Assembly: GCA_014238785.1 (NCBI GenBank)
Contig: JABAAL010000041.1
Location: 1 to 64,000 of the forward strand
Direction of reading: 5' to 3'
DNA length: 64,000 bases
From: Phycisphaerales bacterium
GTDB lineage: Bacteria; Planctomycetota; Phycisphaerae; Phycisphaerales; SM1A02
Under the pieces are notes generated by a model. That model saw only the letters and a list, made by a program, of their open reading frames with translations. It was not told the origin of the DNA and made no database searches. The position numbers were made by a program, and so were the translations under genes. This document shows, in pieces, positions 1-64,000 of this stretch (within the stretch, counting starts at the first letter, position 1; every line of letters begins with the position of its first letter).

Positions 1-108
1 AATTCCTGCTGGAAAAAGTGCTGCAATACTAATAATGCCAAGCGCTAAAATAAATATAGCAAGAAGCAATTCGATTAATGAAAACCCAGTATGTTTGTGG
101 CGTGACAT
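1..108 (-). CDS. Prepilin-like protein, N-terminal fragment
   Basis: The 36 visible residues start MSRHKHTGFSLIEL and continue into a hydrophobic helix. This is a class III prepilin leader: a short basic stretch, Gly at the cleavage site, Phe at +1 and Glu at +5, followed by the pilin transmembrane helix. The rest lies beyond the left edge. The start codon shares one base with the TGA of the next gene upstream (TGATG), so it is the fourth member of a prepilin array. Which pseudopilin it is cannot be said from 36 residues. Confidence 0.8.
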   Translation of the reverse strand, partial: MSRHKHTGFSLIELLLAIFILALGIISIAALFPAGI

Positions 109-1037
109 CATTTAATTGAGACCCCACTGTATCGGTTGAATTGAACTGGGGTAGTCGTGGCTGCAATGAATTCAGTGTAGTCTCGCACGCGTTCGTCCCA
201 AGATTGCCAAGAGGACGAGGGGTACAGGGTTCTAAATTTCTTTTCGTCGTATACCGTAACCCATGGTGCGAGATTAACAAATGGCTCTCCGCCCTCGCCA
301 TGCAAGTACACGCCCCAAAGCCAGCGCATTGACGAATAATGTATGTCACGAACATCTGGGTTATTCGTCAACCAACCAACAACTTCAGCGTCGGAATAAT
401 CACCATCACGATTTGGATCTGGGTCGTAGGTCTGTTCACCATCAAAATTAAAATCCACCCATGTTCTGTATGCAGCGGTTTTTGAATTCCGAGTAGTAAC
501 CCTTCCCTCAGGGCTGAATAAAATTGCGGAGACTCTTCCCCAAATATCACTATTGGTATTAGAAAAAGTTATATCTGGAAGGAACGTTGAGGTGGCCCAG
601 TTTTGTTCTGCGTGTAGGCTTGTGTAGTCTGGAGCAGCAACATTCACGCCATTTTCGAGTGTTCTAACTTCAACACCTTGCACGGGCACAAAACGGTCGA
701 CCGTAAATATTTGAACACCCGATTCAGAAAAGTTAGCATTCATCGAGTCACCACGCCATTCGGCAATGATGATATCGGTTACCTGCTGCGTGCGGTCATT
801 AATTAACCGAGGAACAAAAACTGCCATCACATAACGATTCTTTTTTATTGCGAGCGCTCGCGCATTATCAAGCGATGCTGATAACAAACTTTCTGCTGAT
901 GCCATTCGTAAATCGGCGGCGATTCGGCGGAATGCGAGTCCAGAAATGCTCGCCAATATCGTCATGACCGCAATGACAACGATAAGTTCAACGAGCGTGA
1001 AGCCGCAGCGCCTAGCATGAAATAGTTGCTTACTCAT
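108..1037 (-). CDS. Prepilin-like (pseudopilin, GspH-like) protein
   Basis: 309 residues. A short basic leader ends in RRCGFTLVEL (about residues 9-18), the prepilin peptidase site with Gly before the cut and Glu at +5. A hydrophobic helix follows to about residue 35, and then a long, mostly polar globular domain rich in aromatics and Asp/Asn. At 309 residues it is longer than the usual 150-200 residue minor pseudopilin. It probably forms part of a pilus or pseudopilus tip built by the ATPases upstream. Its ATG overlaps the stop of the preceding prepilin by 4 bases (ATGA), so translation is likely coupled. The GspH-like label is a guess from the leader only. Confidence 0.8.
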   Translation of the reverse strand: MSKQLFHARRCGFTLVELIVVIAVMTILASISGLAFRRIAADLRMASAESLLSASLDNARALAIKKNRYVMAVFVPRLINDRTQQVTDIIIAEWRGDSMNANFSESGVQIFTVDRFVPVQGVEVRTLENGVNVAAPDYTSLHAEQNWATSTFLPDITFSNTNSDIWGRVSAILFSPEGRVTTRNSKTAAYRTWVDFNFDGEQTYDPDPNRDGDYSDAEVVGWLTNNPDVRDIHYSSMRWLWGVYLHGEGGEPFVNLAPWVTVYDEKKFRTLYPSSSWQSWDERVRDYTEFIAATTTPVQFNRYSGVSIK

Positions 1038-1801
1038 CGCGCCGCCTCCACAACAAATGGATCGTAGGAATAGAGGTTATCAAGGCTAGCTTCCCAAAGC
1101 GCCTTTGCAAGAGCATCGTTATCATAGCCGCCGTTTGATTGAAAACGATATCCCCATGTTCGGTCGGGACCAGCCGAAACAAATATAGGCTCTTTGTTCA
1201 TACAAGAACCCAAGCCATCCTCTGCTTGATCCCGAATGGTTAAGTCACCACTTTCATCTTGCGCAAAAGCCAACTCTGAGGTATCTGCATAATATTGTCC
1301 AGGAAAAATAACTCCAATTGGCGTACCCCAAGAATCAACTAATATACTTGTGCCTTCAGTATCTTCAATAAAATTATCGTCTGTTAGTTTCAATAAAATA
1401 TTGTCCGAAGATTCAATTTGCCGTATCACTTGCACTGTTTGTTGCAATCGTTTTTCCATGGCTGTTTGCATAATGCCATTGGCAACACCAATTAGTCCGA
1501 AAGTTGGGCTAGCAAGTGAACCGTCATTGGTCACATCAAAAGTACAATCTTGGCAATTGCCCACGTAGGTGTAATCTTCAAAGGTAAGCTTTCCATCCGA
1601 TGCGATTTCCCATTCGACAAGTGCAAGTTTTAGGAGACGAAGGACATCTTTCGTTTGGCGCTCTTCCGCCTTTCGCATAATACTATTCGATAAACTAAGC
1701 GTAATTGCAGCAAGCAACGCGATAATTCCAATTGCAACCATTATCTCTAGCAACGTAAATCCAGTACCTATTGTTCGTTGTGGCAGGCATCTATTTTTCA
1801 T
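1034..1801 (-). CDS. Prepilin-like (pseudopilin) protein
   Basis: 255 residues. TGFTLLEIMVAIGIIALL near residues 13-30 is a class III prepilin cleavage site and pilin helix. The body contains a conserved-looking DSWGTPIGV stretch, also seen as DSWGAPFRYY in the neighbouring prepilin at 1798-2931. This C-terminal D-S-W-G motif is typical of GspG-type major pseudopilins. A CxxC pair (NCQDC, about residue 82-86) may form a disulfide after export. The gene overlaps both neighbours by 4 bases. It is probably a structural subunit of the pilus or secretion pseudopilus. Confidence 0.8.
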   Translation of the reverse strand: MKNRCLPQRTIGTGFTLLEIMVAIGIIALLAAITLSLSNSIMRKAEERQTKDVLRLLKLALVEWEIASDGKLTFEDYTYVGNCQDCTFDVTNDGSLASPTFGLIGVANGIMQTAMEKRLQQTVQVIRQIESSDNILLKLTDDNFIEDTEGTSILVDSWGTPIGVIFPGQYYADTSELAFAQDESGDLTIRDQAEDGLGSCMNKEPIFVSAGPDRTWGYRFQSNGGYDNDALAKALWEASLDNLYSYDPFVVEAAR

Positions 1802-2931
1802 GGACCAACCTCAATCATATTGTCTTTGTTGAATTCGTCCGTCTCAAGATTCATCTGCCCAGGTAAACCGGCAACATCAGCGCGAATCAAATCGTTTGTT
1901 TTTTTATCTGGACCCGAAGAAAAATAAGCGAATTGCCCTGTTTGGAGCTCAATCGAAGTCGAAGTGTCTCCCGTTACAACATTCCCATCGCGGAAATCGG
2001 GGAAAAAACCATCAATGACTTTATCAGAAGGAAAATCAAATGGGCGCAAGACAATGTAATCACTCAGCGTAGGCATTATGTACGAGTTGCTTGGCGGATA
2101 CGACTTTGAAACCCCAATTTGCATCCGCAAATCGCCATCTATATTTGGTTCCACAAATGGATACAGCGGACGATAATAGCGAAACGGTGCGCCCCACGAA
2201 TCTACGACAACCATGGGTTGATCAATGTCATACCCTGGCTCGCCTGGATAATACACTTTAATAGTATTCGTTACTGGATCAAGTTCCGCTTCGCCAGTTT
2301 GCTGATTGACGAGAATGCGGCCTAACATCTGATCGTTGTTTACATCAAGATAAGGGCCAAAGATTTTGCCACTAGTCTGCGTTCTTCGATCAGCACGGAG
2401 ACCGCTTCCACTTGGAGCAGCAAGAGGATCTATATATAAATGGATATCCGTACCCCTCCAAACACCATCAATTCCAGGATGACGAATACCCATGCGAGGC
2501 ATTTCCCCCCATGAAGGATGAGCAGAATCAACCCCGACTCGCCCAAAACCATCGTCGTTTTGATTGCCATACCCAAGAAAAAAATCAGCGGGCGATGTAA
2601 TGGAATACCAACCTTGAATTTGAGAACGGTAATTTTCTTCATTTCCCGATGTAGACAGTGGCGGAAACTGCAATGGGCCGCCTGCTATTCCTACTGACAT
2701 TAAATTCCGTTGATCATCAAGTACTGGTGGCAGGTATCCAATTTCTTCTTTGAACCACACGGTCGCTTGCTTCAAAGCCATCAACCGAGATGTTGTTTCT
2801 GCAATTTGAGCAGCCGTTCTCGCTGAATTCATGCCAAGCACCATCGCACTCACAAGAATAACAATCAAGGTAATTGTGACAAGCAATTCAAGAATGGTGA
2901 AACCAAATCGAGTTAGGTTAAGAGGAATCAT
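1798..2931 (-). CDS. Prepilin-like (GspG-related) protein
   Basis: 377 residues from the chosen start. It begins MIPLNLTRFGFTILEL, a short basic leader, Gly-Phe cleavage site and Glu at +5, then a strongly hydrophobic helix. An ATG 33 bases further upstream would add 11 residues and overlap the pilC stop. I prefer the inner start because an AGGA lies 10 bases before it and the leader then has normal length. The C-terminal part has DSWGAPFRYYRPLYP and SSGPDKK, motifs of GspG-like pseudopilins. It directly follows the PilC gene and heads the run of four prepilins. Confidence 0.8.
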   Translation of the reverse strand: MIPLNLTRFGFTILELLVTITLIVILVSAMVLGMNSARTAAQIAETTSRLMALKQATVWFKEEIGYLPPVLDDQRNLMSVGIAGGPLQFPPLSTSGNEENYRSQIQGWYSITSPADFFLGYGNQNDDGFGRVGVDSAHPSWGEMPRMGIRHPGIDGVWRGTDIHLYIDPLAAPSGSGLRADRRTQTSGKIFGPYLDVNNDQMLGRILVNQQTGEAELDPVTNTIKVYYPGEPGYDIDQPMVVVDSWGAPFRYYRPLYPFVEPNIDGDLRMQIGVSKSYPPSNSYIMPTLSDYIVLRPFDFPSDKVIDGFFPDFRDGNVVTGDTSTSIELQTGQFAYFSSGPDKKTNDLIRADVAGLPGQMNLETDEFNKDNMIEVGP

Positions 2932-2938
2932 CAAATAC

Positions 2939-4237
2939 TTATCCTGCGTCAGACACCGATTCAATCATCTTGACCAATGGCAAGAACAACGCAAGCACAA
3001 TAGTGCCAACAATACCGCCAAGCACAACAACCAGAGCAGGCTCTAACAAACTAAGAAGTGCCGTAACTGCAACGTCCACTTCTTCATCGTAGTTGTCCGC
3101 AATTTTCATCAACATAACATCGAGGTCACCGGTCTCTTCGCCAACCTCAATCATATTCACAACAAGAGAGTCGCAAACTTTTGATTCGCGAAGTGGCGCA
3201 GCAACCGATTCGCCTTCACGAATTGAATCGTGCACGCCAGTCAATGCAGTTTCATACACATGGTTGCCAGAAGTATCTCTCGTAATAAGGACTGATTCAA
3301 GAATTGGAACACCTGCAGCAATCAATGTACCAAGCGTTCGAGTAAAACGAGCAACCGAAGTTTTTTCTACAAGTGTTCCGATGACAGGAATCTTCATAAC
3401 AACTATGTCAAAGATGGCTCGACCAGGCTTTGTCTTTCGCAACAACTTGAAGAAAAAGAATATCAAAAATGGCGAGGATGCCACCCAGATATATCCGGGA
3501 ATCGCTTGCTCCCCTTCTTCGGGCGTACCAGCAATCCATAAACTTGCATCGATGAGCCACAACGTCAATCCAGGCAATGTGACATCAAAGTCATTAAAAA
3601 TATCCTTAAATTTAGGAATCACAAAATACATGATGCCCGTCACAATACCGATGGCAACCACGATAACGCAGACTGGATAAATCATCGCGCCTTTAATTCG
3701 CGATTTGAGACGCTCAGCTTTTTCCATGAACGTAGCGAGACGTTGCAAAATAACATCAAGGACGCCACCTATCTCGCCTGCTGCAACCATTTTTGAATAC
3801 AAGCGATCAAATGCTTTTGGATGTTTGCTCATTGCATCTGACAAACTTGTGCCCGATTCAACATCTTCAACAACATCAAGCAAAATAGTTTTTAGTTTTC
3901 CGGGTTTCTGTTGCTGTTCTAGAATTTGCAACGAACGCAGTAAAGGCAATCCAGCATCTTGAAGTGTTGAGAGCTGACGAGTAAATTGCGCAAGTACTTT
4001 TGTTTTCACGCCGCCGATTGAAATATTGAAACCGCGTTTCTTTTTTTTCCCGGCAGTGGCTTCTTCCTGTTTCGCGGCTTTCTTTGAAGCACCTTTAATC
4101 TTTTCTTCGCGAACAGAAGTAGGGAAGAAGCCATTTTGGCGTACTGCAGCCATCGCTTCGTCACTGTTTACCGCTTCAATTCTCCCCTTTTCGGGTTTAC
4201 CGGCGGCATTAATTGCTTCATATAAATAGGTAGGCAT
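2939..4237 (-). CDS. pilC: Type IV pilus / type II secretion inner-membrane platform protein
   Basis: 432 residues, normal for the GspF/PilC family. The N-terminus MPTYLYEAINAAGKPEKG is the usual opening of PilC. Two repeated GspF domains follow, the first around residues 85-210 (FTRQLSTLQDAGLPLLRSL) and the second around 290-415 (FTRTLGTLIAAGVPILESV), with transmembrane segments near 190-210, 240-265 and 395-420. A Lys-rich insert (residues about 45-70) follows the first 40 residues. It is the membrane platform on which the PilB ATPase works. It lies between pilB and the prepilins on the same strand. Confidence 0.93.
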   Translation of the reverse strand: MPTYLYEAINAAGKPEKGRIEAVNSDEAMAAVRQNGFFPTSVREEKIKGASKKAAKQEEATAGKKKKRGFNISIGGVKTKVLAQFTRQLSTLQDAGLPLLRSLQILEQQQKPGKLKTILLDVVEDVESGTSLSDAMSKHPKAFDRLYSKMVAAGEIGGVLDVILQRLATFMEKAERLKSRIKGAMIYPVCVIVVAIGIVTGIMYFVIPKFKDIFNDFDVTLPGLTLWLIDASLWIAGTPEEGEQAIPGYIWVASSPFLIFFFFKLLRKTKPGRAIFDIVVMKIPVIGTLVEKTSVARFTRTLGTLIAAGVPILESVLITRDTSGNHVYETALTGVHDSIREGESVAAPLRESKVCDSLVVNMIEVGEETGDLDVMLMKIADNYDEEVDVAVTALLSLLEPALVVVLGGIVGTIVLALFLPLVKMIESVSDAG

Positions 4238-4277
4238 ACTTCACGCTCCGCTGTAGTTTTGATAACCACGCAACACT

Positions 4278-6050
4278 TTAATCATCAACCATTGTTTCAC
4301 GTACAACTTCATCAATCGTGGTCTGGCCGTCATAAATCGACATCATTCCAGATTCGCGCAAACTTCGCATTCCTCGCTTTTGAGCTTCGATACGTAAGAC
4401 CGCAGTTGATGCCTGCGAGAGGACAAGTTCACGCAAGGCATCGTCAAATTCCATAATCTCAAAAAGAGCTAGTCGTCCCCTGTACCCGCTATTGTTACAC
4501 GAACTACAACCTGCGCCTCTGAAGAATGTTCTCCCTTGAACATCATCTTCCTTCATACGCAATTCAAACAACTCTTCTTGGCTTGGCTTATATTCTTCTT
4601 TACACTTTTCGCAAATCCTTCGGACAAGCCGCTGTGCAACAATTGCTTCAACGGTCGCTGTAATCAAAAATGATTCAATGCCAAGATCTACTAATCGCAG
4701 TACCGTAGAGGGCGCATCATTTGTATGCAGAGTAGTAAACACCAAGTGACCCGTTAACGAAGCTTGCACAGCAATTTGCGCAGTTTCTAAGTCACGAATT
4801 TCTCCGACAAGTATGACGTCTGGATCTTGACGCAAAAAAGAACGAAGTAAACTTGCAAACGTCAAATTCTGGTCTGCATTCACTTGGCATTGCACCAGAC
4901 CATCAATATCATATTCCACTGGATCTTCAGCAGTTAATATTTTAGTTTTAGGATTGTTCAGTTCACTTAGAGCTGAATAGAGTGTTGTCGTTTTACCAGA
5001 ACCCGTAGGACCAGTGACAAGCACAATACCATTTGGGCGCTGAATAATATCGGCCATTTTTTCGTATTCATCAAGACGAAGGCCAATCTTATCCATACTT
5101 AGCTGGACGTTGGAACGGTCCAGAACACGCATTACGACTGATTCGCCATACATCGTTGGTAAAATCGAAACACGAAGGTCAATGGGAGAACCGCTCACGG
5201 TCAATTCTATTCTGCCATCTTGTGGCAATCGGCGTTCAGAGATATCTAGATTCGACATAATCTTAATACGAGAAACAATTGGCAAAGAAAGATGCATTGG
5301 TGGTGGCACCATTTCATACAAAACGCCGTCAATGCGATACCGCATCTTAAATTCTTCTTCAAATGGTTCAAAGTGAATGTCAGACGCCTTGTCTTTAATT
5401 GCTTGAAGAAGCACAAGGTTAATGAGACGAACAATTTTATTATCCGAAGCAGCGGACGCAAGTTTAGATATGTCCGCTTCATCGTCACCTGCGAATCCAC
5501 CCAAATCACCTTCATCTAGATCTGCAACCATTTCGGACATTGAAGTACCGGCAGAGGAATAACGCTTTTGGATTACTTCATCAATCTGTTCTGGTGGTGC
5601 AACAATTGCTTCTACTTTAAAGCCCATTAATAAACGAAGGTCGTCAACTGCTCGATAGTTGTCCGGAGACTTCAATGCAATAGTGAGTACCTTTGAAGTA
5701 AGGTCGTAATCTACTGGTGCAATTTGATACGTTGTCGCACTCTCAATCGGCAATAACTTAAACGCTTCGTCTGGTATCGCATCAATATCGAGATCTCTAT
5801 AAGCAAATCCAGCTTGGCCAGCGAGTGCTTGTAAGACATCGGATTCTTTAATGATGCCCATCTCGAACATAAACTCACCGATTTTCTTTCGGTTTCCCTT
5901 TTTCCTAGCAATTTTTTGGACTGCGAGGGCTTCATGAACTTGGTCACGAGAGACCTTGCCAAGCTTAGTCAATACACGGCCAAACCTTCTCCCTTTGAGT
6001 TGGGATGGATCAGGAGTACGAGTTTTCTTCGATGAACTTGATTTTGCCAT
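4278..6050 (-). CDS. pilB: PilB/GspE-family assembly ATPase (copy 1)
   Basis: 590 residues. An N-terminal MshEN-type domain (about 20-160) is followed by the ATPase domain: Asp box MRYRIDGVLYE (about 236-246), Walker A GPTGSGKTTT (347-356), Walker B DVILVGEIRD (411-420) and His box GHLVFTTLHTNDA (434-446). Two CxxC pairs (CEKC at 480-483 and CSSC near 517) form the zinc site typical of PilB/GspE extension ATPases. It should power pilus or pseudopilus assembly at the inner membrane with the adjacent PilC. The 160-base gap upstream contains a TATAAT and may hold its own promoter. A second PilB lies 1.3 kb upstream. Confidence 0.93.
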   Translation of the reverse strand: MAKSSSSKKTRTPDPSQLKGRRFGRVLTKLGKVSRDQVHEALAVQKIARKKGNRKKIGEFMFEMGIIKESDVLQALAGQAGFAYRDLDIDAIPDEAFKLLPIESATTYQIAPVDYDLTSKVLTIALKSPDNYRAVDDLRLLMGFKVEAIVAPPEQIDEVIQKRYSSAGTSMSEMVADLDEGDLGGFAGDDEADISKLASAASDNKIVRLINLVLLQAIKDKASDIHFEPFEEEFKMRYRIDGVLYEMVPPPMHLSLPIVSRIKIMSNLDISERRLPQDGRIELTVSGSPIDLRVSILPTMYGESVVMRVLDRSNVQLSMDKIGLRLDEYEKMADIIQRPNGIVLVTGPTGSGKTTTLYSALSELNNPKTKILTAEDPVEYDIDGLVQCQVNADQNLTFASLLRSFLRQDPDVILVGEIRDLETAQIAVQASLTGHLVFTTLHTNDAPSTVLRLVDLGIESFLITATVEAIVAQRLVRRICEKCKEEYKPSQEELFELRMKEDDVQGRTFFRGAGCSSCNNSGYRGRLALFEIMEFDDALRELVLSQASTAVLRIEAQKRGMRSLRESGMMSIYDGQTTIDEVVRETMVDD

Positions 6051-6101
6051 GTGTGGACTCCAGCAGTGACTGCCTTTGTATCTTAGGTATCATTCACGGT
6101 T

Positions 6102-6107
6102 ATTATA
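6102..6107 (-). promoter_or_regulatory. Possible -10 box for pilB copy 1
   Basis: On the minus strand this reads TATAAT, about 45 bases before the pilB start at 6050, in the only sizeable gap (159 bases) of the pilus cluster. No convincing -35 sits 17 bases upstream, so this is a weak call. Confidence 0.35.
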
Positions 6108-6209
6108 CGCCTGACAACTATTTTAATAGCGGTTTTTCTATTCGCCACCTAGATTATTCTCCACTTGTATGAGAAATTCAAGGGTGATAGTATCGAGTTT
6201 TATACAAAA

Positions 6210-7346
6210 TTATTCATCAGAATCAGGTGGAGGTGCTGTTGCTCCTGGAGAATCAAGCTCAACACGGCCCACTTTACCACCTGCGTTATGAACTTTTTGG
6301 GTCAGCGCGTTAGGATCACGGCTCTTATCAATCATATCTTCAGCACCAATCATGCCACGCTCATAGAGCGACCAAAGGTGGTCATCAAGCAATTGCATAC
6401 CGAATTTACGGCCTGTTTGGATCGCAGAGTCAATACGGAATGTCTTATTTTCTCGAATTAAGTTCGCCACCGCTGGGGTGACTACTAAAAATTCATACGC
6501 CGCTACCCTGCCGCTTCTATCTATACGTCGAAGGAGCACCTGCGAAAGCACTGAGATGAGCGCTGTCGAGAGCTGAACCCGAACTTGTTCTTGTTGATTT
6601 GTTGGAAATGCATCAATAATCCGGTTAATAGTTCCCGAAGCACCAGTCGTGTGAAGCGTTGCAAAAACAAGGTGGCCGGTTTCTGCGGCTTGAATAGCCG
6701 CTTCAATTGTTTCCAAGTCACGCATTTCGCCGACGAGAATAACGTCGGGGTCCGCACGTAGCACGCGCCGCAATGCTTCAGAGAAGCTCGGGACGTCATT
6801 GCCCACTTCCCGCTGATTAACGATTGACTTTTTATGATAATGGTAATATTCAATAGGGTCTTCAGCCGTAACAATATGTCGCTCTAGATTTGTATTGACA
6901 TAGTCAATCATCGTTGCCAATGATGTTGTTTTTCCTGAACCCGTAGGTCCTGTAACAATAAACAATCCACGGGGACGCCTAATCAATTCCTTAAGAATCG
7001 TAGGCAAGCCAATTTCCTCAAAAGTAAGTAGTTGATTTGGAATCAAACGCAACACCAACGTCAAGTCACCACGTTGCCTGAAAATTGCAACCCGAAATCG
7101 AGCCTCAGTACCAAAAGCAAAACCAAAGTCGCAACTGCCCTCTTCTTGCAGTTCCTGTTGTGCTTTTTCTGGAGTAATCTGCTTCATTAAAGAAACACAA
7201 TCATCGCCATCGAGGACTTTTGTATCAAGATTTTTAAGTCCGCCATGCAAACGCAATGTGGGCTTTCTGCCAACAGTTAGATGGAGGTCTGAAGCGCCGG
7301 TTCGAACAACCGTGTCAAGTAGTCTGTCAATTTGAATAGTGGCCAT
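6210..7346 (-). CDS. pilT: Type IV pilus retraction ATPase PilT
   Basis: 378 residues. The sequence has the PilT order: N-terminal PAS-like part with GASDLHLTVGRKPTLR (about 17-32), Walker A GPTGSGKTTS, the HIVTAEDPIEY Asp box, Walker B DVILVGEMRD, His box GHLVFATLHTTGA, and the retraction signature ANLIRENKTFRI, a close match to the PilT AIRNLIRE motif. No tetracysteine zinc site is present, which separates it from PilB. A Pro/Asp-rich tail (GATAPPPDSDE) ends the protein. Its presence argues for a retractile type IV pilus rather than only a type II secretion system. It sits between the two pilB genes, 23 bases after the upstream one. Confidence 0.93.
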   Translation of the reverse strand: MATIQIDRLLDTVVRTGASDLHLTVGRKPTLRLHGGLKNLDTKVLDGDDCVSLMKQITPEKAQQELQEEGSCDFGFAFGTEARFRVAIFRQRGDLTLVLRLIPNQLLTFEEIGLPTILKELIRRPRGLFIVTGPTGSGKTTSLATMIDYVNTNLERHIVTAEDPIEYYHYHKKSIVNQREVGNDVPSFSEALRRVLRADPDVILVGEMRDLETIEAAIQAAETGHLVFATLHTTGASGTINRIIDAFPTNQQEQVRVQLSTALISVLSQVLLRRIDRSGRVAAYEFLVVTPAVANLIRENKTFRIDSAIQTGRKFGMQLLDDHLWSLYERGMIGAEDMIDKSRDPNALTQKVHNAGGKVGRVELDSPGATAPPPDSDE

Positions 7347-7369
7347 AATGTTTTTGCTCAGTAATACCT

Positions 7370-9097
7370 TTAAATATCAACGTTACCTTCAAGAAGCGCC
7401 TCTGCTTGTGCAAATCTAGAAATCTCTTCGGGCGTCGTTTCGCCATTAAGAATTTTAATCTTGCCATCTTCAACGAGTGTTTTCATACCAGCACGAATAC
7501 CCGCTTGTCTTATCTGCCCCAAGGGCGCTCGATTAAATGCAAGCTCTCGAACCTCTGCGTTCATCACGAGCATTTCAAAAATTGCTTTTCGTCCCTTAAA
7601 GCCAACGCCGCCGCATTTAGTGCAGCCTACTGCTTTGTAAATCCCACCGAGGGCAACTTCGCTTTCAGATATACCGACAATTTTAAGAAATCGTGGTTCG
7701 GGCTTGTCGTCCTTTTGCTTACAGTCTGAACAGAGCACTCGAATCAATCGTTGCGCCATAATTGCTTGAATAGAACTCGCAACTAGATATGGCTTTACGC
7801 CCATGTCAATCAATCGTGTAATCGCTGAAGGCGCATCATTAGTATGCAATGTTGAAAAGACCAAGTGACCCGTCAAAGCGGCTTGGATAGCAATGTCTGC
7901 AACTTCTCGGTCACGAATTTCACCAACAAGAATAATATTTGGCGCTTGACGCAACATTGCTCGAAGAATGATTGAGAAAGTCAATCCAATGGAATCTCGT
8001 ACTTGGCATTGATTGATACCCGCAAAACTATATTCAACCGGATCTTCTGCGGTAATGATTTTTCTGTCGGGCCTGTTTAAGACATCAAGCGCTGAATAAA
8101 GCGTAGTCGTTTTACCAGAACCTGTTGGACCAGTAACGAGAAGAATACCATTTGGCCTTCGAATAAGCTTATTAAAAGAATCAAAGTTTTCTTGTTCAAG
8201 GCCAATATTTTTAAGGCCAATTCGCACTGAATCTGGGCGAAGAATACGAAGAACGACCGACTCGCCATGGTACGCAGGACACGTACTAACACGGAAGTCG
8301 ACTTGCTCGCCATCAATAGGCATTTTAATTCGACCATCCTGCGGAATTCTTTTTTCAGCAATGTTAACCCCAGCCATCAATTTCAATCGTGCAAGAATTG
8401 ATGACTGCATTCGCTTCGGCAAATTATCTCGAACATGGCACACGCCATCAATTCGATACCGAAGAACAACACGATCCTCCATCGGTTCAATATGAATATC
8501 AGAAGTGCGATTGCGAACTGCTTCTGAGATAAACCTTGAAACCAACTTCACAATCGGCGCTTGGTCATCGTCAACATCTATTGAAGCGTCAATGGAACTA
8601 TCAATCGAAACATCGACGGAATCCGTTATGAGCGAAGTATCAGCAATAATTGATACTTCTTTACCTGAAGCCTTTCCTATAAAAGATTCGATTGCAGATT
8701 TTGTTGAGAGTATCGGAACAAGTTCACAATTCAATCTAAAACGCAAGAGATCGAGCAGTTCAAGATTAAGGGGGTCATGAATGACCAACTGTAACTTATC
8801 GCCTTGTTTGCCTAATGGAACAATTGTGTGCTTCTGAATAATGTCCTTTGGGATCAAACTCATATCAGGCGTTTGCTCGCCATCGGAACCGTCCAGAGCC
8901 AAAAACTCCATGCCAAATTGCTCAGCAAGGGCCTTTACAATGAAAACTTCAGTACAAGCACCCTGCTCAAGTAGGACATCGCCAACTTTTTTTGACGTAC
9001 CGGAGGATGCCTCCAAAGCCGCTTTTAGTTGAACTTTTGTGATGTGCCCATCCTCAACGAGGATTTCACCAATTTTTCTTCGTAGTTTTCTTGCCAT
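7370..9097 (-). CDS. PilB/GspE-family assembly ATPase (copy 2)
   Basis: 575 residues, same architecture as the copy at 4278-6050: MshEN-type domain (about 1-145), Asp box RYRIDGVCHV, Walker A GPTGSGKTTT (323-332), Walker B NIILVGEIRD, His box GHLVFSTLHTNDA, and two CxxC pairs (CSDC, CTKC). The linker between the N-terminal and ATPase domains is a low-complexity Ser-Ile-Asp repeat (about 160-178). In the Walker B region the usual LRQDPD is LRQAPN. It is the first gene of the cluster. It could be the extension motor of a second system, or one of two motors sharing PilC; the sequence cannot decide. Confidence 0.9.
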   Translation of the reverse strand: MARKLRRKIGEILVEDGHITKVQLKAALEASSGTSKKVGDVLLEQGACTEVFIVKALAEQFGMEFLALDGSDGEQTPDMSLIPKDIIQKHTIVPLGKQGDKLQLVIHDPLNLELLDLLRFRLNCELVPILSTKSAIESFIGKASGKEVSIIADTSLITDSVDVSIDSSIDASIDVDDDQAPIVKLVSRFISEAVRNRTSDIHIEPMEDRVVLRYRIDGVCHVRDNLPKRMQSSILARLKLMAGVNIAEKRIPQDGRIKMPIDGEQVDFRVSTCPAYHGESVVLRILRPDSVRIGLKNIGLEQENFDSFNKLIRRPNGILLVTGPTGSGKTTTLYSALDVLNRPDRKIITAEDPVEYSFAGINQCQVRDSIGLTFSIILRAMLRQAPNIILVGEIRDREVADIAIQAALTGHLVFSTLHTNDAPSAITRLIDMGVKPYLVASSIQAIMAQRLIRVLCSDCKQKDDKPEPRFLKIVGISESEVALGGIYKAVGCTKCGGVGFKGRKAIFEMLVMNAEVRELAFNRAPLGQIRQAGIRAGMKTLVEDGKIKILNGETTPEEISRFAQAEALLEGNVDI

Positions 9098-9181
9098 AAG
9101 AGATGAAGCGGTGCCAACGCTCTATACACATAGTATCATCGTATCTGTACCGTTCTACTCCTTCTTGCTTTTTTTCTTCTT

Positions 9182-9841
9182 ATGAATGCAACAAATCCAT
9201 CCAGAATACTCATTACCGCTGGAGCCACACATGAATCTATGGATCTCGTACGATTCATAGGCAATAAATCTTCCGGTCAAGTTGGAGTTCTTCTGGGCTT
9301 AGCGGCTGCAAAATATGGCCATGACGTCACCCTACTTCTTGGGCCAGATAGCGTGACGCCAACGAGCCACCCTCGTCTTACAACCATACCATTTACCTCT
9401 GCAAGAGACCTATCAGCGAAGTTGCACGAATTGTGGCCCTCACATCGAATTCTCATTATGGCCGCAGCCGTTGCTGATTTCACCCCAAAGGGTGGCCAAA
9501 CAGAGGGGAAAATTCGGCGCGGAGATCCAATATCTCTTGAAATAGCCCCGACCAAGGACATAGTTGCAGGCTTGGCAAAAGAGGCAAGAGCCGACCAGCA
9601 TGTCATCTGCTTCGCACTAGAAGAATCCGAAGTGCTTGAAGAAGCCGCGATTGAAAAGATGAAACGCAAAAAAGTTGATGCTATTGTTGCAAACCCCTTT
9701 GAAACGATGAACGCAAAAACAATTACGGCTCAAATTTTCTGCAACGATGGAAGAAGACTCTCGCCACCGAAAGATATCCCTAAAAGTCATTTCGCAACTT
9801 GGCTCATCGAACATCTTGATGACATTCTTTCTGCAACATAA
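9182..9841 (+). CDS. coaB: Phosphopantothenoylcysteine synthetase, stand-alone CoaB
   Basis: 219 residues, matching only the C-terminal CoaB half of the usual Coa(BC)/Dfp fusion (about 400 residues). It couples cysteine to phosphopantothenate in coenzyme A synthesis. Visible CoaB motifs: ILITAGATHESMD (9-21) with GNKSSGQVG (28-36), MAAAVADF (93-100), KIRR...IAPTKDIV (110-128) and KVDAIVANPF (164-173). The flavin-dependent decarboxylase CoaC part is absent here and must be elsewhere. No purine-rich ribosome binding site precedes the ATG; the upstream bases are T/C-rich. It is divergent from the pilus cluster. CoaX at 33537 supplies an earlier step of the same pathway. Confidence 0.88.
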   Translation: MNATNPSRILITAGATHESMDLVRFIGNKSSGQVGVLLGLAAAKYGHDVTLLLGPDSVTPTSHPRLTTIPFTSARDLSAKLHELWPSHRILIMAAAVADFTPKGGQTEGKIRRGDPISLEIAPTKDIVAGLAKEARADQHVICFALEESEVLEEAAIEKMKRKKVDAIVANPFETMNAKTITAQIFCNDGRRLSPPKDIPKSHFATWLIEHLDDILSAT

Positions 9842-9865
9842 GCCGTCAACTTCACGCTAAAATGC

Positions 9866-11323
9866 TTGACTTTACTTATGCACCACACAAAACAATCTAA
9901 ACCTATCGCAGCAATATGCATACTCGCAGCACTTTTTATTTCTGCATGCTTAGGCGCGCACCTCTGGGGAGACACCAAAGCACATGATGCACATGAAGCG
10001 CACATGCCCCACCTTTGGTACATCGGAATCCTTCCCTTTATTGCAATTCTTGGATCCATTGCACTACTGCCCCTGTTAAACAAAACAAGGCACTGGTGGG
10101 AAAACAACCTGAACCGGTTTTTCGTAGCAATGCTTTGCGCTCTTGCGACTATCGTTTACATGGTTGCTACTTCGGGCGCTGAGTCGATTGGCCCGATGCT
10201 CGACCATGCAATTATGAAGGATTTTATTCCGTTCATTATTTTACTTTTCAGTTTGTATGTGATTAGCGGTGGCATTTATTTAAGTGGCGACCTTGCTGCT
10301 TCGCCGAAAATTAACACGACGTTCCTTGCAATTGGCGCAGGCATTGCCAGTTTCATAGGTACAACTGGCGCGAGCATGGTACTGATTCGCCCTCTTTTGA
10401 AAACGAATTCACAACGAAAATATAAGGTGCACACCATCGTTGTCTTTATTTTTCTCGTGAGTAATATTGGTGGAACACTTTTGCCCATCGGCGACCCGCC
10501 ATTATTCCTTGGCTATTTGCGCGGCGTCCCATTTATGTGGACGCTTGGTCTCTGGCCAATGTGGGCAACTGCATGCGCAATTCTTCTTGTTGTGTATTAC
10601 ATTTGGGATTCGATTCTCTATAAAAAAGAAACACCTAGCGACCACATCCGTGATGGGATGCAATCAGAGCCGCTTCGATTACGCGGTGGCATTAATTTCC
10701 TATGGATCGCTGGCATTGTTGCAACTGCTGCACTTGTAGATAGTGCAAAACCACTTGTTGGAACCGACTGGACTCCATTCCCCTACTGCCGCGAACTCCT
10801 CATGTTGTTCTTCGTGGGACTTTCATTACTCTCAACATCAAAAGCTATACATACGGCAAATAGTTTTACGTACGGCGCAATTCTTGAAGTTGGCGCGCTA
10901 TTTTCGGGCATTTTTATTGCGATGCAGGTGCCACTTGCCGTTCTTGAAGCAAGCGGCAAAACGATAACTGAATCTATGAACCAGCCATGGCAATTCTTCT
11001 GGTCAACTGGCACGCTCTCAAGTTTTCTGGACAACGCACCAACCTACGTTGTCTTCTTTAAACTTTCTCAATCATTGCCAGAGGGAGAAATGCTTGCGGT
11101 GAACGATGGAAGCGTGCCCGTTTTGCTCTTGATTGCAATAAGCTTAGGTTCCGTCTTTATGGGAGCCATGACGTATATTGGCAACGGTCCTAACTTTATG
11201 GTCAAAGCAATTGCAGAACAAGAAGGTATAGAAATGCCCTCTTTCTTTGGATTTATGTTCAAGTACAGTATTCCTGTATTAATTCCACTCTTTATTCTCA
11301 TCACAGTATTGTTCCTGCTTTAA
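9866..11323 (+). CDS. NhaD-type sodium:proton antiporter
   Basis: 485 residues from a TTG start; the ATG at 9878 is an alternative four codons later. About 12 hydrophobic segments span the protein, after a first segment that could be a cleavable or anchor helix (about 13-33). His-rich AHDAHEAHMPH lies just behind it. The family is the ion transporter superfamily (ArsB/NhaD); matching features are the SNIGGTLLPIGDPP loop (about 192-205), FLDNAPTYVVFF (about 389-400) and YIGNGPNFMVKAI (about 433-445). NhaD proteins exchange Na+ for H+ across the inner membrane. Substrate is inferred from family only. It is followed 13 bases later by a universal stress protein gene, probably in one transcript. 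Confidence 0.78.
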   Translation: MTLLMHHTKQSKPIAAICILAALFISACLGAHLWGDTKAHDAHEAHMPHLWYIGILPFIAILGSIALLPLLNKTRHWWENNLNRFFVAMLCALATIVYMVATSGAESIGPMLDHAIMKDFIPFIILLFSLYVISGGIYLSGDLAASPKINTTFLAIGAGIASFIGTTGASMVLIRPLLKTNSQRKYKVHTIVVFIFLVSNIGGTLLPIGDPPLFLGYLRGVPFMWTLGLWPMWATACAILLVVYYIWDSILYKKETPSDHIRDGMQSEPLRLRGGINFLWIAGIVATAALVDSAKPLVGTDWTPFPYCRELLMLFFVGLSLLSTSKAIHTANSFTYGAILEVGALFSGIFIAMQVPLAVLEASGKTITESMNQPWQFFWSTGTLSSFLDNAPTYVVFFKLSQSLPEGEMLAVNDGSVPVLLLIAISLGSVFMGAMTYIGNGPNFMVKAIAEQEGIEMPSFFGFMFKYSIPVLIPLFILITVLFLL

Positions 11324-11336
11324 GGATATCTAACAA

Positions 11337-12164
11337 ATGATTAAACGAATACTTGTCGCACTAAGCGGAACACCTTGTACATCTTCCGCAATTGCTCACA
11401 GCATTGAACTTGCAAAATTGCACAATGCTGCGTTAACTGGCGTTACTGTCTTTGACCCGGATCGCCTTCAAGACGTGGGACCAGTTCCACTCGGTGGTGC
11501 AACTGCCGCCCACGAACTAGGCGAGCATCGAATGGCGCTTGCTAAAGAACAAATAGAAGATTCCATCACTGAATTTGAAAAAGCTTGCTGTGATGCTGAA
11601 GTTAAGAACCGAGTTATTCGCGAAACTGGCGACAGCGCGAAATGCCTGCTTAATGATTGGCGATACCACGATCTCACCGTGATTGGTTTGCGTGGCTTGT
11701 TTGAATATGGCGTACTCCATGACCACGGCGATATAGTCCTTGATGTCATTGGCGATGGCCTACGACCTCTCCTTGCAGTTTCTGAGCAGTACCGCCCAAT
11801 TCAGTCAGCACTTGTTGCTTATGACGGATCGCCAATTGCGGCCAGAGCAATGAAGGCATTTTGCATGCTCGACATTTGGAAACCGATGCCAACGACTGTT
11901 GCTTGTTTCAAAGGACAAGACGGTGATGCAAATAGGCTACTTTCAGACGCAGAATCGTATCTAACGTCACATGCGATCCCAACAACAACAAAACGGATTG
12001 AAGAAAAACCACTAAACGCCATATTAGAAGAGATGTATGCGTGTAACGCTGACTTACTTGTCATTGGTGCTGCAAAACGTATCCGCCTAGGACGTAAATT
12101 ATTAGGCGACACTGCACGCTTTGCATTAGAAAATTCAACTCGCCCAATTTTCTTACACCACTAA
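11337..12164 (+). CDS. Universal stress protein, tandem UspA domains
   Basis: 275 residues with two UspA-like halves. The first opens MIKRILVALSGTPCTSSAIA, the second IQSALVAYDGSPIAARAMKAF near residue 149. The C-terminal motif DLLVIGAAKRIRLGRKLLGD (about 240-259) resembles the GxRGxxxxxxxLGS nucleotide-binding loop of UspA proteins, but the Gly-rich pattern is loose, so ATP binding is uncertain. AAGGA lies 11 bases before the ATG. Its position right behind the antiporter suggests a regulatory role on ion transport or pH stress, but that is inference. Confidence 0.85.
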   Translation: MIKRILVALSGTPCTSSAIAHSIELAKLHNAALTGVTVFDPDRLQDVGPVPLGGATAAHELGEHRMALAKEQIEDSITEFEKACCDAEVKNRVIRETGDSAKCLLNDWRYHDLTVIGLRGLFEYGVLHDHGDIVLDVIGDGLRPLLAVSEQYRPIQSALVAYDGSPIAARAMKAFCMLDIWKPMPTTVACFKGQDGDANRLLSDAESYLTSHAIPTTTKRIEEKPLNAILEEMYACNADLLVIGAAKRIRLGRKLLGDTARFALENSTRPIFLHH

Positions 12165-12179
12165 AGGTACAATTTAATT

Positions 12180-12374
12180 GTGATTATCATTAACGGCAAG
12201 GAACATCCCTTTACTACCACGACACTGCAAGAACTTCTTGTAGAGCGCAACCTTGCTATCGAAATCTGCGCCGTTGAAGTGAACTCTATATTAATCCCAC
12301 ATAAAGACCGTAACAAGCACCAGTTGCAAGATGGGGACAAGGTTGAAATTGTTTCTCTTGTTGGAGGAGGATAA
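12180..12374 (+). CDS. thiS: Sulfur carrier protein ThiS
   Basis: 64 residues with a GTG start. The ubiquitin-like beta-grasp protein starts [11 protein letters not shown], has the [10 protein letters not shown] helix, and ends with the Gly-Gly needed for adenylation and thiocarboxylate formation (VSLVGGG). ThiS carries the sulfur used by ThiG to make the thiazole part of thiamine. It lies 15 bases after the stress protein gene and 4 bases before thiG. No TPP riboswitch was recognised upstream. Confidence 0.93.
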
Positions 12375-12378
12375 AGAG

Positions 12379-13215
12379 ATGACAACGCAGAAAATACCAC
12401 CCCTTCAACTTCAAAGCATAACCCTTGCAAGTCGCCTCGTTGTTGGAACTGGGAAATATCCAGATTACGAAATTATGCAAACTGCACTTGAAGAAAGTGG
12501 CTGCAGCGCTGTCACAGTTGCCGTTCGAAGAGAACGCCTTGTCGATGACAAGGGGCGTTCCATTTTAGATTTTATCGATTGCGACAAGTACACAATTCTT
12601 CCAAATACTGCTGGGTGTTTTACTGCAATAGACGCAGTGCGAGTCGCAAGACTTGGGAGAGATATTTTGGAGCAACTCAATAACCCTGGAAGCAGTTGGG
12701 TAAAGTTAGAAGTACTAGGTGACAAAACTACACTGCTTCCTGATCCGGTTGGAACACTTGAAGCGTGCAAAGAACTTGTTGCAGATGGTTTTTCAGTAAT
12801 GTGTTACTCAAGCGACGATCCCATTATGGCTGCTCGCATTCGCGATGCTGGTGCAACATGTGTGATGCCCGCTGGTAGCCCAATTGGCACTGGTCGCGGC
12901 ATTGCAAATCCTTGCGCAATTAAACTATGTATCGATGTGCTAAAAGAGCCTGAACACGGCGGCGATCCTTTGTACCCAGTCATTGTTGATGCGGGTGTTG
13001 GCACGCCCAGCGATGTCACCATCGCAATGGAACTTGGTGCTGACGGCGTGCTGCTCAATACAGGTATAGCGCACGCAAAGAATCCAATCCAAATGGCTCG
13101 CGCGATGCGTCTTGCTTGCGACGCTGGATACCACGGTTTTCGTGCTGGCCGCATTCCTCGCAAACTCCACGCTTCTGCCTCCTCCCCATGGGACGGAACC
13201 ATCGCCGGCGAATAA
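12379..13215 (+). CDS. thiG: Thiazole synthase ThiG
   Basis: 278 residues starting [12 protein letters not shown]. The start is set by a strong ribosome binding site, GGAGGAGG at 12363-12370, which lies inside the last codons of thiS; earlier in-frame codons overlap thiS. The TIM-barrel enzyme joins deoxyxylulose phosphate, dehydroglycine and ThiS thiocarboxylate. Family motifs: [19 protein letters not shown] with the Schiff-base Lys (about residue 98), [13 protein letters not shown], and [12 protein letters not shown] with [14 protein letters not shown] for phosphate binding. Other thi genes (thiH/thiO, thiF, thiE) are not in the window. Confidence 0.95.
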
Positions 13216-13269
13216 ACTATTCAGCGGGTCGTTTTTTCATTTTGATAAATAATCAAGCCGTGGGATTGT

Positions 13270-14640
13270 TTAATGGTCCACGCGCGTGCCCAGAAAAACA
13301 GAAACCTCAGCGACGCGGGCAGTTACTTCGGATTCTGTTGAGGCTTCAAGATTTAGCCGAAGAAGTGGCTCAGTATTTGAAGCTCGCACATTGCACCACC
13401 ATTCTCCGCAATCAAGAGTCACCCCATCAAGACGATCGACAATCGCATCTGGAAAAGCAGCAAGAAGCATGGCCATCGCAGCATCCTTGTCCTGTGTTTC
13501 AAAGTTGATTTCGCCACTCTGGCAAAACGTTCTATGTGGAGAAATTTGCTCACTCATAGTTTGCTCACTCGTTGCAATGGCACTAAGTACCGCTGCAAAT
13601 GCCATTGCACCACTATCCGCATAAAAATTGTCCCGAAAGTAAAAATGACCAGATAGTTCACCACCAAATGAAGCATCATGCTCAGCCATAGCTTGCTTCA
13701 TAAAGACATGCCCAACGCGGCTCTTCACCGGCAGGCCGCCTGCTTTCTCAATCGCATGCGAAACCGCATGACTTGAACGCAAGTCAAAAACAATCGAGCC
13801 CTTGTCCTCATTTCTTAAAAACTTCGGAGCAAGCCAAGCTGTCACGAGATCGCAACCGACAATGTTTCCAAGTTCATCGACAACCATGCAACGATCGGCG
13901 TCGCCATCGAAACAAATTCCAAGATGACACCCACCTTCCTTCACCGCATCAATTGTTTGCCTCAAGTTAGCATCGACAAGAGGATTCGGCTCATGCACAA
14001 ACACACCCTTGTCATTCTCGAAATTAATCTCAATTAATTCCAACCCCTTCACGCCACGGAACAACTTGGGAACCATCGTTCCAGCCATTCCGTTTGAGGC
14101 ATCAATAGCTGCCTTAATGATAACTTCACCTGATTGAATCTTTGGGTCAAGATATGTAAAAACATGTGCGCGGTATTGCTCCCATAACTCTTCACAACGC
14201 TCTGAACCTCGAACTACCCCAATCGTTGGACCGTCACAATCATTGGACATCGCTTCTATCTTTTCAAGACCCGTCCCCATCCCAACCGGTTTGGCTTTTG
14301 CTCGACATATTTTGAATCCATTGTATTGAATTGGATTATGCGAGGCAGTCGTTTGAATCCCGCCAATCGCTCCAAGATAGTTCACAGCAAATGCAATGAA
14401 AGGCGTATCGACCAAACCAACATCAACAACATCCGCGCCTGAAGAAAGGATACCCTCTTTCAATGCTTCAACAAGCGAAGGCGAACTTGGGCGCATGTCA
14501 TGCCCCACAACGATTGCACCCTTTCCATCTGACTCCGACAATAATAGACGCCCCGCAGCTAAGCCTATTTTCCGTGCTATGTTTTCATCAAGCGGTTCTG
14601 GATAAACCGCACGAACATCGTAAGCTTTAAAAACTGTCAT
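13270..14640 (-). CDS. Phosphomannomutase/phosphoglucomutase
   Basis: 456 residues from MTVFKAYDVRAVYPEPLDE; an ATG five codons upstream is also possible. Alpha-D-phosphohexomutase with four domains. Catalytic phosphoserine loop TASHNP at 98-103 (Ser100), metal loop DGDADR at 245-250, sugar-binding GGELSGHFYF near 325, and a C-terminal phosphate-binding loop VRASNTEPLLRL. It interconverts hexose 1- and 6-phosphates for polysaccharide precursors. Motifs do not tell mannose from glucose specificity. It is convergent with thiG and lies 21 bases beyond the helicase gene on the same strand. Confidence 0.92.
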   Translation of the reverse strand: MTVFKAYDVRAVYPEPLDENIARKIGLAAGRLLLSESDGKGAIVVGHDMRPSSPSLVEALKEGILSSGADVVDVGLVDTPFIAFAVNYLGAIGGIQTTASHNPIQYNGFKICRAKAKPVGMGTGLEKIEAMSNDCDGPTIGVVRGSERCEELWEQYRAHVFTYLDPKIQSGEVIIKAAIDASNGMAGTMVPKLFRGVKGLELIEINFENDKGVFVHEPNPLVDANLRQTIDAVKEGGCHLGICFDGDADRCMVVDELGNIVGCDLVTAWLAPKFLRNEDKGSIVFDLRSSHAVSHAIEKAGGLPVKSRVGHVFMKQAMAEHDASFGGELSGHFYFRDNFYADSGAMAFAAVLSAIATSEQTMSEQISPHRTFCQSGEINFETQDKDAAMAMLLAAFPDAIVDRLDGVTLDCGEWWCNVRASNTEPLLRLNLEASTESEVTARVAEVSVFLGTRVDH

Positions 14641-14661
14641 GCGAGCATCATACACGCACAG

Positions 14662-16671
14662 TCAAAAGCAATCCTCTGTCGCAAGGTCAACAACCTCAAC
14701 ACCCTCGGGCAGTGCTGACAAAAAAGCACGACCATAAAATTTCCGAACAACTCTAGAGTCAAGGATCGAAACATCACCCTTGTCATCCCCTGATCGAATC
14801 AACCTACCAATTCCTTGGCGAAAACGAATAACTGCCCTTGGCAATTGATCCTTCATAAATGGGTTCTCGCCTGTTGCTTTGATTATTTCTTGACGTGCTT
14901 CAACAAGTGGACGATCTGGAACATCAAAAGGCAATCGAGTAATAATCACGTTCCGTAAATTATGTCCTCGAACATCAACCCCTTGCCAAAAACTTGATGT
15001 TCCAAACAGCACCGCTCGCTCGTCTTCTCTAAATTGCTCTAGTAGAGAGGTTCGCGTAATCTTTGAACCATGCTCTAAAAAAGTCAAACCTTTGCCTTCA
15101 ATTTCATCTCGCGCAAAACCCGCAACCTTTTCAAGGAGACGATAACTGGTGAATAACACAAACGCTCCCCCTTGTGTCCTTCCTACCAAATCGACAATTC
15201 TGTCCGCGAGTCGCTGTGCATATTCTGCATGTGACGGTTCTGGCATGGAAGAATCTACCCATGCACGCATTTGCCTTGGATAATCGAATGGACTACCTAA
15301 CTGTAATTCAACTGCATCTTCACAGCCAAGACGGGATTTCATAAGTGAAAAATCACCGCCTCCAGTAGCGAGTGTTGCTGAAGTTAATACCACCGTTTGC
15401 TCACCCTCAAAGAGGTTCGACTGTAACAACGATGAAACATCAACTGCCATAGACTTCAACACTGGCTTTGCCGCTGTTGCAGCCTTCGCTTGACTTGGGA
15501 CACCTTCTACTGCATACACACAACCTGACCGACTTTGCGCCAGCAGCGAAGAACACGCACCCCCCATGTCCATGGCACGCAGAGCAAACCCTCCAGCTTC
15601 TATCGCCTCTGCATCATCGTCAAGTGACTCACGTAATAAAGAAAGATGTTTTCCCAATTCCAACAACGGACCACTTAAGGAATCTTCGACAACTGCTGGT
15701 GTAGAGACTCGCCCATTAGATGGAGCAAAATCTAATTTCCATTGCACAAGCGTATCAAAAAAAGTTTGCGATTGCTCTCGACAATGATGCACTAAATCAA
15801 CGCACTGGGATAGCAATTCCGTTTTATTTCCCTTCGCCGCAAGCAAATGCAAAAATCCCTTTGTCATACGTTTTTTCGATACTGGTAAAAGAGATCGAAA
15901 AAAGTACTCAACTTGATTTTCCGAAATCGAATCACCAAAATGATCTGCAGCAACATCCTCTATAGCATGCGCCTCATCAAAAATCACGTGGTCATAACGT
16001 GGAAGAAAACCCGCACCACGCATGCGGAGTGCAAGGTCAGAAAAGAAAAGCGCATGATTACAAACAAGCAAATTCCCGCGCTCCATCGAACGGCGTGCTT
16101 TTTGGTAAAAACAATCTTCGTACGTAGGGCATTTTCTACCCAAACATCGACTTCCATCGCTCTTCGCTAATTCCCACACATCACCACGAGGCAAAAAAGG
16201 TAATGAAGATTTTGAACCATCTACTGTTGCCTGTACCCACTGTTCAATTTCAGCAAGTTGCTCAATACCTTTCGAATCATGCAACAACGTTGCCCTTTGG
16301 GATTGTGCTCTTCGAAGCCGCCTTAATGAAACATAGTTTGCCCTACCCTTTACCAATACCGTTTCAAACCCACCACCAAATGCGTCGTGCAAAATTGGGG
16401 CATCATGCTGCACAATCTGTTCTTGCAGCGTGATGGTATTTGTCGAAACGACTACCGTCTCACCATGATCAACAATTCTTCGAATTGCAGGAACAAGGTA
16501 GCCAAAAGATTTTCCTACGCCAGTTCCTGCTTCAACAAGAAGTTGACCTTTTGACTCAAGTGCATTTGCAACTGCTTCAGCCATCTCTACTTGTTGCTGC
16601 CTTGGCTCCCACTCTTTCAAGACTTTACTAAGAGGTCCGCCATCTGTAAACATGGGCTCTGTCTTAATCAA
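14662..16671 (-). CDS. dinG: DinG-family ATP-dependent DNA helicase
   Basis: 669 residues of the XPD/DinG superfamily 2 type. Walker A EAGTGVGKS (47-55), an iron-sulfur cluster region with CLGRKCPTYEDC plus a later VCNHALFF, Walker B VIFDEAHAIED, and C-terminal motifs VLTSATLATGG, FGTSSFWQGVDV and QGIGRLIRS. Such enzymes unwind DNA 5' to 3' and act in repair and on R-loops. The start overlaps the rsmG stop by 4 bases, and the gene is the penultimate one of the mrdA-rodA-rsmG-dinG run. Confidence 0.9.
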   Translation of the reverse strand: MIKTEPMFTDGGPLSKVLKEWEPRQQQVEMAEAVANALESKGQLLVEAGTGVGKSFGYLVPAIRRIVDHGETVVVSTNTITLQEQIVQHDAPILHDAFGGGFETVLVKGRANYVSLRRLRRAQSQRATLLHDSKGIEQLAEIEQWVQATVDGSKSSLPFLPRGDVWELAKSDGSRCLGRKCPTYEDCFYQKARRSMERGNLLVCNHALFFSDLALRMRGAGFLPRYDHVIFDEAHAIEDVAADHFGDSISENQVEYFFRSLLPVSKKRMTKGFLHLLAAKGNKTELLSQCVDLVHHCREQSQTFFDTLVQWKLDFAPSNGRVSTPAVVEDSLSGPLLELGKHLSLLRESLDDDAEAIEAGGFALRAMDMGGACSSLLAQSRSGCVYAVEGVPSQAKAATAAKPVLKSMAVDVSSLLQSNLFEGEQTVVLTSATLATGGGDFSLMKSRLGCEDAVELQLGSPFDYPRQMRAWVDSSMPEPSHAEYAQRLADRIVDLVGRTQGGAFVLFTSYRLLEKVAGFARDEIEGKGLTFLEHGSKITRTSLLEQFREDERAVLFGTSSFWQGVDVRGHNLRNVIITRLPFDVPDRPLVEARQEIIKATGENPFMKDQLPRAVIRFRQGIGRLIRSGDDKGDVSILDSRVVRKFYGRAFLSALPEGVEVVDLATEDCF

Positions 16672-17399
16672 CGTTTCTCGCCCTTGCCAATTGGCATCCG
16701 TTTTGGCTCGCCTGCTAAGCGTGGATATTTCTTAGGCGTGGCTTCATTCTTTCTAATCGTTAATACCGTCCCCGTTGTCGTTCGCACACTCGATTCTACT
16801 TCCGCCTTTAAAACGTGCAAAGCCTTTCTTGCCTCTTCTACTTCAATCGGCGCACGTTCTCCTTTAATAGCAAGCACAACCCCGTCAATTTTTGCAAATG
16901 GAATTGTCAGCTCTAACAGTACATTTAAAGGACCAACCGCCCTTGCAATAACCGCATCAGCTATGCCACGAAAACCACCATCCTTCGTTGAAAGATTTTC
17001 TGCACGCTCAGCAATGACAGTAACATTATCCAAACCTAATTGTTCAACCGCATCCGACAAAAACAACGCTTTTTTGCGCGTCGTTTCAACAAGCGTAAAC
17101 GTTACGTCCGGAAGTGTGATTGCCAAAGGTATCCCGGGCAACCCTCCGCCACTGCCTACATCAACCACATGCTGAGCACCTTCTTTGACAAGCGTTGGAA
17201 TCAACGAGAGCGAATCAAGAATATGTTTCGTCCATGCTTCTTCCGGCTCTTTAATACCGGTCAAATTAAATTGCTTGTTTGTTTCAAGTAATAAGTCGAG
17301 GTAGTTTGCAAGTTGTTGCACATCTCCTTCGTCAAATTCAATTCCTAAATCAGCAATGAGCGCTTTAAAATTTTCGGGCAGTTGGGTAATTGATGGCAC
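16668..17399 (-). CDS. rsmG: 16S rRNA m7G527 methyltransferase RsmG
   Basis: 243 residues. Rossmann methyltransferase with the SAM-binding stretch VVDVGSGGGLPGIPLAI (about 79-95), preceded by the RsmG signature FNLTGIKEPEEAWTKHILDS and followed by TLVETTRKKALFL. It methylates G527 of 16S rRNA. It usually sits near gidA/parA; here it is wedged between rodA (one-base overlap of stop and start) and a DinG helicase gene (4-base overlap). Confidence 0.93.
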   Translation of the reverse strand: MPSITQLPENFKALIADLGIEFDEGDVQQLANYLDLLLETNKQFNLTGIKEPEEAWTKHILDSLSLIPTLVKEGAQHVVDVGSGGGLPGIPLAITLPDVTFTLVETTRKKALFLSDAVEQLGLDNVTVIAERAENLSTKDGGFRGIADAVIARAVGPLNVLLELTIPFAKIDGVVLAIKGERAPIEVEEARKALHVLKAEVESSVRTTTGTVLTIRKNEATPKKYPRLAGEPKRMPIGKGEKR

Positions 17400-18577
17400 T
17401 ACATCGTTCCTTCATCTGTAAAACTAAACCCTTCTCGGGTCATAACTGGGTCTCTTCGCATAGCAATGCCGAACAGGATACCCGCCATCAGCCACGCCAC
17501 CACCAAACTTGAACCTCCTGCACTAATAAAAGGCAAAGTTAATCCAGTAATTGGCGCAAGCCCGATCACCATCGCTGTGTTTATGATCATCTGTGAGAGC
17601 AGCATCGTCGTAAGACCAACAGCAACTAACCTTGGAAACGGATCTTTACAACCAAGAGATGCACCAATCCCACCAAGCCCGAGCACCATATATAAGACCC
17701 AGGTTCCAAGTGCACCAAACATCCCCCAGCGTAAACCGATTACGGCAAACACCATGTCATTGTGCTCTTCTGGAAGATGATTCGCTCGTAATAACTGTTC
17801 TGCCTCAACCTTGCCTACACCTGTAAGTTGCCCAGCACCAATCAGCGTCATCGCGCGCGCGCCTTGATAACCACTTGTTTGTTCGTACCTATCATCTCCC
17901 TGGATTTGGGCAATCAGCGCATCAATACGAGCTATTTGATGCGGGCGCAATATTGGATACATTGAGCCAGCAGCAACAAGTGCAAGCAATGCAATCGACA
18001 AGAGATGTTTATACTTCGCCCCAGCAGTAATGAGCATTGCTATCAATGCAGGAATAAACAACATCGCAGTTCCCAAGTCTGGCTCTAGAAGAATAAAGAA
18101 CATCGGAGGAAGTGCGACACAAAGCGCAACAACTAAGCCGCCGAAACTTCGATACTGTTCTTTGTATCTCAAGTGCGATGCAAGCGCGAGAACAAACGCA
18201 ATCTTCAATAGTTCAGACGGCTGAAAATCTGTTACCCCTACATTAATCCAGCGCCGAGCTCCATTTCTTGGGTGCACTATAAAATCTGGCACAAACGGAA
18301 TGAGCAAGAACAATAACAAAAGCAATCCACCAGTATATAACCACCAACTTGATTGACGCAACCGTCGGTGTGGAATAAATGCGACTGCAAAGGCAGCAAC
18401 AATTCCAATTGCTCCAAGTTGCATCTGGCGTATCGCTAAGGCTGGTCTTGTTGTATCTATTGCTTCAACGCCAAACAAAGACAAAAGGAGTGCTGCAAAC
18501 ACAACGAGCCAACCAGCGTGGAGGTTACGCGTTGCAGATAAATGTAATTGCCTTGTTGCCTTTGTTCGTAAACTCAT
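17399..18577 (-). CDS. rodA: SEDS peptidoglycan glycosyltransferase RodA
   Basis: 392 residues with about 10 membrane helices. Family motifs: NGARRWINVG (105-114) with FQPSELLKIAF, EEHNDMVFAVIGLRWG including the conserved Asp, and PFISAGGSSLV near the C-terminus. RodA polymerises glycan strands together with its partner PBP2, which is encoded directly upstream and overlaps by 4 bases. This pair implies peptidoglycan wall elongation, notable because the group was long debated as wall-less. Confidence 0.93.
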   Translation of the reverse strand: MSLRTKATRQLHLSATRNLHAGWLVVFAALLLSLFGVEAIDTTRPALAIRQMQLGAIGIVAAFAVAFIPHRRLRQSSWWLYTGGLLLLLFLLIPFVPDFIVHPRNGARRWINVGVTDFQPSELLKIAFVLALASHLRYKEQYRSFGGLVVALCVALPPMFFILLEPDLGTAMLFIPALIAMLITAGAKYKHLLSIALLALVAAGSMYPILRPHQIARIDALIAQIQGDDRYEQTSGYQGARAMTLIGAGQLTGVGKVEAEQLLRANHLPEEHNDMVFAVIGLRWGMFGALGTWVLYMVLGLGGIGASLGCKDPFPRLVAVGLTTMLLSQMIINTAMVIGLAPITGLTLPFISAGGSSLVVAWLMAGILFGIAMRRDPVMTREGFSFTDEGTM

Positions 18578-20766
18578 TTTGATGGCTCCAAGTAGCCTTC
18601 AGTTTTCAACGCATGCAATATCTGATTTGCGATTGGCCCCGCAACTCGACCACCACTTCCTCCGTGTTCAACAAGAACCGCAACAACAACCGTAGGCTTT
18701 TCTACGCCAATCGGTGCAGCCATAACCAAAAACCAAGCGTGGTCTAAACCCTTTATTTTTATTGTTTTAGAATCTTGCTTCAAAAGATAAGGTGGCGCTT
18801 GTGCAGTACCTGTTTTTCCCCACAGCGATACTCCATCAATGTTAAATGTCGGCTCTTCATTTCCTACACCTAACTTAAGTCGAGAACCAGTCCCATATTC
18901 CTTCGTCACTGAATCCTTCAATCCCGCAAGTGCAAGTTGTACTGCTTCTTGGTCGAGAAGCAAGTCTTTTTCGTTTTGCACATTGGACTCTATGAGCGTT
19001 GGCGATTTCCAGAGGCCGCCTCGAGCAAGGGTCGCATACGCCGCAGCTGCATGAAGCGGGGACCACGTCAACGCTCCTTGCCCAATAGATATGATTACCG
19101 CTTCAAATGCAAGTGCACCCCGATCTTTCAGGGACTGAATATCTATTTCACTTGGCAAGTGACCCTCAAAGCCTACGGCACTTGACTCCGTTAGCTGCGC
19201 TGCCAGTGGCTGCGACATCCCAAATCGTTGCAACCAGTCAAGCAATGTTGTAAATCCAAGACGCGTTCCTAGTTCGTAAAAGAAGATATTACAAGAACGC
19301 GCGATCGCTTCGACAGGTTTCAATTTGCCATGTGTTTTATTATTGTACTTTGGTCTATAAATCCAACACCGAGCCGCGTCTTTCACATGTTTAAAATAAT
19401 GCCCAACACATTCAATCGCTTCTTTGTGTGGCAACTTGCCCTCTGTTATTGCAGAAACAAGAACGAGAGGCTTGATAATAGAACCCGGTGCATAATACCC
19501 TTGTGCGGCGCGATTCAGCCAAGGGTAACCATCTACATCCTGTTTGTCTTGAAGCGCAGGCGTCGAAACCATCGCCAGAACCTCGCTTGTTGCAATATCT
19601 AATACAACAACAGCACCCCGAAGCGGCATTCCGTCTTCCAGATACTTATTTGCATGCCATGGCTGGACCATCATCAATCCAAATTCGTGCGACATCACTG
19701 CTTCGACTCGCGCTTGCAACTCCATATCCAAAGTGACACGAACATTTTTACCTCCAATTGGCACCAATCGTTGCATCTGATCGCCATTTCCATGCTTCAC
19801 AATTTGACCACGCTTCCCTCGCAGCTTTTCCTCCATCGATGATTCAATGCCTCGCTTTCCAATTTCATCGCCTGCACGGTACCCTTGCAAGTCAACACCG
19901 CCAGAGCTACGGAACGGTTTGCGTTTTATGTCTTCTGCCCAGACCTTCTCTCGAACATCACCAACGACACGTTCCGCGACATGTTCTAAGGATATCTCAA
20001 GAGTATCAAACTGGCGCATTGGCTTTGGCAACGTCGAACGATCAAGCAACACTACCTGTGTTCGCATCGGATATGCTCGCTCCCTCGAATGCTTAACATG
20101 TATTGCGCCATCAAAAACATCACTCAATAAGGAGAACTGGATTGCAACCTCATCACTCACCCGCGGAAGAACTACATGCGGCTCACTCTGTTCGCGAATT
20201 GGACTTCTAACAAATTTATCATTCTCGCCGTATCGTTCTCGATGCGCCTTTTCTTGCTCAGCCCAAACTCCTTGCGCCAACTTCTTCACTTTTTCTCGGA
20301 TACTGTCCAACTTCTTAGTAAGTTCGACTTGAGTAAGCCCCCCTTCAGCAGCAATAATCGACCAAAAATGAGCCAACTCTATTTCTCGATGCGGTAACAT
20401 CTGGGCAATCTCGTGCTCTTTCTCCTCCTTCGACATTGATTTCCAAGAATCATTCCCCATTTGTTGTTTTGCATCTTTTCGGGCGAGCACACTAGCTCGG
20501 TCGCCAGTTATCAAATCCCAATCTATCGCAATGTCATACGAGGCAACATCCTCCGCTATTACATTACTTTTCCTATCGAGGATTCTGCCACGCCATGTCG
20601 GCAAATACGATGTCGAATGTAGCCTCCCCTGTGCCTTCAAGAATCGTTTCTCCCCCTGTGAAATAGTCAACTTCCCAATTTGCCCAATAAGTACTACCAA
20701 AACCGCAATAAAAACAGCGACTAGGACAAGAAGACGGCGATGGAAGAGAATAAGACTCTTAAACAT
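18574..20766 (-). CDS. mrdA: Penicillin-binding protein 2 (elongation transpeptidase)
   Basis: 730 residues, longer than the usual 600-650. One N-terminal membrane helix (about 12-32), PBP dimerisation/pedestal region with PTWRGRILDRKSNVIAED (56-73) and a long charged insert (about 85-230), then the transpeptidase: SxxK at 429-432 (GSIIKP), SxN at 491-493 (SCN) and KTG at 651-653. It cross-links peptidoglycan made by RodA, its overlapping neighbour. It is the first gene of the run mrdA-rodA-rsmG-dinG. mreB/C/D, its common neighbours, are not upstream; instead there is a structured RNA and tRNA-Gln on the other strand. Confidence 0.92.
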   Translation of the reverse strand: MFKSLILFHRRLLVLVAVFIAVLVVLIGQIGKLTISQGEKRFLKAQGRLHSTSYLPTWRGRILDRKSNVIAEDVASYDIAIDWDLITGDRASVLARKDAKQQMGNDSWKSMSKEEKEHEIAQMLPHREIELAHFWSIIAAEGGLTQVELTKKLDSIREKVKKLAQGVWAEQEKAHRERYGENDKFVRSPIREQSEPHVVLPRVSDEVAIQFSLLSDVFDGAIHVKHSRERAYPMRTQVVLLDRSTLPKPMRQFDTLEISLEHVAERVVGDVREKVWAEDIKRKPFRSSGGVDLQGYRAGDEIGKRGIESSMEEKLRGKRGQIVKHGNGDQMQRLVPIGGKNVRVTLDMELQARVEAVMSHEFGLMMVQPWHANKYLEDGMPLRGAVVVLDIATSEVLAMVSTPALQDKQDVDGYPWLNRAAQGYYAPGSIIKPLVLVSAITEGKLPHKEAIECVGHYFKHVKDAARCWIYRPKYNNKTHGKLKPVEAIARSCNIFFYELGTRLGFTTLLDWLQRFGMSQPLAAQLTESSAVGFEGHLPSEIDIQSLKDRGALAFEAVIISIGQGALTWSPLHAAAAYATLARGGLWKSPTLIESNVQNEKDLLLDQEAVQLALAGLKDSVTKEYGTGSRLKLGVGNEEPTFNIDGVSLWGKTGTAQAPPYLLKQDSKTIKIKGLDHAWFLVMAAPIGVEKPTVVVAVLVEHGGSGGRVAGPIANQILHALKTEGYLEPSK

Positions 20767-20831
20767 AAGTGGTATTGAAAGGATACGGCATTAACATATC
20801 GGCAACAGTACCCACAAAAACTGATTTATGC

Positions 20832-20860
20832 TTGGCAAGCACTTCACGAAGGTGTATAAT
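20832..20860 (+). promoter_or_regulatory. Strong sigma70-type promoter
   Basis: TTGGCA at 20832-20837 and a perfect TATAAT at 20855-20860 with a 17-base spacer, the best promoter seen in the window. Expected transcription start is about 20867. It would drive the untranslated structured stretch and tRNA-Gln at 21077. It lies 66 bases from the mrdA start on the opposite strand. Confidence 0.72.
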
Positions 20861-20866
20861 TCTCAT

Positions 20867-21060
20867 CCTTCCCCAAAGCGGGACCGTCAGTGACAAGTCG
20901 TAAACTTGGCGCTGCATGGGGCACAAATCGCGGCGATTAGTGCTCCAAGTCCTAGGAGAAGTTTCGCCGCGGTTGGGCACTCCCCGTGTTTCCCTCCGCG
21001 ATTCAAGCAAGTCTTACTCCAAAGTAAGACAGGAGATTCACGAGAGTTGCTCTCAAAAAG
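20867..21060 (+). ncRNA. Putative structured non-coding RNA / tRNA leader
   Basis: No convincing protein is encoded here. The stretch follows a consensus promoter and contains nested inverted repeats: CATGGGG (20915-20921) with CCCCGTG (20982-20988) enclosing a perfect 8-bp stem CGCGGCGA (20929-20936) with TCGCCGCG (20964-20971), and inside it CTCC/GGAG. Two further hairpins follow: a perfect 7-bp stem GTCTTAC/GTAAGAC (21011-21030) and GAGAG/CTCTC (21042-21054). A long rod with internal loops near a strong promoter would suit 6S RNA, but I could not match conserved 6S, RNase P, SRP or tmRNA sequences. It may instead be a leader cotranscribed with tRNA-Gln. Confidence 0.42.
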
Positions 21061-21076
21061 CGAACTCTAAACATTT

Positions 21077-21148
21077 TGGCCCGTGGTGTAATCGGTAACA
21101 CACCTGGTTTTGATCCAGGCATTCCAAGTTCAAGTCTTGGCGGGCCAG
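21077..21148 (+). tRNA. tRNA-Gln (anticodon TTG)
   Basis: A full cloverleaf is visible in 72 bases: acceptor TGGCCCG/CGGGCCA, D stem GTGT/ACAC, anticodon stem CCTGG/CCAGG with loop TTTTGAT (anticodon TTG at 21110-21112), 4-base variable loop, T stem CCAAG/CTTGG with TTCAAGT loop. The discriminator base is G as in other glutamine tRNAs. CCA is not encoded. No promoter is evident directly upstream, so it may come from the promoter at 20832. Confidence 0.95.
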
Positions 21149-21219
21149 TTTCCCCCCACCGGAAGAACCGAAATTACAGGAAGCCAAAGACTTCCAAAAC
21201 ATGAGGACTGTTAATTCAG

Positions 21220-21996
21220 ATGAGCGCTTCAGAACAATCCAACAAACCGCTAGCCGCTGTGATCCTCGCAGCTGGCAAAGGAACGCGTATGGATAGTGAC
21301 TTGCCAAAAGTAGTTCACGAAGTTGCAGGAAAACCAATGGTGCAATGGGTGGTAGACGCCGTTCGCGAAGCCGGAGCTGACCGAGTCATCCTCGTCGTTG
21401 GGCATGGCGCAGAAATTGTCAAAGACAAAGTTCAAGGGTGCGAATACGTTTTACAAGAACCGCAGCTTGGCACAGGCCACGCCGTTCTTGTTTGTAAAGA
21501 AGCACTTGCTGGCTTTGACGGGGACATTCTCATCCTCGGTGGTGACGGACCACTTCTTCGTGCTTCAACTATACATAAAATGGTAGAACTCCAGAACAAA
21601 ACTTCTGCAGCAGCGACACTAGCAACGAGTGTCATCGCAGATCCCACCGGCTACGGAAGAATCGTTCGTGATAGCGACAACATGTTTGAAGCAATCATCG
21701 AGCACAAAAATGCAACTCTCGAACAACTTGAAATTCATGAAGTCTACCCAAGTTACGCTGTGTTTAATGCTGAAAAACTTTGGGAATGCCTCGACGCACT
21801 AGAGCCAAACCCACTCACCAACGAGTATTACCTTACCGAAGTTCCACGAACGTTAAAAGAACAAGGTAAAACTGTTGAAGTCGTCAATGCTGTTGACCCA
21901 CAAGACATACTTTCAATTAACACCCCTGAACAATTACAAGAAGTCGAATCTATTTTGCTTGCAAGAATCAATACTAAAATGGAGCATTCAGCATGA
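21220..21996 (+). CDS. GlmU-type N-acetylglucosamine-1-phosphate uridylyltransferase domain protein
   Basis: 258 residues, corresponding to the N-terminal pyrophosphorylase half of GlmU. Signature LAAGKGTRM (16-24) with Lys30, QLGTGHAV, GYGRIVRD and YLTEVPRTLKEQGK are all GlmU-like. The usual GDVPL motif reads GDGPL. The left-handed beta-helix acetyltransferase half (about 200 residues) is missing, so glucosamine-1-phosphate acetylation must be done by another protein. Product would be UDP-GlcNAc for wall and glycan synthesis. Its stop overlaps the prs start by 4 bases, a pairing also common for full-length glmU. Confidence 0.85.
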   Translation: MSASEQSNKPLAAVILAAGKGTRMDSDLPKVVHEVAGKPMVQWVVDAVREAGADRVILVVGHGAEIVKDKVQGCEYVLQEPQLGTGHAVLVCKEALAGFDGDILILGGDGPLLRASTIHKMVELQNKTSAAATLATSVIADPTGYGRIVRDSDNMFEAIIEHKNATLEQLEIHEVYPSYAVFNAEKLWECLDALEPNPLTNEYYLTEVPRTLKEQGKTVEVVNAVDPQDILSINTPEQLQEVESILLARINTKMEHSA

Positions 21997-22979
21997 GCCA
22001 CGATGACCATAAGCGTATGAAAATATTCGCCGCAACTGGTGGCGAGCATTTAGCCTTAGAAATGTGCAGCCATCTCGAGATGCCTCTGGCGGCAGCAACC
22101 GTTGAGTGCTTTCCCGATAAGGAAATCATTGTAAAAATTGACGAGGACATTCGTGGACGCGATTGTTTCGTCGTTCAATCAACTTCGATGCCCGTCAATG
22201 ACAACTTGATGGAACTGCTTATCTGGATCGATACACTAAGGCGCGCGTCTGCGGGGCGAATCACTGCGGTCATCCCATACTTCGGATACGCAAGACAAGA
22301 CCGAAAAGATGAAGGTCGCGTACCAATAACTGCAAAACTCGTTGCAAATATTATCACCGCCGCTGGTGCAAACCGCGTCCTCTGCATGGATTTACATGCA
22401 GCCCAAATTCAAGGCTTTTTTGATATCCCAGTAGACCACCTTACGGCGACAAAAGTATTTTGCGATTACTTTGCAACGCGTCCAGACATGCAAGGCGATG
22501 ACATGGTCATTGTTTCACCAGATGTTGGCAACGTAAAAGTTGCAAACATGTACGCTGGGCTGCTCGATGCAAAACTTGCAATCATCGACAAACGCCGAGA
22601 ATCTGGCACTGAAGTCGTCTCGAAACGACTCATTGGCGATGTTGAAGGCAAAACCGTTCTGATGGTTGATGACATGATTTCAACAGCTGGAACTATTTGC
22701 GAAGCCGCAAAACTTGTTAAAGAAAAAGGCGCAATCAAAGTCATCGCGGCTGCAACACACGGCGTATGTGTAGGTCCAGCAATTGAACGAATCACCTCCT
22801 CACCAATCAGCGAAGTTATCATCACCGATACCATTGCGCCCGATAGTCGGCTCGATGGGCTTGGCGAAACATTACACATCTTAAGTGTTGCACGTTTTCT
22901 CGGCGAAGCCGTGCATAGAATTCACCACCACATGTCAATCTCCTCCCTCTTCAATCGTGGAGAAGGACCGAAGAAATAA
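21993..22979 (+). CDS. prs: Ribose-phosphate pyrophosphokinase
   Basis: 328 residues; an inner ATG at 22017 (MKIFAATGGEHLALEM) gives a more usual N-terminus of about 320 residues and may be the true start. PRPP synthetase motifs: FPDKEIIVKIDEDIRG, PYFGYARQDRK, DLHAAQIQGFFDIPVDHL and the PRPP loop VDDMISTAGTI. It makes PRPP for nucleotide, His, Trp and NAD synthesis. It is coupled to the GlmU-like gene and followed 21 bases later by rplY, the common glmU-prs-ctc-pth order. Confidence 0.94.
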   Translation: MSHDDHKRMKIFAATGGEHLALEMCSHLEMPLAAATVECFPDKEIIVKIDEDIRGRDCFVVQSTSMPVNDNLMELLIWIDTLRRASAGRITAVIPYFGYARQDRKDEGRVPITAKLVANIITAAGANRVLCMDLHAAQIQGFFDIPVDHLTATKVFCDYFATRPDMQGDDMVIVSPDVGNVKVANMYAGLLDAKLAIIDKRRESGTEVVSKRLIGDVEGKTVLMVDDMISTAGTICEAAKLVKEKGAIKVIAAATHGVCVGPAIERITSSPISEVIITDTIAPDSRLDGLGETLHILSVARFLGEAVHRIHHHMSISSLFNRGEGPKK

Positions 22980-23000
22980 ATGCAGTAGATAGGAAAGAAT

Positions 23001-23660
23001 ATGGCACATGAAACACCAGTAGTAAAAGTAGAAGTCCGAGATAAAACCGGAACAACGTACGCAAGGCGACTCCGGAAAAGCGGCCGCTTGCCTGCAACCA
23101 TTTATAGCAAGGGAACAGACCCGATTTCCGTTAGCGTTAACGAAATTGAAATCCTTCGTTACTTACACGACGGCAATCACGTCATGGAACTTGATAATGG
23201 CGATGGAACTCCAGCAACTGTGCTCGTAAAAGATCTTCAATTCGGATACCTTGGCGACAATTTAATTCATGTTGATTTTGCACGTGTGGACCTCAAACAA
23301 GTCGTGACTGTGACGATGACCCTTGAACTTACAGGACAACCAATTTCTGCAACTGCCGCAGGCGCTGTCCTTGAAGTACCAAGGCCGCAAATCGAAATTG
23401 AATGCATGGTAAAAGATATACCTGATTCAATTAAAGTTGACCTTACAACCGTTGAAAGCGTCTTCACTATTGGAGACTTGGATCTTCCCGATGGCGTTAG
23501 AGCGATTCTTGACCCTGAACGTCATATCGCACACGTAACTATCGTACAAGAAGAAGTTGAGCAAGATGTTGAAGCAGTCGAAGGCGAAGAAGCAACACCA
23601 GAAGTGATCAGCGATTCAACCGAAGGATCAACTGAAGAATCAACTGAAGGCGACGGGTAA
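23001..23660 (+). CDS. rplY: 50S ribosomal protein L25/Ctc
   Basis: 219 residues, the long (CTC) form with an N-terminal 5S rRNA-binding domain (RRLRKSGRLPATIYSKG, about 19-35) and a C-terminal beta domain. A strongly acidic Glu/Ser/Thr tail occupies roughly the last 35 residues. Similar acidic tails occur on S6 and L9 in the same gene run. It lies between prs and pth, a classical arrangement. Confidence 0.94.
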   Translation: MAHETPVVKVEVRDKTGTTYARRLRKSGRLPATIYSKGTDPISVSVNEIEILRYLHDGNHVMELDNGDGTPATVLVKDLQFGYLGDNLIHVDFARVDLKQVVTVTMTLELTGQPISATAAGAVLEVPRPQIEIECMVKDIPDSIKVDLTTVESVFTIGDLDLPDGVRAILDPERHIAHVTIVQEEVEQDVEAVEGEEATPEVISDSTEGSTEESTEGDG

Positions 23661-23665
23661 CACCA

Positions 23666-24253
23666 ATGAAGCTCATCGTAGGTCTTGGAAATCCTGGTTC
23701 GAAATACGATCAAACTCGACACAATGTTGGGTTCGAAGTTATCAATCGCCTTGCAAACAAAATTGCATGCGGCGAGCCAGCGACATCCAAGTTCGAGAGT
23801 GTCATTATTGAAACTAGATGCAACGGCGAAAAGACCCTGCTCATGAAACCTCAAACATTCATGAATCGCAGTGGCGCTCCGGTCAAACAGGCACTCACCT
23901 TTTACAAGGCAGAACCAGAAACCGACCTTCTCGTCATCGTTGACGATATCCATCTTCCATGCGGTTCCTTTCGACTACGAAGCAACGGCACCGATGGCGG
24001 ACACAATGGATTATCCGATATTTCAAACCACTTCAGCAAAATGCAGTGGTCGCGCCTTCGTATAGGCGTCGACGAACCGGGGCTTATCCAACAAGCCGAT
24101 TATGTGCTTGGCCGTTTTACGCCTGAACAACAGGAACGAGTTGAGCCGGCAATTGAAGGCGCCGTCAACGCAGCAATCGCTTGGATTGAATGCGGCATTG
24201 ACGAAGCCATGAACAAATGTAACGAATCTGGAAAATCAGAAAGTAGGAATTAA
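23666..24253 (+). CDS. pth: Peptidyl-tRNA hydrolase
   Basis: 195 residues. It frees tRNAs from stalled peptidyl-tRNA. All family motifs are present: GLGNPGSKYDQTRHNVGF with the catalytic His at about residue 20, KPQTFMNRSG, and the VDDIHLPCGSFRL Asp motif followed by GTDGGHNGL. It starts 5 bases after rplY and ends 4 bases before rpsF, so is surely in one operon. Confidence 0.95.
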   Translation: MKLIVGLGNPGSKYDQTRHNVGFEVINRLANKIACGEPATSKFESVIIETRCNGEKTLLMKPQTFMNRSGAPVKQALTFYKAEPETDLLVIVDDIHLPCGSFRLRSNGTDGGHNGLSDISNHFSKMQWSRLRIGVDEPGLIQQADYVLGRFTPEQQERVEPAIEGAVNAAIAWIECGIDEAMNKCNESGKSESRN

Positions 24254-24257
24254 TAGT

Positions 24258-24794
24258 ATGAGTAACGAACGAACAGGATTGTATGAGGGCATGTTCCTCT
24301 TCCCCCAATCAGCAACCGCAAATTTGCAGGAAGCGATTGACCACCTAAAAGGCATTCTCGACAAATGCGACATCTCAATCATCAACTTCAGCAAGTGGGA
24401 CGACCGTCGCCTTGCCTACGAAATTGATGGCAATAAACGAGGCGTCTACTTCTTGGTCTACTTCAATGCACCAACCTCAAACATAAGCCAGATCGAACGA
24501 AGGTGCAACCAATCTGAAGAGATCATTCGCATGATGGTGACACGCTGCGAACATCTGCCAACAGAAATCATCGAAGCAAACGAAGGCACCGAAGCGCTCG
24601 CTAACGAAATCAAAATGCGTACTGAGCAAAAATCAGATTCAGACACCTCTGCTGGAAGTACGATTTCCCGCAAGGAGGACACTCCAAAGGAAACCCCAGC
24701 CTCAAAGAAAGCACCTAAAGTAACTGAGGAAGCCACTCCTGAAGCAAAAGAAGCTCTTGAGGCTGCAGAAACTGAAGAAGTGACAGAAGCGTAA
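24258..24794 (+). CDS. rpsF: 30S ribosomal protein S6 with long acidic tail
   Basis: 178 residues against the usual 95-135. The S6 fold covers about the first 100 residues (YEGMFLFP, KWDDRRLAYEIDGNKRG, YFNAP). The last 70 or so are a low-complexity Ala/Glu/Lys/Thr/Pro extension ending TEEVTEA. The tail resembles those of L25 and L9 nearby. With S18 it binds 16S rRNA; rpsR is not in this cluster. The start is only 4 bases after pth, leaving no room for a classic S6:S18 leader. Confidence 0.93.
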   Translation: MSNERTGLYEGMFLFPQSATANLQEAIDHLKGILDKCDISIINFSKWDDRRLAYEIDGNKRGVYFLVYFNAPTSNISQIERRCNQSEEIIRMMVTRCEHLPTEIIEANEGTEALANEIKMRTEQKSDSDTSAGSTISRKEDTPKETPASKKAPKVTEEATPEAKEALEAAETEEVTEA

Positions 24795-24861
24795 CGAAAA
24801 ACAGCAGCGATTCAGGATTTGATCCCTTTCTTCTGGTAGAATCCGAAATCGGAGAATAACT

Positions 24862-25272
24862 ATGGCTACATATAACAAAGTACTCATCATGGGCAATCTC
24901 ACACGAGACCCCGAACTCAAGCAAACGCCAAGCAACCAATCTGTTGCGCAAATTGGCATTGCTATGAATCGCAAATTCAAAGACCGCGAAGGCAATATGC
25001 GCGAGGAGACGACATTTGTTGACTGTGAGGCATGGGGTCGAACAGCGGAAGTAATGGCGCAGTATCTATCGAAGGGTAAGCCTGTCTTTGTTGAAGGTCG
25101 CCTTAAACTCGACCAGTGGCAAGATAAAGATGGAAACAATCGATCGAAACTTAAAGTAGTGATTGAAACCTTCCAATTTATTGACTCAAAAGGCGGACAA
25201 AGTTCTACACCTCCAGCAACGGCTGCTGCTGCACCACCATCAGCACCACCTGCTGATGATATTCCGTTCTGA
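24862..25272 (+). CDS. ssb: Single-stranded DNA-binding protein
   Basis: 136 residues. OB-fold domain (1-110) with NKVLIMGNLTRDPELKQTP, FVDCEAWGRTAE and KGKPVFVEGRLKL, then a Pro/Ala linker and the acidic protein-interaction tip DDIPF at the C-terminus. It coats single-stranded DNA and recruits repair and replication proteins. Placement between rpsF and rplI is conserved in many bacteria. GGAGAA sits 6 bases upstream of the ATG. Confidence 0.95.
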   Translation: MATYNKVLIMGNLTRDPELKQTPSNQSVAQIGIAMNRKFKDREGNMREETTFVDCEAWGRTAEVMAQYLSKGKPVFVEGRLKLDQWQDKDGNNRSKLKVVIETFQFIDSKGGQSSTPPATAAAAPPSAPPADDIPF

Positions 25273-25365
25273 TTTTTAGAAAATACATTGACGCGCCGGT
25301 AAGCGTCTAGAAGTATCGATGGGGTCGTGCCGGCGACTCCTAACTTTCCTTGAAAGGACATCACT

Positions 25366-25980
25366 ATGGCTAGCGCTCGAAGAATCGAACTGCTTCTTAC
25401 TGCAAACGTTGAAAACCTTGGAATTGTGGGCGATGTCGTCCGCGTTCGTATGGGTTTCGCACGGAATTATCTGGTACCTATGGGAGTTGCTGAAGTTCCA
25501 ACCCAAGAAAAAATGGACGCACTTTCAGAACAACGCGAAGTCGCACTCAAAGCGTACGAAGCAAATCGTTCCGAACAAGCATCTACCATCGAGAAACTCG
25601 AAGGCATCACCCTCACACTCACCCGAAGTGCGAACGACCAAGGTGGCTTGTACGGCTCGGTCACCCAACGCGACATCGCTGACGCACTTGTAGAGAATGG
25701 ATTCTCCGTTGATACGCGCGCGGTTAGACTCCACACTGCGATTCGACGAGTTGGCGAATACCCTGTAACCATCCAATTCGGTACAAATATGAAAGTCGAG
25801 GTTGAAGTGACTATCAACGCTGATAGGCCACTTGAAGATCGAGAAGAAATGCAATTTGACGATGAAGGCAACCTCATAATCGTTGAACAAGCTAAAACTC
25901 CAGATGAAACCCCCCACGAAGGCAACGCTAAAGTTCCAGAAGCAACTGAAGAAGTTACCGAAGAAACTGCTGACGCGTAA
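25366..25980 (+). CDS. rplI: 50S ribosomal protein L9 with acidic tail
   Basis: 204 residues against about 148 normally. The N-terminal rRNA-binding domain holds GIVGDVVRVRMGFARNYLVP (about 20-39), the long connecting helix follows, and the C-terminal domain contains SVTQRDIADAL. The last 50 residues are an acidic extension ending EATEEVTEETADA, much like the S6 tail. GAAAGGA precedes the ATG. The 93-base gap to ssb is where rpsR (S18) usually lies; it holds only a short hairpin. A clear terminator follows. Confidence 0.94.
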   Translation: MASARRIELLLTANVENLGIVGDVVRVRMGFARNYLVPMGVAEVPTQEKMDALSEQREVALKAYEANRSEQASTIEKLEGITLTLTRSANDQGGLYGSVTQRDIADALVENGFSVDTRAVRLHTAIRRVGEYPVTIQFGTNMKVEVEVTINADRPLEDREEMQFDDEGNLIIVEQAKTPDETPHEGNAKVPEATEEVTEETADA

Positions 25981-26000
25981 CTTCCATCAACAAATCCAAA

Positions 26001-26032
26001 AAAGGGCTTGCCAACTAGCAAGCCCTTTTTTT
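26001..26032 (+). terminator. Intrinsic terminator after rplI
   Basis: Perfect 8-bp stem GGGCTTGC/GCAAGCCC (26004-26011 and 26018-26025) with a 6-base loop, preceded by As and followed by seven Ts. It ends the glmU-like to rplI operon. Confidence 0.93.
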
Positions 26033-26135
26033 ATACCGCCAACATATGTTTCTGCACCCCTTTAAATGAGAATCAAAAAAACAATATAATTATTCGGAGA
26101 AATTTAATTGGGTCTTAGCCGAATTAGTTTGGAAA

Positions 26136-26174
26136 CTCAAAAACAAAGGGCTCGCTATATAGCGAGCCCTTTGC
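26136..26174 (-). terminator. Intrinsic terminator after the TSCPD gene
   Basis: Near-perfect palindrome at 26145-26174 with 14 bp on each arm around a TATA centre. On the minus strand the stem is followed by TTTGTTTTTG, so it should stop transcription coming from mfd and the TSCPD gene. Confidence 0.85.
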
Positions 26175-26202
26175 GATTCATTCAGGGTTTGGGATCAACG
26201 GC

Positions 26203-26598
26203 CTACGCAGCTGATGCCTCCCCAGAAGAGAGAGAGAGCTTATTAAATTCATAATCAAGATACTGCGCGACATAATCTAAAATACTTGTCGCTTGTGGAA
26301 TATTCGGATTTGAGGTTTGCCCCATCGGATCAAACCGCATATTGGAAAATCGATCGGTTGCTTCCTCAAGTGGAAGCCCATATTGAATGGCAAGAGAAAA
26401 AGCTCGGCAAAAACCCTGGATCAAGCCAGAGAGCGTCGAACCCTCCTTGCTCATTTTGATAAATATCTCACCGGGAGAACCATCTTCAAAAAGCCCAATA
26501 GTCAAATAACCCTCATGTCCATTCACTGAAAACTTGTGGGTCACAGATTCGTGTGTTGACCGAAGCGTTTGTCTCTTCTCATCTTTTGTACTAATCAT
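26203..26598 (-). CDS. Stand-alone TSCPD domain protein (NrdJ C-terminal-like)
   Basis: 131 residues that align by eye with the C-terminal TSCPD region of vitamin B12-dependent ribonucleotide reductases: KFSVNGHEGYLTIGLFEDG, GEIFIKMSKEGSTLSGL, the ALxIQYGLPLEE helix, RFDPMGQTSNP and the SILDYVAQYL end. The TSCPD Cys pair is not visible. Split NrdJa/NrdJb pairs are known, so this may be a separate subunit or a regulator, but no reductase gene is in the window. It follows mfd by 24 bases on the same strand and is closed by a terminator. NrdR, a reductase regulator, lies at 63226. Confidence 0.75.
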   Translation of the reverse strand: MISTKDEKRQTLRSTHESVTHKFSVNGHEGYLTIGLFEDGSPGEIFIKMSKEGSTLSGLIQGFCRAFSLAIQYGLPLEEATDRFSNMRFDPMGQTSNPNIPQATSILDYVAQYLDYEFNKLSLSSGEASAA

Positions 26599-26622
26599 AC
26601 AGATATCGATATCGGTATTTCT

Positions 26623-29600
26623 CTACAAGGAACTTGATTGAACAATTTTTGCGTGCAGATGGGTAAGAATACCTGCTAAATCCCCCCGCTCCTCTGGTCT
26701 GTAATACACAACAACAAATCCAGAACTAGAAGGAACACCAACCGGGCGTAATGTGCCTTTGGTGCCATGAAGCCTCTTGTTCAATGCCGAAGAATCCTTC
26801 GTGCGAATAATAATATCTTGTTCATCAATCGTCATTGAACTGATACCCATCGCAGATGCGGCAACGCGTAACTCATGATACATCACGAGTTTAAAAATAG
26901 ATTCCGGCAAGTCTCCATACCCTGTACGAAGATCCTCAACAACGCGCAAGACGGATGATTCATCTTCGCAAGCGCCAAATCGTCGGTACATCGCCAAACG
27001 CCGAGACGCCGAAGCGATGTACTGCTCTGGTATTTTTCCTGTGACACCAATATCAATCATTGTCTCAAACGCTGGGGGCTTTTTGCCAGATTTCAAATCA
27101 AGTACAGCCTGCTCGAGCAATTGGCAATACATTTCATATCCTACCGCTGCAATATGCCCTGACTGCTCCGCACCAAGCAAGTTACCAGCACCACGTATTT
27201 CCAAATCACGAAGTGCAATTTGAAAACCAGCGCCGAGCATCGAAAACTGCTCAATAGCCTGAAGCCGTTTTCGCGCAACTTTATTGACGAACCTTTTTCT
27301 TGGAAGCAGCAATGTGCAATACGCACGGTGCTTATACCGACCAACTCGACCACGCAATTGATGGAGGTCAGAGAGTCCAAACCGATCAGCATCATCGATA
27401 AACATAGTATTGGCACTTGGAATATCAATTCCCGATTCAATAATCGTTGTTGAAACAAGAATGTCTGCGTCGCCACGCACAAACTCAAGCATTACTTTTT
27501 CAAGTGCCTTTGGCGGCATTTGTCCATGACCCACAAGTACTCTCGCTTCGGGGACCAGTTTTTGAAGTTCCTCTGCAACTGAATCAATATCGTACACACG
27601 ATTATGTACGTAAAAAACTTGACCCTCTCTTGCAAGTTCCCTTCGTATCCCATTTCGGACAAGTTCTTTGTCCCAACTTTTTATTTCGGTCACTACCGCT
27701 CTTCGATCTACGGGTGCCGTTTGCAAGGAACTAATATCTCGAATTCCAAGCAACGCCATGTGCAACGTTCTTGGTATAGGCGTCGCTGTTAACGTCAATA
27801 CATCGGCCTCCGCTCGAAATGCGAGTAGCTTCTGCTTGTGTTCAACACCAAAACGTTGTTCCTCATCTATAACGACAAGACCAAGCCGATTAAAGTGCAC
27901 ATCTTTACTTAAGATTCGGTGCGTGCCAATTAGAATATCAACCTCACCATTTGCATTGCGTTCCAAAATTTCCTTTTGCTCTGCGGCAGTATGAAATCGA
28001 GTGAGAGATTCAACAACAAAGGGAAAATCTGCTAAACGCTTTCGAAACGTTCGCTCATGTTGGACCGAAAGCACGGTGGTTGGAACTAGAATTGCAACTT
28101 GCCTCCCAGACTCAACCGCTTTAAATGCGCCGCGAATTGCAATCTCCGTTTTGCCAAATCCAACATCACCACAAATCAGTCGATCCATCGGTCTTGGAGA
28201 TTCCATGTCGGACTTCATAGCAGCAATTGCATTGATTTGGTCTTCTGTTTCATCCCATGGAAAACTAGCTTCGAACTCTCGCATCCACTGCGTATCTTTA
28301 GGAAATGCAATTCCGGGCGCATGCTCACGTACCGCTTGCACTCTAATCATCTCGCTTGCGAAGTCTGCAACTGCACCTTTTGCTTTGGTTTTTTGGTTCG
28401 CCCACTTCGTGCCACCAAGCGTTGACAATACAGGCTTGCCCTTAAAAGCGCCAACGTATCTCTGGACAAGATTTGCGTGCGTTGCAGGCACATGCAACAA
28501 ACGGTTTGACGCGAATTCAAGCGTAATATATTCAATCTCTCCCCGTCCCTTGATCAACTTTAACCCCAAATATTGTGCAATACCATGGTCGCGATGCACA
28601 ACAATATCATCGACATCAAAGTGCGCAATTGCTTGCCGCATCGTTTTCTGTTTAGATTGAATACCCCGCCGAACTTCGTACCGATGAAAAATCTCATGCG
28701 ATGGTACGATTGCAGCATATTGGCCAATCAAAAAACCTCGATGTACAAACTGCTCTTCTACCTGTAAATTTTTTGCGCGGGCAAGAGATTGCCCGTTTTC
28801 CATAAGTTCACGGATGCGATCTGCTTCGCCACTGGTCCGGCAAGTCAAGAGCACCTTACGAGATTGCGTCATTGCGACAAGTTCTTCAAATGCTTCAGCG
28901 GGAACCGTCGAAAAAAGCGGCAACGGTGCAATCGGCAATGAAACTTCAACACCATCAGCGGGAGGTCCAGAAAGCGCAACCACTGCATCGAGCTTGGCAA
29001 CCATTTCAGCTTGCGTGTCATCAATGTGTGACAATTCACTCGCATCAGTGACGCGGTCAAAATAACTTTTTGCTTGTTGGGTAATTTCTTCTATATCATC
29101 AAGCACTGCGCACCAAGTGGAAGGAAGATGGTCAATAATTGTCCCTCGAACTTCCACGCGCCTTGATGCCGCAACAACAATTTCATCAACTGCCAAATCA
29201 GACCCAAGCGAAACAGGATCCACTTCACTAATTGACTCAATAGTATCTCCAAAAAAATCAAGACGAACAAACTCCCCTGCAGCAGTAGCGATATCGAGAA
29301 TTCCACCACGCGTTGCAAATTGAGCCGCCTCTTCGATTGCTTCTTTGCGTTCATAGCCTGCTTCAACGAGCCATTCTTGCAATCCAACAAGGGAAGACTG
29401 GTCCCCCTTTTTAATTCGTCGCACAATCGTTGAAACCTCTTCTTTTGGTGGCGCCATTTGCATAAGGGCCGCAATGCTTGTAACAATAATCCTCGGAGAT
29501 GAAGACTGCGACAAATGTTCCAAGACTGCAAATCTTGCGGCGACAAGTTCCTTTGCTACTTCCGACTCAAGCGCAGGAAAAAGTTCGACCTCAATACCCA

Positions 29601-29796
29601 TGTCTCGAAACATTGCAACCGTTTCATCTGCGTCATCATGATGTGCGGTAACAAATAACACCCCTTTTTTCTGCACCAACACTGCAGAAGCAAAACAAGT
29701 GAACGATCCGCTTGTTGGGCCCGCTGAAACACACCCCTGCATATTTAGCAAGGTTGCAGCTGCGTCGATAGCCTCAATTACATTCTTCGAGTTCAC
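26623..29796 (-). CDS. mfd: Transcription-repair coupling factor Mfd
   Basis: 1057 residues with a GTG start that overlaps the preceding stop (GTGA). UvrB-like N-terminal domains (1-320), the RNA polymerase interaction domain (about 380-450; VHRDHGIAQYLGLK), then the translocase: Walker A CGDVGFGKTE, DEEQRFGV Walker B, TATPIPRTLHMAL, VHNRVYDIDS, STTIIESGIDIP and QLRGRVGRYKHRAYC. A C-terminal TRCF domain closes it. It removes RNA polymerase stalled at lesions and recruits UvrA. It is somewhat shorter than the roughly 1150 residues of E. coli. Confidence 0.95.
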   Translation of the reverse strand: MNSKNVIEAIDAAATLLNMQGCVSAGPTSGSFTCFASAVLVQKKGVLFVTAHHDDADETVAMFRDMGIEVELFPALESEVAKELVAARFAVLEHLSQSSSPRIIVTSIAALMQMAPPKEEVSTIVRRIKKGDQSSLVGLQEWLVEAGYERKEAIEEAAQFATRGGILDIATAAGEFVRLDFFGDTIESISEVDPVSLGSDLAVDEIVVAASRRVEVRGTIIDHLPSTWCAVLDDIEEITQQAKSYFDRVTDASELSHIDDTQAEMVAKLDAVVALSGPPADGVEVSLPIAPLPLFSTVPAEAFEELVAMTQSRKVLLTCRTSGEADRIRELMENGQSLARAKNLQVEEQFVHRGFLIGQYAAIVPSHEIFHRYEVRRGIQSKQKTMRQAIAHFDVDDIVVHRDHGIAQYLGLKLIKGRGEIEYITLEFASNRLLHVPATHANLVQRYVGAFKGKPVLSTLGGTKWANQKTKAKGAVADFASEMIRVQAVREHAPGIAFPKDTQWMREFEASFPWDETEDQINAIAAMKSDMESPRPMDRLICGDVGFGKTEIAIRGAFKAVESGRQVAILVPTTVLSVQHERTFRKRLADFPFVVESLTRFHTAAEQKEILERNANGEVDILIGTHRILSKDVHFNRLGLVVIDEEQRFGVEHKQKLLAFRAEADVLTLTATPIPRTLHMALLGIRDISSLQTAPVDRRAVVTEIKSWDKELVRNGIRRELAREGQVFYVHNRVYDIDSVAEELQKLVPEARVLVGHGQMPPKALEKVMLEFVRGDADILVSTTIIESGIDIPSANTMFIDDADRFGLSDLHQLRGRVGRYKHRAYCTLLLPRKRFVNKVARKRLQAIEQFSMLGAGFQIALRDLEIRGAGNLLGAEQSGHIAAVGYEMYCQLLEQAVLDLKSGKKPPAFETMIDIGVTGKIPEQYIASASRRLAMYRRFGACEDESSVLRVVEDLRTGYGDLPESIFKLVMYHELRVAASAMGISSMTIDEQDIIIRTKDSSALNKRLHGTKGTLRPVGVPSSSGFVVVYYRPEERGDLAGILTHLHAKIVQSSSL

Positions 29797-30122
29797 TTTA
29801 ATTCATCTTCCGTTGCTACAAGCCAGTGCAAGTATCTAATTTTTTGTTGGCCGATACCATATACACCCTCTAAATCTTCTGGTGTTCGAAGTATATGGGT
29901 TTTTCTAAATTCTATAATTCGCTCCGCCATTTTTGGTCCGATGCCTGGAAGAAATTCTAACTCGATAGCGCTTGCCGTTTGTAAATTAATTCGAAAAGGG
30001 GTAGTAACTAATGACGAGGTCCTTGGCATCGTTTCAATAACGAGAACAACGATGCAATATATAATTGAAACTAAAATGACAACGTTGAGCCCGATGGGTT
30101 GTTTCCAATTTTCGAGCGTCAA
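29793..30122 (-). CDS. Membrane-anchored helix-hairpin-helix protein (ComEA-like)
   Basis: 109 residues from a TTG start that overlaps the stop of the preceding gene (TTGA). A longer reading frame runs further upstream but that part overlaps the GH10-like gene and is shadow. One membrane helix (LNVVILVSIIYCIVVLVIE) is followed by the ComEA-type HhH domain: FRINLQTASAIELEFLPGIG, KMAERIIEFRK and GVYGIGQQKI. ComEA-like proteins bind double-stranded DNA at the cell surface during uptake; with the type IV pilus genes this could be competence, but no comEC is seen. Start codon is uncertain. Confidence 0.75.
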   Translation of the reverse strand: MTLENWKQPIGLNVVILVSIIYCIVVLVIETMPRTSSLVTTPFRINLQTASAIELEFLPGIGPKMAERIIEFRKTHILRTPEDLEGVYGIGQQKIRYLHWLVATEDELK

Positions 30123-31603
30123 CCTCTCTTTGGCAATTCCAGAGCGCCTAGCGGCTTGAGTAGACGCCTTCGCATGGAAAGTATCTTGCTGAGCACAGGT
30201 CGCGGCTTCCCTTTTCTTGAAATGAATCCCGCAGTTGGCAGGGCCATTTTTTTGTGATCGAATAAATCTGTCCATATCACTGAGTTGACAAATGGCTTGC
30301 TTAAGCAGATCGCAAACATGGAACTTGCCCATTGTTCTTGGCGAGAGTCGTCCCACTGCGTTTTCCACCAACCACTCCTTTCGCTTATTATCACCGATGG
30401 AGCACCCAAAGCGGAGATAACTAGCGGAATCTCTGCATGAAGAAATTCGTCAAGCTTTGAACTTAGCAACATCAAATCTCTCGTTGCCTTTCCGCCAGAA
30501 CCGCCAACAAGCATTTGGACACCCAGAGCGTCAATCCGTACTCCTTCTTGCGCAAGACGGGCAAGGAATACTCGGGGAGTACATGATTCTGAAATAACAG
30601 AAACAAATTCTGAAAATGGCTCAACAAGTTCAATCATGACCTTTGCATCTTTTCTTGCTTGCCTCACGGCTAAGGTTGCCATTCTGATTAGATCAACCAT
30701 ATTTGCAAGTGAGAGTCGAGCGTGCCTGTTCATGTTGATGCCTGAGCATACATTCCAAAAAGAAATTGCGCCGCCGTATCTATGGAGTACCCTTTGCACA
30801 TGATCGTAACATTTATCTCTAAAAGAAGCATAATCATGTTCGCACGCAATTACCCACTCTGGGATTGCGCCCTCAGTGCTAAAATCAAGGAGTGGTCCTG
30901 AGACAATATGCTTCTTATTGCTCCTTGCCCACTTCACCCATCTATCGATTGGTCCCCAGTCAAACTGACCTTCTTCTGGTTCGAGTTTTGACCACGCAAT
31001 CGGAATAGTAATCATGCCAAAATTTTTATTAAGTAATGCGCGGATTGGCTCATCAAAACGAGAAGTATCCACTTGGACTCCAAGTGCAGAAACTGAGGCC
31101 GCTTTGTGTGCATATTTATGATGCAAGAAAATTTGCGCATGCACCATTGCCAAGCGCTCGGAAGCGTCGATCGAAATTTCAAGCGCTCTTGTAGCGAGGG
31201 CACGGGCTTCTTCTGAATCAACTGAAACAAGCGCCTTTGTGAAAATCAATCGAGACTCTTCCCATCGTTGCACCGCGGGGTTGTCATCAGAGAGATAGAA
31301 CAAACTCCAATTCTCGCTAAGGTCAAGAAAAGTTTTGATACGGTGCCTTGCTAGTTCAAGGGTCAACATATAAGGTTCTTCCCTGGGCGGCAAAATCGAT
31401 GTCTGAAGCATAAGCCGACCCGCTTTGCCCGCATCGTATAACAGGCATAATGCAAAACTCGTATGTCCTAAAGCATTTGCTGTGATAACACCATCTTCAA
31501 TCGTAACGGTGCCCTGCACGACTTCATTATCGCTTGACAAGAGGTGAGCGTTGACGAGTTCGCCTGTATTTGGGTTAGATTGACACGTCGTAAATCGCAA
31601 CAT
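30119..31603 (-). CDS. GH10-like protein with apparently lost catalytic glutamates
   Basis: 494 residues from MLRFTTCQSN; a further ATG 7 codons upstream exists. The N-terminal 160 residues are unassigned beta-rich sequence. The rest follows the beta/alpha barrel of glycoside hydrolase family 10: MITIPIAWSKLEPEEGQFDW, VKWARSNKKHIVSGPLL, RYGGAISFWNV and IDALGVQMLV. At the acid/base site, normally WDVVNE, this protein has WNVCSG; at the nucleophile site, normally ITELD, it has ISALG. Both Glu are therefore missing by eye. It may bind rather than cut glycans. No signal peptide is seen. It leads into the ComEA-like and mfd genes. Confidence 0.7.
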   Translation of the reverse strand: MLRFTTCQSNPNTGELVNAHLLSSDNEVVQGTVTIEDGVITANALGHTSFALCLLYDAGKAGRLMLQTSILPPREEPYMLTLELARHRIKTFLDLSENWSLFYLSDDNPAVQRWEESRLIFTKALVSVDSEEARALATRALEISIDASERLAMVHAQIFLHHKYAHKAASVSALGVQVDTSRFDEPIRALLNKNFGMITIPIAWSKLEPEEGQFDWGPIDRWVKWARSNKKHIVSGPLLDFSTEGAIPEWVIACEHDYASFRDKCYDHVQRVLHRYGGAISFWNVCSGINMNRHARLSLANMVDLIRMATLAVRQARKDAKVMIELVEPFSEFVSVISESCTPRVFLARLAQEGVRIDALGVQMLVGGSGGKATRDLMLLSSKLDEFLHAEIPLVISALGAPSVIISERSGWWKTQWDDSRQEQWASSMFAICLSKPFVNSVIWTDLFDHKKMALPTAGFISRKGKPRPVLSKILSMRRRLLKPLGALELPKRG

Positions 31604-31671
31604 AGGAACTATCCCATTGTACATTGGGGTAATGTACTTTTGGGTAACACCAATAAACCATTAAAGTTCGC

Positions 31672-31677
31672 TACAAT
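31672..31677 (+). promoter_or_regulatory. Possible -10 box for purC
   Basis: TACAAT ends 6 bases before the purC ATG at 31684. No good -35 is present 17 bases upstream. If real, transcription would start at or next to the ATG, giving a leaderless mRNA; no ribosome binding site is visible either. Confidence 0.3.
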
Positions 31678-31683
31678 TCCTAC

Positions 31684-32625
31684 ATGAATACTACAGAAAC
31701 ATGCGTGTACGAAACTCATCTTCCATTCGAAGGTCGCCGCCAAGGCAAAGTTAGGGATATTTACCAAATCCCCCCTCAGAATGGCGAAGCGGGAATGGTC
31801 TTAATCATAGCCAGTGACCGAATAAGTGCCTTTGATGTAGTGATGCCTACGCCTGTCACTGGCAAAGGGCAAGAACTTACGCGCATCAGTACCACATGGT
31901 TTGATTTTATTCGCGACCTTGGAATTATCAATGATCATCTCATTTCGACAAAGCCAGAAGATGTTCCAAATCTTGACGCTTCTCTTTATGAGCAATGCGA
32001 GGGTCGCATGATGCTTGGTCGCGCTTGCGAAGTCATTCCTGTCGAATTCGTCGTCCGAGGCTATCTCGCGGGGAGTGGCTGGAAGGAATATCAAAACGAC
32101 GGCACTGTTTGTGGCATAGCACTCCCTGACGGATTGCAATTATCAAGCAAACTACCTGAGCCTATTTTCACGCCCGCAACCAAAGCGGTCAAAGGACACG
32201 ACGAAAATATTGACTTTGACACAGCATGTGAAATAGCAGGCAAGGAAATCATGGAATGGTTGCGAAAAGTTTCGCTTGAAATTTATACAAAGGCAGCAAC
32301 ATACGCGGCAGAGCGAGGCATTATCCTTGCCGATACAAAATTTGAATTCGGTTACGCCCTTGATGCTGATGGCAACAAGACCGATGAGTTACTGCTCATT
32401 GACGAGGTGCTCACTCCGGACAGTTCACGTTTTTGGCCAGCCGATGACTATGAAATCGGTCGCGAGCAGAATAGTTTTGACAAACAGTACGTTCGCAATT
32501 GGCTTGAAAGCATTGTCGAGTCCGGCGATTGGAACAAAACACCACCCGGACCCGAACTTCCCCAAGAAATTATCGACGGCACTGTTGCCCGTTATCGCGA
32601 AGCCGCCACCCGCCTCTTCAATTAA
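31684..32625 (+). CDS. purC: SAICAR synthetase PurC
   Basis: 313 residues, the longer form of the family. It joins aspartate to CAIR in purine synthesis. Motifs: GKVRDIYQI near the start, IASDRISAFDVVMP, EVIPVEFVVRGYLAGSGWKE (SAICAR signature), ADTKFEFG and IDEVLTPDSSRFWP. It stands alone between a divergent gene and convergent folD, 22 bases away. Confidence 0.95.
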   Translation: MNTTETCVYETHLPFEGRRQGKVRDIYQIPPQNGEAGMVLIIASDRISAFDVVMPTPVTGKGQELTRISTTWFDFIRDLGIINDHLISTKPEDVPNLDASLYEQCEGRMMLGRACEVIPVEFVVRGYLAGSGWKEYQNDGTVCGIALPDGLQLSSKLPEPIFTPATKAVKGHDENIDFDTACEIAGKEIMEWLRKVSLEIYTKAATYAAERGIILADTKFEFGYALDADGNKTDELLLIDEVLTPDSSRFWPADDYEIGREQNSFDKQYVRNWLESIVESGDWNKTPPGPELPQEIIDGTVARYREAATRLFN

Positions 32626-32647
32626 TAACAAAAATCACGCGGGTTTT

Positions 32648-33502
32648 TTATTCTGCTGCTTGTACGGTGTTTCGCAGGAGCATCGCAACCGTCATAGGTC
32701 CAACGCCGCCAGGAACAGGCGAAATGAAGCCTGCGACGGAACTCACTCCGTCAAAATCAACATCGCCTACCGTGCGCTTTTTCCCATCCTCGCCCTCAAC
32801 TCGGTTAATCCCGACGTCAATAACAACCGCGCCTTCTTTGACATGCTCAGCACCGATTAAGTTGGGTACACCTGCTGCAGAAATTAGGATGTCAGCACAC
32901 TTCGTAAGTTCTTCACGTTTCTTTGTATGTATATTTGTCGATATCACCGTCGCTTCTGCCTGCATCAACAACACCGCAACGGGCTTCCCCACAATCGTGC
33001 TCGCCCCAACACAAACTGCTAGAGCACCACAAATTTCAATCCCCGTCGATTCGATCATCTCCATAACGGCAAGCGCGGTGCACGGCACCAAACTTCGTCG
33101 ACCAAACACAATATTCCCAATATTCGCAGGATTCACCCCCTCCACATCCTTATCCACCGCAATCATTGTTTGAATTACATCCGCATCAACACCCTCTGGC
33201 AATGGCAAGTGCACCATAATTGCCGTCACCACTGGATTCTCATTCAATCCGCTAATAACCAACTCGATATCCTTTTGGCTTGCTGTTTCTGGCAAGTCAT
33301 GCAACATGTACTCAATGCCCACCGCACAACATGCCTTTGCTTGATTCTTCGCATACAAGTGCGCTCCTTGATCACCACCAACAAGGACAGCGTCAAGCCG
33401 AGCTTTTCTGCCTTCCGCCTTCAATCTAGTCACACGGATAGCAAGCGAATCTTTCACTGCCTTCGCTAAAACACGTCCATCAATAATCGTTGCTGTTGCC
33501 AT
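32648..33502 (-). CDS. folD: Methylenetetrahydrofolate dehydrogenase/cyclohydrolase FolD
   Basis: 284 residues from MATATIIDGRVLAKAVKD, the normal FolD N-terminus and length; the open frame continues 150 codons further upstream but that part is antisense to coaX. It interconverts one-carbon tetrahydrofolates. Motifs: VLVGGDQGAHLYAKNQAKAC with the catalytic Lys (VGxxxASxxYVxxK-like), HLPLPEGVD, DVEGVNPANIG, CVGASTIVGKP and GGVGPMTVAML. Gly-Ala replaces Pro-Ala-Ser in parts of the first motif. It is divergent from coaX with 34 bases between the starts. Confidence 0.94.
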   Translation of the reverse strand: MATATIIDGRVLAKAVKDSLAIRVTRLKAEGRKARLDAVLVGGDQGAHLYAKNQAKACCAVGIEYMLHDLPETASQKDIELVISGLNENPVVTAIMVHLPLPEGVDADVIQTMIAVDKDVEGVNPANIGNIVFGRRSLVPCTALAVMEMIESTGIEICGALAVCVGASTIVGKPVAVLLMQAEATVISTNIHTKKREELTKCADILISAAGVPNLIGAEHVKEGAVVIDVGINRVEGEDGKKRTVGDVDFDGVSSVAGFISPVPGGVGPMTVAMLLRNTVQAAE

Positions 33503-33536
33503 GTAATTGGAAGGATACCAACGATACAATACGAGC

Positions 33537-34316
33537 ATGACCACAGACCAACCATTCTTAGCATTAACTATCGGAAATACCTGCACCTCAGTAGCGACTA
33601 TCGCTGGCGATGAAATTAGTAAGCAAAAGTCACTCAATTCCTCTGAGACGAGCGCAATTGTGGAGCATTCCATCAAAAGTTGGAAAGCACTTGAGAGCGA
33701 GAGCCCCCAAATCATAATTAGCTCTTCGAACGAATCAGCAAACAACGCCATCTCAGCTGCCCTAGCCGACCAAACTTCCCGCCAAATTTGGCAAATCGGT
33801 GAAGATGTCCCAGCAGCAATTGGGCAGCACCTCGACCCTGAAACGATCACCGGCATTGATCGGCTTCTCAACGCTGCCGCCGCATGGAATAAATTCAACC
33901 AAGCATGCATCGTCATCGATGCAGGCACATGCGTAACCATCGATTTCGTCGACGGCGAGGGCACGTTCCATGGCGGGGCAATCGCTCCGGGTGCTCACAT
34001 GCAACTTGAAGCAATGTACAAAGGTGCGACCGACCTTCCCGAAGTTGAATTTGCCGCCCCTCTCCAAGAAGCATTTGGCAAAAATACTGCACAAGCAATG
34101 TTGCAAGGTGTCTTCCATGGAATCCAAGGCATGGTCCGCCAACTCAGCGAACAGTACGCGATGCGCTACGGAGCGTATCCCCGCATTGTCGCAACTGGCG
34201 GCGACTCAGAAACGCTTTTTAAAGACGACGAACTCATCGAAGAAATCATTCCCAATCTTCAAATGCAAGGCATTGCCGTTTCCGTCCGCCATACTATGAC
34301 AGAAAAAGATGCCTAA
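33537..34316 (+). CDS. coaX: Type III pantothenate kinase CoaX-like
   Basis: 259 residues from MTTDQPFLALTIGNT. Acetate/sugar kinase-fold enzyme that phosphorylates pantothenate, the first step to CoA. Present: TGIDRLLNAAAAW, VIDAGTCVTIDFV and GGAIAPGAHMQ. The first motif normally reads DxGN(T/S); here the Asp is Thr (LTIGNT), which would affect phosphate or metal binding. Activity is therefore open. Its last 8 bases overlap the next gene. The stand-alone CoaB at 9182 belongs to the same pathway. Confidence 0.85.
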   Translation: MTTDQPFLALTIGNTCTSVATIAGDEISKQKSLNSSETSAIVEHSIKSWKALESESPQIIISSSNESANNAISAALADQTSRQIWQIGEDVPAAIGQHLDPETITGIDRLLNAAAAWNKFNQACIVIDAGTCVTIDFVDGEGTFHGGAIAPGAHMQLEAMYKGATDLPEVEFAAPLQEAFGKNTAQAMLQGVFHGIQGMVRQLSEQYAMRYGAYPRIVATGGDSETLFKDDELIEEIIPNLQMQGIAVSVRHTMTEKDA

Positions 34317-35238
34317 AACAACTTGGACATTACTTACGCCGCCAAACATGGGCGCAATAGCGATTATCCAACTCCCCTCTACTGCATTGCCCAAACTTAC
34401 AAACCGAACAATGTGGGAAATTGGCGCCCTCTATCTTGTTGAAATACAAGGCATTGATGAAGCAGTTGCCGTAAAAATCAACGATGACGTTGCGCACCTC
34501 ATGCCACATGGTGGGTTGCACATTTTGCGAAAACTCACTGGCCGTTTCGCCGAAATTGGTCTTGAGCAGACCAACACGCCAATTTTCCTCGAAGCCCAAG
34601 ACGACATCGAAGCAGCCATGCTTGCAGCATTGGCAACTGCACAAAGTCCGCTTGCCGTTGACTTGCTTCTTTCTCAACCATCGAAGTTGCGAGGTGCAAC
34701 GGCTACAAAAGAAGATGTATCGCGTGCTACCATTCTCAACCACCTCATCCATCCTCCCAAAGTTGTGCTGCTTGGTGCGCCCAATACGGGAAAGTCGACT
34801 TTGATGAACGCGCTCACGAAACAAGACACTTCCATCGTCCACGATCTTCCGGGCGCAACCCGCGATGCAGTAGGCGCACGAATAAATTTCGCTGGATTAG
34901 TTGTTGATTTATTTGACCTTCCAGGTTTTCGAGAAACCAGCGACGCTATTGAACAAGAAGCCATCTTGCTTGCTAAACAAATCGCCGAAGACGCCGTACT
35001 TACCATTCTCATCGCCGATGCCAATCACGACTGGGAAAAAAGTACGCAGAGGCAATTAAAAGTTGCAACGAAGTCGGACATCACCACTCGAGATGACGGA
35101 GATCTCTGCGTAAGTGCGCATACCGGCGAAAACTTGCAAGAACTTGCCATCGCAATTCGTGATGCAATCGTGCCACCAGAAATGTTAGAGAGTGATAAGC
35201 CGTGGTTCTTCTTGGACTACAGTCCAACGGACGAGTAG
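34309..35238 (+). CDS. Shortened MnmE/TrmE-like GTPase
   Basis: 309 residues against about 450 for MnmE. The N-terminal part recalls the MnmE folate-binding domain (TPPNMGAIAIIQL and PHGGLHILRKL). The GTPase domain has G1 GAPNTGKST (about 157-165), the G2 region HDLPGATRD, G3 DLPGFRET where MnmE has DTAGIRET, G4 TKSD, and CVSAHTGENLQEL. The C-terminal Cys-x-Gly-Lys needed for tRNA wobble modification is absent, and the helical domain is short. It overlaps coaX by 8 bases, so the two are coupled. It may be a diverged MnmE paralogue with another role. Confidence 0.72.
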   Translation: MPKTTWTLLTPPNMGAIAIIQLPSTALPKLTNRTMWEIGALYLVEIQGIDEAVAVKINDDVAHLMPHGGLHILRKLTGRFAEIGLEQTNTPIFLEAQDDIEAAMLAALATAQSPLAVDLLLSQPSKLRGATATKEDVSRATILNHLIHPPKVVLLGAPNTGKSTLMNALTKQDTSIVHDLPGATRDAVGARINFAGLVVDLFDLPGFRETSDAIEQEAILLAKQIAEDAVLTILIADANHDWEKSTQRQLKVATKSDITTRDDGDLCVSAHTGENLQELAIAIRDAIVPPEMLESDKPWFFLDYSPTDE

Positions 35239-35993
35239 CCACAATCTACGTATAACACTTGCCCCGTCACACCAGACGACATGTCACTTAACAACCAAGT
35301 TGCTGAGCTGCCGACATCTTCGCCGGTCACATTTCGTTTGAGGGGTGCTTTTTCTTCGACCCAATCCAAAATTGAACTAAAACCACCAACTGCCATCGAC
35401 GACAACGTTTTTAATGGTCCGCCGCTAATCGAATTGACACGAATGTTTTTCTCGCCAAGTTCCATGGCGAGGTACCTTGTTGCGGATTCTAGTGCGCTCT
35501 TTGCAACGCCCATAACGTTGTAACCAGGTACTGCTTTTACGGCTCCCAAATAACTCATTGAAATGATCGACCCACCATTTTTCATAAGAGGCGTCGCGCG
35601 ATTTGCCATCGCCATAAGGGTATATGCACTTATATCAAGCGCTTGGGTGTAGACATCACGCGGAGTCGCCGCGAACTTGCCTTCTTTGAGCCAATCTTTA
35701 TCTGCAAAAGCAATTGAGTGAACCAAAAAGTCAATCTCACCAAGTTGGTCAAAGACCTTATCGAGATCCTCATCACTTCCAGCATCCATAGAAATCAAAT
35801 TTGGCTCAGTGATACCGATTGCTTCCAGTGCTTTACGACATCTCCGCTCCATCTTTTCGCCTGGCAAATGTGTAAAAATACATTCTGCACCGTTTTCAAC
35901 AAGCGATTTAGCGATGTACCACGCGTAACTTCGTTCATTGGCAATGCCAACGACGAGACCTCTTTTGCCTTGCATTAATGTCATGTTGAGCAT
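35217..35993 (-). CDS. fabI: Enoyl-ACP reductase FabI
   Basis: 258 residues from MLNMTLMQGKRGLVVG; inner ATGs at 35984 and 35975 are equally possible. The frame continues upstream through the tRNA-Arg gene, which cannot be coding. SDR-fold FabI: GIANERSYAWYIAKSL for NADH, AFADKDWLKEGKF, SYLGAVKAVPGYNVMGVAKS with the Tyr-x6-Lys pair, and SGGPLKTLS. It does the last step of each fatty acid elongation cycle and is the triclosan target in other bacteria. Its end overlaps the MnmE-like gene by 22 bases, convergently. Confidence 0.94.
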   Translation of the reverse strand: MLNMTLMQGKRGLVVGIANERSYAWYIAKSLVENGAECIFTHLPGEKMERRCRKALEAIGITEPNLISMDAGSDEDLDKVFDQLGEIDFLVHSIAFADKDWLKEGKFAATPRDVYTQALDISAYTLMAMANRATPLMKNGGSIISMSYLGAVKAVPGYNVMGVAKSALESATRYLAMELGEKNIRVNSISGGPLKTLSSMAVGGFSSILDWVEEKAPLKRNVTGEDVGSSATWLLSDMSSGVTGQVLYVDCGYSSVGL

Positions 35994-36028
35994 GATACCG
36001 CAGCAACTCGCACAGCGGTACAGGGTGC

Positions 36029-36034
36029 TATAAT
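36029..36034 (+). promoter_or_regulatory. -10 box of tRNA-Arg
   Basis: Perfect TATAAT ending 16 bases before the tRNA. No strong -35 lies 17 bases upstream. Position fits a tRNA promoter with a start near 36041. Confidence 0.5.
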
Positions 36035-36049
36035 CCTCATCCCAACCAA

Positions 36050-36123
36050 GCGCGTGTAGCTCAACTGGATAGAGCATCGGCCTTCGAAGCCGAGGGTTGC
36101 GGGTTCGAGTCCCTCCACGCGTG
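36050..36123 (+). tRNA. tRNA-Arg (anticodon TCG)
   Basis: Cloverleaf of 74 bases: acceptor GCGCGTG/CACGCGT (first pair G-T), D arm GCTC/GAGC, anticodon stem TCGGC/GCCGA with loop CTTCGAA (anticodon TCG), variable GGGTT, T arm GCGGG/CCCTC with loop TTCGAGT and one C-T mismatch, discriminator G. CCA is not encoded. Reads CGA-type arginine codons. Confidence 0.92.
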
Positions 36124-36173
36124 TTTCTGGTGGGTTAAGCATGTGCAAATGCCTCGCAGAATGCACGTCTAGC

Positions 36174-37082
36174 TTACGACGACAGCATTTGTGGCACTCT
36201 CGCTTTTTTACTCAACACAATCCAGGCCGCAGGAAGAATAACCAAGAGTAAGCCAACTAATTGTAAAAAATCAAATGCGAATGCTGTTTTTGTCATGCCA
36301 AAAGCATACGCAAAAACTGTGGCGACCATAATTCCAATAGTCCCTGAAATTGAACCGAGGATTTGAATGACTTTTGCAACGAGTGCCTGGTACACACTTG
36401 CCGATCCAGCAACAATCAAAAGAAGAACCGTCCCCTGCGTATCAAAGACGACATCCATGTGCCTGTGCCCGTCTTCAATAAAGAAAATGGTGACACCCAA
36501 AATGCACACAACTAATGCATAATGCAATGCGATGATCGTCGCTGGAATTTCCATCATGGCGCGAACCATCATGATTGAAATTGCGCGCAAAACTGTAAAA
36601 AAAAGAAGAATCCCAATAACACCATATGTATCAGGCGGTTTCGCGTTTACAAGTACCCCCATGCCAACAACCACTAATACCGCTGCGACCCAAAATAGGT
36701 TTGCATATCTTTTCCGCAAGAAAAACATAGACAACAGTGCAATCCAAATTGGCTGCGTACTCGTAATTGTAGTGACGTCCGCCGAAGTGACTTTTGTTAC
36801 TGCATAAAACATCCATATCGTATAGAAGGACAACAAGAGGCTACGCACGATGAGTTTTGTATGAAACAACTTGAATGATTTCAAATACGGCCACGCGATT
36901 GCAAGCGCAACAAGACCGCCAAATATTCCGCGAACAAACAGTGCGGCTTGCCAAGCCAAATCATGTTTTGGCGCCTTTGCCGCTTCTAAACAAATCGCAA
37001 GTGCTAGTCCTGCACAAAGAAGCAGTGCAATACCCTGCTTTTTCTTAAACTTATGGGATGCGCCTACCATCAACCGCATCAT
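36174..37082 (-). CDS. EamA/DMT-family transporter
   Basis: 302 residues from the double Met start at 37082/37079; the frame extends upstream but that part is antisense to the amidase gene. Ten hydrophobic helices in two EamA repeats, the first with the motif TSTQPIWIALLSMFFLRKRY (about 105-124) typical of drug/metabolite exporters, the second ending in a Lys/Arg-rich cytoplasmic tail. Substrate cannot be inferred. It is divergent from the nitrilase-family gene with 21 bases between starts, so both promoters overlap. Confidence 0.85.
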   Translation of the reverse strand: MMRLMVGASHKFKKKQGIALLLCAGLALAICLEAAKAPKHDLAWQAALFVRGIFGGLVALAIAWPYLKSFKLFHTKLIVRSLLLSFYTIWMFYAVTKVTSADVTTITSTQPIWIALLSMFFLRKRYANLFWVAAVLVVVGMGVLVNAKPPDTYGVIGILLFFTVLRAISIMMVRAMMEIPATIIALHYALVVCILGVTIFFIEDGHRHMDVVFDTQGTVLLLIVAGSASVYQALVAKVIQILGSISGTIGIMVATVFAYAFGMTKTAFAFDFLQLVGLLLVILPAAWIVLSKKARVPQMLSS

Positions 37083-37103
37083 AATCGAATCAAGTGATAT
37101 CCT

Positions 37104-37937
37104 ATGGGGATGGAATCCTTGACGATTGCGATGATTAGTGACGTTTTTTTTGGCAATGGAGCGAATGAACGACTTGTTTCGAGATTGCACGAAGCAAAAA
37201 ATGCTGGTGCTGACCTTGTCGTACTCCCTGAAATCGCATGCAACGCATGGTCGCCATCGACAAGAACCCTCCAAGACAAAGATGCAGAAGAACTTGGCGG
37301 ACAGCGTTGCACCATGCAATCGAAGGCTGCAAAGGAAGTTGGAGTCGGATTAATTGGCGCTGCAATTTTGCAAGAGGGCACTCAGCGATACAACACGTGT
37401 TTGTTTTGGGATGAAAATGGCTTGCTCCTTGGTACATACCAAAAGCATCACATTCCTGAAGAAGAAGGATTTTGGGAAACGAGCCATTACTCGCAAGGCG
37501 CAGAGGGCTTTCCCGTGTTTGCATTCCATGGATTTACTATTGGCATTCAAATTTGCTCCGATATGAATAGGCCCCAAGGATCGCATATACTCGGGGCATC
37601 TGGCGCTGATGTCATTGTGGGGCCCCGCAGCACTGAATGTGCAACATACGATAGATGGCGGCCTGTTTGGATCGCCAACGCGCTAACGACGGGCTGCTTC
37701 GTTTGCTCTGTAAATCGACCTTCGCCAGAGAATGGCGTCTTGATCGGTGGACCGTCAATCGCAATTTCACCAAATGGCGAAGTACTCGTAGAAAGTTGCG
37801 ATGCAATAACTCTATTCAGAGTGCGTCAAAGTACGATAAAACAATACAGGCAAGAGTACCCCGGCTACTTGCCATGCCGAAGCGATTTGTACGCTTCTTG
37901 CTGGGAAGCAGTAAAGGATAAAAAACATGAACAATGA
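37104..37937 (+). CDS. Carbon-nitrogen hydrolase (nitrilase superfamily)
   Basis: 277 residues. The Glu-Lys-Cys triad of the superfamily is intact: Glu43 in LPEIACN, Lys114 in YQKHHIPEEEGFW, Cys151 in IQICSDMNRP. The last motif resembles N-carbamoylputrescine amidase and beta-ureidopropionase type enzymes, so a carbamoyl or amide substrate is likely. An alternative GTG/ATG start within the first codons would not alter the domain. Its end overlaps the following gene by 11 bases, tying it to the beta-repeat membrane protein. Confidence 0.85.
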   Translation: MGMESLTIAMISDVFFGNGANERLVSRLHEAKNAGADLVVLPEIACNAWSPSTRTLQDKDAEELGGQRCTMQSKAAKEVGVGLIGAAILQEGTQRYNTCLFWDENGLLLGTYQKHHIPEEEGFWETSHYSQGAEGFPVFAFHGFTIGIQICSDMNRPQGSHILGASGADVIVGPRSTECATYDRWRPVWIANALTTGCFVCSVNRPSPENGVLIGGPSIAISPNGEVLVESCDAITLFRVRQSTIKQYRQEYPGYLPCRSDLYASCWEAVKDKKHEQ

Positions 37938-38781
37938 ACGACTTACGCAAATCGAAGAACAACTTGGCTCGCTTCGCAAAAGCATGCATCGATGGCGAAT
38001 AGCGTCTTTCGCACTCTTATTTGGAGCCGGCTTGCTCGCAGCTCAAGCGGTAGGGCCAACGGTCATCGATCATCTTGTTGTCAACAGAATTGATGTTCTT
38101 GGCGATTCCGGGACGCCGGTTGTTTCGATAGCGAAGACTGATGTTGGCGGACGAATAGATTTGTACAACCAAAGTGGTGTTAATTTACTTCGTGTTTCAA
38201 GTACGCCAAATGGTGGCGACGTGGCCATTTGGGACGACAAAGGAACGAATGTTGCTGGAATTTGGTCTGCAGAGACTGGGGGGACGTTTTCGTTATGGAA
38301 TGCAAAAGGTGAAGAGTTATCACAATTTGCCAGTGGCGCACTAACCCTAAGTGGCGCGAATGCTTCATTGCATCTTCAAAATGAACAGCGCGTCCCTGTT
38401 GCCGTTGTAGCAAGTGATCCACAAGGAAATGGACGGTTTCAAATTGCTGATGCTGCTGGCAATGTAGTTTCTGAAATGCTTATGCTTCCGGACATAGGCG
38501 GTGGCATTATTGTCAATTCAACAACTGGTAAAAAAATGGGCGTACTTGCAGCAACTGAAAAAGGTGGGCGATTGAATTTGTTGAATGCTCGAGGTGTTCC
38601 TGTCTTTATTGCTTCAACGACCGGCGAATCCGGAGGCGGTGCAATGACTGTTACAAATCAGCGTGGAATACCTGTTGTAATTATGAAATCTGACGAAGAG
38701 CATCTTGGTATTATTAAAGTATTAGATGCCGACGGCGATGGCGCCCGCACTGTTCGCCCACTCCGTGGTTACTCTCCCTGA
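37927..38781 (+). CDS. Membrane-anchored beta-repeat protein, unknown function
   Basis: 284 residues, not recognised. A polar, helix-forming start (1-22), one membrane segment (about 26-44), and then about eight degenerate repeats of 25-30 residues with the pattern GG-hydrophobic-x-hydrophobic-(N/D)-x-x-G-x-x-hydrophobic, for example GGRIDLYNQSGVNLLRV, GGTFSLWNAKGEELSQF, GGRLNLLNARGVPVFIA. Such spacing suggests a beta-solenoid or stacked hairpins outside the membrane. Cys is absent. It overlaps the amidase gene by 11 bases and rnc by 13 bases (convergent). Confidence 0.75.
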   Translation: MNNERLTQIEEQLGSLRKSMHRWRIASFALLFGAGLLAAQAVGPTVIDHLVVNRIDVLGDSGTPVVSIAKTDVGGRIDLYNQSGVNLLRVSSTPNGGDVAIWDDKGTNVAGIWSAETGGTFSLWNAKGEELSQFASGALTLSGANASLHLQNEQRVPVAVVASDPQGNGRFQIADAAGNVVSEMLMLPDIGGGIIVNSTTGKKMGVLAATEKGGRLNLLNARGVPVFIASTTGESGGGAMTVTNQRGIPVVIMKSDEEHLGIIKVLDADGDGARTVRPLRGYSP

Positions 38782-39497
38782 AATTGTCTGATTTCAACTG
38801 AACCGTCCTCATGTTCTTGGGCAAGTTCTAAATCCTTGAGCGCTTCGAGCGCAGCAAGTTGTTCTGCTTGTTTTTTTGAGGGCCCCCACTTAGCGGGGTA
38901 TCTTTTGCCATCAAGTTCCACGCATATTTCGAAACATTTTGCGTGATCGGGACCTTTTTCATCGAGGATAACATAGGCGGGTGTGCTTCCAGCCATTTTT
39001 TGTCCGATTTGTTGGAGAACAGATTTGTAATTATCTTGGTGGGTGGAAGATGCCGCTTCTTCAATCCGAGTTCCCATAGTAGTAAGCACAAATTCTTTTG
39101 CTGGTTCAAAACCGCCATCAAGGTAGATTGCTCCGATGACGGCTTCATAGGCGGCGCCGGTAACGGACGTAGGGAGCGTCAAGCCATTCATTCCTTTACC
39201 AACACGGAGTATTCTGCCGAGTTCTAGCTCATCTGCGACTTCTGCACAAACTCGGCGGCTCACTACGGCTGATTTGATCTTGGTCATTTCGCCTTCTTCA
39301 TAGTCTGGATACCTGTCAAATGTCTCGTGACATATAACAAATCCAAGAACAGCATCGCCAAGAAATTCAAGACGTTCATTAGAATCTTCACGTTGATCTA
39401 CGGCTGATGAATGGGATAGGGCTTGCTCTAAGAAGGCATGATTCTTGAACTTGTAACCAATAATGCTTTGTACGGCGTTAATCCAGTCGTTATCCAT
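38769..39497 (-). CDS. rnc: Ribonuclease III
   Basis: 242 residues. RNase III domain with the signature ERLEFLGDAVLGF (about 41-53) carrying catalytic Glu and Asp residues, and YEAVIGAIYLDGGFEPA with the second metal-binding pair. A dsRNA-binding domain follows from about residue 160 (NYKSVLQQIGQK to AEQLAALEAL). It cleaves double-stranded RNA in rRNA and mRNA maturation. It is divergent from rpmH. Confidence 0.95.
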   Translation of the reverse strand: MDNDWINAVQSIIGYKFKNHAFLEQALSHSSAVDQREDSNERLEFLGDAVLGFVICHETFDRYPDYEEGEMTKIKSAVVSRRVCAEVADELELGRILRVGKGMNGLTLPTSVTGAAYEAVIGAIYLDGGFEPAKEFVLTTMGTRIEEAASSTHQDNYKSVLQQIGQKMAGSTPAYVILDEKGPDHAKCFEICVELDGKRYPAKWGPSKKQAEQLAALEALKDLELAQEHEDGSVEIRQFQGE

Positions 39498-39523
39498 GGC
39501 TCAAGAATGTTATTGTACCTTGC

Positions 39524-39552
39524 TTGCCAATTTGTGGTGATTCAGGTAGAAT
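39524..39552 (+). promoter_or_regulatory. Promoter of rpmH
   Basis: TTGCCA at 39524-39529 and TAGAAT at 39547-39552 with a 17-base spacer. Predicted start is about 39559, leaving a leader of about 32 bases before the L34 start codon. Confidence 0.7.
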
Positions 39553-39590
39553 GAGTTGCTCGGCAAAAAGCCGGTTTAGGAGTTTTACCC

Positions 39591-39725
39591 ATGGCTGTGC
39601 ATTATCCACGACGATCTAGTAATATTAAACGAGCCCGCTCTATTGGGTTCCGCGCACGCATGAGAACCAAAAATGGCCGAAAGATTATTTCACGCCAACG
39701 TCGAATCGGACGCAAAATCAGTTAA
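39591..39725 (+). CDS. rpmH: 50S ribosomal protein L34
   Basis: 44 residues, very basic. After an unusual start [10 protein letters not shown], the L34 core is unmistakable: [20 protein letters not shown] (11-30), then [17 protein letters not shown] at 39578-39582 is spaced 8 bases from the ATG. In most bacteria rnpA and yidC follow rpmH; here a terminator follows and the next gene runs the other way, so the L34 gene is monocistronic with its own promoter. Confidence 0.95.
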
Positions 39726-39750
39726 CTTCCCAATTTTCCAGTTTCCTAAA

Positions 39751-39776
39751 AGGTCGCCAAAAGGCGACCTTTTTTT
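39751..39776 (+). terminator. Intrinsic terminator after rpmH
   Basis: Perfect 8-bp stem AGGTCGCC/GGCGACCT with an AAAA loop, followed by Ts. It closes the single-gene rpmH transcript. Confidence 0.95.
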
Positions 39777-39811
39777 ATGCCCCTCAAAAAACAACCCCTC
39801 TTATGAATTTT

Positions 39812-40333
39812 TTAAACGACATGCCCACTAGGAATATTTGGATGGCCATTTGCAATGAAATCTAGAATGCGTTCTTTGCAGCCGTCCATGTCGCAAGAGG
39901 TATCAATCCCACAAGTACCAAGCATCGCGTACGTCGGCAAACGGTTTAATCGCATCTCCTTATCATCACAACACAACGCTGGGCGATCGTTACCCGCTGC
40001 AATTCGCAATGATGTCACCTCCTCGCTTGCCGTCAAATTAAACACCACTTCGCAAGTGGCAATCGCTTTTGCAACCAAAGGAATCATCGGCGCACCTCCG
40101 CCAAGTGAAACAACAATGTCCCGTTCAAACAACTCCGGTATCACACGCATTTCAGCTTCCCTCCAGCCTTCCTCGCCAATAACGCTCCAAGCGTCCTCTA
40201 CCGATGAATAACCAAGAAAAGCAAGTACCTCACAATCAGAGTCAATGAATGGCACATCAAGTTCCTCAGATAGCCACCGACCAAGCGTTGACTTTCCAGA
40301 ACAACGGAATCCAATAAAAGCAATCGTAGACAT
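39812..40333 (-). CDS. aroK: Shikimate kinase
   Basis: 173 residues from MSTIAFIGFRCSGKST, the usual size; the frame extends 30 codons upstream into ilvC. P-loop GFRCSGKS (8-15), shikimate-binding Asp in FIDSDCE, Arg in EEGWREAEMRVI, GGGAP loop (SLGGGAPMIP), and the lid Arg in NDRPAL. The tail has four Cys (TYAMLGTCGIDTSCDMDGC), unusual for the family. It phosphorylates shikimate in aromatic amino-acid synthesis. Divergent from ilvC by 25 bases. Confidence 0.9.
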   Translation of the reverse strand: MSTIAFIGFRCSGKSTLGRWLSEELDVPFIDSDCEVLAFLGYSSVEDAWSVIGEEGWREAEMRVIPELFERDIVVSLGGGAPMIPLVAKAIATCEVVFNLTASEEVTSLRIAAGNDRPALCCDDKEMRLNRLPTYAMLGTCGIDTSCDMDGCKERILDFIANGHPNIPSGHVV

Positions 40334-40358
40334 CCTTCCATGGTATGCTCGTAACACT

Positions 40359-41333
40359 ATGCATGCCAACCCAATAAATATATTAAAAAACAGCGAGGTC
40401 CCTCTATGTGGCCTCCATGGCAAGAAAGTCTCAATTATCGGCTACGGAAACCAAGGCAAAGCCCACGCTCAAAACCTTCGGGATAGCGGGATAGATGTCA
40501 TCATCGGCGCAAGATCACCCAAAGAGGCTATCACAGACGGCTTCACAGCTGTGTCTATCGCTCAAGCATCGACCGCCGATCTCATCATCATCGCTCTCCC
40601 AGATGAATTACAAGGCGAACTTTTCACATCACAGATAAAACCAAACCTTTCACCAAACACGACCCTTGGCTTCATCCACGGCTTTGCAATCCATTACGGC
40701 CATATTGATCCACCCTTGGGAGTCGGCGTTGTCATGGTTGCACCAAAGGGTCCTGGCATTACCGTCCGCGAAAAATTCCTCAGAGGAAAAGGCGTGCTTG
40801 CGCTCATAGCCGTTGAACGCGAAAATGCGTCGAATACCGCAAGAGAGCTCGCTCTGGGGTGGGCTGCGGGAATTGGTTCTGCACGAGTTGGAGTCCTCGA
40901 GTCAACATTCAAAGACGAAACCGAAACGGATCTTTTTGGTGAACAAGCCATCATCGTCGGTGGGCTTACAACACTCATCAAAGCATCCTTCGAAACTCTT
41001 GTTGATGCGGGGTACCCCCCCGCACTTGCTTATATTGAATGTTGTCACGAAGTAAAACAAGTCGCCGACATCATTCACGAAAAGGGTATCGCCGAAATGA
41101 TGGGCGCCATCAGCAATACCGCAGAAATGGGCGCCTACGAAGCGATGACTCTTCTTGACGATGAACAACTACGGTCCCACCTTCGTACTCTTTTGAAGAA
41201 CGTAAAAGACGGCTCGTTCGCCTCGAGGCTCGTCAACAAGGAAATTGAGAACAAGAAAGAAGCGCTTAGCAATCATGAAATTGAACGCATTGGCAAGGAA
41301 ATCCGAAGCATCATGCAACAAGATGACGATTAA
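40359..41333 (+). CDS. ilvC: Ketol-acid reductoisomerase
   Basis: 324 residues from MHANPINILKNSEVP, right for the short class I enzyme; the frame opens further upstream over aroK. NADPH fold with GYGNQGKAHAQNLRDSG, HGFAIHYGHIDPP, the VAPKGPG loop, and the C-terminal metal-binding domain with DETETDLFGEQ and the AYIECCHEVK and AEMGAYEA helices. It makes valine/isoleucine precursors. ilvB/ilvN are not adjacent. It is followed 6 bases later by uppP, an unrelated partner. Confidence 0.95.
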   Translation: MHANPINILKNSEVPLCGLHGKKVSIIGYGNQGKAHAQNLRDSGIDVIIGARSPKEAITDGFTAVSIAQASTADLIIIALPDELQGELFTSQIKPNLSPNTTLGFIHGFAIHYGHIDPPLGVGVVMVAPKGPGITVREKFLRGKGVLALIAVERENASNTARELALGWAAGIGSARVGVLESTFKDETETDLFGEQAIIVGGLTTLIKASFETLVDAGYPPALAYIECCHEVKQVADIIHEKGIAEMMGAISNTAEMGAYEAMTLLDDEQLRSHLRTLLKNVKDGSFASRLVNKEIENKKEALSNHEIERIGKEIRSIMQQDDD

Positions 41334-41339
41334 TGCTTG

Positions 41340-42389
41340 ATGGATTATATTCAAGCAATCATCTTAGGAATCGTTGAAGGCTTAACCGAATTCATACCAG
41401 TCAGCTCTACTGGACACCTCATCATCGCTAAGTCCTACATGGGGCTCACGGACAACATCGACCCGTTCCTCATTGTTATCCAAAGCGGCGCAATCCTCGC
41501 CGTCCTTGGTCTCTACAGAAAACGTGTCGCTGAGATGGTGCGAGGACTCCTTGGCAAAAACTCCGCTGGACTCAAACTAGCCATCAATCTCATTATTGCC
41601 TTTTTGCCTGCTGCAGTTTTCGGATTTCTCCTCGATGACACGATTGATGAATGGCTCATGGGACCGATACCAGTAAGTTGGGCGCTTGCCATCGGTGGAG
41701 TTCTTATGATTTTTGCTGCACGTTGGCAACGAAGCGCTTTCCACGAAGGCAGCGGCAGCCATAGCTTCATCGACATTGAACACCTCACCTGGAAACGTGC
41801 TTTACTCATTGGTTTTGTTCAATGCCTTGCTATGTTTCCAGGAACAAGCAGGTCTATGGTCACCATTGTTGCGAGCATGGCAATGGGCATGAAACCAAAG
41901 CACGCTGCAGAGTTTAGTTTTTTACTTGGCTTGCCAACACTCGGCGGCGCAACAGTATTCAAACTTTATAAAGAGTCTGACACGCTCTCAACTTTGGATT
42001 TTGGCCCAATGATACTCGGCATTATCATCTCTTTTATTACAGCAGCGATTGCAATCAAATGGCTCGTTGCCTATCTTTCGAAGCACGGACTTGCTCTTTT
42101 TGGCTGGTATAGAATTGCACTGGCGATTGTGGTCGTTGTTTATTTCGCTGACGGGGTAAACAACGAGTCAAGTACGCCAGATGGCGGAGCTGCAATTTCT
42201 TCCACTGTTTCGCCTGTCACTTTTGCAAATGACCATTGCCCCGCATTTCCAGTTGCAATCCAAGAAACGCCATCAACAATAACTGGGCCAACGGCTGATT
42301 GCCATCTTCCCGACTTAATCTCTTGGTCGCCCTTCATCAGTGACCATTGCAATCCGTTAATTTCACCGCCTGAAGAAACACGCCAGTAG
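41340..42389 (+). CDS. uppP: Undecaprenyl-diphosphatase UppP with non-homologous tail
   Basis: 349 residues; the family has about 270. The membrane enzyme recycles the lipid carrier for wall synthesis and carries both active-site motifs, EGLTEFIPVSSTGHL (about 13-27) and PGTSRSMVT. After the last helix (about residue 265) the frame continues for some 80 Pro/Ser/Thr/Cys-rich residues. That tail is fully antisense to the 130-residue gene at 42140-42532 and looks like a shadow translation after a lost or displaced stop, yet no stop codon interrupts it. The ATG at 41340 is taken rather than the TTG one codon earlier. Confidence 0.9.
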   Translation: MDYIQAIILGIVEGLTEFIPVSSTGHLIIAKSYMGLTDNIDPFLIVIQSGAILAVLGLYRKRVAEMVRGLLGKNSAGLKLAINLIIAFLPAAVFGFLLDDTIDEWLMGPIPVSWALAIGGVLMIFAARWQRSAFHEGSGSHSFIDIEHLTWKRALLIGFVQCLAMFPGTSRSMVTIVASMAMGMKPKHAAEFSFLLGLPTLGGATVFKLYKESDTLSTLDFGPMILGIIISFITAAIAIKWLVAYLSKHGLALFGWYRIALAIVVVVYFADGVNNESSTPDGGAAISSTVSPVTFANDHCPAFPVAIQETPSTITGPTADCHLPDLISWSPFISDHCNPLISPPEETRQ

Positions 42390-42532
42390 ACTTCACCAGC
42401 GCCGGGAAGATTCACAATGGTCGGCTGAGGAAATAGCGTTCCACCAAGCGCCCATGCAAGCAACCCAGCCATGACAAAAAAAATAGCGGCTTTGATAAGT
42501 AGCGAACGAAAACCTAGTACAACTTGACCCAT
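42140..42532 (-). CDS. Small membrane-anchored protein, unknown
   Basis: 130 residues. A basic start followed by one hydrophobic segment (AAIFFVMAGLLAWALGG, about 15-31) looks like a signal anchor. The remaining 95 residues are extracytoplasmic beta-like sequence with WRVSSGGEINGLQWSLMKG and DGVSWIATGNAGQWSF. No family recognised. Its last 250 bases overlap the 3' end of uppP on the opposite strand. It lies 12 bases upstream of ligA on the same strand. Codon use and the plausible membrane topology favour this over the uppP tail as the real protein. Confidence 0.6.
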   Translation of the reverse strand: MGQVVLGFRSLLIKAAIFFVMAGLLAWALGGTLFPQPTIVNLPGAGEVYWRVSSGGEINGLQWSLMKGDQEIKSGRWQSAVGPVIVDGVSWIATGNAGQWSFAKVTGETVEEIAAPPSGVLDSLFTPSAK

Positions 42533-42544
42533 AGTTTTTGGATT

Positions 42545-46014
<3,470 letters not shown>

Positions 46015-46035
46015 ATTCCTCGGATGAATTTTTTT

Positions 46036-46081
46036 AAAAAAAAGCGGCGTAGATGATGCAAAAATACATCTTCTACGCCGC
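46036..46081 (-). terminator. Intrinsic terminator of the thioredoxin-like gene
   Basis: A 10-bp perfect stem (46044-46053 with 46072-46081) extended by inner GATG/CATC pairs. On the minus strand it is followed by eight Ts. It lies 22 bases after the stop of the gene at 46103. Confidence 0.92.
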
Positions 46082-46102
46082 ATAATTAAGATGTAAGACT
46101 AG

Positions 46103-47455
46103 TTAATTTGGGTGGTCAGGATGATCAGGATGCTCAGGCTTGGCTGAATCGACATCCTTGCCAAGAGCCTTAGCAACCGATTCTTTCAAGTCTTTTAGCA
46201 TGGCTTCACCACCGGCAAATCCAGAATGCTGGCTACTTATCGAACCATCAGGGCCAATAATGACTGTAGTTGGAATACCGCTAACACCGTAATTCGAAGT
46301 TAATTTTGAATCGCTACTGCCCATAAGTACTGCTGTAGTGAATTTCTTTTCTGCCCAGAACTTTTTAACTATTGTATCAACCGCATCTTTATCGCCGCGC
46401 TCCCAGACATTAACGGCAAATACGTTTACTTTCCAACCTTCATTCTTTGCCCAAGTATCAAATTCATTGAGGAATGGAAGCCCTTTACGGCATGGCGGAC
46501 ACCAAGTTGCCCAAAAGTCAAGAACAACTACCTGCCCTTTTAAGGATGAAAGTGTTACATCACCCGAGCCGTCCATTTTTGATAATGTAAAATCTGGCGC
46601 TGGCTTCCCTGTAGCAATCTCTTCTGCTGGCGCACTAGCATCAGCTCCTTCTCCATTAAGCATTACTTCTGGCGATATAAGTTCTCGATCACCCGCATCA
46701 AATGTGACTACAGGTGCTTCTTTGAGAAACTCTATAGATGAAATCGCTGAAATTTCCATGGATGGCATACCGGGTTGGCTGATTGTAATGATGCCGCTTT
46801 TTATAACTCCATCTCTGGCGACAGTAATATCAACTGTGCCCATCATTGATTTCAAAGAAATCACGTCGACATCGTTACCTTCATCATCCTTCTCAGTTGT
46901 AACACCAGTTACTTCTATTCCAGGGAATCCCAGGGAAAAAGAAGTAATCCAGTCGTCCATGTCGTCACTGTCTCGAAGCGCAAGCGTCCAAACTCCGGGG
47001 ATTCCACCGCCCCCTGTAACCTCTGTTAACCCCGAGTAGAGGCTATCTGCAGCCAACATGGTATATTTATTATCCAATTGTGATGTCGTCAAATAACATT
47101 TGCCATCACTCCACGTCGCAGACATTTCATCCGCTAAATCAAGTGAGCCGCCTTTTGCACCAACAAGAATTTTTGCTTCTATTACTTCGGCTTCACCACC
47201 CATCATTGAAGGCATTGTCAATGTTATCGATTCTTTAATGCCCTTGGCTTCTTTGTATTTTTTATGCACTTTATCAAAAATGGCTTTTGCTTCTGCAGTA
47301 GCCGATTCATTCGCTGAAGCATCTTTTGCTGGGTGCTCGGGATTATCCGAAGGATGTTCTGATGGATGATCCGGATGTTCAGGTGGAAAATGGTCAGGAT
47401 GCGCCAAAGCAATTGGTGCAATTGAAAGAACAGATAGAATAGCAATGATTTTCAT
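46103..47455 (-). CDS. Secreted TlpA-like thioredoxin with LolA-like domain and His/Pro-rich ends
   Basis: 450 residues from MKIIAILSVL. Signal peptide 1-18 (cut after ALA). Residues 19-45 are a His/Pro/Asp/Glu repeat (HPDHFPPEHPDHP) and the same EHPDHPDHP element closes the protein. Residues about 53-250 resemble the outer-membrane lipoprotein carrier/DUF2092 beta fold. Residues about 284-430 are a TlpA/ResA thioredoxin with FWATWCPPCRKGLPFL (active Cys 319 and 322) and cis-Pro GIPTTVIIG. It is likely a periplasmic disulfide reductase; the His-rich ends could bind metal. Monogenic with own terminator. Confidence 0.82.
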   Translation of the reverse strand: MKIIAILSVLSIAPIALAHPDHFPPEHPDHPSEHPSDNPEHPAKDASANESATAEAKAIFDKVHKKYKEAKGIKESITLTMPSMMGGEAEVIEAKILVGAKGGSLDLADEMSATWSDGKCYLTTSQLDNKYTMLAADSLYSGLTEVTGGGGIPGVWTLALRDSDDMDDWITSFSLGFPGIEVTGVTTEKDDEGNDVDVISLKSMMGTVDITVARDGVIKSGIITISQPGMPSMEISAISSIEFLKEAPVVTFDAGDRELISPEVMLNGEGADASAPAEEIATGKPAPDFTLSKMDGSGDVTLSSLKGQVVVLDFWATWCPPCRKGLPFLNEFDTWAKNEGWKVNVFAVNVWERGDKDAVDTIVKKFWAEKKFTTAVLMGSSDSKLTSNYGVSGIPTTVIIGPDGSISSQHSGFAGGEAMLKDLKESVAKALGKDVDSAKPEHPDHPDHPN

Positions 47456-47515
47456 GTGGAACTCCAATATGAATATGGGGGGTGTTAATGTGACTGCGTA
47501 GAATATCAGAGAACG

Positions 47516-47974
47516 CTATAGGAGTTGCAACATTGCCAAAACCGGCTCTCTCAAGACCGGATGTTCAAATTTTGGCGCAATTTCCGCCAAAGGGGCAAGG
47601 ACAAATCGCCTCGAAGCCACTTCCGGATGAGGAACGCACAAGCCCGGCTCATCAATGATGGCATCTCCGTAAAAGAGCATATCAATGTCTAATGTACGTG
47701 GTCCCCATTTTTCAGCACGTACTCTGCCGTTTGCTACTTCAATTTCGAGGCAAACTTTGAGTAACCTCCTGGGCAACAGGCTTGTCTCAATTTCAATCAC
47801 CATGTTTAGGAACATTGGCTGTGCAATCGCTCCAACTGGATCGGTTTGCATCATCGAACTTTTTGAAAGAACATTAATTTCTTCATGAGCATCAAGGCAC
47901 GCAATTGCGTTTGTTAGATACGATTCTCGGTCGTTGAGGTTGCTGCCGAGCCCAAGAAAAACATGCTTCTGCAT
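47516..47974 (-). CDS. folK: 6-hydroxymethyl-7,8-dihydropterin pyrophosphokinase FolK
   Basis: 152 residues. Family motifs: FLGLGSNLNDRESYLTNAI at the N-terminus and the signature WGPRTLDIDMLFYGD (about 92-106) with the catalytic Asp pair, followed by LCVPHPEVASRRFVLAPLAEIAP. It activates the pterin for folate synthesis. The start codon shares one base with the pncC stop. Folate genes folP/folB are not adjacent. Confidence 0.94.
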   Translation of the reverse strand: MQKHVFLGLGSNLNDRESYLTNAIACLDAHEEINVLSKSSMMQTDPVGAIAQPMFLNMVIEIETSLLPRRLLKVCLEIEVANGRVRAEKWGPRTLDIDMLFYGDAIIDEPGLCVPHPEVASRRFVLAPLAEIAPKFEHPVLREPVLAMLQLL

Positions 47975-48444
47975 TATAAAAGTTTCACGTGCAACATTTG
48001 CAACGCAGCCTTAGCGGCTTGCTCTTGTATTTCTTCTCTATTACCCGTAAATAAAAATCGAGTAACTTCGATTCCACTCTGTATTGCGCACCCAACAAAA
48101 ACTGTGCCGACCGGTTTTTCCTCCGTTCCACCATCTGGGCCTGCGATGCCTGTAGTGCTTAGCGCGACGGTAGCACCGCTTTGTCTTCTTGCTCCCTGAC
48201 ACATTGCTTCCGCTACTTGCGATGAAACTGCGCCATGCGCTTGCAACATTTCTTCAGGGATGCCAAGTTGACTCGTCTTCATTGCATTTGAGTAGGTCAC
48301 CCATCCGCCTTCGTACCACGTGCTCGCTCCAGCAATTTCAGTTATGTATTTTGCAATAAGTCCACCTGTGCAAGATTCCGCTGTTACAACTTTGCAACCA
48401 GAATCGCCGAGCAATCGACTGATGGCTTCTGCATCCGTTGTCAT
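47974..48444 (-). CDS. pncC: CinA C-terminal domain / nicotinamide-nucleotide amidase
   Basis: 156 residues, the CinA C-terminal domain alone. Motifs: VTAESCTGGLIAKYITEIAG (Ser in the active site), YEGGWVTYSNAMKTSQLGIP, and TTGIAGPDGGTEEKPVGTV. It deamidates NMN in NAD recycling. It overlaps the solute-binding protein gene by 4 bases and folK by 1 base. Confidence 0.93.
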   Translation of the reverse strand: MTTDAEAISRLLGDSGCKVVTAESCTGGLIAKYITEIAGASTWYEGGWVTYSNAMKTSQLGIPEEMLQAHGAVSSQVAEAMCQGARRQSGATVALSTTGIAGPDGGTEEKPVGTVFVGCAIQSGIEVTRFLFTGNREEIQEQAAKAALQMLHVKLL

Positions 48445-49988
48445 GGTGTATGCATCCCGACAATGAGTGTGTATTGCCGTTTAAAAAACTCAGCAGTCTC
48501 TCGCTTAAGCGCATCACTTCCGTAATCTTCAGGATGCCACAAACCATCATCAATCCACTGATCTCGCAACCAGCCATACTTTAAAGTTTTACGGTTATCT
48601 GGCGTAGCCATTGAGAGTTCCCCTCCAGTATTTGTAGGAATCATAGGCATTGCATCAAAAGCAAGAAGCATCGCTTTCAAATCAAAATCAGTAACATCTT
48701 CTGCAGTCACAATAGCTGCCGTATCAGGATAATGAGGATGATGCACAATCGTCTCCCATGCACGCATGAGCACTTCGTGGTTGTCCATTGCCATAGCACT
48801 AAAAATCGGTGCAATGAATGCACGCATATTTCGATCTGGATACGGCGCTGGCCTTGCCGTCTCGTAGGGGTTTATTTGATCAACCATTCTTCCTATGTAT
48901 TTTGCGTACATCTCGCGGCGAACAGGCATACGACGCAATTCAAACCTTTCGGGGCCTAAGTCATCGTCAACTTCATCATTAATTTCAAATTGCCAAAGAG
49001 CCTGCGCTTCTTTTGTCATTCCATAGGTAATGAAACGAACCGCCATTTCTTTATTGGGCGCACCACGCAACAAAGAAATTGGATCTGGATCAATCATAGT
49101 TGCGCGCGGCGGATCGATATATCCAACACGATCACCCCCACCGCTGCTTTTTACTGCCTGGGCTTGATACCGACCATAAAAATCGATTGAGACACCCATA
49201 GCAGCATCGCCTTGACTGACATCCGCAGGCGGCTTTAAACTGCTCGCAGAAAAGTACCGAGCGTTCGCAGCGGCTCTGCGCAAAACCTGCCAACCGCGGT
49301 CCCAGCCGAGATTTTTTAGAATCGCCTCAAATGCAGTTGTCACGGACCCCGATTGCGCAGGATTCACCAGTGCTAGTTTTCCAAAGAGTGCAGGATTACA
49401 AAGTGCTTCCCACGTTCTTGGCGATTCAATTTCTAAATCAGCAAGGACTTCGTTGTTATACACAATCCCAAAGCCAGAAAGTGCTAGCCCATGCCAGTAT
49501 CCCTCAGAGTCATAAATTGTTATATCACCGATGCTATTTTCGCCGTAGACTTCATGCAGTATTTCTTTGTTGATAGTTGCAGGAACGCTGATAGTTGTTG
49601 AACTTTCTTCACCATCAATCGTTACTGTAATTGTTTTTTTTAGTACACCATGTTCGTATGAGCCACCCCCAAATACAAGGTCTGCTTCGCCGCCGGGTTC
49701 TTTGCCTGTTTCCAAGGCGTGCTTGTATTGCGAAATCAACATCCTGCGAATTTCACTCGTGCCGCCGGGAACTGACCAAACAACTTGCGCAGGTTCGCCG
49801 TATATTTTCTTATGCCACTTTGCAAAGCCCCTCGCAAATTCGTGCCGAATTTGTTCATTATGCGGAGTGATAATAATTACTTGCGCTGTACCTTTTGGCA
49901 CTTTTGCAAAATCACCTTGAAAAAATAACGGTACACCAAACAAGACAGCAAGACAAAAACCGATTATAAAAACGGCTGGTTTGTTCAT
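48441..49988 (-). CDS. Orphan extracellular solute-binding protein (Fe3+ ABC type)
   Basis: 515 residues, larger than the usual 330-350. An N-terminal hydrophobic anchor (about 5-23) has no clear lipobox. The body is a type II periplasmic binding fold: VIIITPHNEQIRHEFARGF, WSVPGGTSEIRR, GHGLALSGFGIVYNNEVL-like hinge (WHGLALSGFGIVYNNEVLA), PRTWEALCNPALFGKLALVN and PDPISLLRGAPNKEMAVRFI, close to iron and spermidine/thiamine binding proteins. No permease or ATPase gene is near. Partner genes pyrF, pncC and folK overlap it, so it is cotranscribed with housekeeping genes. Ligand unknown. Confidence 0.85.
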   Translation of the reverse strand: MNKPAVFIIGFCLAVLFGVPLFFQGDFAKVPKGTAQVIIITPHNEQIRHEFARGFAKWHKKIYGEPAQVVWSVPGGTSEIRRMLISQYKHALETGKEPGGEADLVFGGGSYEHGVLKKTITVTIDGEESSTTISVPATINKEILHEVYGENSIGDITIYDSEGYWHGLALSGFGIVYNNEVLADLEIESPRTWEALCNPALFGKLALVNPAQSGSVTTAFEAILKNLGWDRGWQVLRRAAANARYFSASSLKPPADVSQGDAAMGVSIDFYGRYQAQAVKSSGGGDRVGYIDPPRATMIDPDPISLLRGAPNKEMAVRFITYGMTKEAQALWQFEINDEVDDDLGPERFELRRMPVRREMYAKYIGRMVDQINPYETARPAPYPDRNMRAFIAPIFSAMAMDNHEVLMRAWETIVHHPHYPDTAAIVTAEDVTDFDLKAMLLAFDAMPMIPTNTGGELSMATPDNRKTLKYGWLRDQWIDDGLWHPEDYGSDALKRETAEFFKRQYTLIVGMHTP

Positions 49989-50842
49989 GTTGCGTTACCC
50001 TGCAGTTCATGTGCCAGTTGCGTTGCCGCTTCAGCAATATCGCTCTGCCAATCTGTTTTTAGCGTCGGGTAGATAACACTTCGACTTGCCGTTGCAAGGG
50101 CACCATGACCGTCTCCGAAGCATGTTGCAATCCTTCCCGTGGTTGCGCCCTGTGCGCCGATACCAGGCATCAAAAATATTTGATGCGGCATCCGTTGTCG
50201 TAGTTCACTTGCTTCTTCCGCTTTAGTAGCACCAACAACAGCGCCCAAACTACTCCACCCCTTGTTGCCCATATATTTTTCGCCGCACGTTGCGAGCAAA
50301 TCAGCGATGGATTCCGCAACACTACGACCATCAAGCAATGGTTGCTTTTGGATAGCGTCCCCACTTGGATTTGATGTTCGCGCAAGACAAAACACGCCAA
50401 GCCCCGCATCCAAAAATGGGTCAATGCCATCCATGCCAAGATACGGGTTCACGGTAATCCAATCACAAGGCCCATCAGCGGTTGCTGCAGCTGCATAATG
50501 CTCAGCGCTTATTCCAATATCACCTCGTTTTGCATCAAGAATTACTTGCAACCCCTGCTCGCTTGCCTGCTGACGAAGATCCCCAAGTAACGTCACGCCC
50601 TTTGCACCAAGGCGTTCAAAACACGCTGATTGAAACTTGAGTGCAGCGGCAATTCCTGTGACTGCATCGATTGTGCCTTCGCAAAATATCTTGAAGGCTT
50701 CCAACGCGTTAAAACCTTGCAATTCAGTCGGCATTTTTTGATAGACAGGATCAAGCCCAACACAAAGGGGTGCCCCGACTTGATCAATTGCATTGCAAAG
50801 TCTATCTGCGGGATGAGTTACACTTGTCATACTGTGCATCAT
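49985..50842 (-). CDS. pyrF: Orotidine 5'-phosphate decarboxylase, type 2
   Basis: 285 residues from the ATG at 50842, which has GGGGA 8 bases upstream; ATGs at 50839 and 50830 also fit. Long form of the TIM-barrel enzyme with PLCVGLDP, the catalytic VILDAKRGDIG, ITVNPYLGMDGI and LMPGIGAQGA. It makes UMP. The stop overlaps the next gene start by 4 bases. Only 15 bases separate it from the divergent DUF971 gene. Confidence 0.93.
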   Translation of the reverse strand: MMHSMTSVTHPADRLCNAIDQVGAPLCVGLDPVYQKMPTELQGFNALEAFKIFCEGTIDAVTGIAAALKFQSACFERLGAKGVTLLGDLRQQASEQGLQVILDAKRGDIGISAEHYAAAATADGPCDWITVNPYLGMDGIDPFLDAGLGVFCLARTSNPSGDAIQKQPLLDGRSVAESIADLLATCGEKYMGNKGWSSLGAVVGATKAEEASELRQRMPHQIFLMPGIGAQGATTGRIATCFGDGHGALATASRSVIYPTLKTDWQSDIAEAATQLAHELQGNAT

Positions 50843-50857
50843 AGTAGAATCCCCGAT

Positions 50858-51175
50858 ATGACCGCTGTTCCTACACATCTTGACTTACAACGCGAACGCG
50901 GTTTACACATCGAATGGAATGATGGCCTTACCGTTTTTTACTCTGTTGCACTGCTAAGGCGGATGTCGCCTTCTGCTGATTCAATCGCAACCAGAGAAGA
51001 TCTCGACCAAAATCCATTAGCAATTTTACCTTCAACATACAACGAACCATTGACAATCAAAGATATAGAACTTGTTGGCAATTATGCGGTTCGCTTTACG
51101 TTTTCAGATGGACACACCGCAGGTATTTACTCCTGGGAATATTTACAAAGTTTAAAACCAGCAGAAAATGAATAA
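50858..51175 (+). CDS. DUF971 (gamma-butyrobetaine hydroxylase N-terminal-like) protein
   Basis: 105 residues from MTAVPTHLDLQRERG. It carries the small beta domain found at the N-terminus of gamma-butyrobetaine hydroxylases and as a separate protein next to Fe-S or ubiquinone genes: GLHIEWNDG, LRRMSPSAD, and VRFTFSDGHTAGIYSWEYL. Cys and His ligands of the related zinc motif are not conserved here. Function unknown. It overlaps the thioesterase gene by 8 bases. Confidence 0.85.
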   Translation: MTAVPTHLDLQRERGLHIEWNDGLTVFYSVALLRRMSPSADSIATREDLDQNPLAILPSTYNEPLTIKDIELVGNYAVRFTFSDGHTAGIYSWEYLQSLKPAENE

Positions 51176-51662
51176 ATTACTTGTCGAACCAATTGCATCT
51201 AGTGTCGCCATCGATAGCGTGCTGCATCCAAATCCATTTCAATGCAAGCTGAGTGTATTGCCCCACCAAACGAGCAACGAAGTGAATCATGTAAATAATA
51301 TTGAATATCTAAAATGGATCGACAAAGCGGCGCAACTCCATTGCGATGCATGTGGATGGACTAGGGATTCATTACTCGCATCCAACCTTATGTGGTTTGT
51401 TGGCAGGCATGAAATTGATTACCGTGCAGAGACAACTTCCGAAGATGATTTATTGCTCTCGACTTGGGTAGACGATGTAAGAAGAGTGAAGTCTTGGCGA
51501 ACAACTCAAATTCACTCGCTTGGCAAAACGCAAAAACTGATTTGCCAATGCAAAACACTCTGGGTTCTTGTTGATTTACAAACAAGACGTCCAGTGCCTG
51601 TTCCTGAGGCTATGGCGATTGCGTTCCAGCCATTGACCGCACCGAGGCTTGCGCAATCATGA
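51168..51662 (+). CDS. Hotdog-fold acyl-CoA thioesterase family protein
   Basis: 164 residues of the 4-hydroxybenzoyl-CoA thioesterase type. NEVNHVNNIEYLKWIDKA (about 37-54) matches the hotdog helix motif GHVNN-x-x-Y; a WFVGRHEIDYRAETTSEDDL strand region and CQCKTLWVLVDLQTRRPVPVP follow. The substrate could be a fatty acyl-ACP or acyl-CoA. It sits between DUF971 and a glycosyltransferase gene, overlapping both. Confidence 0.83.
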   Translation: MNKLLVEPIASSVAIDSVLHPNPFQCKLSVLPHQTSNEVNHVNNIEYLKWIDKAAQLHCDACGWTRDSLLASNLMWFVGRHEIDYRAETTSEDDLLLSTWVDDVRRVKSWRTTQIHSLGKTQKLICQCKTLWVLVDLQTRRPVPVPEAMAIAFQPLTAPRLAQS

Positions 51663-52678
51663 CCGTCGCAATGATTATGTCTAAGGATCGCCTTGAGCAA
51701 GAGCACGCGATGTTCGATCGTTTAGTCGTTGGACTTCTTGACGAAGGAGACCAAGTGATTCGTGTTGTTCCTGAGTCTCAAACTGAGAGTTTGCCAAGCT
51801 ATGAAACTACGGTTACATTTGCAAAATGCATAGAAACTCCAATGCCCGTTTCAAGAATGCTTCGAAATAAACGACGCGAAAATATTGAAGAATTGTTTAC
51901 AAAGCATGAAGTATCAACAATTGTTGGGTACGGCAAAGATGCTATGAAGCTTGCCCTTGACGTTGCAGATAACCTTGATGCGAGAGTAATGTGTGAAGTT
52001 ATATCAATGAAAGATGCAATCAGCGTAAAAAATAAAACGCCTATTTGCCGCTGGCTTGCTGCAACTCCTTCCATCGAACAGGAAATTGCAAGGCGAGTGG
52101 GTATTGAACGTGCTGCGCTGGTACCCCTTGGCGTTACAAATCATAATTCAAAAACAAAAGATTATGATGCTCATAACACTTGCGTTGTCGTTCTTGACGC
52201 AGCAGGCAATAGTAAAAATACGTATAAAATTCTCGAATCACTTACGTTGTTTCCAAACATTCACGTATTTCTTGAGTTGGCAGGAAACCATCAACAACGA
52301 ATTTGGAAGCAAATTCGCCAACTTAAGATGCATGACCGAGTAACTTGTTTACGCGATGCAAGTGCGCTTCGCTTACTTGTTGCCCAAGCAGACCTTGTCG
52401 TACTCCCATCGGCGACCATGCCCATCCGTACGGTGCTCCTTGAAGCGATGCTAAATGGCGTTCCAATCCTTGCAACCCAAATGCAAGGATTCGACATGCT
52501 CATCGATGAAGAAACCGCAATCATCGCACACGACTCTTGGGGAAACGGGCTCTCAATACTTCTAGATGACCCCTCAATTAGCCATCGAATTGGCACACTT
52601 GGATCTGAGTTAATAGCGCAAAAATACGGCTCAGCGGTTCAAATCGCCGCTTTCGAAGCCGCATGTACCCTATATTAA
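51659..52678 (+). CDS. GT-B glycosyltransferase (GT4-like)
   Basis: 339 residues. The C-terminal Rossmann half carries the glycosyltransferase group 1 pattern: NTYKILESLTLFPNIHVFLE, MHDRVTCLRDASALRLLVAQADLVVLPS and a donor-site region VLLEAMLNGVPILATQMQG, where the usual E-x7-E is only partly kept. The N-terminal acceptor half is diverged. Acceptor and donor unknown. It overlaps the thioesterase gene by 4 bases and ends before a terminator. Confidence 0.82.
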   Translation: MTVAMIMSKDRLEQEHAMFDRLVVGLLDEGDQVIRVVPESQTESLPSYETTVTFAKCIETPMPVSRMLRNKRRENIEELFTKHEVSTIVGYGKDAMKLALDVADNLDARVMCEVISMKDAISVKNKTPICRWLAATPSIEQEIARRVGIERAALVPLGVTNHNSKTKDYDAHNTCVVVLDAAGNSKNTYKILESLTLFPNIHVFLELAGNHQQRIWKQIRQLKMHDRVTCLRDASALRLLVAQADLVVLPSATMPIRTVLLEAMLNGVPILATQMQGFDMLIDEETAIIAHDSWGNGLSILLDDPSISHRIGTLGSELIAQKYGSAVQIAAFEAACTLY

Positions 52679-52736
52679 CTTTCGCTCATGGTTCTATTAA
52701 TAATCGACCGAGATAGATTGCATCTTTCTCCCCTCC

Positions 52737-52780
52737 GCCTCGTCGGCGCTGCTTTTGCTTTGTCGACGGGGCCTTTTTTT
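52737..52780 (+). terminator. Intrinsic terminator after the glycosyltransferase
   Basis: Stem GCCTCGTCG (52737-52745) with CGACGGGGC (52764-52772), 9 pairs including one G-T, an 18-base loop, then seven Ts. Confidence 0.85.
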
Positions 52781-52841
52781 GCCCATAGCCTACAAAGCAA
52801 AACCCACAGAGAAGGGTATCTGAAATTTTTAAAAAATAGAC

Positions 52842-53990
52842 TCAGGAAAGCAATGTTTTGAGTGTGGTGAGACCAAGCTCGAGTTTATCTTCTGGAACGG
52901 CAAAACTGAGTCTAAAGTGGGTGTCATGTTTTGAAAAAACATCGCCTTGAATCACAAGCACGTCATTCTCTATTGCCTTTGAAATAAATTCCATTCCGCA
53001 CATGTTGTGCCCTGTTGGAATTTTTGGAAAGGCGTAAAACGCACCTTCTGGAATTACCAATTCCGTCACATCTCCAAGAAAATCAATAACCATATCACGC
53101 CGTCGCGCAAAACGTTCAATCAATGGCGAAAGGTCAATGTCGTACGCACCAACAAGTGCGTGTTGAAGCACCGATGGCGCGCAAACAAATGTCTGTTGCT
53201 TTATTTTAAGCATTCCATCAATGAGTGCCTTTGGGCCCGCTGCATATCCCATCCGCCAACCAGTACACCCATACGTCTTGCCATACCCTCGAATGACAAG
53301 CACGTCAGCGTTTGTTGCTGCGGGGCTCGCATGTTGAGTAGGAGGAAATACAAACTCATCATATATTTCATCTGTAATTAACAAGATGCCTTTGTCTTGG
53401 CAGAGTAATGCAATGTCAGCTACTTCTTGCGCGGTTAATACAACGCCCGTTGGGTTCGCAGGCGAATTTAACAAAACAGCTTTTGTTTTATCCGTAATAC
53501 AAGGCGCAATTCGCTCCGCTGTCATTCGAAAGTCTGGATATGTATCACATAACACCGCTTTGGCTTCAGCAATACGTGCAAGAGTTGGGTAAATGACAAA
53601 ATACGGATCTGGAATAATTATCTCATCGCCTGGACCTAAAATCGTAAGACATGCGAGTGTCAATGCGCCAGCAGTCCCCGAAGTTACCATTGCGGCATGA
53701 TGCGATCCTTCATCGAATTTCCATCCGTATTGCGTATGTAATCTAGTATGAATAGAGTCGAGTAAACAAGGATCACCTGCTGTTTGCGTATAGCCGTTTT
53801 TGTCTGAGAGAATCGCATCAATCGCAGCTTGCTTGATGGAATCGGGAACTAAAAAATCAGGCTGCCCAATGGACAAATTAATGGGGTCTTCGCATGCTTG
53901 CGCAAGCGCCCATACACGCCGTATCCCAGAAGTTTCAATGTCTTGTACGCGATTAGATAGCAGACGCTCAATGTCAAGCACAGAACCCAA
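52842..53990 (-). CDS. PLP-dependent aminotransferase, class I (aspartate-type)
   Basis: 382 residues, fold type I. Motifs: PINLSIGQPDFLVPD, VTSGTAGALTLACL, IIIPDPYFVIYP, LNSPANPTGVV (the Asn-Pro-x-Gly strand), ITDEIYDEF and the PLP-lysine motif GYGKTYGCTGWRMGYA. The PLP Lys is normally in SxSKT; here it is GYGKT. C-terminal FRLSFAVPEDKLELGL binds the carboxylate. Likely aspartate or aromatic transaminase; specificity not resolved. It is the last gene of the moaB-acpS run. Confidence 0.9.
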   Translation of the reverse strand: MGSVLDIERLLSNRVQDIETSGIRRVWALAQACEDPINLSIGQPDFLVPDSIKQAAIDAILSDKNGYTQTAGDPCLLDSIHTRLHTQYGWKFDEGSHHAAMVTSGTAGALTLACLTILGPGDEIIIPDPYFVIYPTLARIAEAKAVLCDTYPDFRMTAERIAPCITDKTKAVLLNSPANPTGVVLTAQEVADIALLCQDKGILLITDEIYDEFVFPPTQHASPAATNADVLVIRGYGKTYGCTGWRMGYAAGPKALIDGMLKIKQQTFVCAPSVLQHALVGAYDIDLSPLIERFARRRDMVIDFLGDVTELVIPEGAFYAFPKIPTGHNMCGMEFISKAIENDVLVIQGDVFSKHDTHFRLSFAVPEDKLELGLTTLKTLLS

Positions 53991-53992
53991 AA

Positions 53993-54229
53993 TTAATTTT
54001 CGCTGCCAGCTTCTTCTACGCCGTCTTCTTCGCCGTCTTCAGTGCTCTTCTTCTTACCAGCAATCTTGATTTTACGACTTCCAACTTTTGGTAAACCGAT
54101 TGGCGAGCCATCTTCTTTGTTGAATTTATCTTCGCCGGCAAGCAATTCAATTCGTTCAGCACGAGTAAGGACGTTGCGGTGTTGGTTAAGACCTGTTGGC
54201 TTTGTTTTCAAACTTCGATGAAGACTCAT
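53993..54229 (-). CDS. PVC-type small basic protein
   Basis: 78 residues from MSLHRSLKTKPTGLNQHRNV; an ATG 9 codons upstream is possible. The block SLHRSLKTK, QHRNVLTRAERIELLAG and GLPKVGSRKIK matches the small basic protein family known from Planctomycetes, Verrucomicrobia and Chlamydiae, so it is a lineage marker. An acidic tail (EDGEEDGVEEAG) follows the basic part. Function is unknown; nucleic acid binding is likely from charge. GGAAAC precedes the ATG. It lies 2 bases from the aminotransferase start. Confidence 0.85.
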   Translation of the reverse strand: MSLHRSLKTKPTGLNQHRNVLTRAERIELLAGEDKFNKEDGSPIGLPKVGSRKIKIAGKKKSTEDGEEDGVEEAGSEN

Positions 54230-54255
54230 AGTTCTGTTTCCTAATTTTTCTCGCA

Positions 54256-54945
54256 TTACTTCTTGTAAAGCGACTGGTAAGCATCCTTTAAGTCGCTTCC
54301 GCGACCTTCATTTGTTTTGGACCATTGCTGCCCGATGGCATAAATATTGGACCGTACATCTGCCGCGTCTGCATCATTCCTATTTGCCGAACCCGGCAAT
54401 GCAATAACACGGTAGAGCCGCGTATTATTGCCAGAAATGGCATATGTTTCAAGTCCTTTTTCCCTACAGAACGTCGCTAATTGCACTGCACCGTCTTTTG
54501 TGGTCTGAATCAGCGTAAAATAGTTGTTTCCAGAGATCCTTGGATCGCTCATAATCGGCCCCCAACTGGAACCAGTACCTTCTGCGTTGGTGTTTGTTGG
54601 TGGTGTTAGCGCTGGACTTGGTGTTAATAGCACCTCTACGAGGTCATTTGATTGAATTTCGGTTACTTCTTCAAACAAGCGTTTCCCGTAGTCTTCTCTT
54701 GCTATATCAGACCCTCGCCGAAATCCCATGGTGTATGAAATCACAATTAAAGCGATGCACACCGCCACAATCACACCAATAGAACCAATAGATATCCGTA
54801 TCGAACTGCCAGGGGTTAACACGTTGTGATCAAGATTGACATCTTCATCGTTGGCAGGCACAGAGCTTTGCGTTAATTTGGGTTTATGCAAGGGCTTGTT
54901 CCCCGAAATTAACTCATACAGTGCAGGACCTTTTTTTCGACTCAT
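54256..54945 (-). CDS. Membrane protein with SPOR-like C-terminal domain
   Basis: 229 residues from MSRKKGPALYELI; the start overlaps the acpS stop by 4 bases, which supports it over an upstream ATG. A cytoplasmic tail of about 55 residues, one membrane helix (ISIGSIGVIVAVCIALIVIS), and an outer region. NNYFTLIQTTKDGAVQLATF near residue 145 and the TRLYRVIALPG strand suggest a SPOR-like peptidoglycan-binding fold, but the match is weak. The opening RKKGPALYELI also occurs on other planctomycete SPOR proteins as I recall. Not firmly assigned. Confidence 0.65.
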   Translation of the reverse strand: MSRKKGPALYELISGNKPLHKPKLTQSSVPANDEDVNLDHNVLTPGSSIRISIGSIGVIVAVCIALIVISYTMGFRRGSDIAREDYGKRLFEEVTEIQSNDLVEVLLTPSPALTPPTNTNAEGTGSSWGPIMSDPRISGNNYFTLIQTTKDGAVQLATFCREKGLETYAISGNNTRLYRVIALPGSANRNDADAADVRSNIYAIGQQWSKTNEGRGSDLKDAYQSLYKK

Positions 54946-55331
54946 GGTGTACCTCCAATACCTATCACACTTGCCATCGCCATTCCTCCAGCGTGCGACA
55001 GGCTTAAACGCCAATCGCAAATTCCTTGCTTGGCTGCTATTTCTGCAGCGCGGCCTTTCAATATAACCATGGGAGGACCATCCTCTCTTGATACGCTGAT
55101 GTCAATCCAATTGATTCCACCAGCAAGTCCTGTTCCGAGCGCTTTAAGGACTGCTTCCTTTGCAGCATACCTTGCAGCAAAACGTTGTGCACGCATTTCT
55201 TCTGAAGAAACATTTGCAGAATCTTGCTCAACTTGTGTAAAACAACGATCTATAAAGGTTTGACCATGCTTCTCAAGCATCGTCGCGATACGTTCTACAT
55301 CTACAATATCTATGCCATGCGCAAGTATCAT
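54942..55331 (-). CDS. acpS: Holo-[acyl-carrier-protein] synthase
   Basis: 129 residues. Transfers 4'-phosphopantetheine from CoA to ACP. Motifs: HGIDIVDVERI with the Mg-binding Asp, RFAARYAAKEAVLKALGTG, and LSLSHAGGMAMASVI. Start overlaps moaB by 4 bases; stop overlaps the SPOR-like gene by 4 bases. CoA-pathway genes coaB and coaX lie elsewhere in the window. Confidence 0.95.
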   Translation of the reverse strand: MILAHGIDIVDVERIATMLEKHGQTFIDRCFTQVEQDSANVSSEEMRAQRFAARYAAKEAVLKALGTGLAGGINWIDISVSREDGPPMVILKGRAAEIAAKQGICDWRLSLSHAGGMAMASVIGIGGTP

Positions 55332-55843
55332 GACTTTACCTCCAAGGCACAGACATCAAGCAAATGGCCTAGTTGCAGAACGATTAATTTTTGCATTGCA
55401 AGCGTCACCGCCTTGGGTGAACCTGGGAGCAAAAAGATTGGTGTTCGTAAATCATCTGCGTCAATCCAGCCCGCTTCTGCTCGGCTCAACATTGCCGCAG
55501 CACCTATTTCTTCATAACTTAATTGACGAAAAAGTTCACCGAATCCCGGCATGGATGCTGCCATCAATGGAAGCACCGCTTCTGGTGTCACGTCTCTTCT
55601 TGATGGGCCAGTGCCGCCTGTGACAACGATAGCATCTACCGAGTCGTCGGCTGCCCACCTCGAAACCATCGCAGCAATCGCAGCATGTTCGTCTTGCACA
55701 AGTTCACGCGCGACAATGGAATGCCCCGCTTTCTCTAACTCGTCGACGGCAATCTTGCCGCTACGGTCATCTTCAAGTGAACGCGAATCACTCACGGTCA
55801 GCACCGCAACGACTGCCCTTCGTGTTGAAGTGTCATGCTTCAT
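55328..55843 (-). CDS. moaB: Molybdopterin adenylyltransferase MoaB/MogA type
   Basis: 171 residues. Molybdenum cofactor protein with VAVLTVSDSRS at the N-terminus and the MPT-binding loop IVVTGGTGPSRRDVTPEAV (about 76-95), then GFGELFR and FLLPGSPKAV. It adenylates molybdopterin before metal insertion. It is divergent from moaE with 38 bases between starts, so the two cofactor genes share a promoter region. Confidence 0.92.
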   Translation of the reverse strand: MKHDTSTRRAVVAVLTVSDSRSLEDDRSGKIAVDELEKAGHSIVARELVQDEHAAIAAMVSRWAADDSVDAIVVTGGTGPSRRDVTPEAVLPLMAASMPGFGELFRQLSYEEIGAAAMLSRAEAGWIDADDLRTPIFLLPGSPKAVTLAMQKLIVLQLGHLLDVCALEVKS

Positions 55844-55881
55844 CCACGCAGCATACCCTATAGACGCTCTACAGTGATATT

Positions 55882-56337
55882 ATGGTAAAGGTAATGAGTG
55901 AGAGCCAAATCCATATTGAGTTTACGAACCTTCCCGTCGATGTAACCACCGCGAGTACCCTTCCTGCGATTGGGTGCGGCGGCGAGTGCATCTTCGTTGG
56001 CAGGACTCGGCCAGAGCACAATGTAACACACGGCGAACTCATCGCCCTCCAGTACGATTGTTACCAAGAAATGGCCGAAAAAGAACTGCGAACACTCGCA
56101 CAAGAAGTTATTAACAGGTATGAAGTTCGTCATGTTCGTGTGACACATAGTGTGGGCAAAGTTGCTCCCAACGAAGCAAGCATCGTCATCGCCATTGCAA
56201 GCGATCGCCGAGATGATGCGTTTACTGCGTGTCGATTTATGATTGACTTACTCAAGCAACGCGTTCCCATTTGGAAACAAGAACTGTGGGCAGATGGCAC
56301 CACTTGGAAAGATGGCGTGCCGCTTCAATTGCAATGA
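55882..56337 (+). CDS. moaE: Molybdopterin synthase catalytic subunit MoaE
   Basis: 151 residues; an ATG 4 codons in (55894) is an alternative start. It inserts sulfur into precursor Z with MoaD. Motifs: GECIFVGRTRPEH (normally FxGxVR), LQYDCYQEMAEKEL, VRVTHSVGKVAPNEASIVI and the active-site Lys in VPIWKQELWADG. MoaD is not adjacent. The stop overlaps the following small gene by 4 bases. Confidence 0.93.
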   Translation: MVKVMSESQIHIEFTNLPVDVTTASTLPAIGCGGECIFVGRTRPEHNVTHGELIALQYDCYQEMAEKELRTLAQEVINRYEVRHVRVTHSVGKVAPNEASIVIAIASDRRDDAFTACRFMIDLLKQRVPIWKQELWADGTTWKDGVPLQLQ

Positions 56338-56606
56338 TAAAAAACATCTTCATCGTTCTTGCAATATTAGGGGTTGGATGTTTTTTATATGATTATTACT
56401 GGCTCAACGCTCAAGTACATTCGCTCATGGCTCAAAACTATTTTCTGATTGAACTAGAACTCTTTGAAGAAGCAATGCAATACCGGCATGAAGCAGAAGA
56501 ACTTGGTAAATGGATAACACCCGTTGCGGTGCTTGCCTTTTTTCTTATCGCTCCATTAACTTGTTACCTTATTGTAAAAAGAAAACAAAAACATGCCCAA
56601 GAGTGA
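56334..56606 (+). CDS. Small two-helix membrane protein, unknown
   Basis: 90 residues from MIKNIFIVLAILGVG. Two hydrophobic helices (about 5-20 and 62-80) flank a charged helical stretch with LELFEEAMQYRHEAEEL; the C-terminus is Lys-rich. No family recognised. It overlaps moaE by 4 bases and nth by 14 bases, so it is made within the moaE-nth transcript. Confidence 0.65.
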   Translation: MIKNIFIVLAILGVGCFLYDYYWLNAQVHSLMAQNYFLIELELFEEAMQYRHEAEELGKWITPVAVLAFFLIAPLTCYLIVKRKQKHAQE

Positions 56607-57231
56607 GCGAGCAGAATCAATTTTTAAAGCGTTAAAGAAGCGATATCCAGACGCACACTGCGCACTGGAATACAACTCTCCCTTAGAACTGTTGTTCGCT
56701 ACAATTCTTTCGGCACAATCCACAGACGTTGGTGTCAACAAGGCAACTCCCGCTTTGTTTAAAGCGTTTCCATTAGTACAGGACTACGCAAATGCATCAC
56801 CGGAAGAAATAGAACCCTACATCTCCTCCATTGGATTGTTCCGCAGTAAAGCAAAATCGATCTACACTTCTGCACATTTGATCCTAGATGACTTTGGCGG
56901 CAAAGTGCCAGACAACATGAAAGACCTCATCAAACTTCGAGGCGTTGCACGAAAAACTGCAAATGTTGTCCTTGGCAACGCCTTCAACAAGAACGAAGGC
57001 ATCGTCGTAGACACGCACGTTGGACGGCTTGCGCAACGGTTTGGCTTAACGAAAGAAACAACGCCGGAAAAAATTGAAATAGATTTAATGGCCCTCTTTC
57101 CGCAAAAAAATTGGACGATACTTAGCCACTTGCTCGTGTGGCACGGGAGACAAGTCTGCAAAAAACGTGGCGGTACGTGCGCTGAAGATTCCATTTGCAA
57201 ACGCTACTGCATGAATGCAAAGCAAACCTAA
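56593..57231 (+). CDS. nth: Endonuclease III (Nth) with altered Fe-S cysteine spacing
   Basis: 212 residues. HhH-GPD glycosylase for oxidised pyrimidines: TILSAQSTDVGVNKATP, the HhH motif LRGVARKTANVVLG with catalytic Lys, and VDTHVGRLAQRFGL with the Asp. The C-terminal cluster motif is normally C-x6-C-x2-C-x5-C; here it reads C-x6-C-x5-C-x3-C (VCKKRGGTCAEDSICKRYC). The cluster could still form or be distorted. Start overlaps the small membrane protein by 14 bases. Confidence 0.92.
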   Translation: MPKSERAESIFKALKKRYPDAHCALEYNSPLELLFATILSAQSTDVGVNKATPALFKAFPLVQDYANASPEEIEPYISSIGLFRSKAKSIYTSAHLILDDFGGKVPDNMKDLIKLRGVARKTANVVLGNAFNKNEGIVVDTHVGRLAQRFGLTKETTPEKIEIDLMALFPQKNWTILSHLLVWHGRQVCKKRGGTCAEDSICKRYCMNAKQT

Positions 57232-57298
57232 GCCCCTACCACAATAATAGTTGATAAAACTACACACAAACTACACGCATCCGTGTCATGATACGCAA

Positions 57299-57622
57299 AT
57301 GAGTACACCAACCAATGATCGGCTAAGTCAACTACGAAATCTACTTGAAAACGATCCACATGATGCCTTCTGCATGTACGGCATAGCGATGGAGCATGCA
57401 AAAAGTGACGCACACCAAGAAGCAATTGCTTGGTTTGATAAGACTATGGAAACTGATCCCGCGTATTGCTACGCTTGGTTCCATAAGGCTAGAAGCCAGG
57501 AGTCTATGGGCGACCAAGCGGGAGCTATTGCAACGCTTCAAGATGGCATCGAACAAGCGAAATCCCATGGCGACCAACACGCAGAAGATGAGATGGGCGG
57601 ATTTTTGCAAAGTATTCTATGA
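57299..57622 (+). CDS. Small TPR-like protein
   Basis: 107 residues from MSTPTNDRLSQLRNLLEN. Two to three helix-turn-helix TPR-type units: DAFCMYGIAMEHAKSDAHQE, AIAWFDKTMETDPAYCYAWF and HKARSQESMGDQAGAIATL. Such proteins mediate protein contacts. It overlaps recX by 4 bases. The role is unknown. Confidence 0.78.
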   Translation: MSTPTNDRLSQLRNLLENDPHDAFCMYGIAMEHAKSDAHQEAIAWFDKTMETDPAYCYAWFHKARSQESMGDQAGAIATLQDGIEQAKSHGDQHAEDEMGGFLQSIL

Positions 57623-58257
57623 CGCACCTGATAACCGCAATTGAACCATCAGAAGAGGACCCAAACTTCCGCGACATCTATGTCCAAGGAAAGTTTGCGA
57701 TGACACTTTCCATTTCTGCCGTTGAGGAATTAAAGCTCACCATCGAACAGCCGTGGGACGACGAAACATCGAACGCTATCGAAACATGCACCGCGATCGA
57801 AGATGCAAGACACATAGCTATTGATCTAATTTCTAGGAGGACATGGGGATGCAATGAGCTTATAAGAAGGCTTGTAAAGAGAGGGAGTGCCAAAACAATA
57901 GCTGAGCAAACAGTAGAACAACTCTGCGACGACGGATGGCTTGACGACCATGCTTTTGCCTGTGCGCTGATTCGTCAGTGGCTTAGGAAAGAACCGGCAG
58001 GGCGACGATGGCTTCAACACAAGTTATATGAAAAAGAAATTCCCCAAGATATTGCCAATCCTGCAATTGATGAAGAACTCGCTGGAATTTCAGAGCAAGA
58101 TTCCGCCAATGAGTTTGCAGCAAAACGAATTGCAAAAACTTCTGGTGACGATGAAACAGTTCAGCGAAAAGTTATGGCAGCGCTCAGTCGCAAAGGATTT
58201 TCCCTTGACGTTGCCTTGCGAGCATATAGAGGAGCTCAAGAAGCCGACAACTCGTAG
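57619..58257 (+). CDS. recX: Regulatory protein RecX
   Basis: 212 residues, three-helix repeats typical of RecX: ARHIAIDLISRRTWGCNELI and RRLVKRGSAKTIAEQTVEQL followed by DDGWLDDHAFACALIR, then KVMAALSRKGFSLDVALRAY. An N-terminal extension of about 55 residues precedes the core. It modulates RecA filaments. recA is not adjacent; it is coupled to the TPR gene. Confidence 0.88.
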   Translation: MTHLITAIEPSEEDPNFRDIYVQGKFAMTLSISAVEELKLTIEQPWDDETSNAIETCTAIEDARHIAIDLISRRTWGCNELIRRLVKRGSAKTIAEQTVEQLCDDGWLDDHAFACALIRQWLRKEPAGRRWLQHKLYEKEIPQDIANPAIDEELAGISEQDSANEFAAKRIAKTSGDDETVQRKVMAALSRKGFSLDVALRAYRGAQEADNS

Positions 58258-58275
58258 CATCCACGAAGGAAATTT

Positions 58276-58305
58276 GGGACCGTCCCCCTTTCCTTGGGGG
58301 CAGAC
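58276..58305 (+). repeat. Short GC-rich palindromic element
   Basis: In the 197-base gap between recX and the rhodanese gene, GGGACCGTCCC (58276-58286) is a perfect palindrome and runs straight into CCCCC-x7-GGGGG (58284-58300) followed by CAGAC. It resembles REP-type palindromes. No run of Ts follows, so it is not a normal terminator. The rest of the gap shows nothing recognisable. Confidence 0.4.
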
Positions 58306-58454
58306 ATCTTCGGACGAAAATACAGCGCATGTGCAATAACCTAATCCCTCTTCTTCACTACTCGCCTTAGTATCTCCGTGGCACATCCCTTCGAGTTAAT
58401 AAACTGTAACTCTCAAGTGCACCGCTTAAACAAAATGAGGTCGTTATTGCTACG

Positions 58455-58778
58455 ATGCCCATCATGTGTACTGCTGGGCACCTCCCAATCGAAATATCCT
58501 TTAAGGATCACCTTGCCAATACTAAGGCGATTGTTATTGACTGCAGAACCGCAGCAGAGTACGAGCTTGGCCATATTAAAAATGCGATTAACGTGCCACT
58601 TCAACACTTGAGTATTCGAATTGACAATTTACCTTGCACTTACGATGATGCTATTTTCGTATATTGCAGAACTGGGAACCGATCAGATACGTTCGCGACA
58701 TATATTCGCTCGATTGGTTTTACTAAGTGCCAATCCATTGCCGGTGGCTTTGAACTCTGGGGAGAGAGCGAATGCTAA
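58455..58778 (+). CDS. Rhodanese-domain sulfurtransferase
   Basis: 107 residues, a single rhodanese domain. IVIDCRTAAEYELGHIKNAI is the CH2A-like first half and the active loop VYCRTGNRSD holds the catalytic Cys with the six-residue loop of a thiosulfate-type enzyme; GGFELWGE follows. Substrate uncertain. The start may also be the ATG three codons further in. It overlaps cdsA by 7 bases. Confidence 0.87.
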   Translation: MPIMCTAGHLPIEISFKDHLANTKAIVIDCRTAAEYELGHIKNAINVPLQHLSIRIDNLPCTYDDAIFVYCRTGNRSDTFATYIRSIGFTKCQSIAGGFELWGESEC

Positions 58779-59644
58779 AACGTCGGCTCATTACTGGACC
58801 GCTCTTAAGTATCGCGCTCATTGCACTCATCTTTTTTGATGACCGAATTGGCGGTATAACTTGTGATTGCGGGACAACTTTTCAGCCCGGTCTTCTCATT
58901 GCATTACTCGCAATGCTCGCAGCCCCGCTTGCAGCGCTTGAATTCAATACGATGGCGAAAAATGCAAGAATCCGCTGCAGCGTTCCGATGCTCATCCTTT
59001 CCTTGGAAGCGTGGATTGTCGCAATTTATTGCATGCCCTCATCCCTTGCATCTACGACAGCCATCGCGCTCTTGGCAAGCATAGCAGTGGGCAGCTTCGC
59101 ACTCTCCGTTATTTGCCTTTCAAGGGGCAAGGATTTACGCGGCGTTATTGCTGGTTCGACATTTACCGTAGCAACGGCCGCATACGTTGCAATGGGGTTT
59201 GGGCTACTACTTTTGATTCGTCGCGACCACAGCGCTTGGTGGATATTTGGAATTATCGCAACTGTAAAAATGTGCGATACCGGTGCATTCTTCGTTGGAT
59301 GCAACATTGGCAAGCACAAAATGATCCCTTGGGTAAGTCCTGCTAAATCTTGGGAAGGATTAGTTGGCGGACTCATCACTGCTTCTCTTGCCGCTGTTGG
59401 ACTTGCGGCTCTCAATAATTTTTATCTTCCATCCGAACCAGAAATTACATTGGAATACGCTGCTTTTCTCGGGATTCTATTTGGAGCACTTGGACAGATA
59501 GGAGACTTACTTATCAGCGTATTCAAACGAGATAGCGGTGTAAAAGATGCATCCTCGGTCCTTCCGGGTCTTGGTGGCATACTCGATGTGCTTGATTCTC
59601 TCTTATTGGTAAGTGCCGTTGCCTATTGGCTGCTTCCAAAGTGA
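58772..59644 (+). CDS. cdsA: Phosphatidate cytidylyltransferase
   Basis: 290 residues, about eight helices. It makes CDP-diacylglycerol for phospholipids. Signatures: VSPAKSWEGLVGG and GDLLISVFKRDSGVKDASSV. The following loop, usually PGHGGIxDRxDS, is PGLGGILDVLDS, with His to Leu and Arg to Val changes. Overlaps the rhodanese start region and is followed by a zinc-ribbon protein 26 bases later. Confidence 0.9.
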   Translation: MLKRRLITGPLLSIALIALIFFDDRIGGITCDCGTTFQPGLLIALLAMLAAPLAALEFNTMAKNARIRCSVPMLILSLEAWIVAIYCMPSSLASTTAIALLASIAVGSFALSVICLSRGKDLRGVIAGSTFTVATAAYVAMGFGLLLLIRRDHSAWWIFGIIATVKMCDTGAFFVGCNIGKHKMIPWVSPAKSWEGLVGGLITASLAAVGLAALNNFYLPSEPEITLEYAAFLGILFGALGQIGDLLISVFKRDSGVKDASSVLPGLGGILDVLDSLLLVSAVAYWLLPK

Positions 59645-59670
59645 GCCATACTCTGATAGAATTAGACGCT

Positions 59671-60429
59671 ATGCCTTTGATTGACAACTTGCTGACTCTT
59701 TACAACGTTGATCGACAAGTTCGCAGTTTGCGAAGCCGAGTCGAATCAGCACAAATTTACCTCAATGTCCAGAACAGACAAATGGAGTCGATCGGAGTCG
59801 AGCAAACCGAAAATGATTTGCAGCGTAAACAGCGCATAGCAAATATTGCAAATGTCGAAACTGAGATTGGCTCAATTGACTTGCGAATTGAACACCTCCG
59901 CGAGGAACTCAACAAAGCGGTTAATGACAAACAATACTCTGCTTTGCTTGCTGAGATGAACACAATAAAAGAACATCGAAAAGCTTTTGAAGACGCAGAG
60001 CTTATTGAGATGTCTGCTGTGGAAGAGCTTAATCAATCTGCAACGAATATTTCAGAACGTCAAGAAGAACGCCAAAAGGTAATGAAAGTAGCTACAAAAG
60101 AACTTAGTGTTCGCAAATCAGAAATCGCAGAACAACTCGCAGAACTTGAGACTGAACGAGCCACTGCAGCCACAGTTATTCCTGACTCGGTACTCGATGA
60201 ATTCGATTCGCTTGCTGATGATTACGAAGGCGAAGCAATGTCAGCCATTGAAATCATTGATCTCAAAAGGCGAGAGTATTCATGCACTTCATGCAGTTTA
60301 CGACTTCCGCTTGATTCCATTACTTCCATGCTTGGAAACAAAGAGGAAATCGTCAAGTGCGTTTCGTGCGATCGAATCCTCTATCTCGAAGTCGAATCTC
60401 GAGAAGCAATCGCCCCCACCGAACAATAA
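59671..60429 (+). CDS. Coiled-coil C4-type zinc ribbon protein
   Basis: 252 residues from MPLIDNLLTLYNVDRQVR. A long coiled coil occupies about residues 10-190. Near the C-terminus two CxxC pairs, YSCTSCSLRLP and KCVSCDRILY, form a C4 zinc ribbon (zf-RING_7/DUF164 family). Homologues are common beside cell-division or YbgI genes; function is unknown. Ends before a bidirectional terminator. Confidence 0.87.
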   Translation: MPLIDNLLTLYNVDRQVRSLRSRVESAQIYLNVQNRQMESIGVEQTENDLQRKQRIANIANVETEIGSIDLRIEHLREELNKAVNDKQYSALLAEMNTIKEHRKAFEDAELIEMSAVEELNQSATNISERQEERQKVMKVATKELSVRKSEIAEQLAELETERATAATVIPDSVLDEFDSLADDYEGEAMSAIEIIDLKRREYSCTSCSLRLPLDSITSMLGNKEEIVKCVSCDRILYLEVESREAIAPTEQ

Positions 60430-60467
60430 AATAGCCTGCGGCTTATTAATTTGCCTCAATAATAACT

Positions 60468-60498
60468 AAAAAAGCCCCAGTTTGACCGGGGCTTTTTT
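60468..60498. terminator. Bidirectional terminator
   Basis: AAAAAAGCCCC/GGGGCTTTTTT with a 9-base loop (60468-60498). The A-run and T-run make it work on both strands, serving the zinc ribbon gene and the converging surface-protein gene. Confidence 0.9.
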
Positions 60499-60514
60499 AA
60501 GAACATTTGATTAA

Positions 60515-61147
60515 CTATCGTCTTCGTCTTCGTGCCAACCCTGCTATCCCCACGAGCGCCAGTGCGCCTGGGACTGGAACTGCGCCTGCGAATATATCAA
60601 CGGTTACAGCATCTAAGACATTATGCGGTGCGGTGCCATTCACAAAGAATGCCCATTCTGTAACAACTCCTGCATAGTTGGAGAGATCCCAAGAATACGA
60701 GGTAGTAACATTCGCACCAAAGTTTGGAACTTCTTCGTAATAATTCGTTGCAAACGTGTCGTACGAGAACATCTGGCCAGTCGTGCCATCGCTGACCCAG
60801 AGAGTAACTCCAGCATAGTCCATTTCGGTTCCCATCGATGCCAGATTCAAGACTGCTTGCTCAAGTGGGCCATTCCCGTACACATGTATTTCTAAACCAG
60901 TTGCTTGGTTGTAAATATTGCCTGAACCGGTAACCATCGCGCCGTCGGCAAAATTAAACAACATCCCACCAGTGTCACCGCTGTCATTGAAGTTCGGAGC
61001 GTTATATGCTGAACTAAAAGAATCCCAACCATAATACGTCGTACCGGCATCACCACGCCAATTTGGAATTTCTGGGTTGATTAAATCTGCAGAAACCTGC
61101 GTTGCTACTACTGCGGCGACTGAACATGTTATTACTTTACAAAACAT
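60515..61147 (-). CDS. Secreted protein with PEP-CTERM-type sorting signal
   Basis: 210 residues. Signal peptide about 1-20. The body is beta-rich and aromatic, with ATGLEIHVYGNGPLEQAV and GVTLWVSDG, but no known domain. The C-terminus VPVPGALALVGIAGLARRRR is an exosortase-type signal: VPxPG, hydrophobic helix, and Arg cluster. Exosortase would anchor or release it at the surface. No exosortase gene is in the window. It lies 21 bases downstream of the dockerin protein gene on the same strand. Confidence 0.85.
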   Translation of the reverse strand: MFCKVITCSVAAVVATQVSADLINPEIPNWRGDAGTTYYGWDSFSSAYNAPNFNDSGDTGGMLFNFADGAMVTGSGNIYNQATGLEIHVYGNGPLEQAVLNLASMGTEMDYAGVTLWVSDGTTGQMFSYDTFATNYYEEVPNFGANVTTSYSWDLSNYAGVVTEWAFFVNGTAPHNVLDAVTVDIFAGAVPVPGALALVGIAGLARRRRR

Positions 61148-61168
61148 CTTTCTAATTCCTTTTTAAAC

Positions 61169-62206
61169 TTATAGATCCCACGCCGCAATAACTGAAAGCA
61201 AATCTGAGACGTTCACTTCACCATCTGCGTTTAGATCACTTGAACAACAACTACAAAAACCCCAATCGCTTAGGGCAATCAAAATATCACTTACGCCAAC
61301 AGAGCCGTCGCCATCGAGGTCTTCGGGTACAGTCGAAGCTTCTTCTGCAATAACTGTAAAATGTAACTGTGCCGCATCTGCAATTCCAAAATACACTGCC
61401 AAACTTTCCTTCATGTGAAAGTTAGGCTGTATTAAACCGATGGTCTTTCTCAAACCGGGCTGCTGCGCTGGGTGTAACGACGAAACGATAAAACTCAACA
61501 AGCCTTCACTGAATGAATTCCGCAAATAGCACTGAATCTCTGGATCTGCTACATTTATTTCAAAAGAAAGAACCGTTTCGGTTTCCATAATGGCACCTGG
61601 TGTTAGTTTTGCATTTGCTCCAATAGCAAACGGTTCGGACTGAAATGCATCGAGTACATTATTTGAGACATCAATTTGGTATCCATCTATACAAGAAATT
61701 GGATATGCATTTCGTTCTCGCCTTGAAGCACCGAATGGAAATGGTCCTGTTTCACCAAACGTCCAACCATTAAATCCTCCTCGGAACGCTGCACCGAATA
61801 ATTCCATCGGTCTCCCTGCATCCGTGTCTTGGACACCGGTGTCGGCAAGGTGGCTCTCCCATGCATCTGCAGTAGGATCGTACACATTCCCTTCATTGCT
61901 TATAGAAATATGCAACGTTGCTTCCACAATGTCATAGTTTGAAGCGCCAAGCCCTACAGGTATTTCCTCTGGTGTTATAAATCCAAGAAGAATTTGCCCA
62001 TCTCTATCATCGAATATTTCGTACCCGCCCCCAATAGATGAAAAAGTAGCTGAAACTTCACGGTCACCAACCGAACCATTAAATGGGTACATCCAGCGAT
62101 CAAAATCTGGCGCCTCAAGCGTCGTGGTAAACGAATCTGCGAAACACAGTTGCGTTAAAAACAGCATCATATAGTGTGTGAAAGTTCTTACATTTACTAA
62201 ATTCAT
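61169..62206 (-). CDS. Secreted protein with C-terminal dockerin-type repeat
   Basis: 345 residues. Signal peptide about 1-23 (the Ala-Asp region). Central 250 residues are beta-rich and unassigned. The last 50 residues are two calcium-binding loops of dockerin type: DLDGDGSVGVSDILIALSDW and DLNADGEVNVSDLLSVIAAW, linked by a Cys-rich FCSCCSS. Phycisphaerae use this module widely on exported proteins, likely as an anchoring or sorting device. Cohesin partners are not here. It forms an operon with the PEP-CTERM protein. Confidence 0.83.
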   Translation of the reverse strand: MNLVNVRTFTHYMMLFLTQLCFADSFTTTLEAPDFDRWMYPFNGSVGDREVSATFSSIGGGYEIFDDRDGQILLGFITPEEIPVGLGASNYDIVEATLHISISNEGNVYDPTADAWESHLADTGVQDTDAGRPMELFGAAFRGGFNGWTFGETGPFPFGASRRERNAYPISCIDGYQIDVSNNVLDAFQSEPFAIGANAKLTPGAIMETETVLSFEINVADPEIQCYLRNSFSEGLLSFIVSSLHPAQQPGLRKTIGLIQPNFHMKESLAVYFGIADAAQLHFTVIAEEASTVPEDLDGDGSVGVSDILIALSDWGFCSCCSSDLNADGEVNVSDLLSVIAAWDL

Positions 62207-62253
62207 GCCGAAGGATTATATATTAAATGAGACGACCTCGTAATTAGGGACTT

Positions 62254-62262
62254 TGTTATAAT
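62254..62262 (+). promoter_or_regulatory. Extended -10 promoter of the prepilin gene
   Basis: TGTTATAAT: TG one base ahead of a perfect TATAAT (62257-62262). A -35 match is poor, as common for extended -10 promoters. The gene starts at 62331, so the leader is about 60 bases. Confidence 0.5.
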
Positions 62263-62330
62263 CAAACAAATAGAATTTTTCTGAGCTCATTCCCTTTCTT
62301 TGCTCATTCAGACAAAAGACTTTTTAATCG

Positions 62331-63188
62331 ATGGCTATTGACAAAATACACAAATCAAAACATGGATTCACACTGATTGAACTCTTGATTGTGATTGCAA
62401 TTATTGCCCTTTTGGTTGGGCTAACAACCGTTGTGGCAGCAAAGGTGGCAACCTCCGCTAAAAGCACAAAAGAAGCGAGCGCATTGCGATCGGTGCTCCA
62501 AGCGTACACACTTGCTACGACTGATCATAGGGGTGCGTTTATTGCTGGGTACTCCAACAATCAAACGGAAACATTTACGGGACCAGATGGCGAAGTAATT
62601 CCATGGCCAGCAAGCGGCCGCTATGTTTGGAGGATACTCCCCTACTTAAATAACGCCGCAGCCTCCCTCTACGTCAACGAACAATCGGCATGGCTAAACC
62701 AATACGCTGGAACAGAGAATTATAATTATATTGCAAGCCTCTTTCCCTCCTTTGGATTAAACAGCGAATGGATGGGTGGCGATGCTCGAACCACAGCGAT
62801 GCCAGCGCTAGAAAGCAAACGGTTATATGGTAAATTTCTCTCTGATGTCCCTCACCCATCAAGGCAATTAGTATTTGCTTCCGCCAAAGCACCAGATGGT
62901 TCTGATGAAGTCTCACTCATAAAGGAAGGGTATTTTGAAATTAAAAGCCCTTACTTTCCAAGTGCAGGGAATGCTTGGAGATGGCACACCATTGACGGTA
63001 CGCCATCAACTATCCCAACCGAAAACTCTGGCGATCATGGGAACCTCTCTACACGGCACAGCGGTGAAGTACTCGCAGGTCAACTTGATGGCTCTACAGA
63101 ATTTCTTAGCCTCAATGAACTCGCAGATATGCGTCGCTGGGCGCCAAGCGCAAATAGTCATGACTGGACTCCATCCATAGCACCATAA
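62331..63188 (+). CDS. Prepilin-type protein with H-X9-DG-like C-terminus
   Basis: 285 residues. Class III prepilin leader with HGFTLIELLIVIAIIALL near residues 11-28, Gly at the cut and Glu at +5. The globular body resembles planctomycete DUF1559/prepilin paralogues, ending with RHSGEVLAGQLDGSTEFL, which matches the H-X9-DG sorting motif often found on these proteins (His then Asp-Gly about 10 residues later). It belongs to the large planctomycete family with unclear function. It is alone, divergent from the dockerin gene. Confidence 0.88.
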   Translation: MAIDKIHKSKHGFTLIELLIVIAIIALLVGLTTVVAAKVATSAKSTKEASALRSVLQAYTLATTDHRGAFIAGYSNNQTETFTGPDGEVIPWPASGRYVWRILPYLNNAAASLYVNEQSAWLNQYAGTENYNYIASLFPSFGLNSEWMGGDARTTAMPALESKRLYGKFLSDVPHPSRQLVFASAKAPDGSDEVSLIKEGYFEIKSPYFPSAGNAWRWHTIDGTPSTIPTENSGDHGNLSTRHSGEVLAGQLDGSTEFLSLNELADMRRWAPSANSHDWTPSIAP

Positions 63189-63225
63189 TTCAAGATTTGT
63201 TTTTGTTGACTACAATGAACACATA

Positions 63226-63720
63226 ATGTTATGCCCTTATTGCGAACGAGATGATGACAAGGTCATCGACAGCCGTGGCTCCGATGGAGGCAAATCTATT
63301 CGTCGAAGACGAGCGTGCCAAAAATGCAACCGCAGATTCACCACATTTGAACGAGTTGAAAAAACTTCACGGTTAATGGTCATAAAACGAGATGGCACAC
63401 GTATCCCATTTGACCCTGAAAAAGTTCTCAGAGGGCTTCAAGCAGCTTGCGGCAAAAGGGGCATTCCAGAGGATCGAAAAATAGCAATCGTTCGTGATGT
63501 TGAAGAAGAGCTCATGGAATTATTTGAGCGAGAAGTCCCAAGCAAAGAAGTCGGCTTGCGCGTTGCTAATCAATTAAAGACCGTTGACCAAATCGTCTAC
63601 ATTCGATACGCAAGCGAGTATTTTAATTTTCAAGATTTGGAAGCCCTCTCGCGAGAAGTTTCCGAACTGCAAGAAGAACCCCCAATCATCCCAAAGCAAT
63701 CTGACCTTTTTAACAAATAA
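63226..63720 (+). CDS. nrdR: Transcriptional repressor NrdR
   Basis: 164 residues. Zinc ribbon with MLCPYCERDDDKVIDSRGSD and RRRRACQKCNRRFTTFERVE, followed by an ATP-cone (MVIKRDGTRIPFDPEKVL). NrdR represses ribonucleotide reductase genes when dATP is high. It is 16 bases upstream of thrS. The TSCPD protein at 26203 is a second reductase-linked gene in the window. Confidence 0.95.
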   Translation: MLCPYCERDDDKVIDSRGSDGGKSIRRRRACQKCNRRFTTFERVEKTSRLMVIKRDGTRIPFDPEKVLRGLQAACGKRGIPEDRKIAIVRDVEEELMELFEREVPSKEVGLRVANQLKTVDQIVYIRYASEYFNFQDLEALSREVSELQEEPPIIPKQSDLFNK

Positions 63721-63736
63721 AGCAACAAGTAGACCC

Positions 63737-64000
63737 ATGCCAACAATCACACTTCCAGACGGTACAACTCGTTCCTTTGAAGGAACCATAACACCCTACG
63801 CCATTGCGTTAGACATTTCCGAAGGTCTTGCTGCATGCGCAGTTGGCGCAAGAATTAATGGCGAGTTATCTGATGTACACGCATCCATCGAAAAAGATGC
63901 AGAAGTAAAGATAGTCACTGCGCGAAAAGGTGAAAAGGAAAGCGATCCAGACGCGCTTATGCTTATTCGCCACAGCTGCGCACACGTCATGGCCGAAGCA
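63737..64000 (+). CDS. thrS: Threonyl-tRNA synthetase, N-terminal part
   Basis: 88 codons before the right edge. TGS domain MPTITLPDGTTRSFEG, the ALDISEGLAACAVGARING region, and the start of the editing domain LIRHSCAHVMAEA match ThrS. The C-terminal catalytic domain lies outside. AGTAGA is a weak ribosome binding site before the ATG. Probably cotranscribed with nrdR. Confidence 0.92.
   Translation, partial: MPTITLPDGTTRSFEGTITPYAIALDISEGLAACAVGARINGELSDVHASIEKDAEVKIVTARKGEKESDPDALMLIRHSCAHVMAEA

Follow-up and report, generated by a model that had tools for sequence, protein, structure and literature searches.

A predicted pseudoknotted three-way-junction RNA upstream of tRNA-Gln in Phycisphaerales and their class

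The locus and the predicted fold of its RNA

The window, that is, the whole stretch of 64,000 nucleotides analysed here (contig JABAAL010000041.1 of a Phycisphaerales bacterium, positions 1 to 64,000), carries on its forward strand a sigma-70-type promoter, a structured RNA, a tRNA gene and three protein genes in close succession. The promoter, TTGGCA (20832–20837) followed by 17 bases and TATAAT (20855–20860), matches the consensus at 11 of 12 positions and is the only promoter-like site between 20700 and 21300, where shuffled sequences give 0.5; homologues have one at the same distance. The tRNA gene, tRNA-Gln (TTG), was located at 21077–21148 by tRNA search and Rfam. Downstream lie open reading frames (21220–23660) that we take, from their sequences, to be glmU (21220–21996), prs (21993–22979) and rplY (23001–23660), recovered by tblastn in homologous loci. 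Divergent from the promoter, RodA-like and penicillin-binding-protein-like genes occupy 17399–20766, and similar neighbours are present in only some relatives. The window also holds a tRNA-Arg (TCG) at 36050–36123.

The interval assigned to the leader RNA (20867–21076, forward strand) extends from its inferred 5′ end to the predicted RNase P site before tRNA-Gln. It folds with −76.3 kcal/mol (z = −4.56), a value equalled by none of 200 shuffles, and a covariance model matches 20860–20975 with 111.9 bits, at a single place in the organism's own genome. The order of promoter, structured RNA and tRNA-Gln proposed by a first-pass annotation of this DNA is thus borne out by the consensus match, the folding z-score and the tRNA search.

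Comparison with homologues reveals a three-way junction of helices P1, P2 and P3, in which the loop of P3 pairs with a downstream strand as a pseudoknot. The closing stem consists of an outer part, P1a, whose 5′ strand (20868–20874) pairs with 20955–20961 with one C·A mismatch in this genome, and an inner part, P1b, formed by GGGA (20880–20883) and UCCU (20950–20953). The P2 hairpin (20888–20914) contains an A·G mismatch (20893/20909); its six basal pairs have all changed on both sides among homologues and are 98.6% paired. P3 (20918–20946, GGGGCAC/GUGCUCC) is 97.5% paired, with five of six pairs changed on both sides. Strand a, in the P3 loop (20928–20936), pairs with strand b (20964–20972) just beyond P1, as seen in both the order and the class alignments described below. 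Farther downstream, strand c (CCGCGATT, 20996–21003) is likewise complementary to strand a (20926–20933). A further element, P5 (20994–21035), in which CUCC/GGAG (20994–20997/21032–21035) encloses GUCUUAC/GUAAGAC (21011–21017/21024–21030), comes from a consensus fold of ten genus members and belongs to the genus only. The loop lengths of the element vary freely among homologues. By contrast, the third pair of P3 (20920/20944) is G·U in 57 of the 60 rows of the order alignment and in all 24 rows of the class-level one, a constancy that suggests a part in binding or in tertiary structure.

This architecture replaces the nested hairpin, an 8-bp stem inside a 7-bp stem, that had been read from the window alone and that the homologues do not bear out. 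Its inner stem, CGCGGCGA/TCGCCGCG, is indeed a conserved pairing, but as the pseudoknot, joining the P3 loop to the strand after P1, and not as a hairpin stem. Its outer stem, CATGGGG/CCCCGTG, exists in this genome only and is absent from the nine other aligned genus members; in the genus alignment CATGGGG is part of J2/3 and P3. Of two further hairpins suggested at the same time, GTCTTAC/GTAAGAC has counterparts throughout the genus, whereas GAGAG/CTCTC, judged by eye, fits better into a longer pre-tRNA stem.

Conservation and covariation in the order and the class

A DNA search of 61 relatives, together with the flanks of tRNA-Gln genes, shows that the element occurs in the genus, elsewhere in its family and in further families of the order. 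Twenty order sequences served to build a first covariance model, R1, limited to P2 and P3. Among order loci that have both a tRNA-Gln (TTG) and sequence upstream of it, R1 matches 45 of 47 at E ≤0.1; the training loci are 20 of these 47, and 25 of the 27 untrained loci are matched. The two loci without a match (L020 and L073) fall in the same family, f6, and L020 looks like a member by eye despite its lack of a match. The order alignment, A3, comprises 74 matches, 60 of them distinct. Over P1a, P1b, P2, P3 and the a:b pseudoknot, 88.7% of its cells are paired, against 78.1% in shuffles and 41–54% in slid controls, and 24 of 33 pairs have changed on both sides. P1b lies outside the R1 model, yet both sides have changed in all four of its pairs. 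P1a reaches only 67.9% pairing in A3, we think owing to a one-base register shift between sequences; in an alignment-free comparison of 43 non-redundant homologues, its own strands pair with −13.2 kcal/mol and swapped strands with −11.6 kcal/mol, and none of 5,000 permutations is as good. The a:b pseudoknot is paired in 90% of cells in the order but is mostly invariant, so that the order alone says little about it.

The pseudoknot is seen to covary at the level of the class. In other class orders, the region before tRNA-Gln is built in the same way: P1, approximately CACGGGG, P2, a P3 that begins with GGGC, AAGCCUC as the joint, then the P1 partner and lastly the pseudoknot strand, which in some loci follows one extra hairpin. 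A second model, R2, built from 14 class loci without the pseudoknot, matches 19 of 21 class loci at E ≤1, including the 14 that trained it; five of the seven untrained loci are matched, with weak matches for two (E 0.11 and 0.23), and both unmatched ones (L078 and L102) share family f99. Of 30 tRNA-Gln loci from outside the class, R2 matches none; of 17 order-level loci it matches two (L021 and L011), weakly, and these two matches tie the order and class sets together. In the resulting alignment of 24 sequences, A5, which includes the two weak order rows, the pseudoknot, although absent from R2, is paired in all 120 cells with 12 compensatory changes, and none of 500 shuffles is as good in either percentage or score. 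The remaining helices reach 89.9% pairing, where shuffles reach 73.4%, and 12 of 16 pairs have changed on both sides, among them six of the seven pairs of P1a. A partner-swapping test of the class pseudoknot, a weak test done before the aligned count in A5, gave 290 of 10,000 permutations as good. A free descriptor of P1, P3 and the pseudoknot scored by stacking energy, for which at most one of 40 shuffles is as good in eight of 21 class loci, was rejected as unspecific because it also passes at four of 35 tRNA-Gln places outside the class.

Searches blind to the tRNA return the element to the same place. When all genome contigs were scanned for the P2–P3 pattern, 40 stretches came up, of which R1 confirmed 33, most of these bearing Phycisphaerales, Phycisphaerae or Planctomycetota names; the seven without an R1 match look like chance. 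A tRNA-Gln lies just downstream on the same strand in 32 of the 33 confirmed copies, the last being cut at 301 bases. A tRNA-blind search of 22 whole genomes with R2 yielded six matches at E ≤1, all before tRNA-Gln; two are training loci (G420 and G334), one had already been met as a tRNA-Gln locus (G368) and three are wholly new. The same search missed three genomes that bear the element (G350, G355 and G423), so that absence is uninformative there. For the same reason, nothing can be read on absence from an R1 scan of 294 phylum genomes, with 12 candidates scored per genome, which matched four and missed the true carriers G040, G048 and G054. Neither tRNA-blind search, of contigs or of genomes, found the element away from tRNA-Gln. 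Two contigs, one labelled Singulisphaera (L136) and one Bacteroidia (L139), bear the element at scores equal to those of Phycisphaerae-type contigs and are probably mislabelled or from mixed bins.

The gene block after the tRNA is kept across the class, as judged by tblastn in homologous loci: nearly all loci with enough sequence have glmU and prs downstream, or prs and rplY where glmU is absent. Many loci outside the class have the same tRNA-Gln–glmU or tRNA-Gln–prs neighbourhood without the RNA (L146–L175), an arrangement that looks ancient within the phylum. The occurrence of the block without the RNA outside the class suggests that the RNA was probably added to a pre-existing block.

Relation to known RNA families and to coding sequence

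The element does not correspond to a known family. Rfam searches of the 64-kb window recovered only its two tRNAs, and at 20770–21220, with E up to 10, nothing credible was found besides the tRNA; the elements of relatives are unmatched at E up to 2–3, and no family of Rfam release 15 matches the element. Matches to RNase P (254.6 bits), tmRNA (139.1 bits) and SRP RNA (38.5 bits, just under the cut-off) lie on other contigs of the same genome, and the T-box model has no match at the element. Literature searches found no description of it, and the main text of two surveys of orphan structured RNAs (PMC11109978 and PMC8632094) contains neither planctomycetes nor glmU. The comparative evidence indicates that the element represents an RNA family not described before, belonging to the class of the Phycisphaerales and having a well-supported predicted fold. 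In being found by covariation and having no known function, it resembles the orphan structured RNA candidates of comparative genomics.

The first-pass annotation had offered two readings, a diverged 6S-type RNA or a new tRNA leader. The resemblance to 6S RNA (RF00013) lies in a strong promoter, a length of about 200 nt and a lack of coding capacity, and the Rfam 6S model, with matches in 18 of the 61 relatives at E ≤1, has none elsewhere in any of the 13 genomes of the genus (about 1.6–2.1 Mb). However, RF00013 does not match the element, and its covarying fold of P1, P2 and P3 with a pseudoknot differs from the single long hairpin with a central bulge that defines 6S RNA. Moreover, ten relatives carry a 6S match (E <0.001) and the element at separate places (G013, G029, G030, G036, G040, G043, G051, G052, G055 and G060, the element match in G052 being weak, E 0.085). 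A 6S identity is therefore very improbable; the genus itself appears to have lost its 6S RNA, or to have one that has strongly diverged, along with having a small genome.

Still harder to credit is that the structure arose by chance or that the interval is a small protein gene. Short open reading frames do occur on both strands, but no frame on either strand is open in all 11 genus members, the loop lengths vary without constraint and the helices show compensatory changes. The covariation and conserved-frame checks attached to the first-pass annotation, like its Rfam check for 6S, RNase P and SRP RNA, thus left the proposal of an RNA standing.

Two classes of regulatory leader merit comparison. 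Three-way-junction riboswitch aptamers with a pseudoknot are known, for example the glutamine riboswitch, and share with the element a compact form, conserved joining bases, a loop-to-tail pseudoknot and a place at the start of a transcript; the element, however, precedes a tRNA rather than a coding region, matches no such family in Rfam and is followed by no terminator in the order. T-boxes, which sit before protein-coding genes and bind a tRNA transcribed from another locus, are also leader RNAs with a tRNA theme, but here the tRNA is itself the next gene, and again Rfam gives no match.

Transcription, release and possible action of the RNA

A promoter with at least 8 of 12 consensus positions lies upstream of the element, at near-constant spacing, in 33 of 43 non-redundant order homologues (10% in shuffles). 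The distance from the end of the −10 box to the CCG of the junction has a median of 22 bases, which places the transcription start near the first base of P1; in the window this puts the inferred 5′ end near 20867. None of 39 order tails contains a promoter site with at least 9 of 12 positions between RNA and tRNA, and none a terminator-like site there, the window included, although such a promoter site lies within the 110 bases upstream of 10 of the 30 tRNA-Gln genes taken from outside the class. RNA and tRNA-Gln are thus very likely co-transcribed in the order. There, the RNA most likely forms the leader of a tRNA-Gln–glmU–prs–rplY transcript, from which RNase P would free it, in agreement with the second of the two earlier readings. 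The arrangement expected of an RNase P-released tRNA leader, with neither promoter nor terminator between RNA and tRNA, holds in the order, and some class members differ: two of 18 class loci have a terminator-like site in this interval, and three close relatives from another class order (L096, L099 and L100) have TATAAT 18 bases before the tRNA. RNA and tRNA may be separate transcription units in these three, the supposed tRNA promoter being one hexamer in closely related sequences.

Our best explanation, held tentatively and at a little under an even chance, is that the element is a trans-acting RNA released from the tRNA-Gln transcript. Transcription would begin at the first base of P1 and run through tRNA-Gln into glmU–prs–rplY; the compact domain, closed by P1 with its inner P1b and locked by the P3-loop pseudoknot, would then be cut by RNase P at 21076/21077, giving a stable RNA of about 210 nt. 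The tRNA would serve as the maker of its 3′ end, and the freed RNA would act alone in trans, where it would probably form the core of a small protein–RNA particle. This reading is favoured because there is no terminator and because the next gene is a tRNA, which offers no ribosome site for a switch to control. The TATAAT before the tRNA in L096, L099 and L100 further suggests that the RNA is retained where a separate promoter serves the tRNA. Against it counts the strict linkage to tRNA-Gln, which would be natural for a leader acting in cis.

Such a riboswitch-like leader is a real possibility, if one we would bet against. In it, a pseudoknotted junction binding a ligand or a protein would set transcription or processing of tRNA-Gln–glmU–prs–rplY, and strand a might exchange strand b for strand c. 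Besides the unbroken linkage, a compact junction with a pseudoknot is typical of aptamers, and in the order strand a has c as a second conserved partner besides b: beyond the pseudoknot, 31 of 39 order tails contain the CCGCG[AT] motif of strand c, against 7.4 expected from shuffles. However, in order sequences inspected by eye, covariation of c with a is not supported, and c fails to follow changes of strand a in several of them, L014 and L018 included. The scarcity of terminator-like sites, and a gene block older than the RNA, likewise speak against control in cis. The more specific proposal that the P3 loop chooses between b and c, and so sets the output of tRNA-Gln, GlmU and Prs from one transcript, seems to us doubtful; we know of no earlier case of a switch in front of a tRNA gene.

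Less probable again, and on balance unlikely, is a processive antitermination or processing element that would aid RNA polymerase or RNase P on the tRNA–mRNA transcript. Structured leader elements with antitermination or processing roles are known, and the element would lie at the head of a transcript continuing past a tRNA into protein-coding genes. Yet no Rfam element of this kind matches, and the same gene block outside the class manages without the RNA.

The family, absent from Rfam and kept in most class members examined, occupies an unusual place between a promoter and a tRNA, and belongs to a bacterial group whose RNA biology is hardly described. Either a tRNA would stand under a structured leader, or a tRNA would cut out a separate RNA; and if the choice between strands b and c proved true, translation, cell wall and nucleotide precursors would be tied to one signal.
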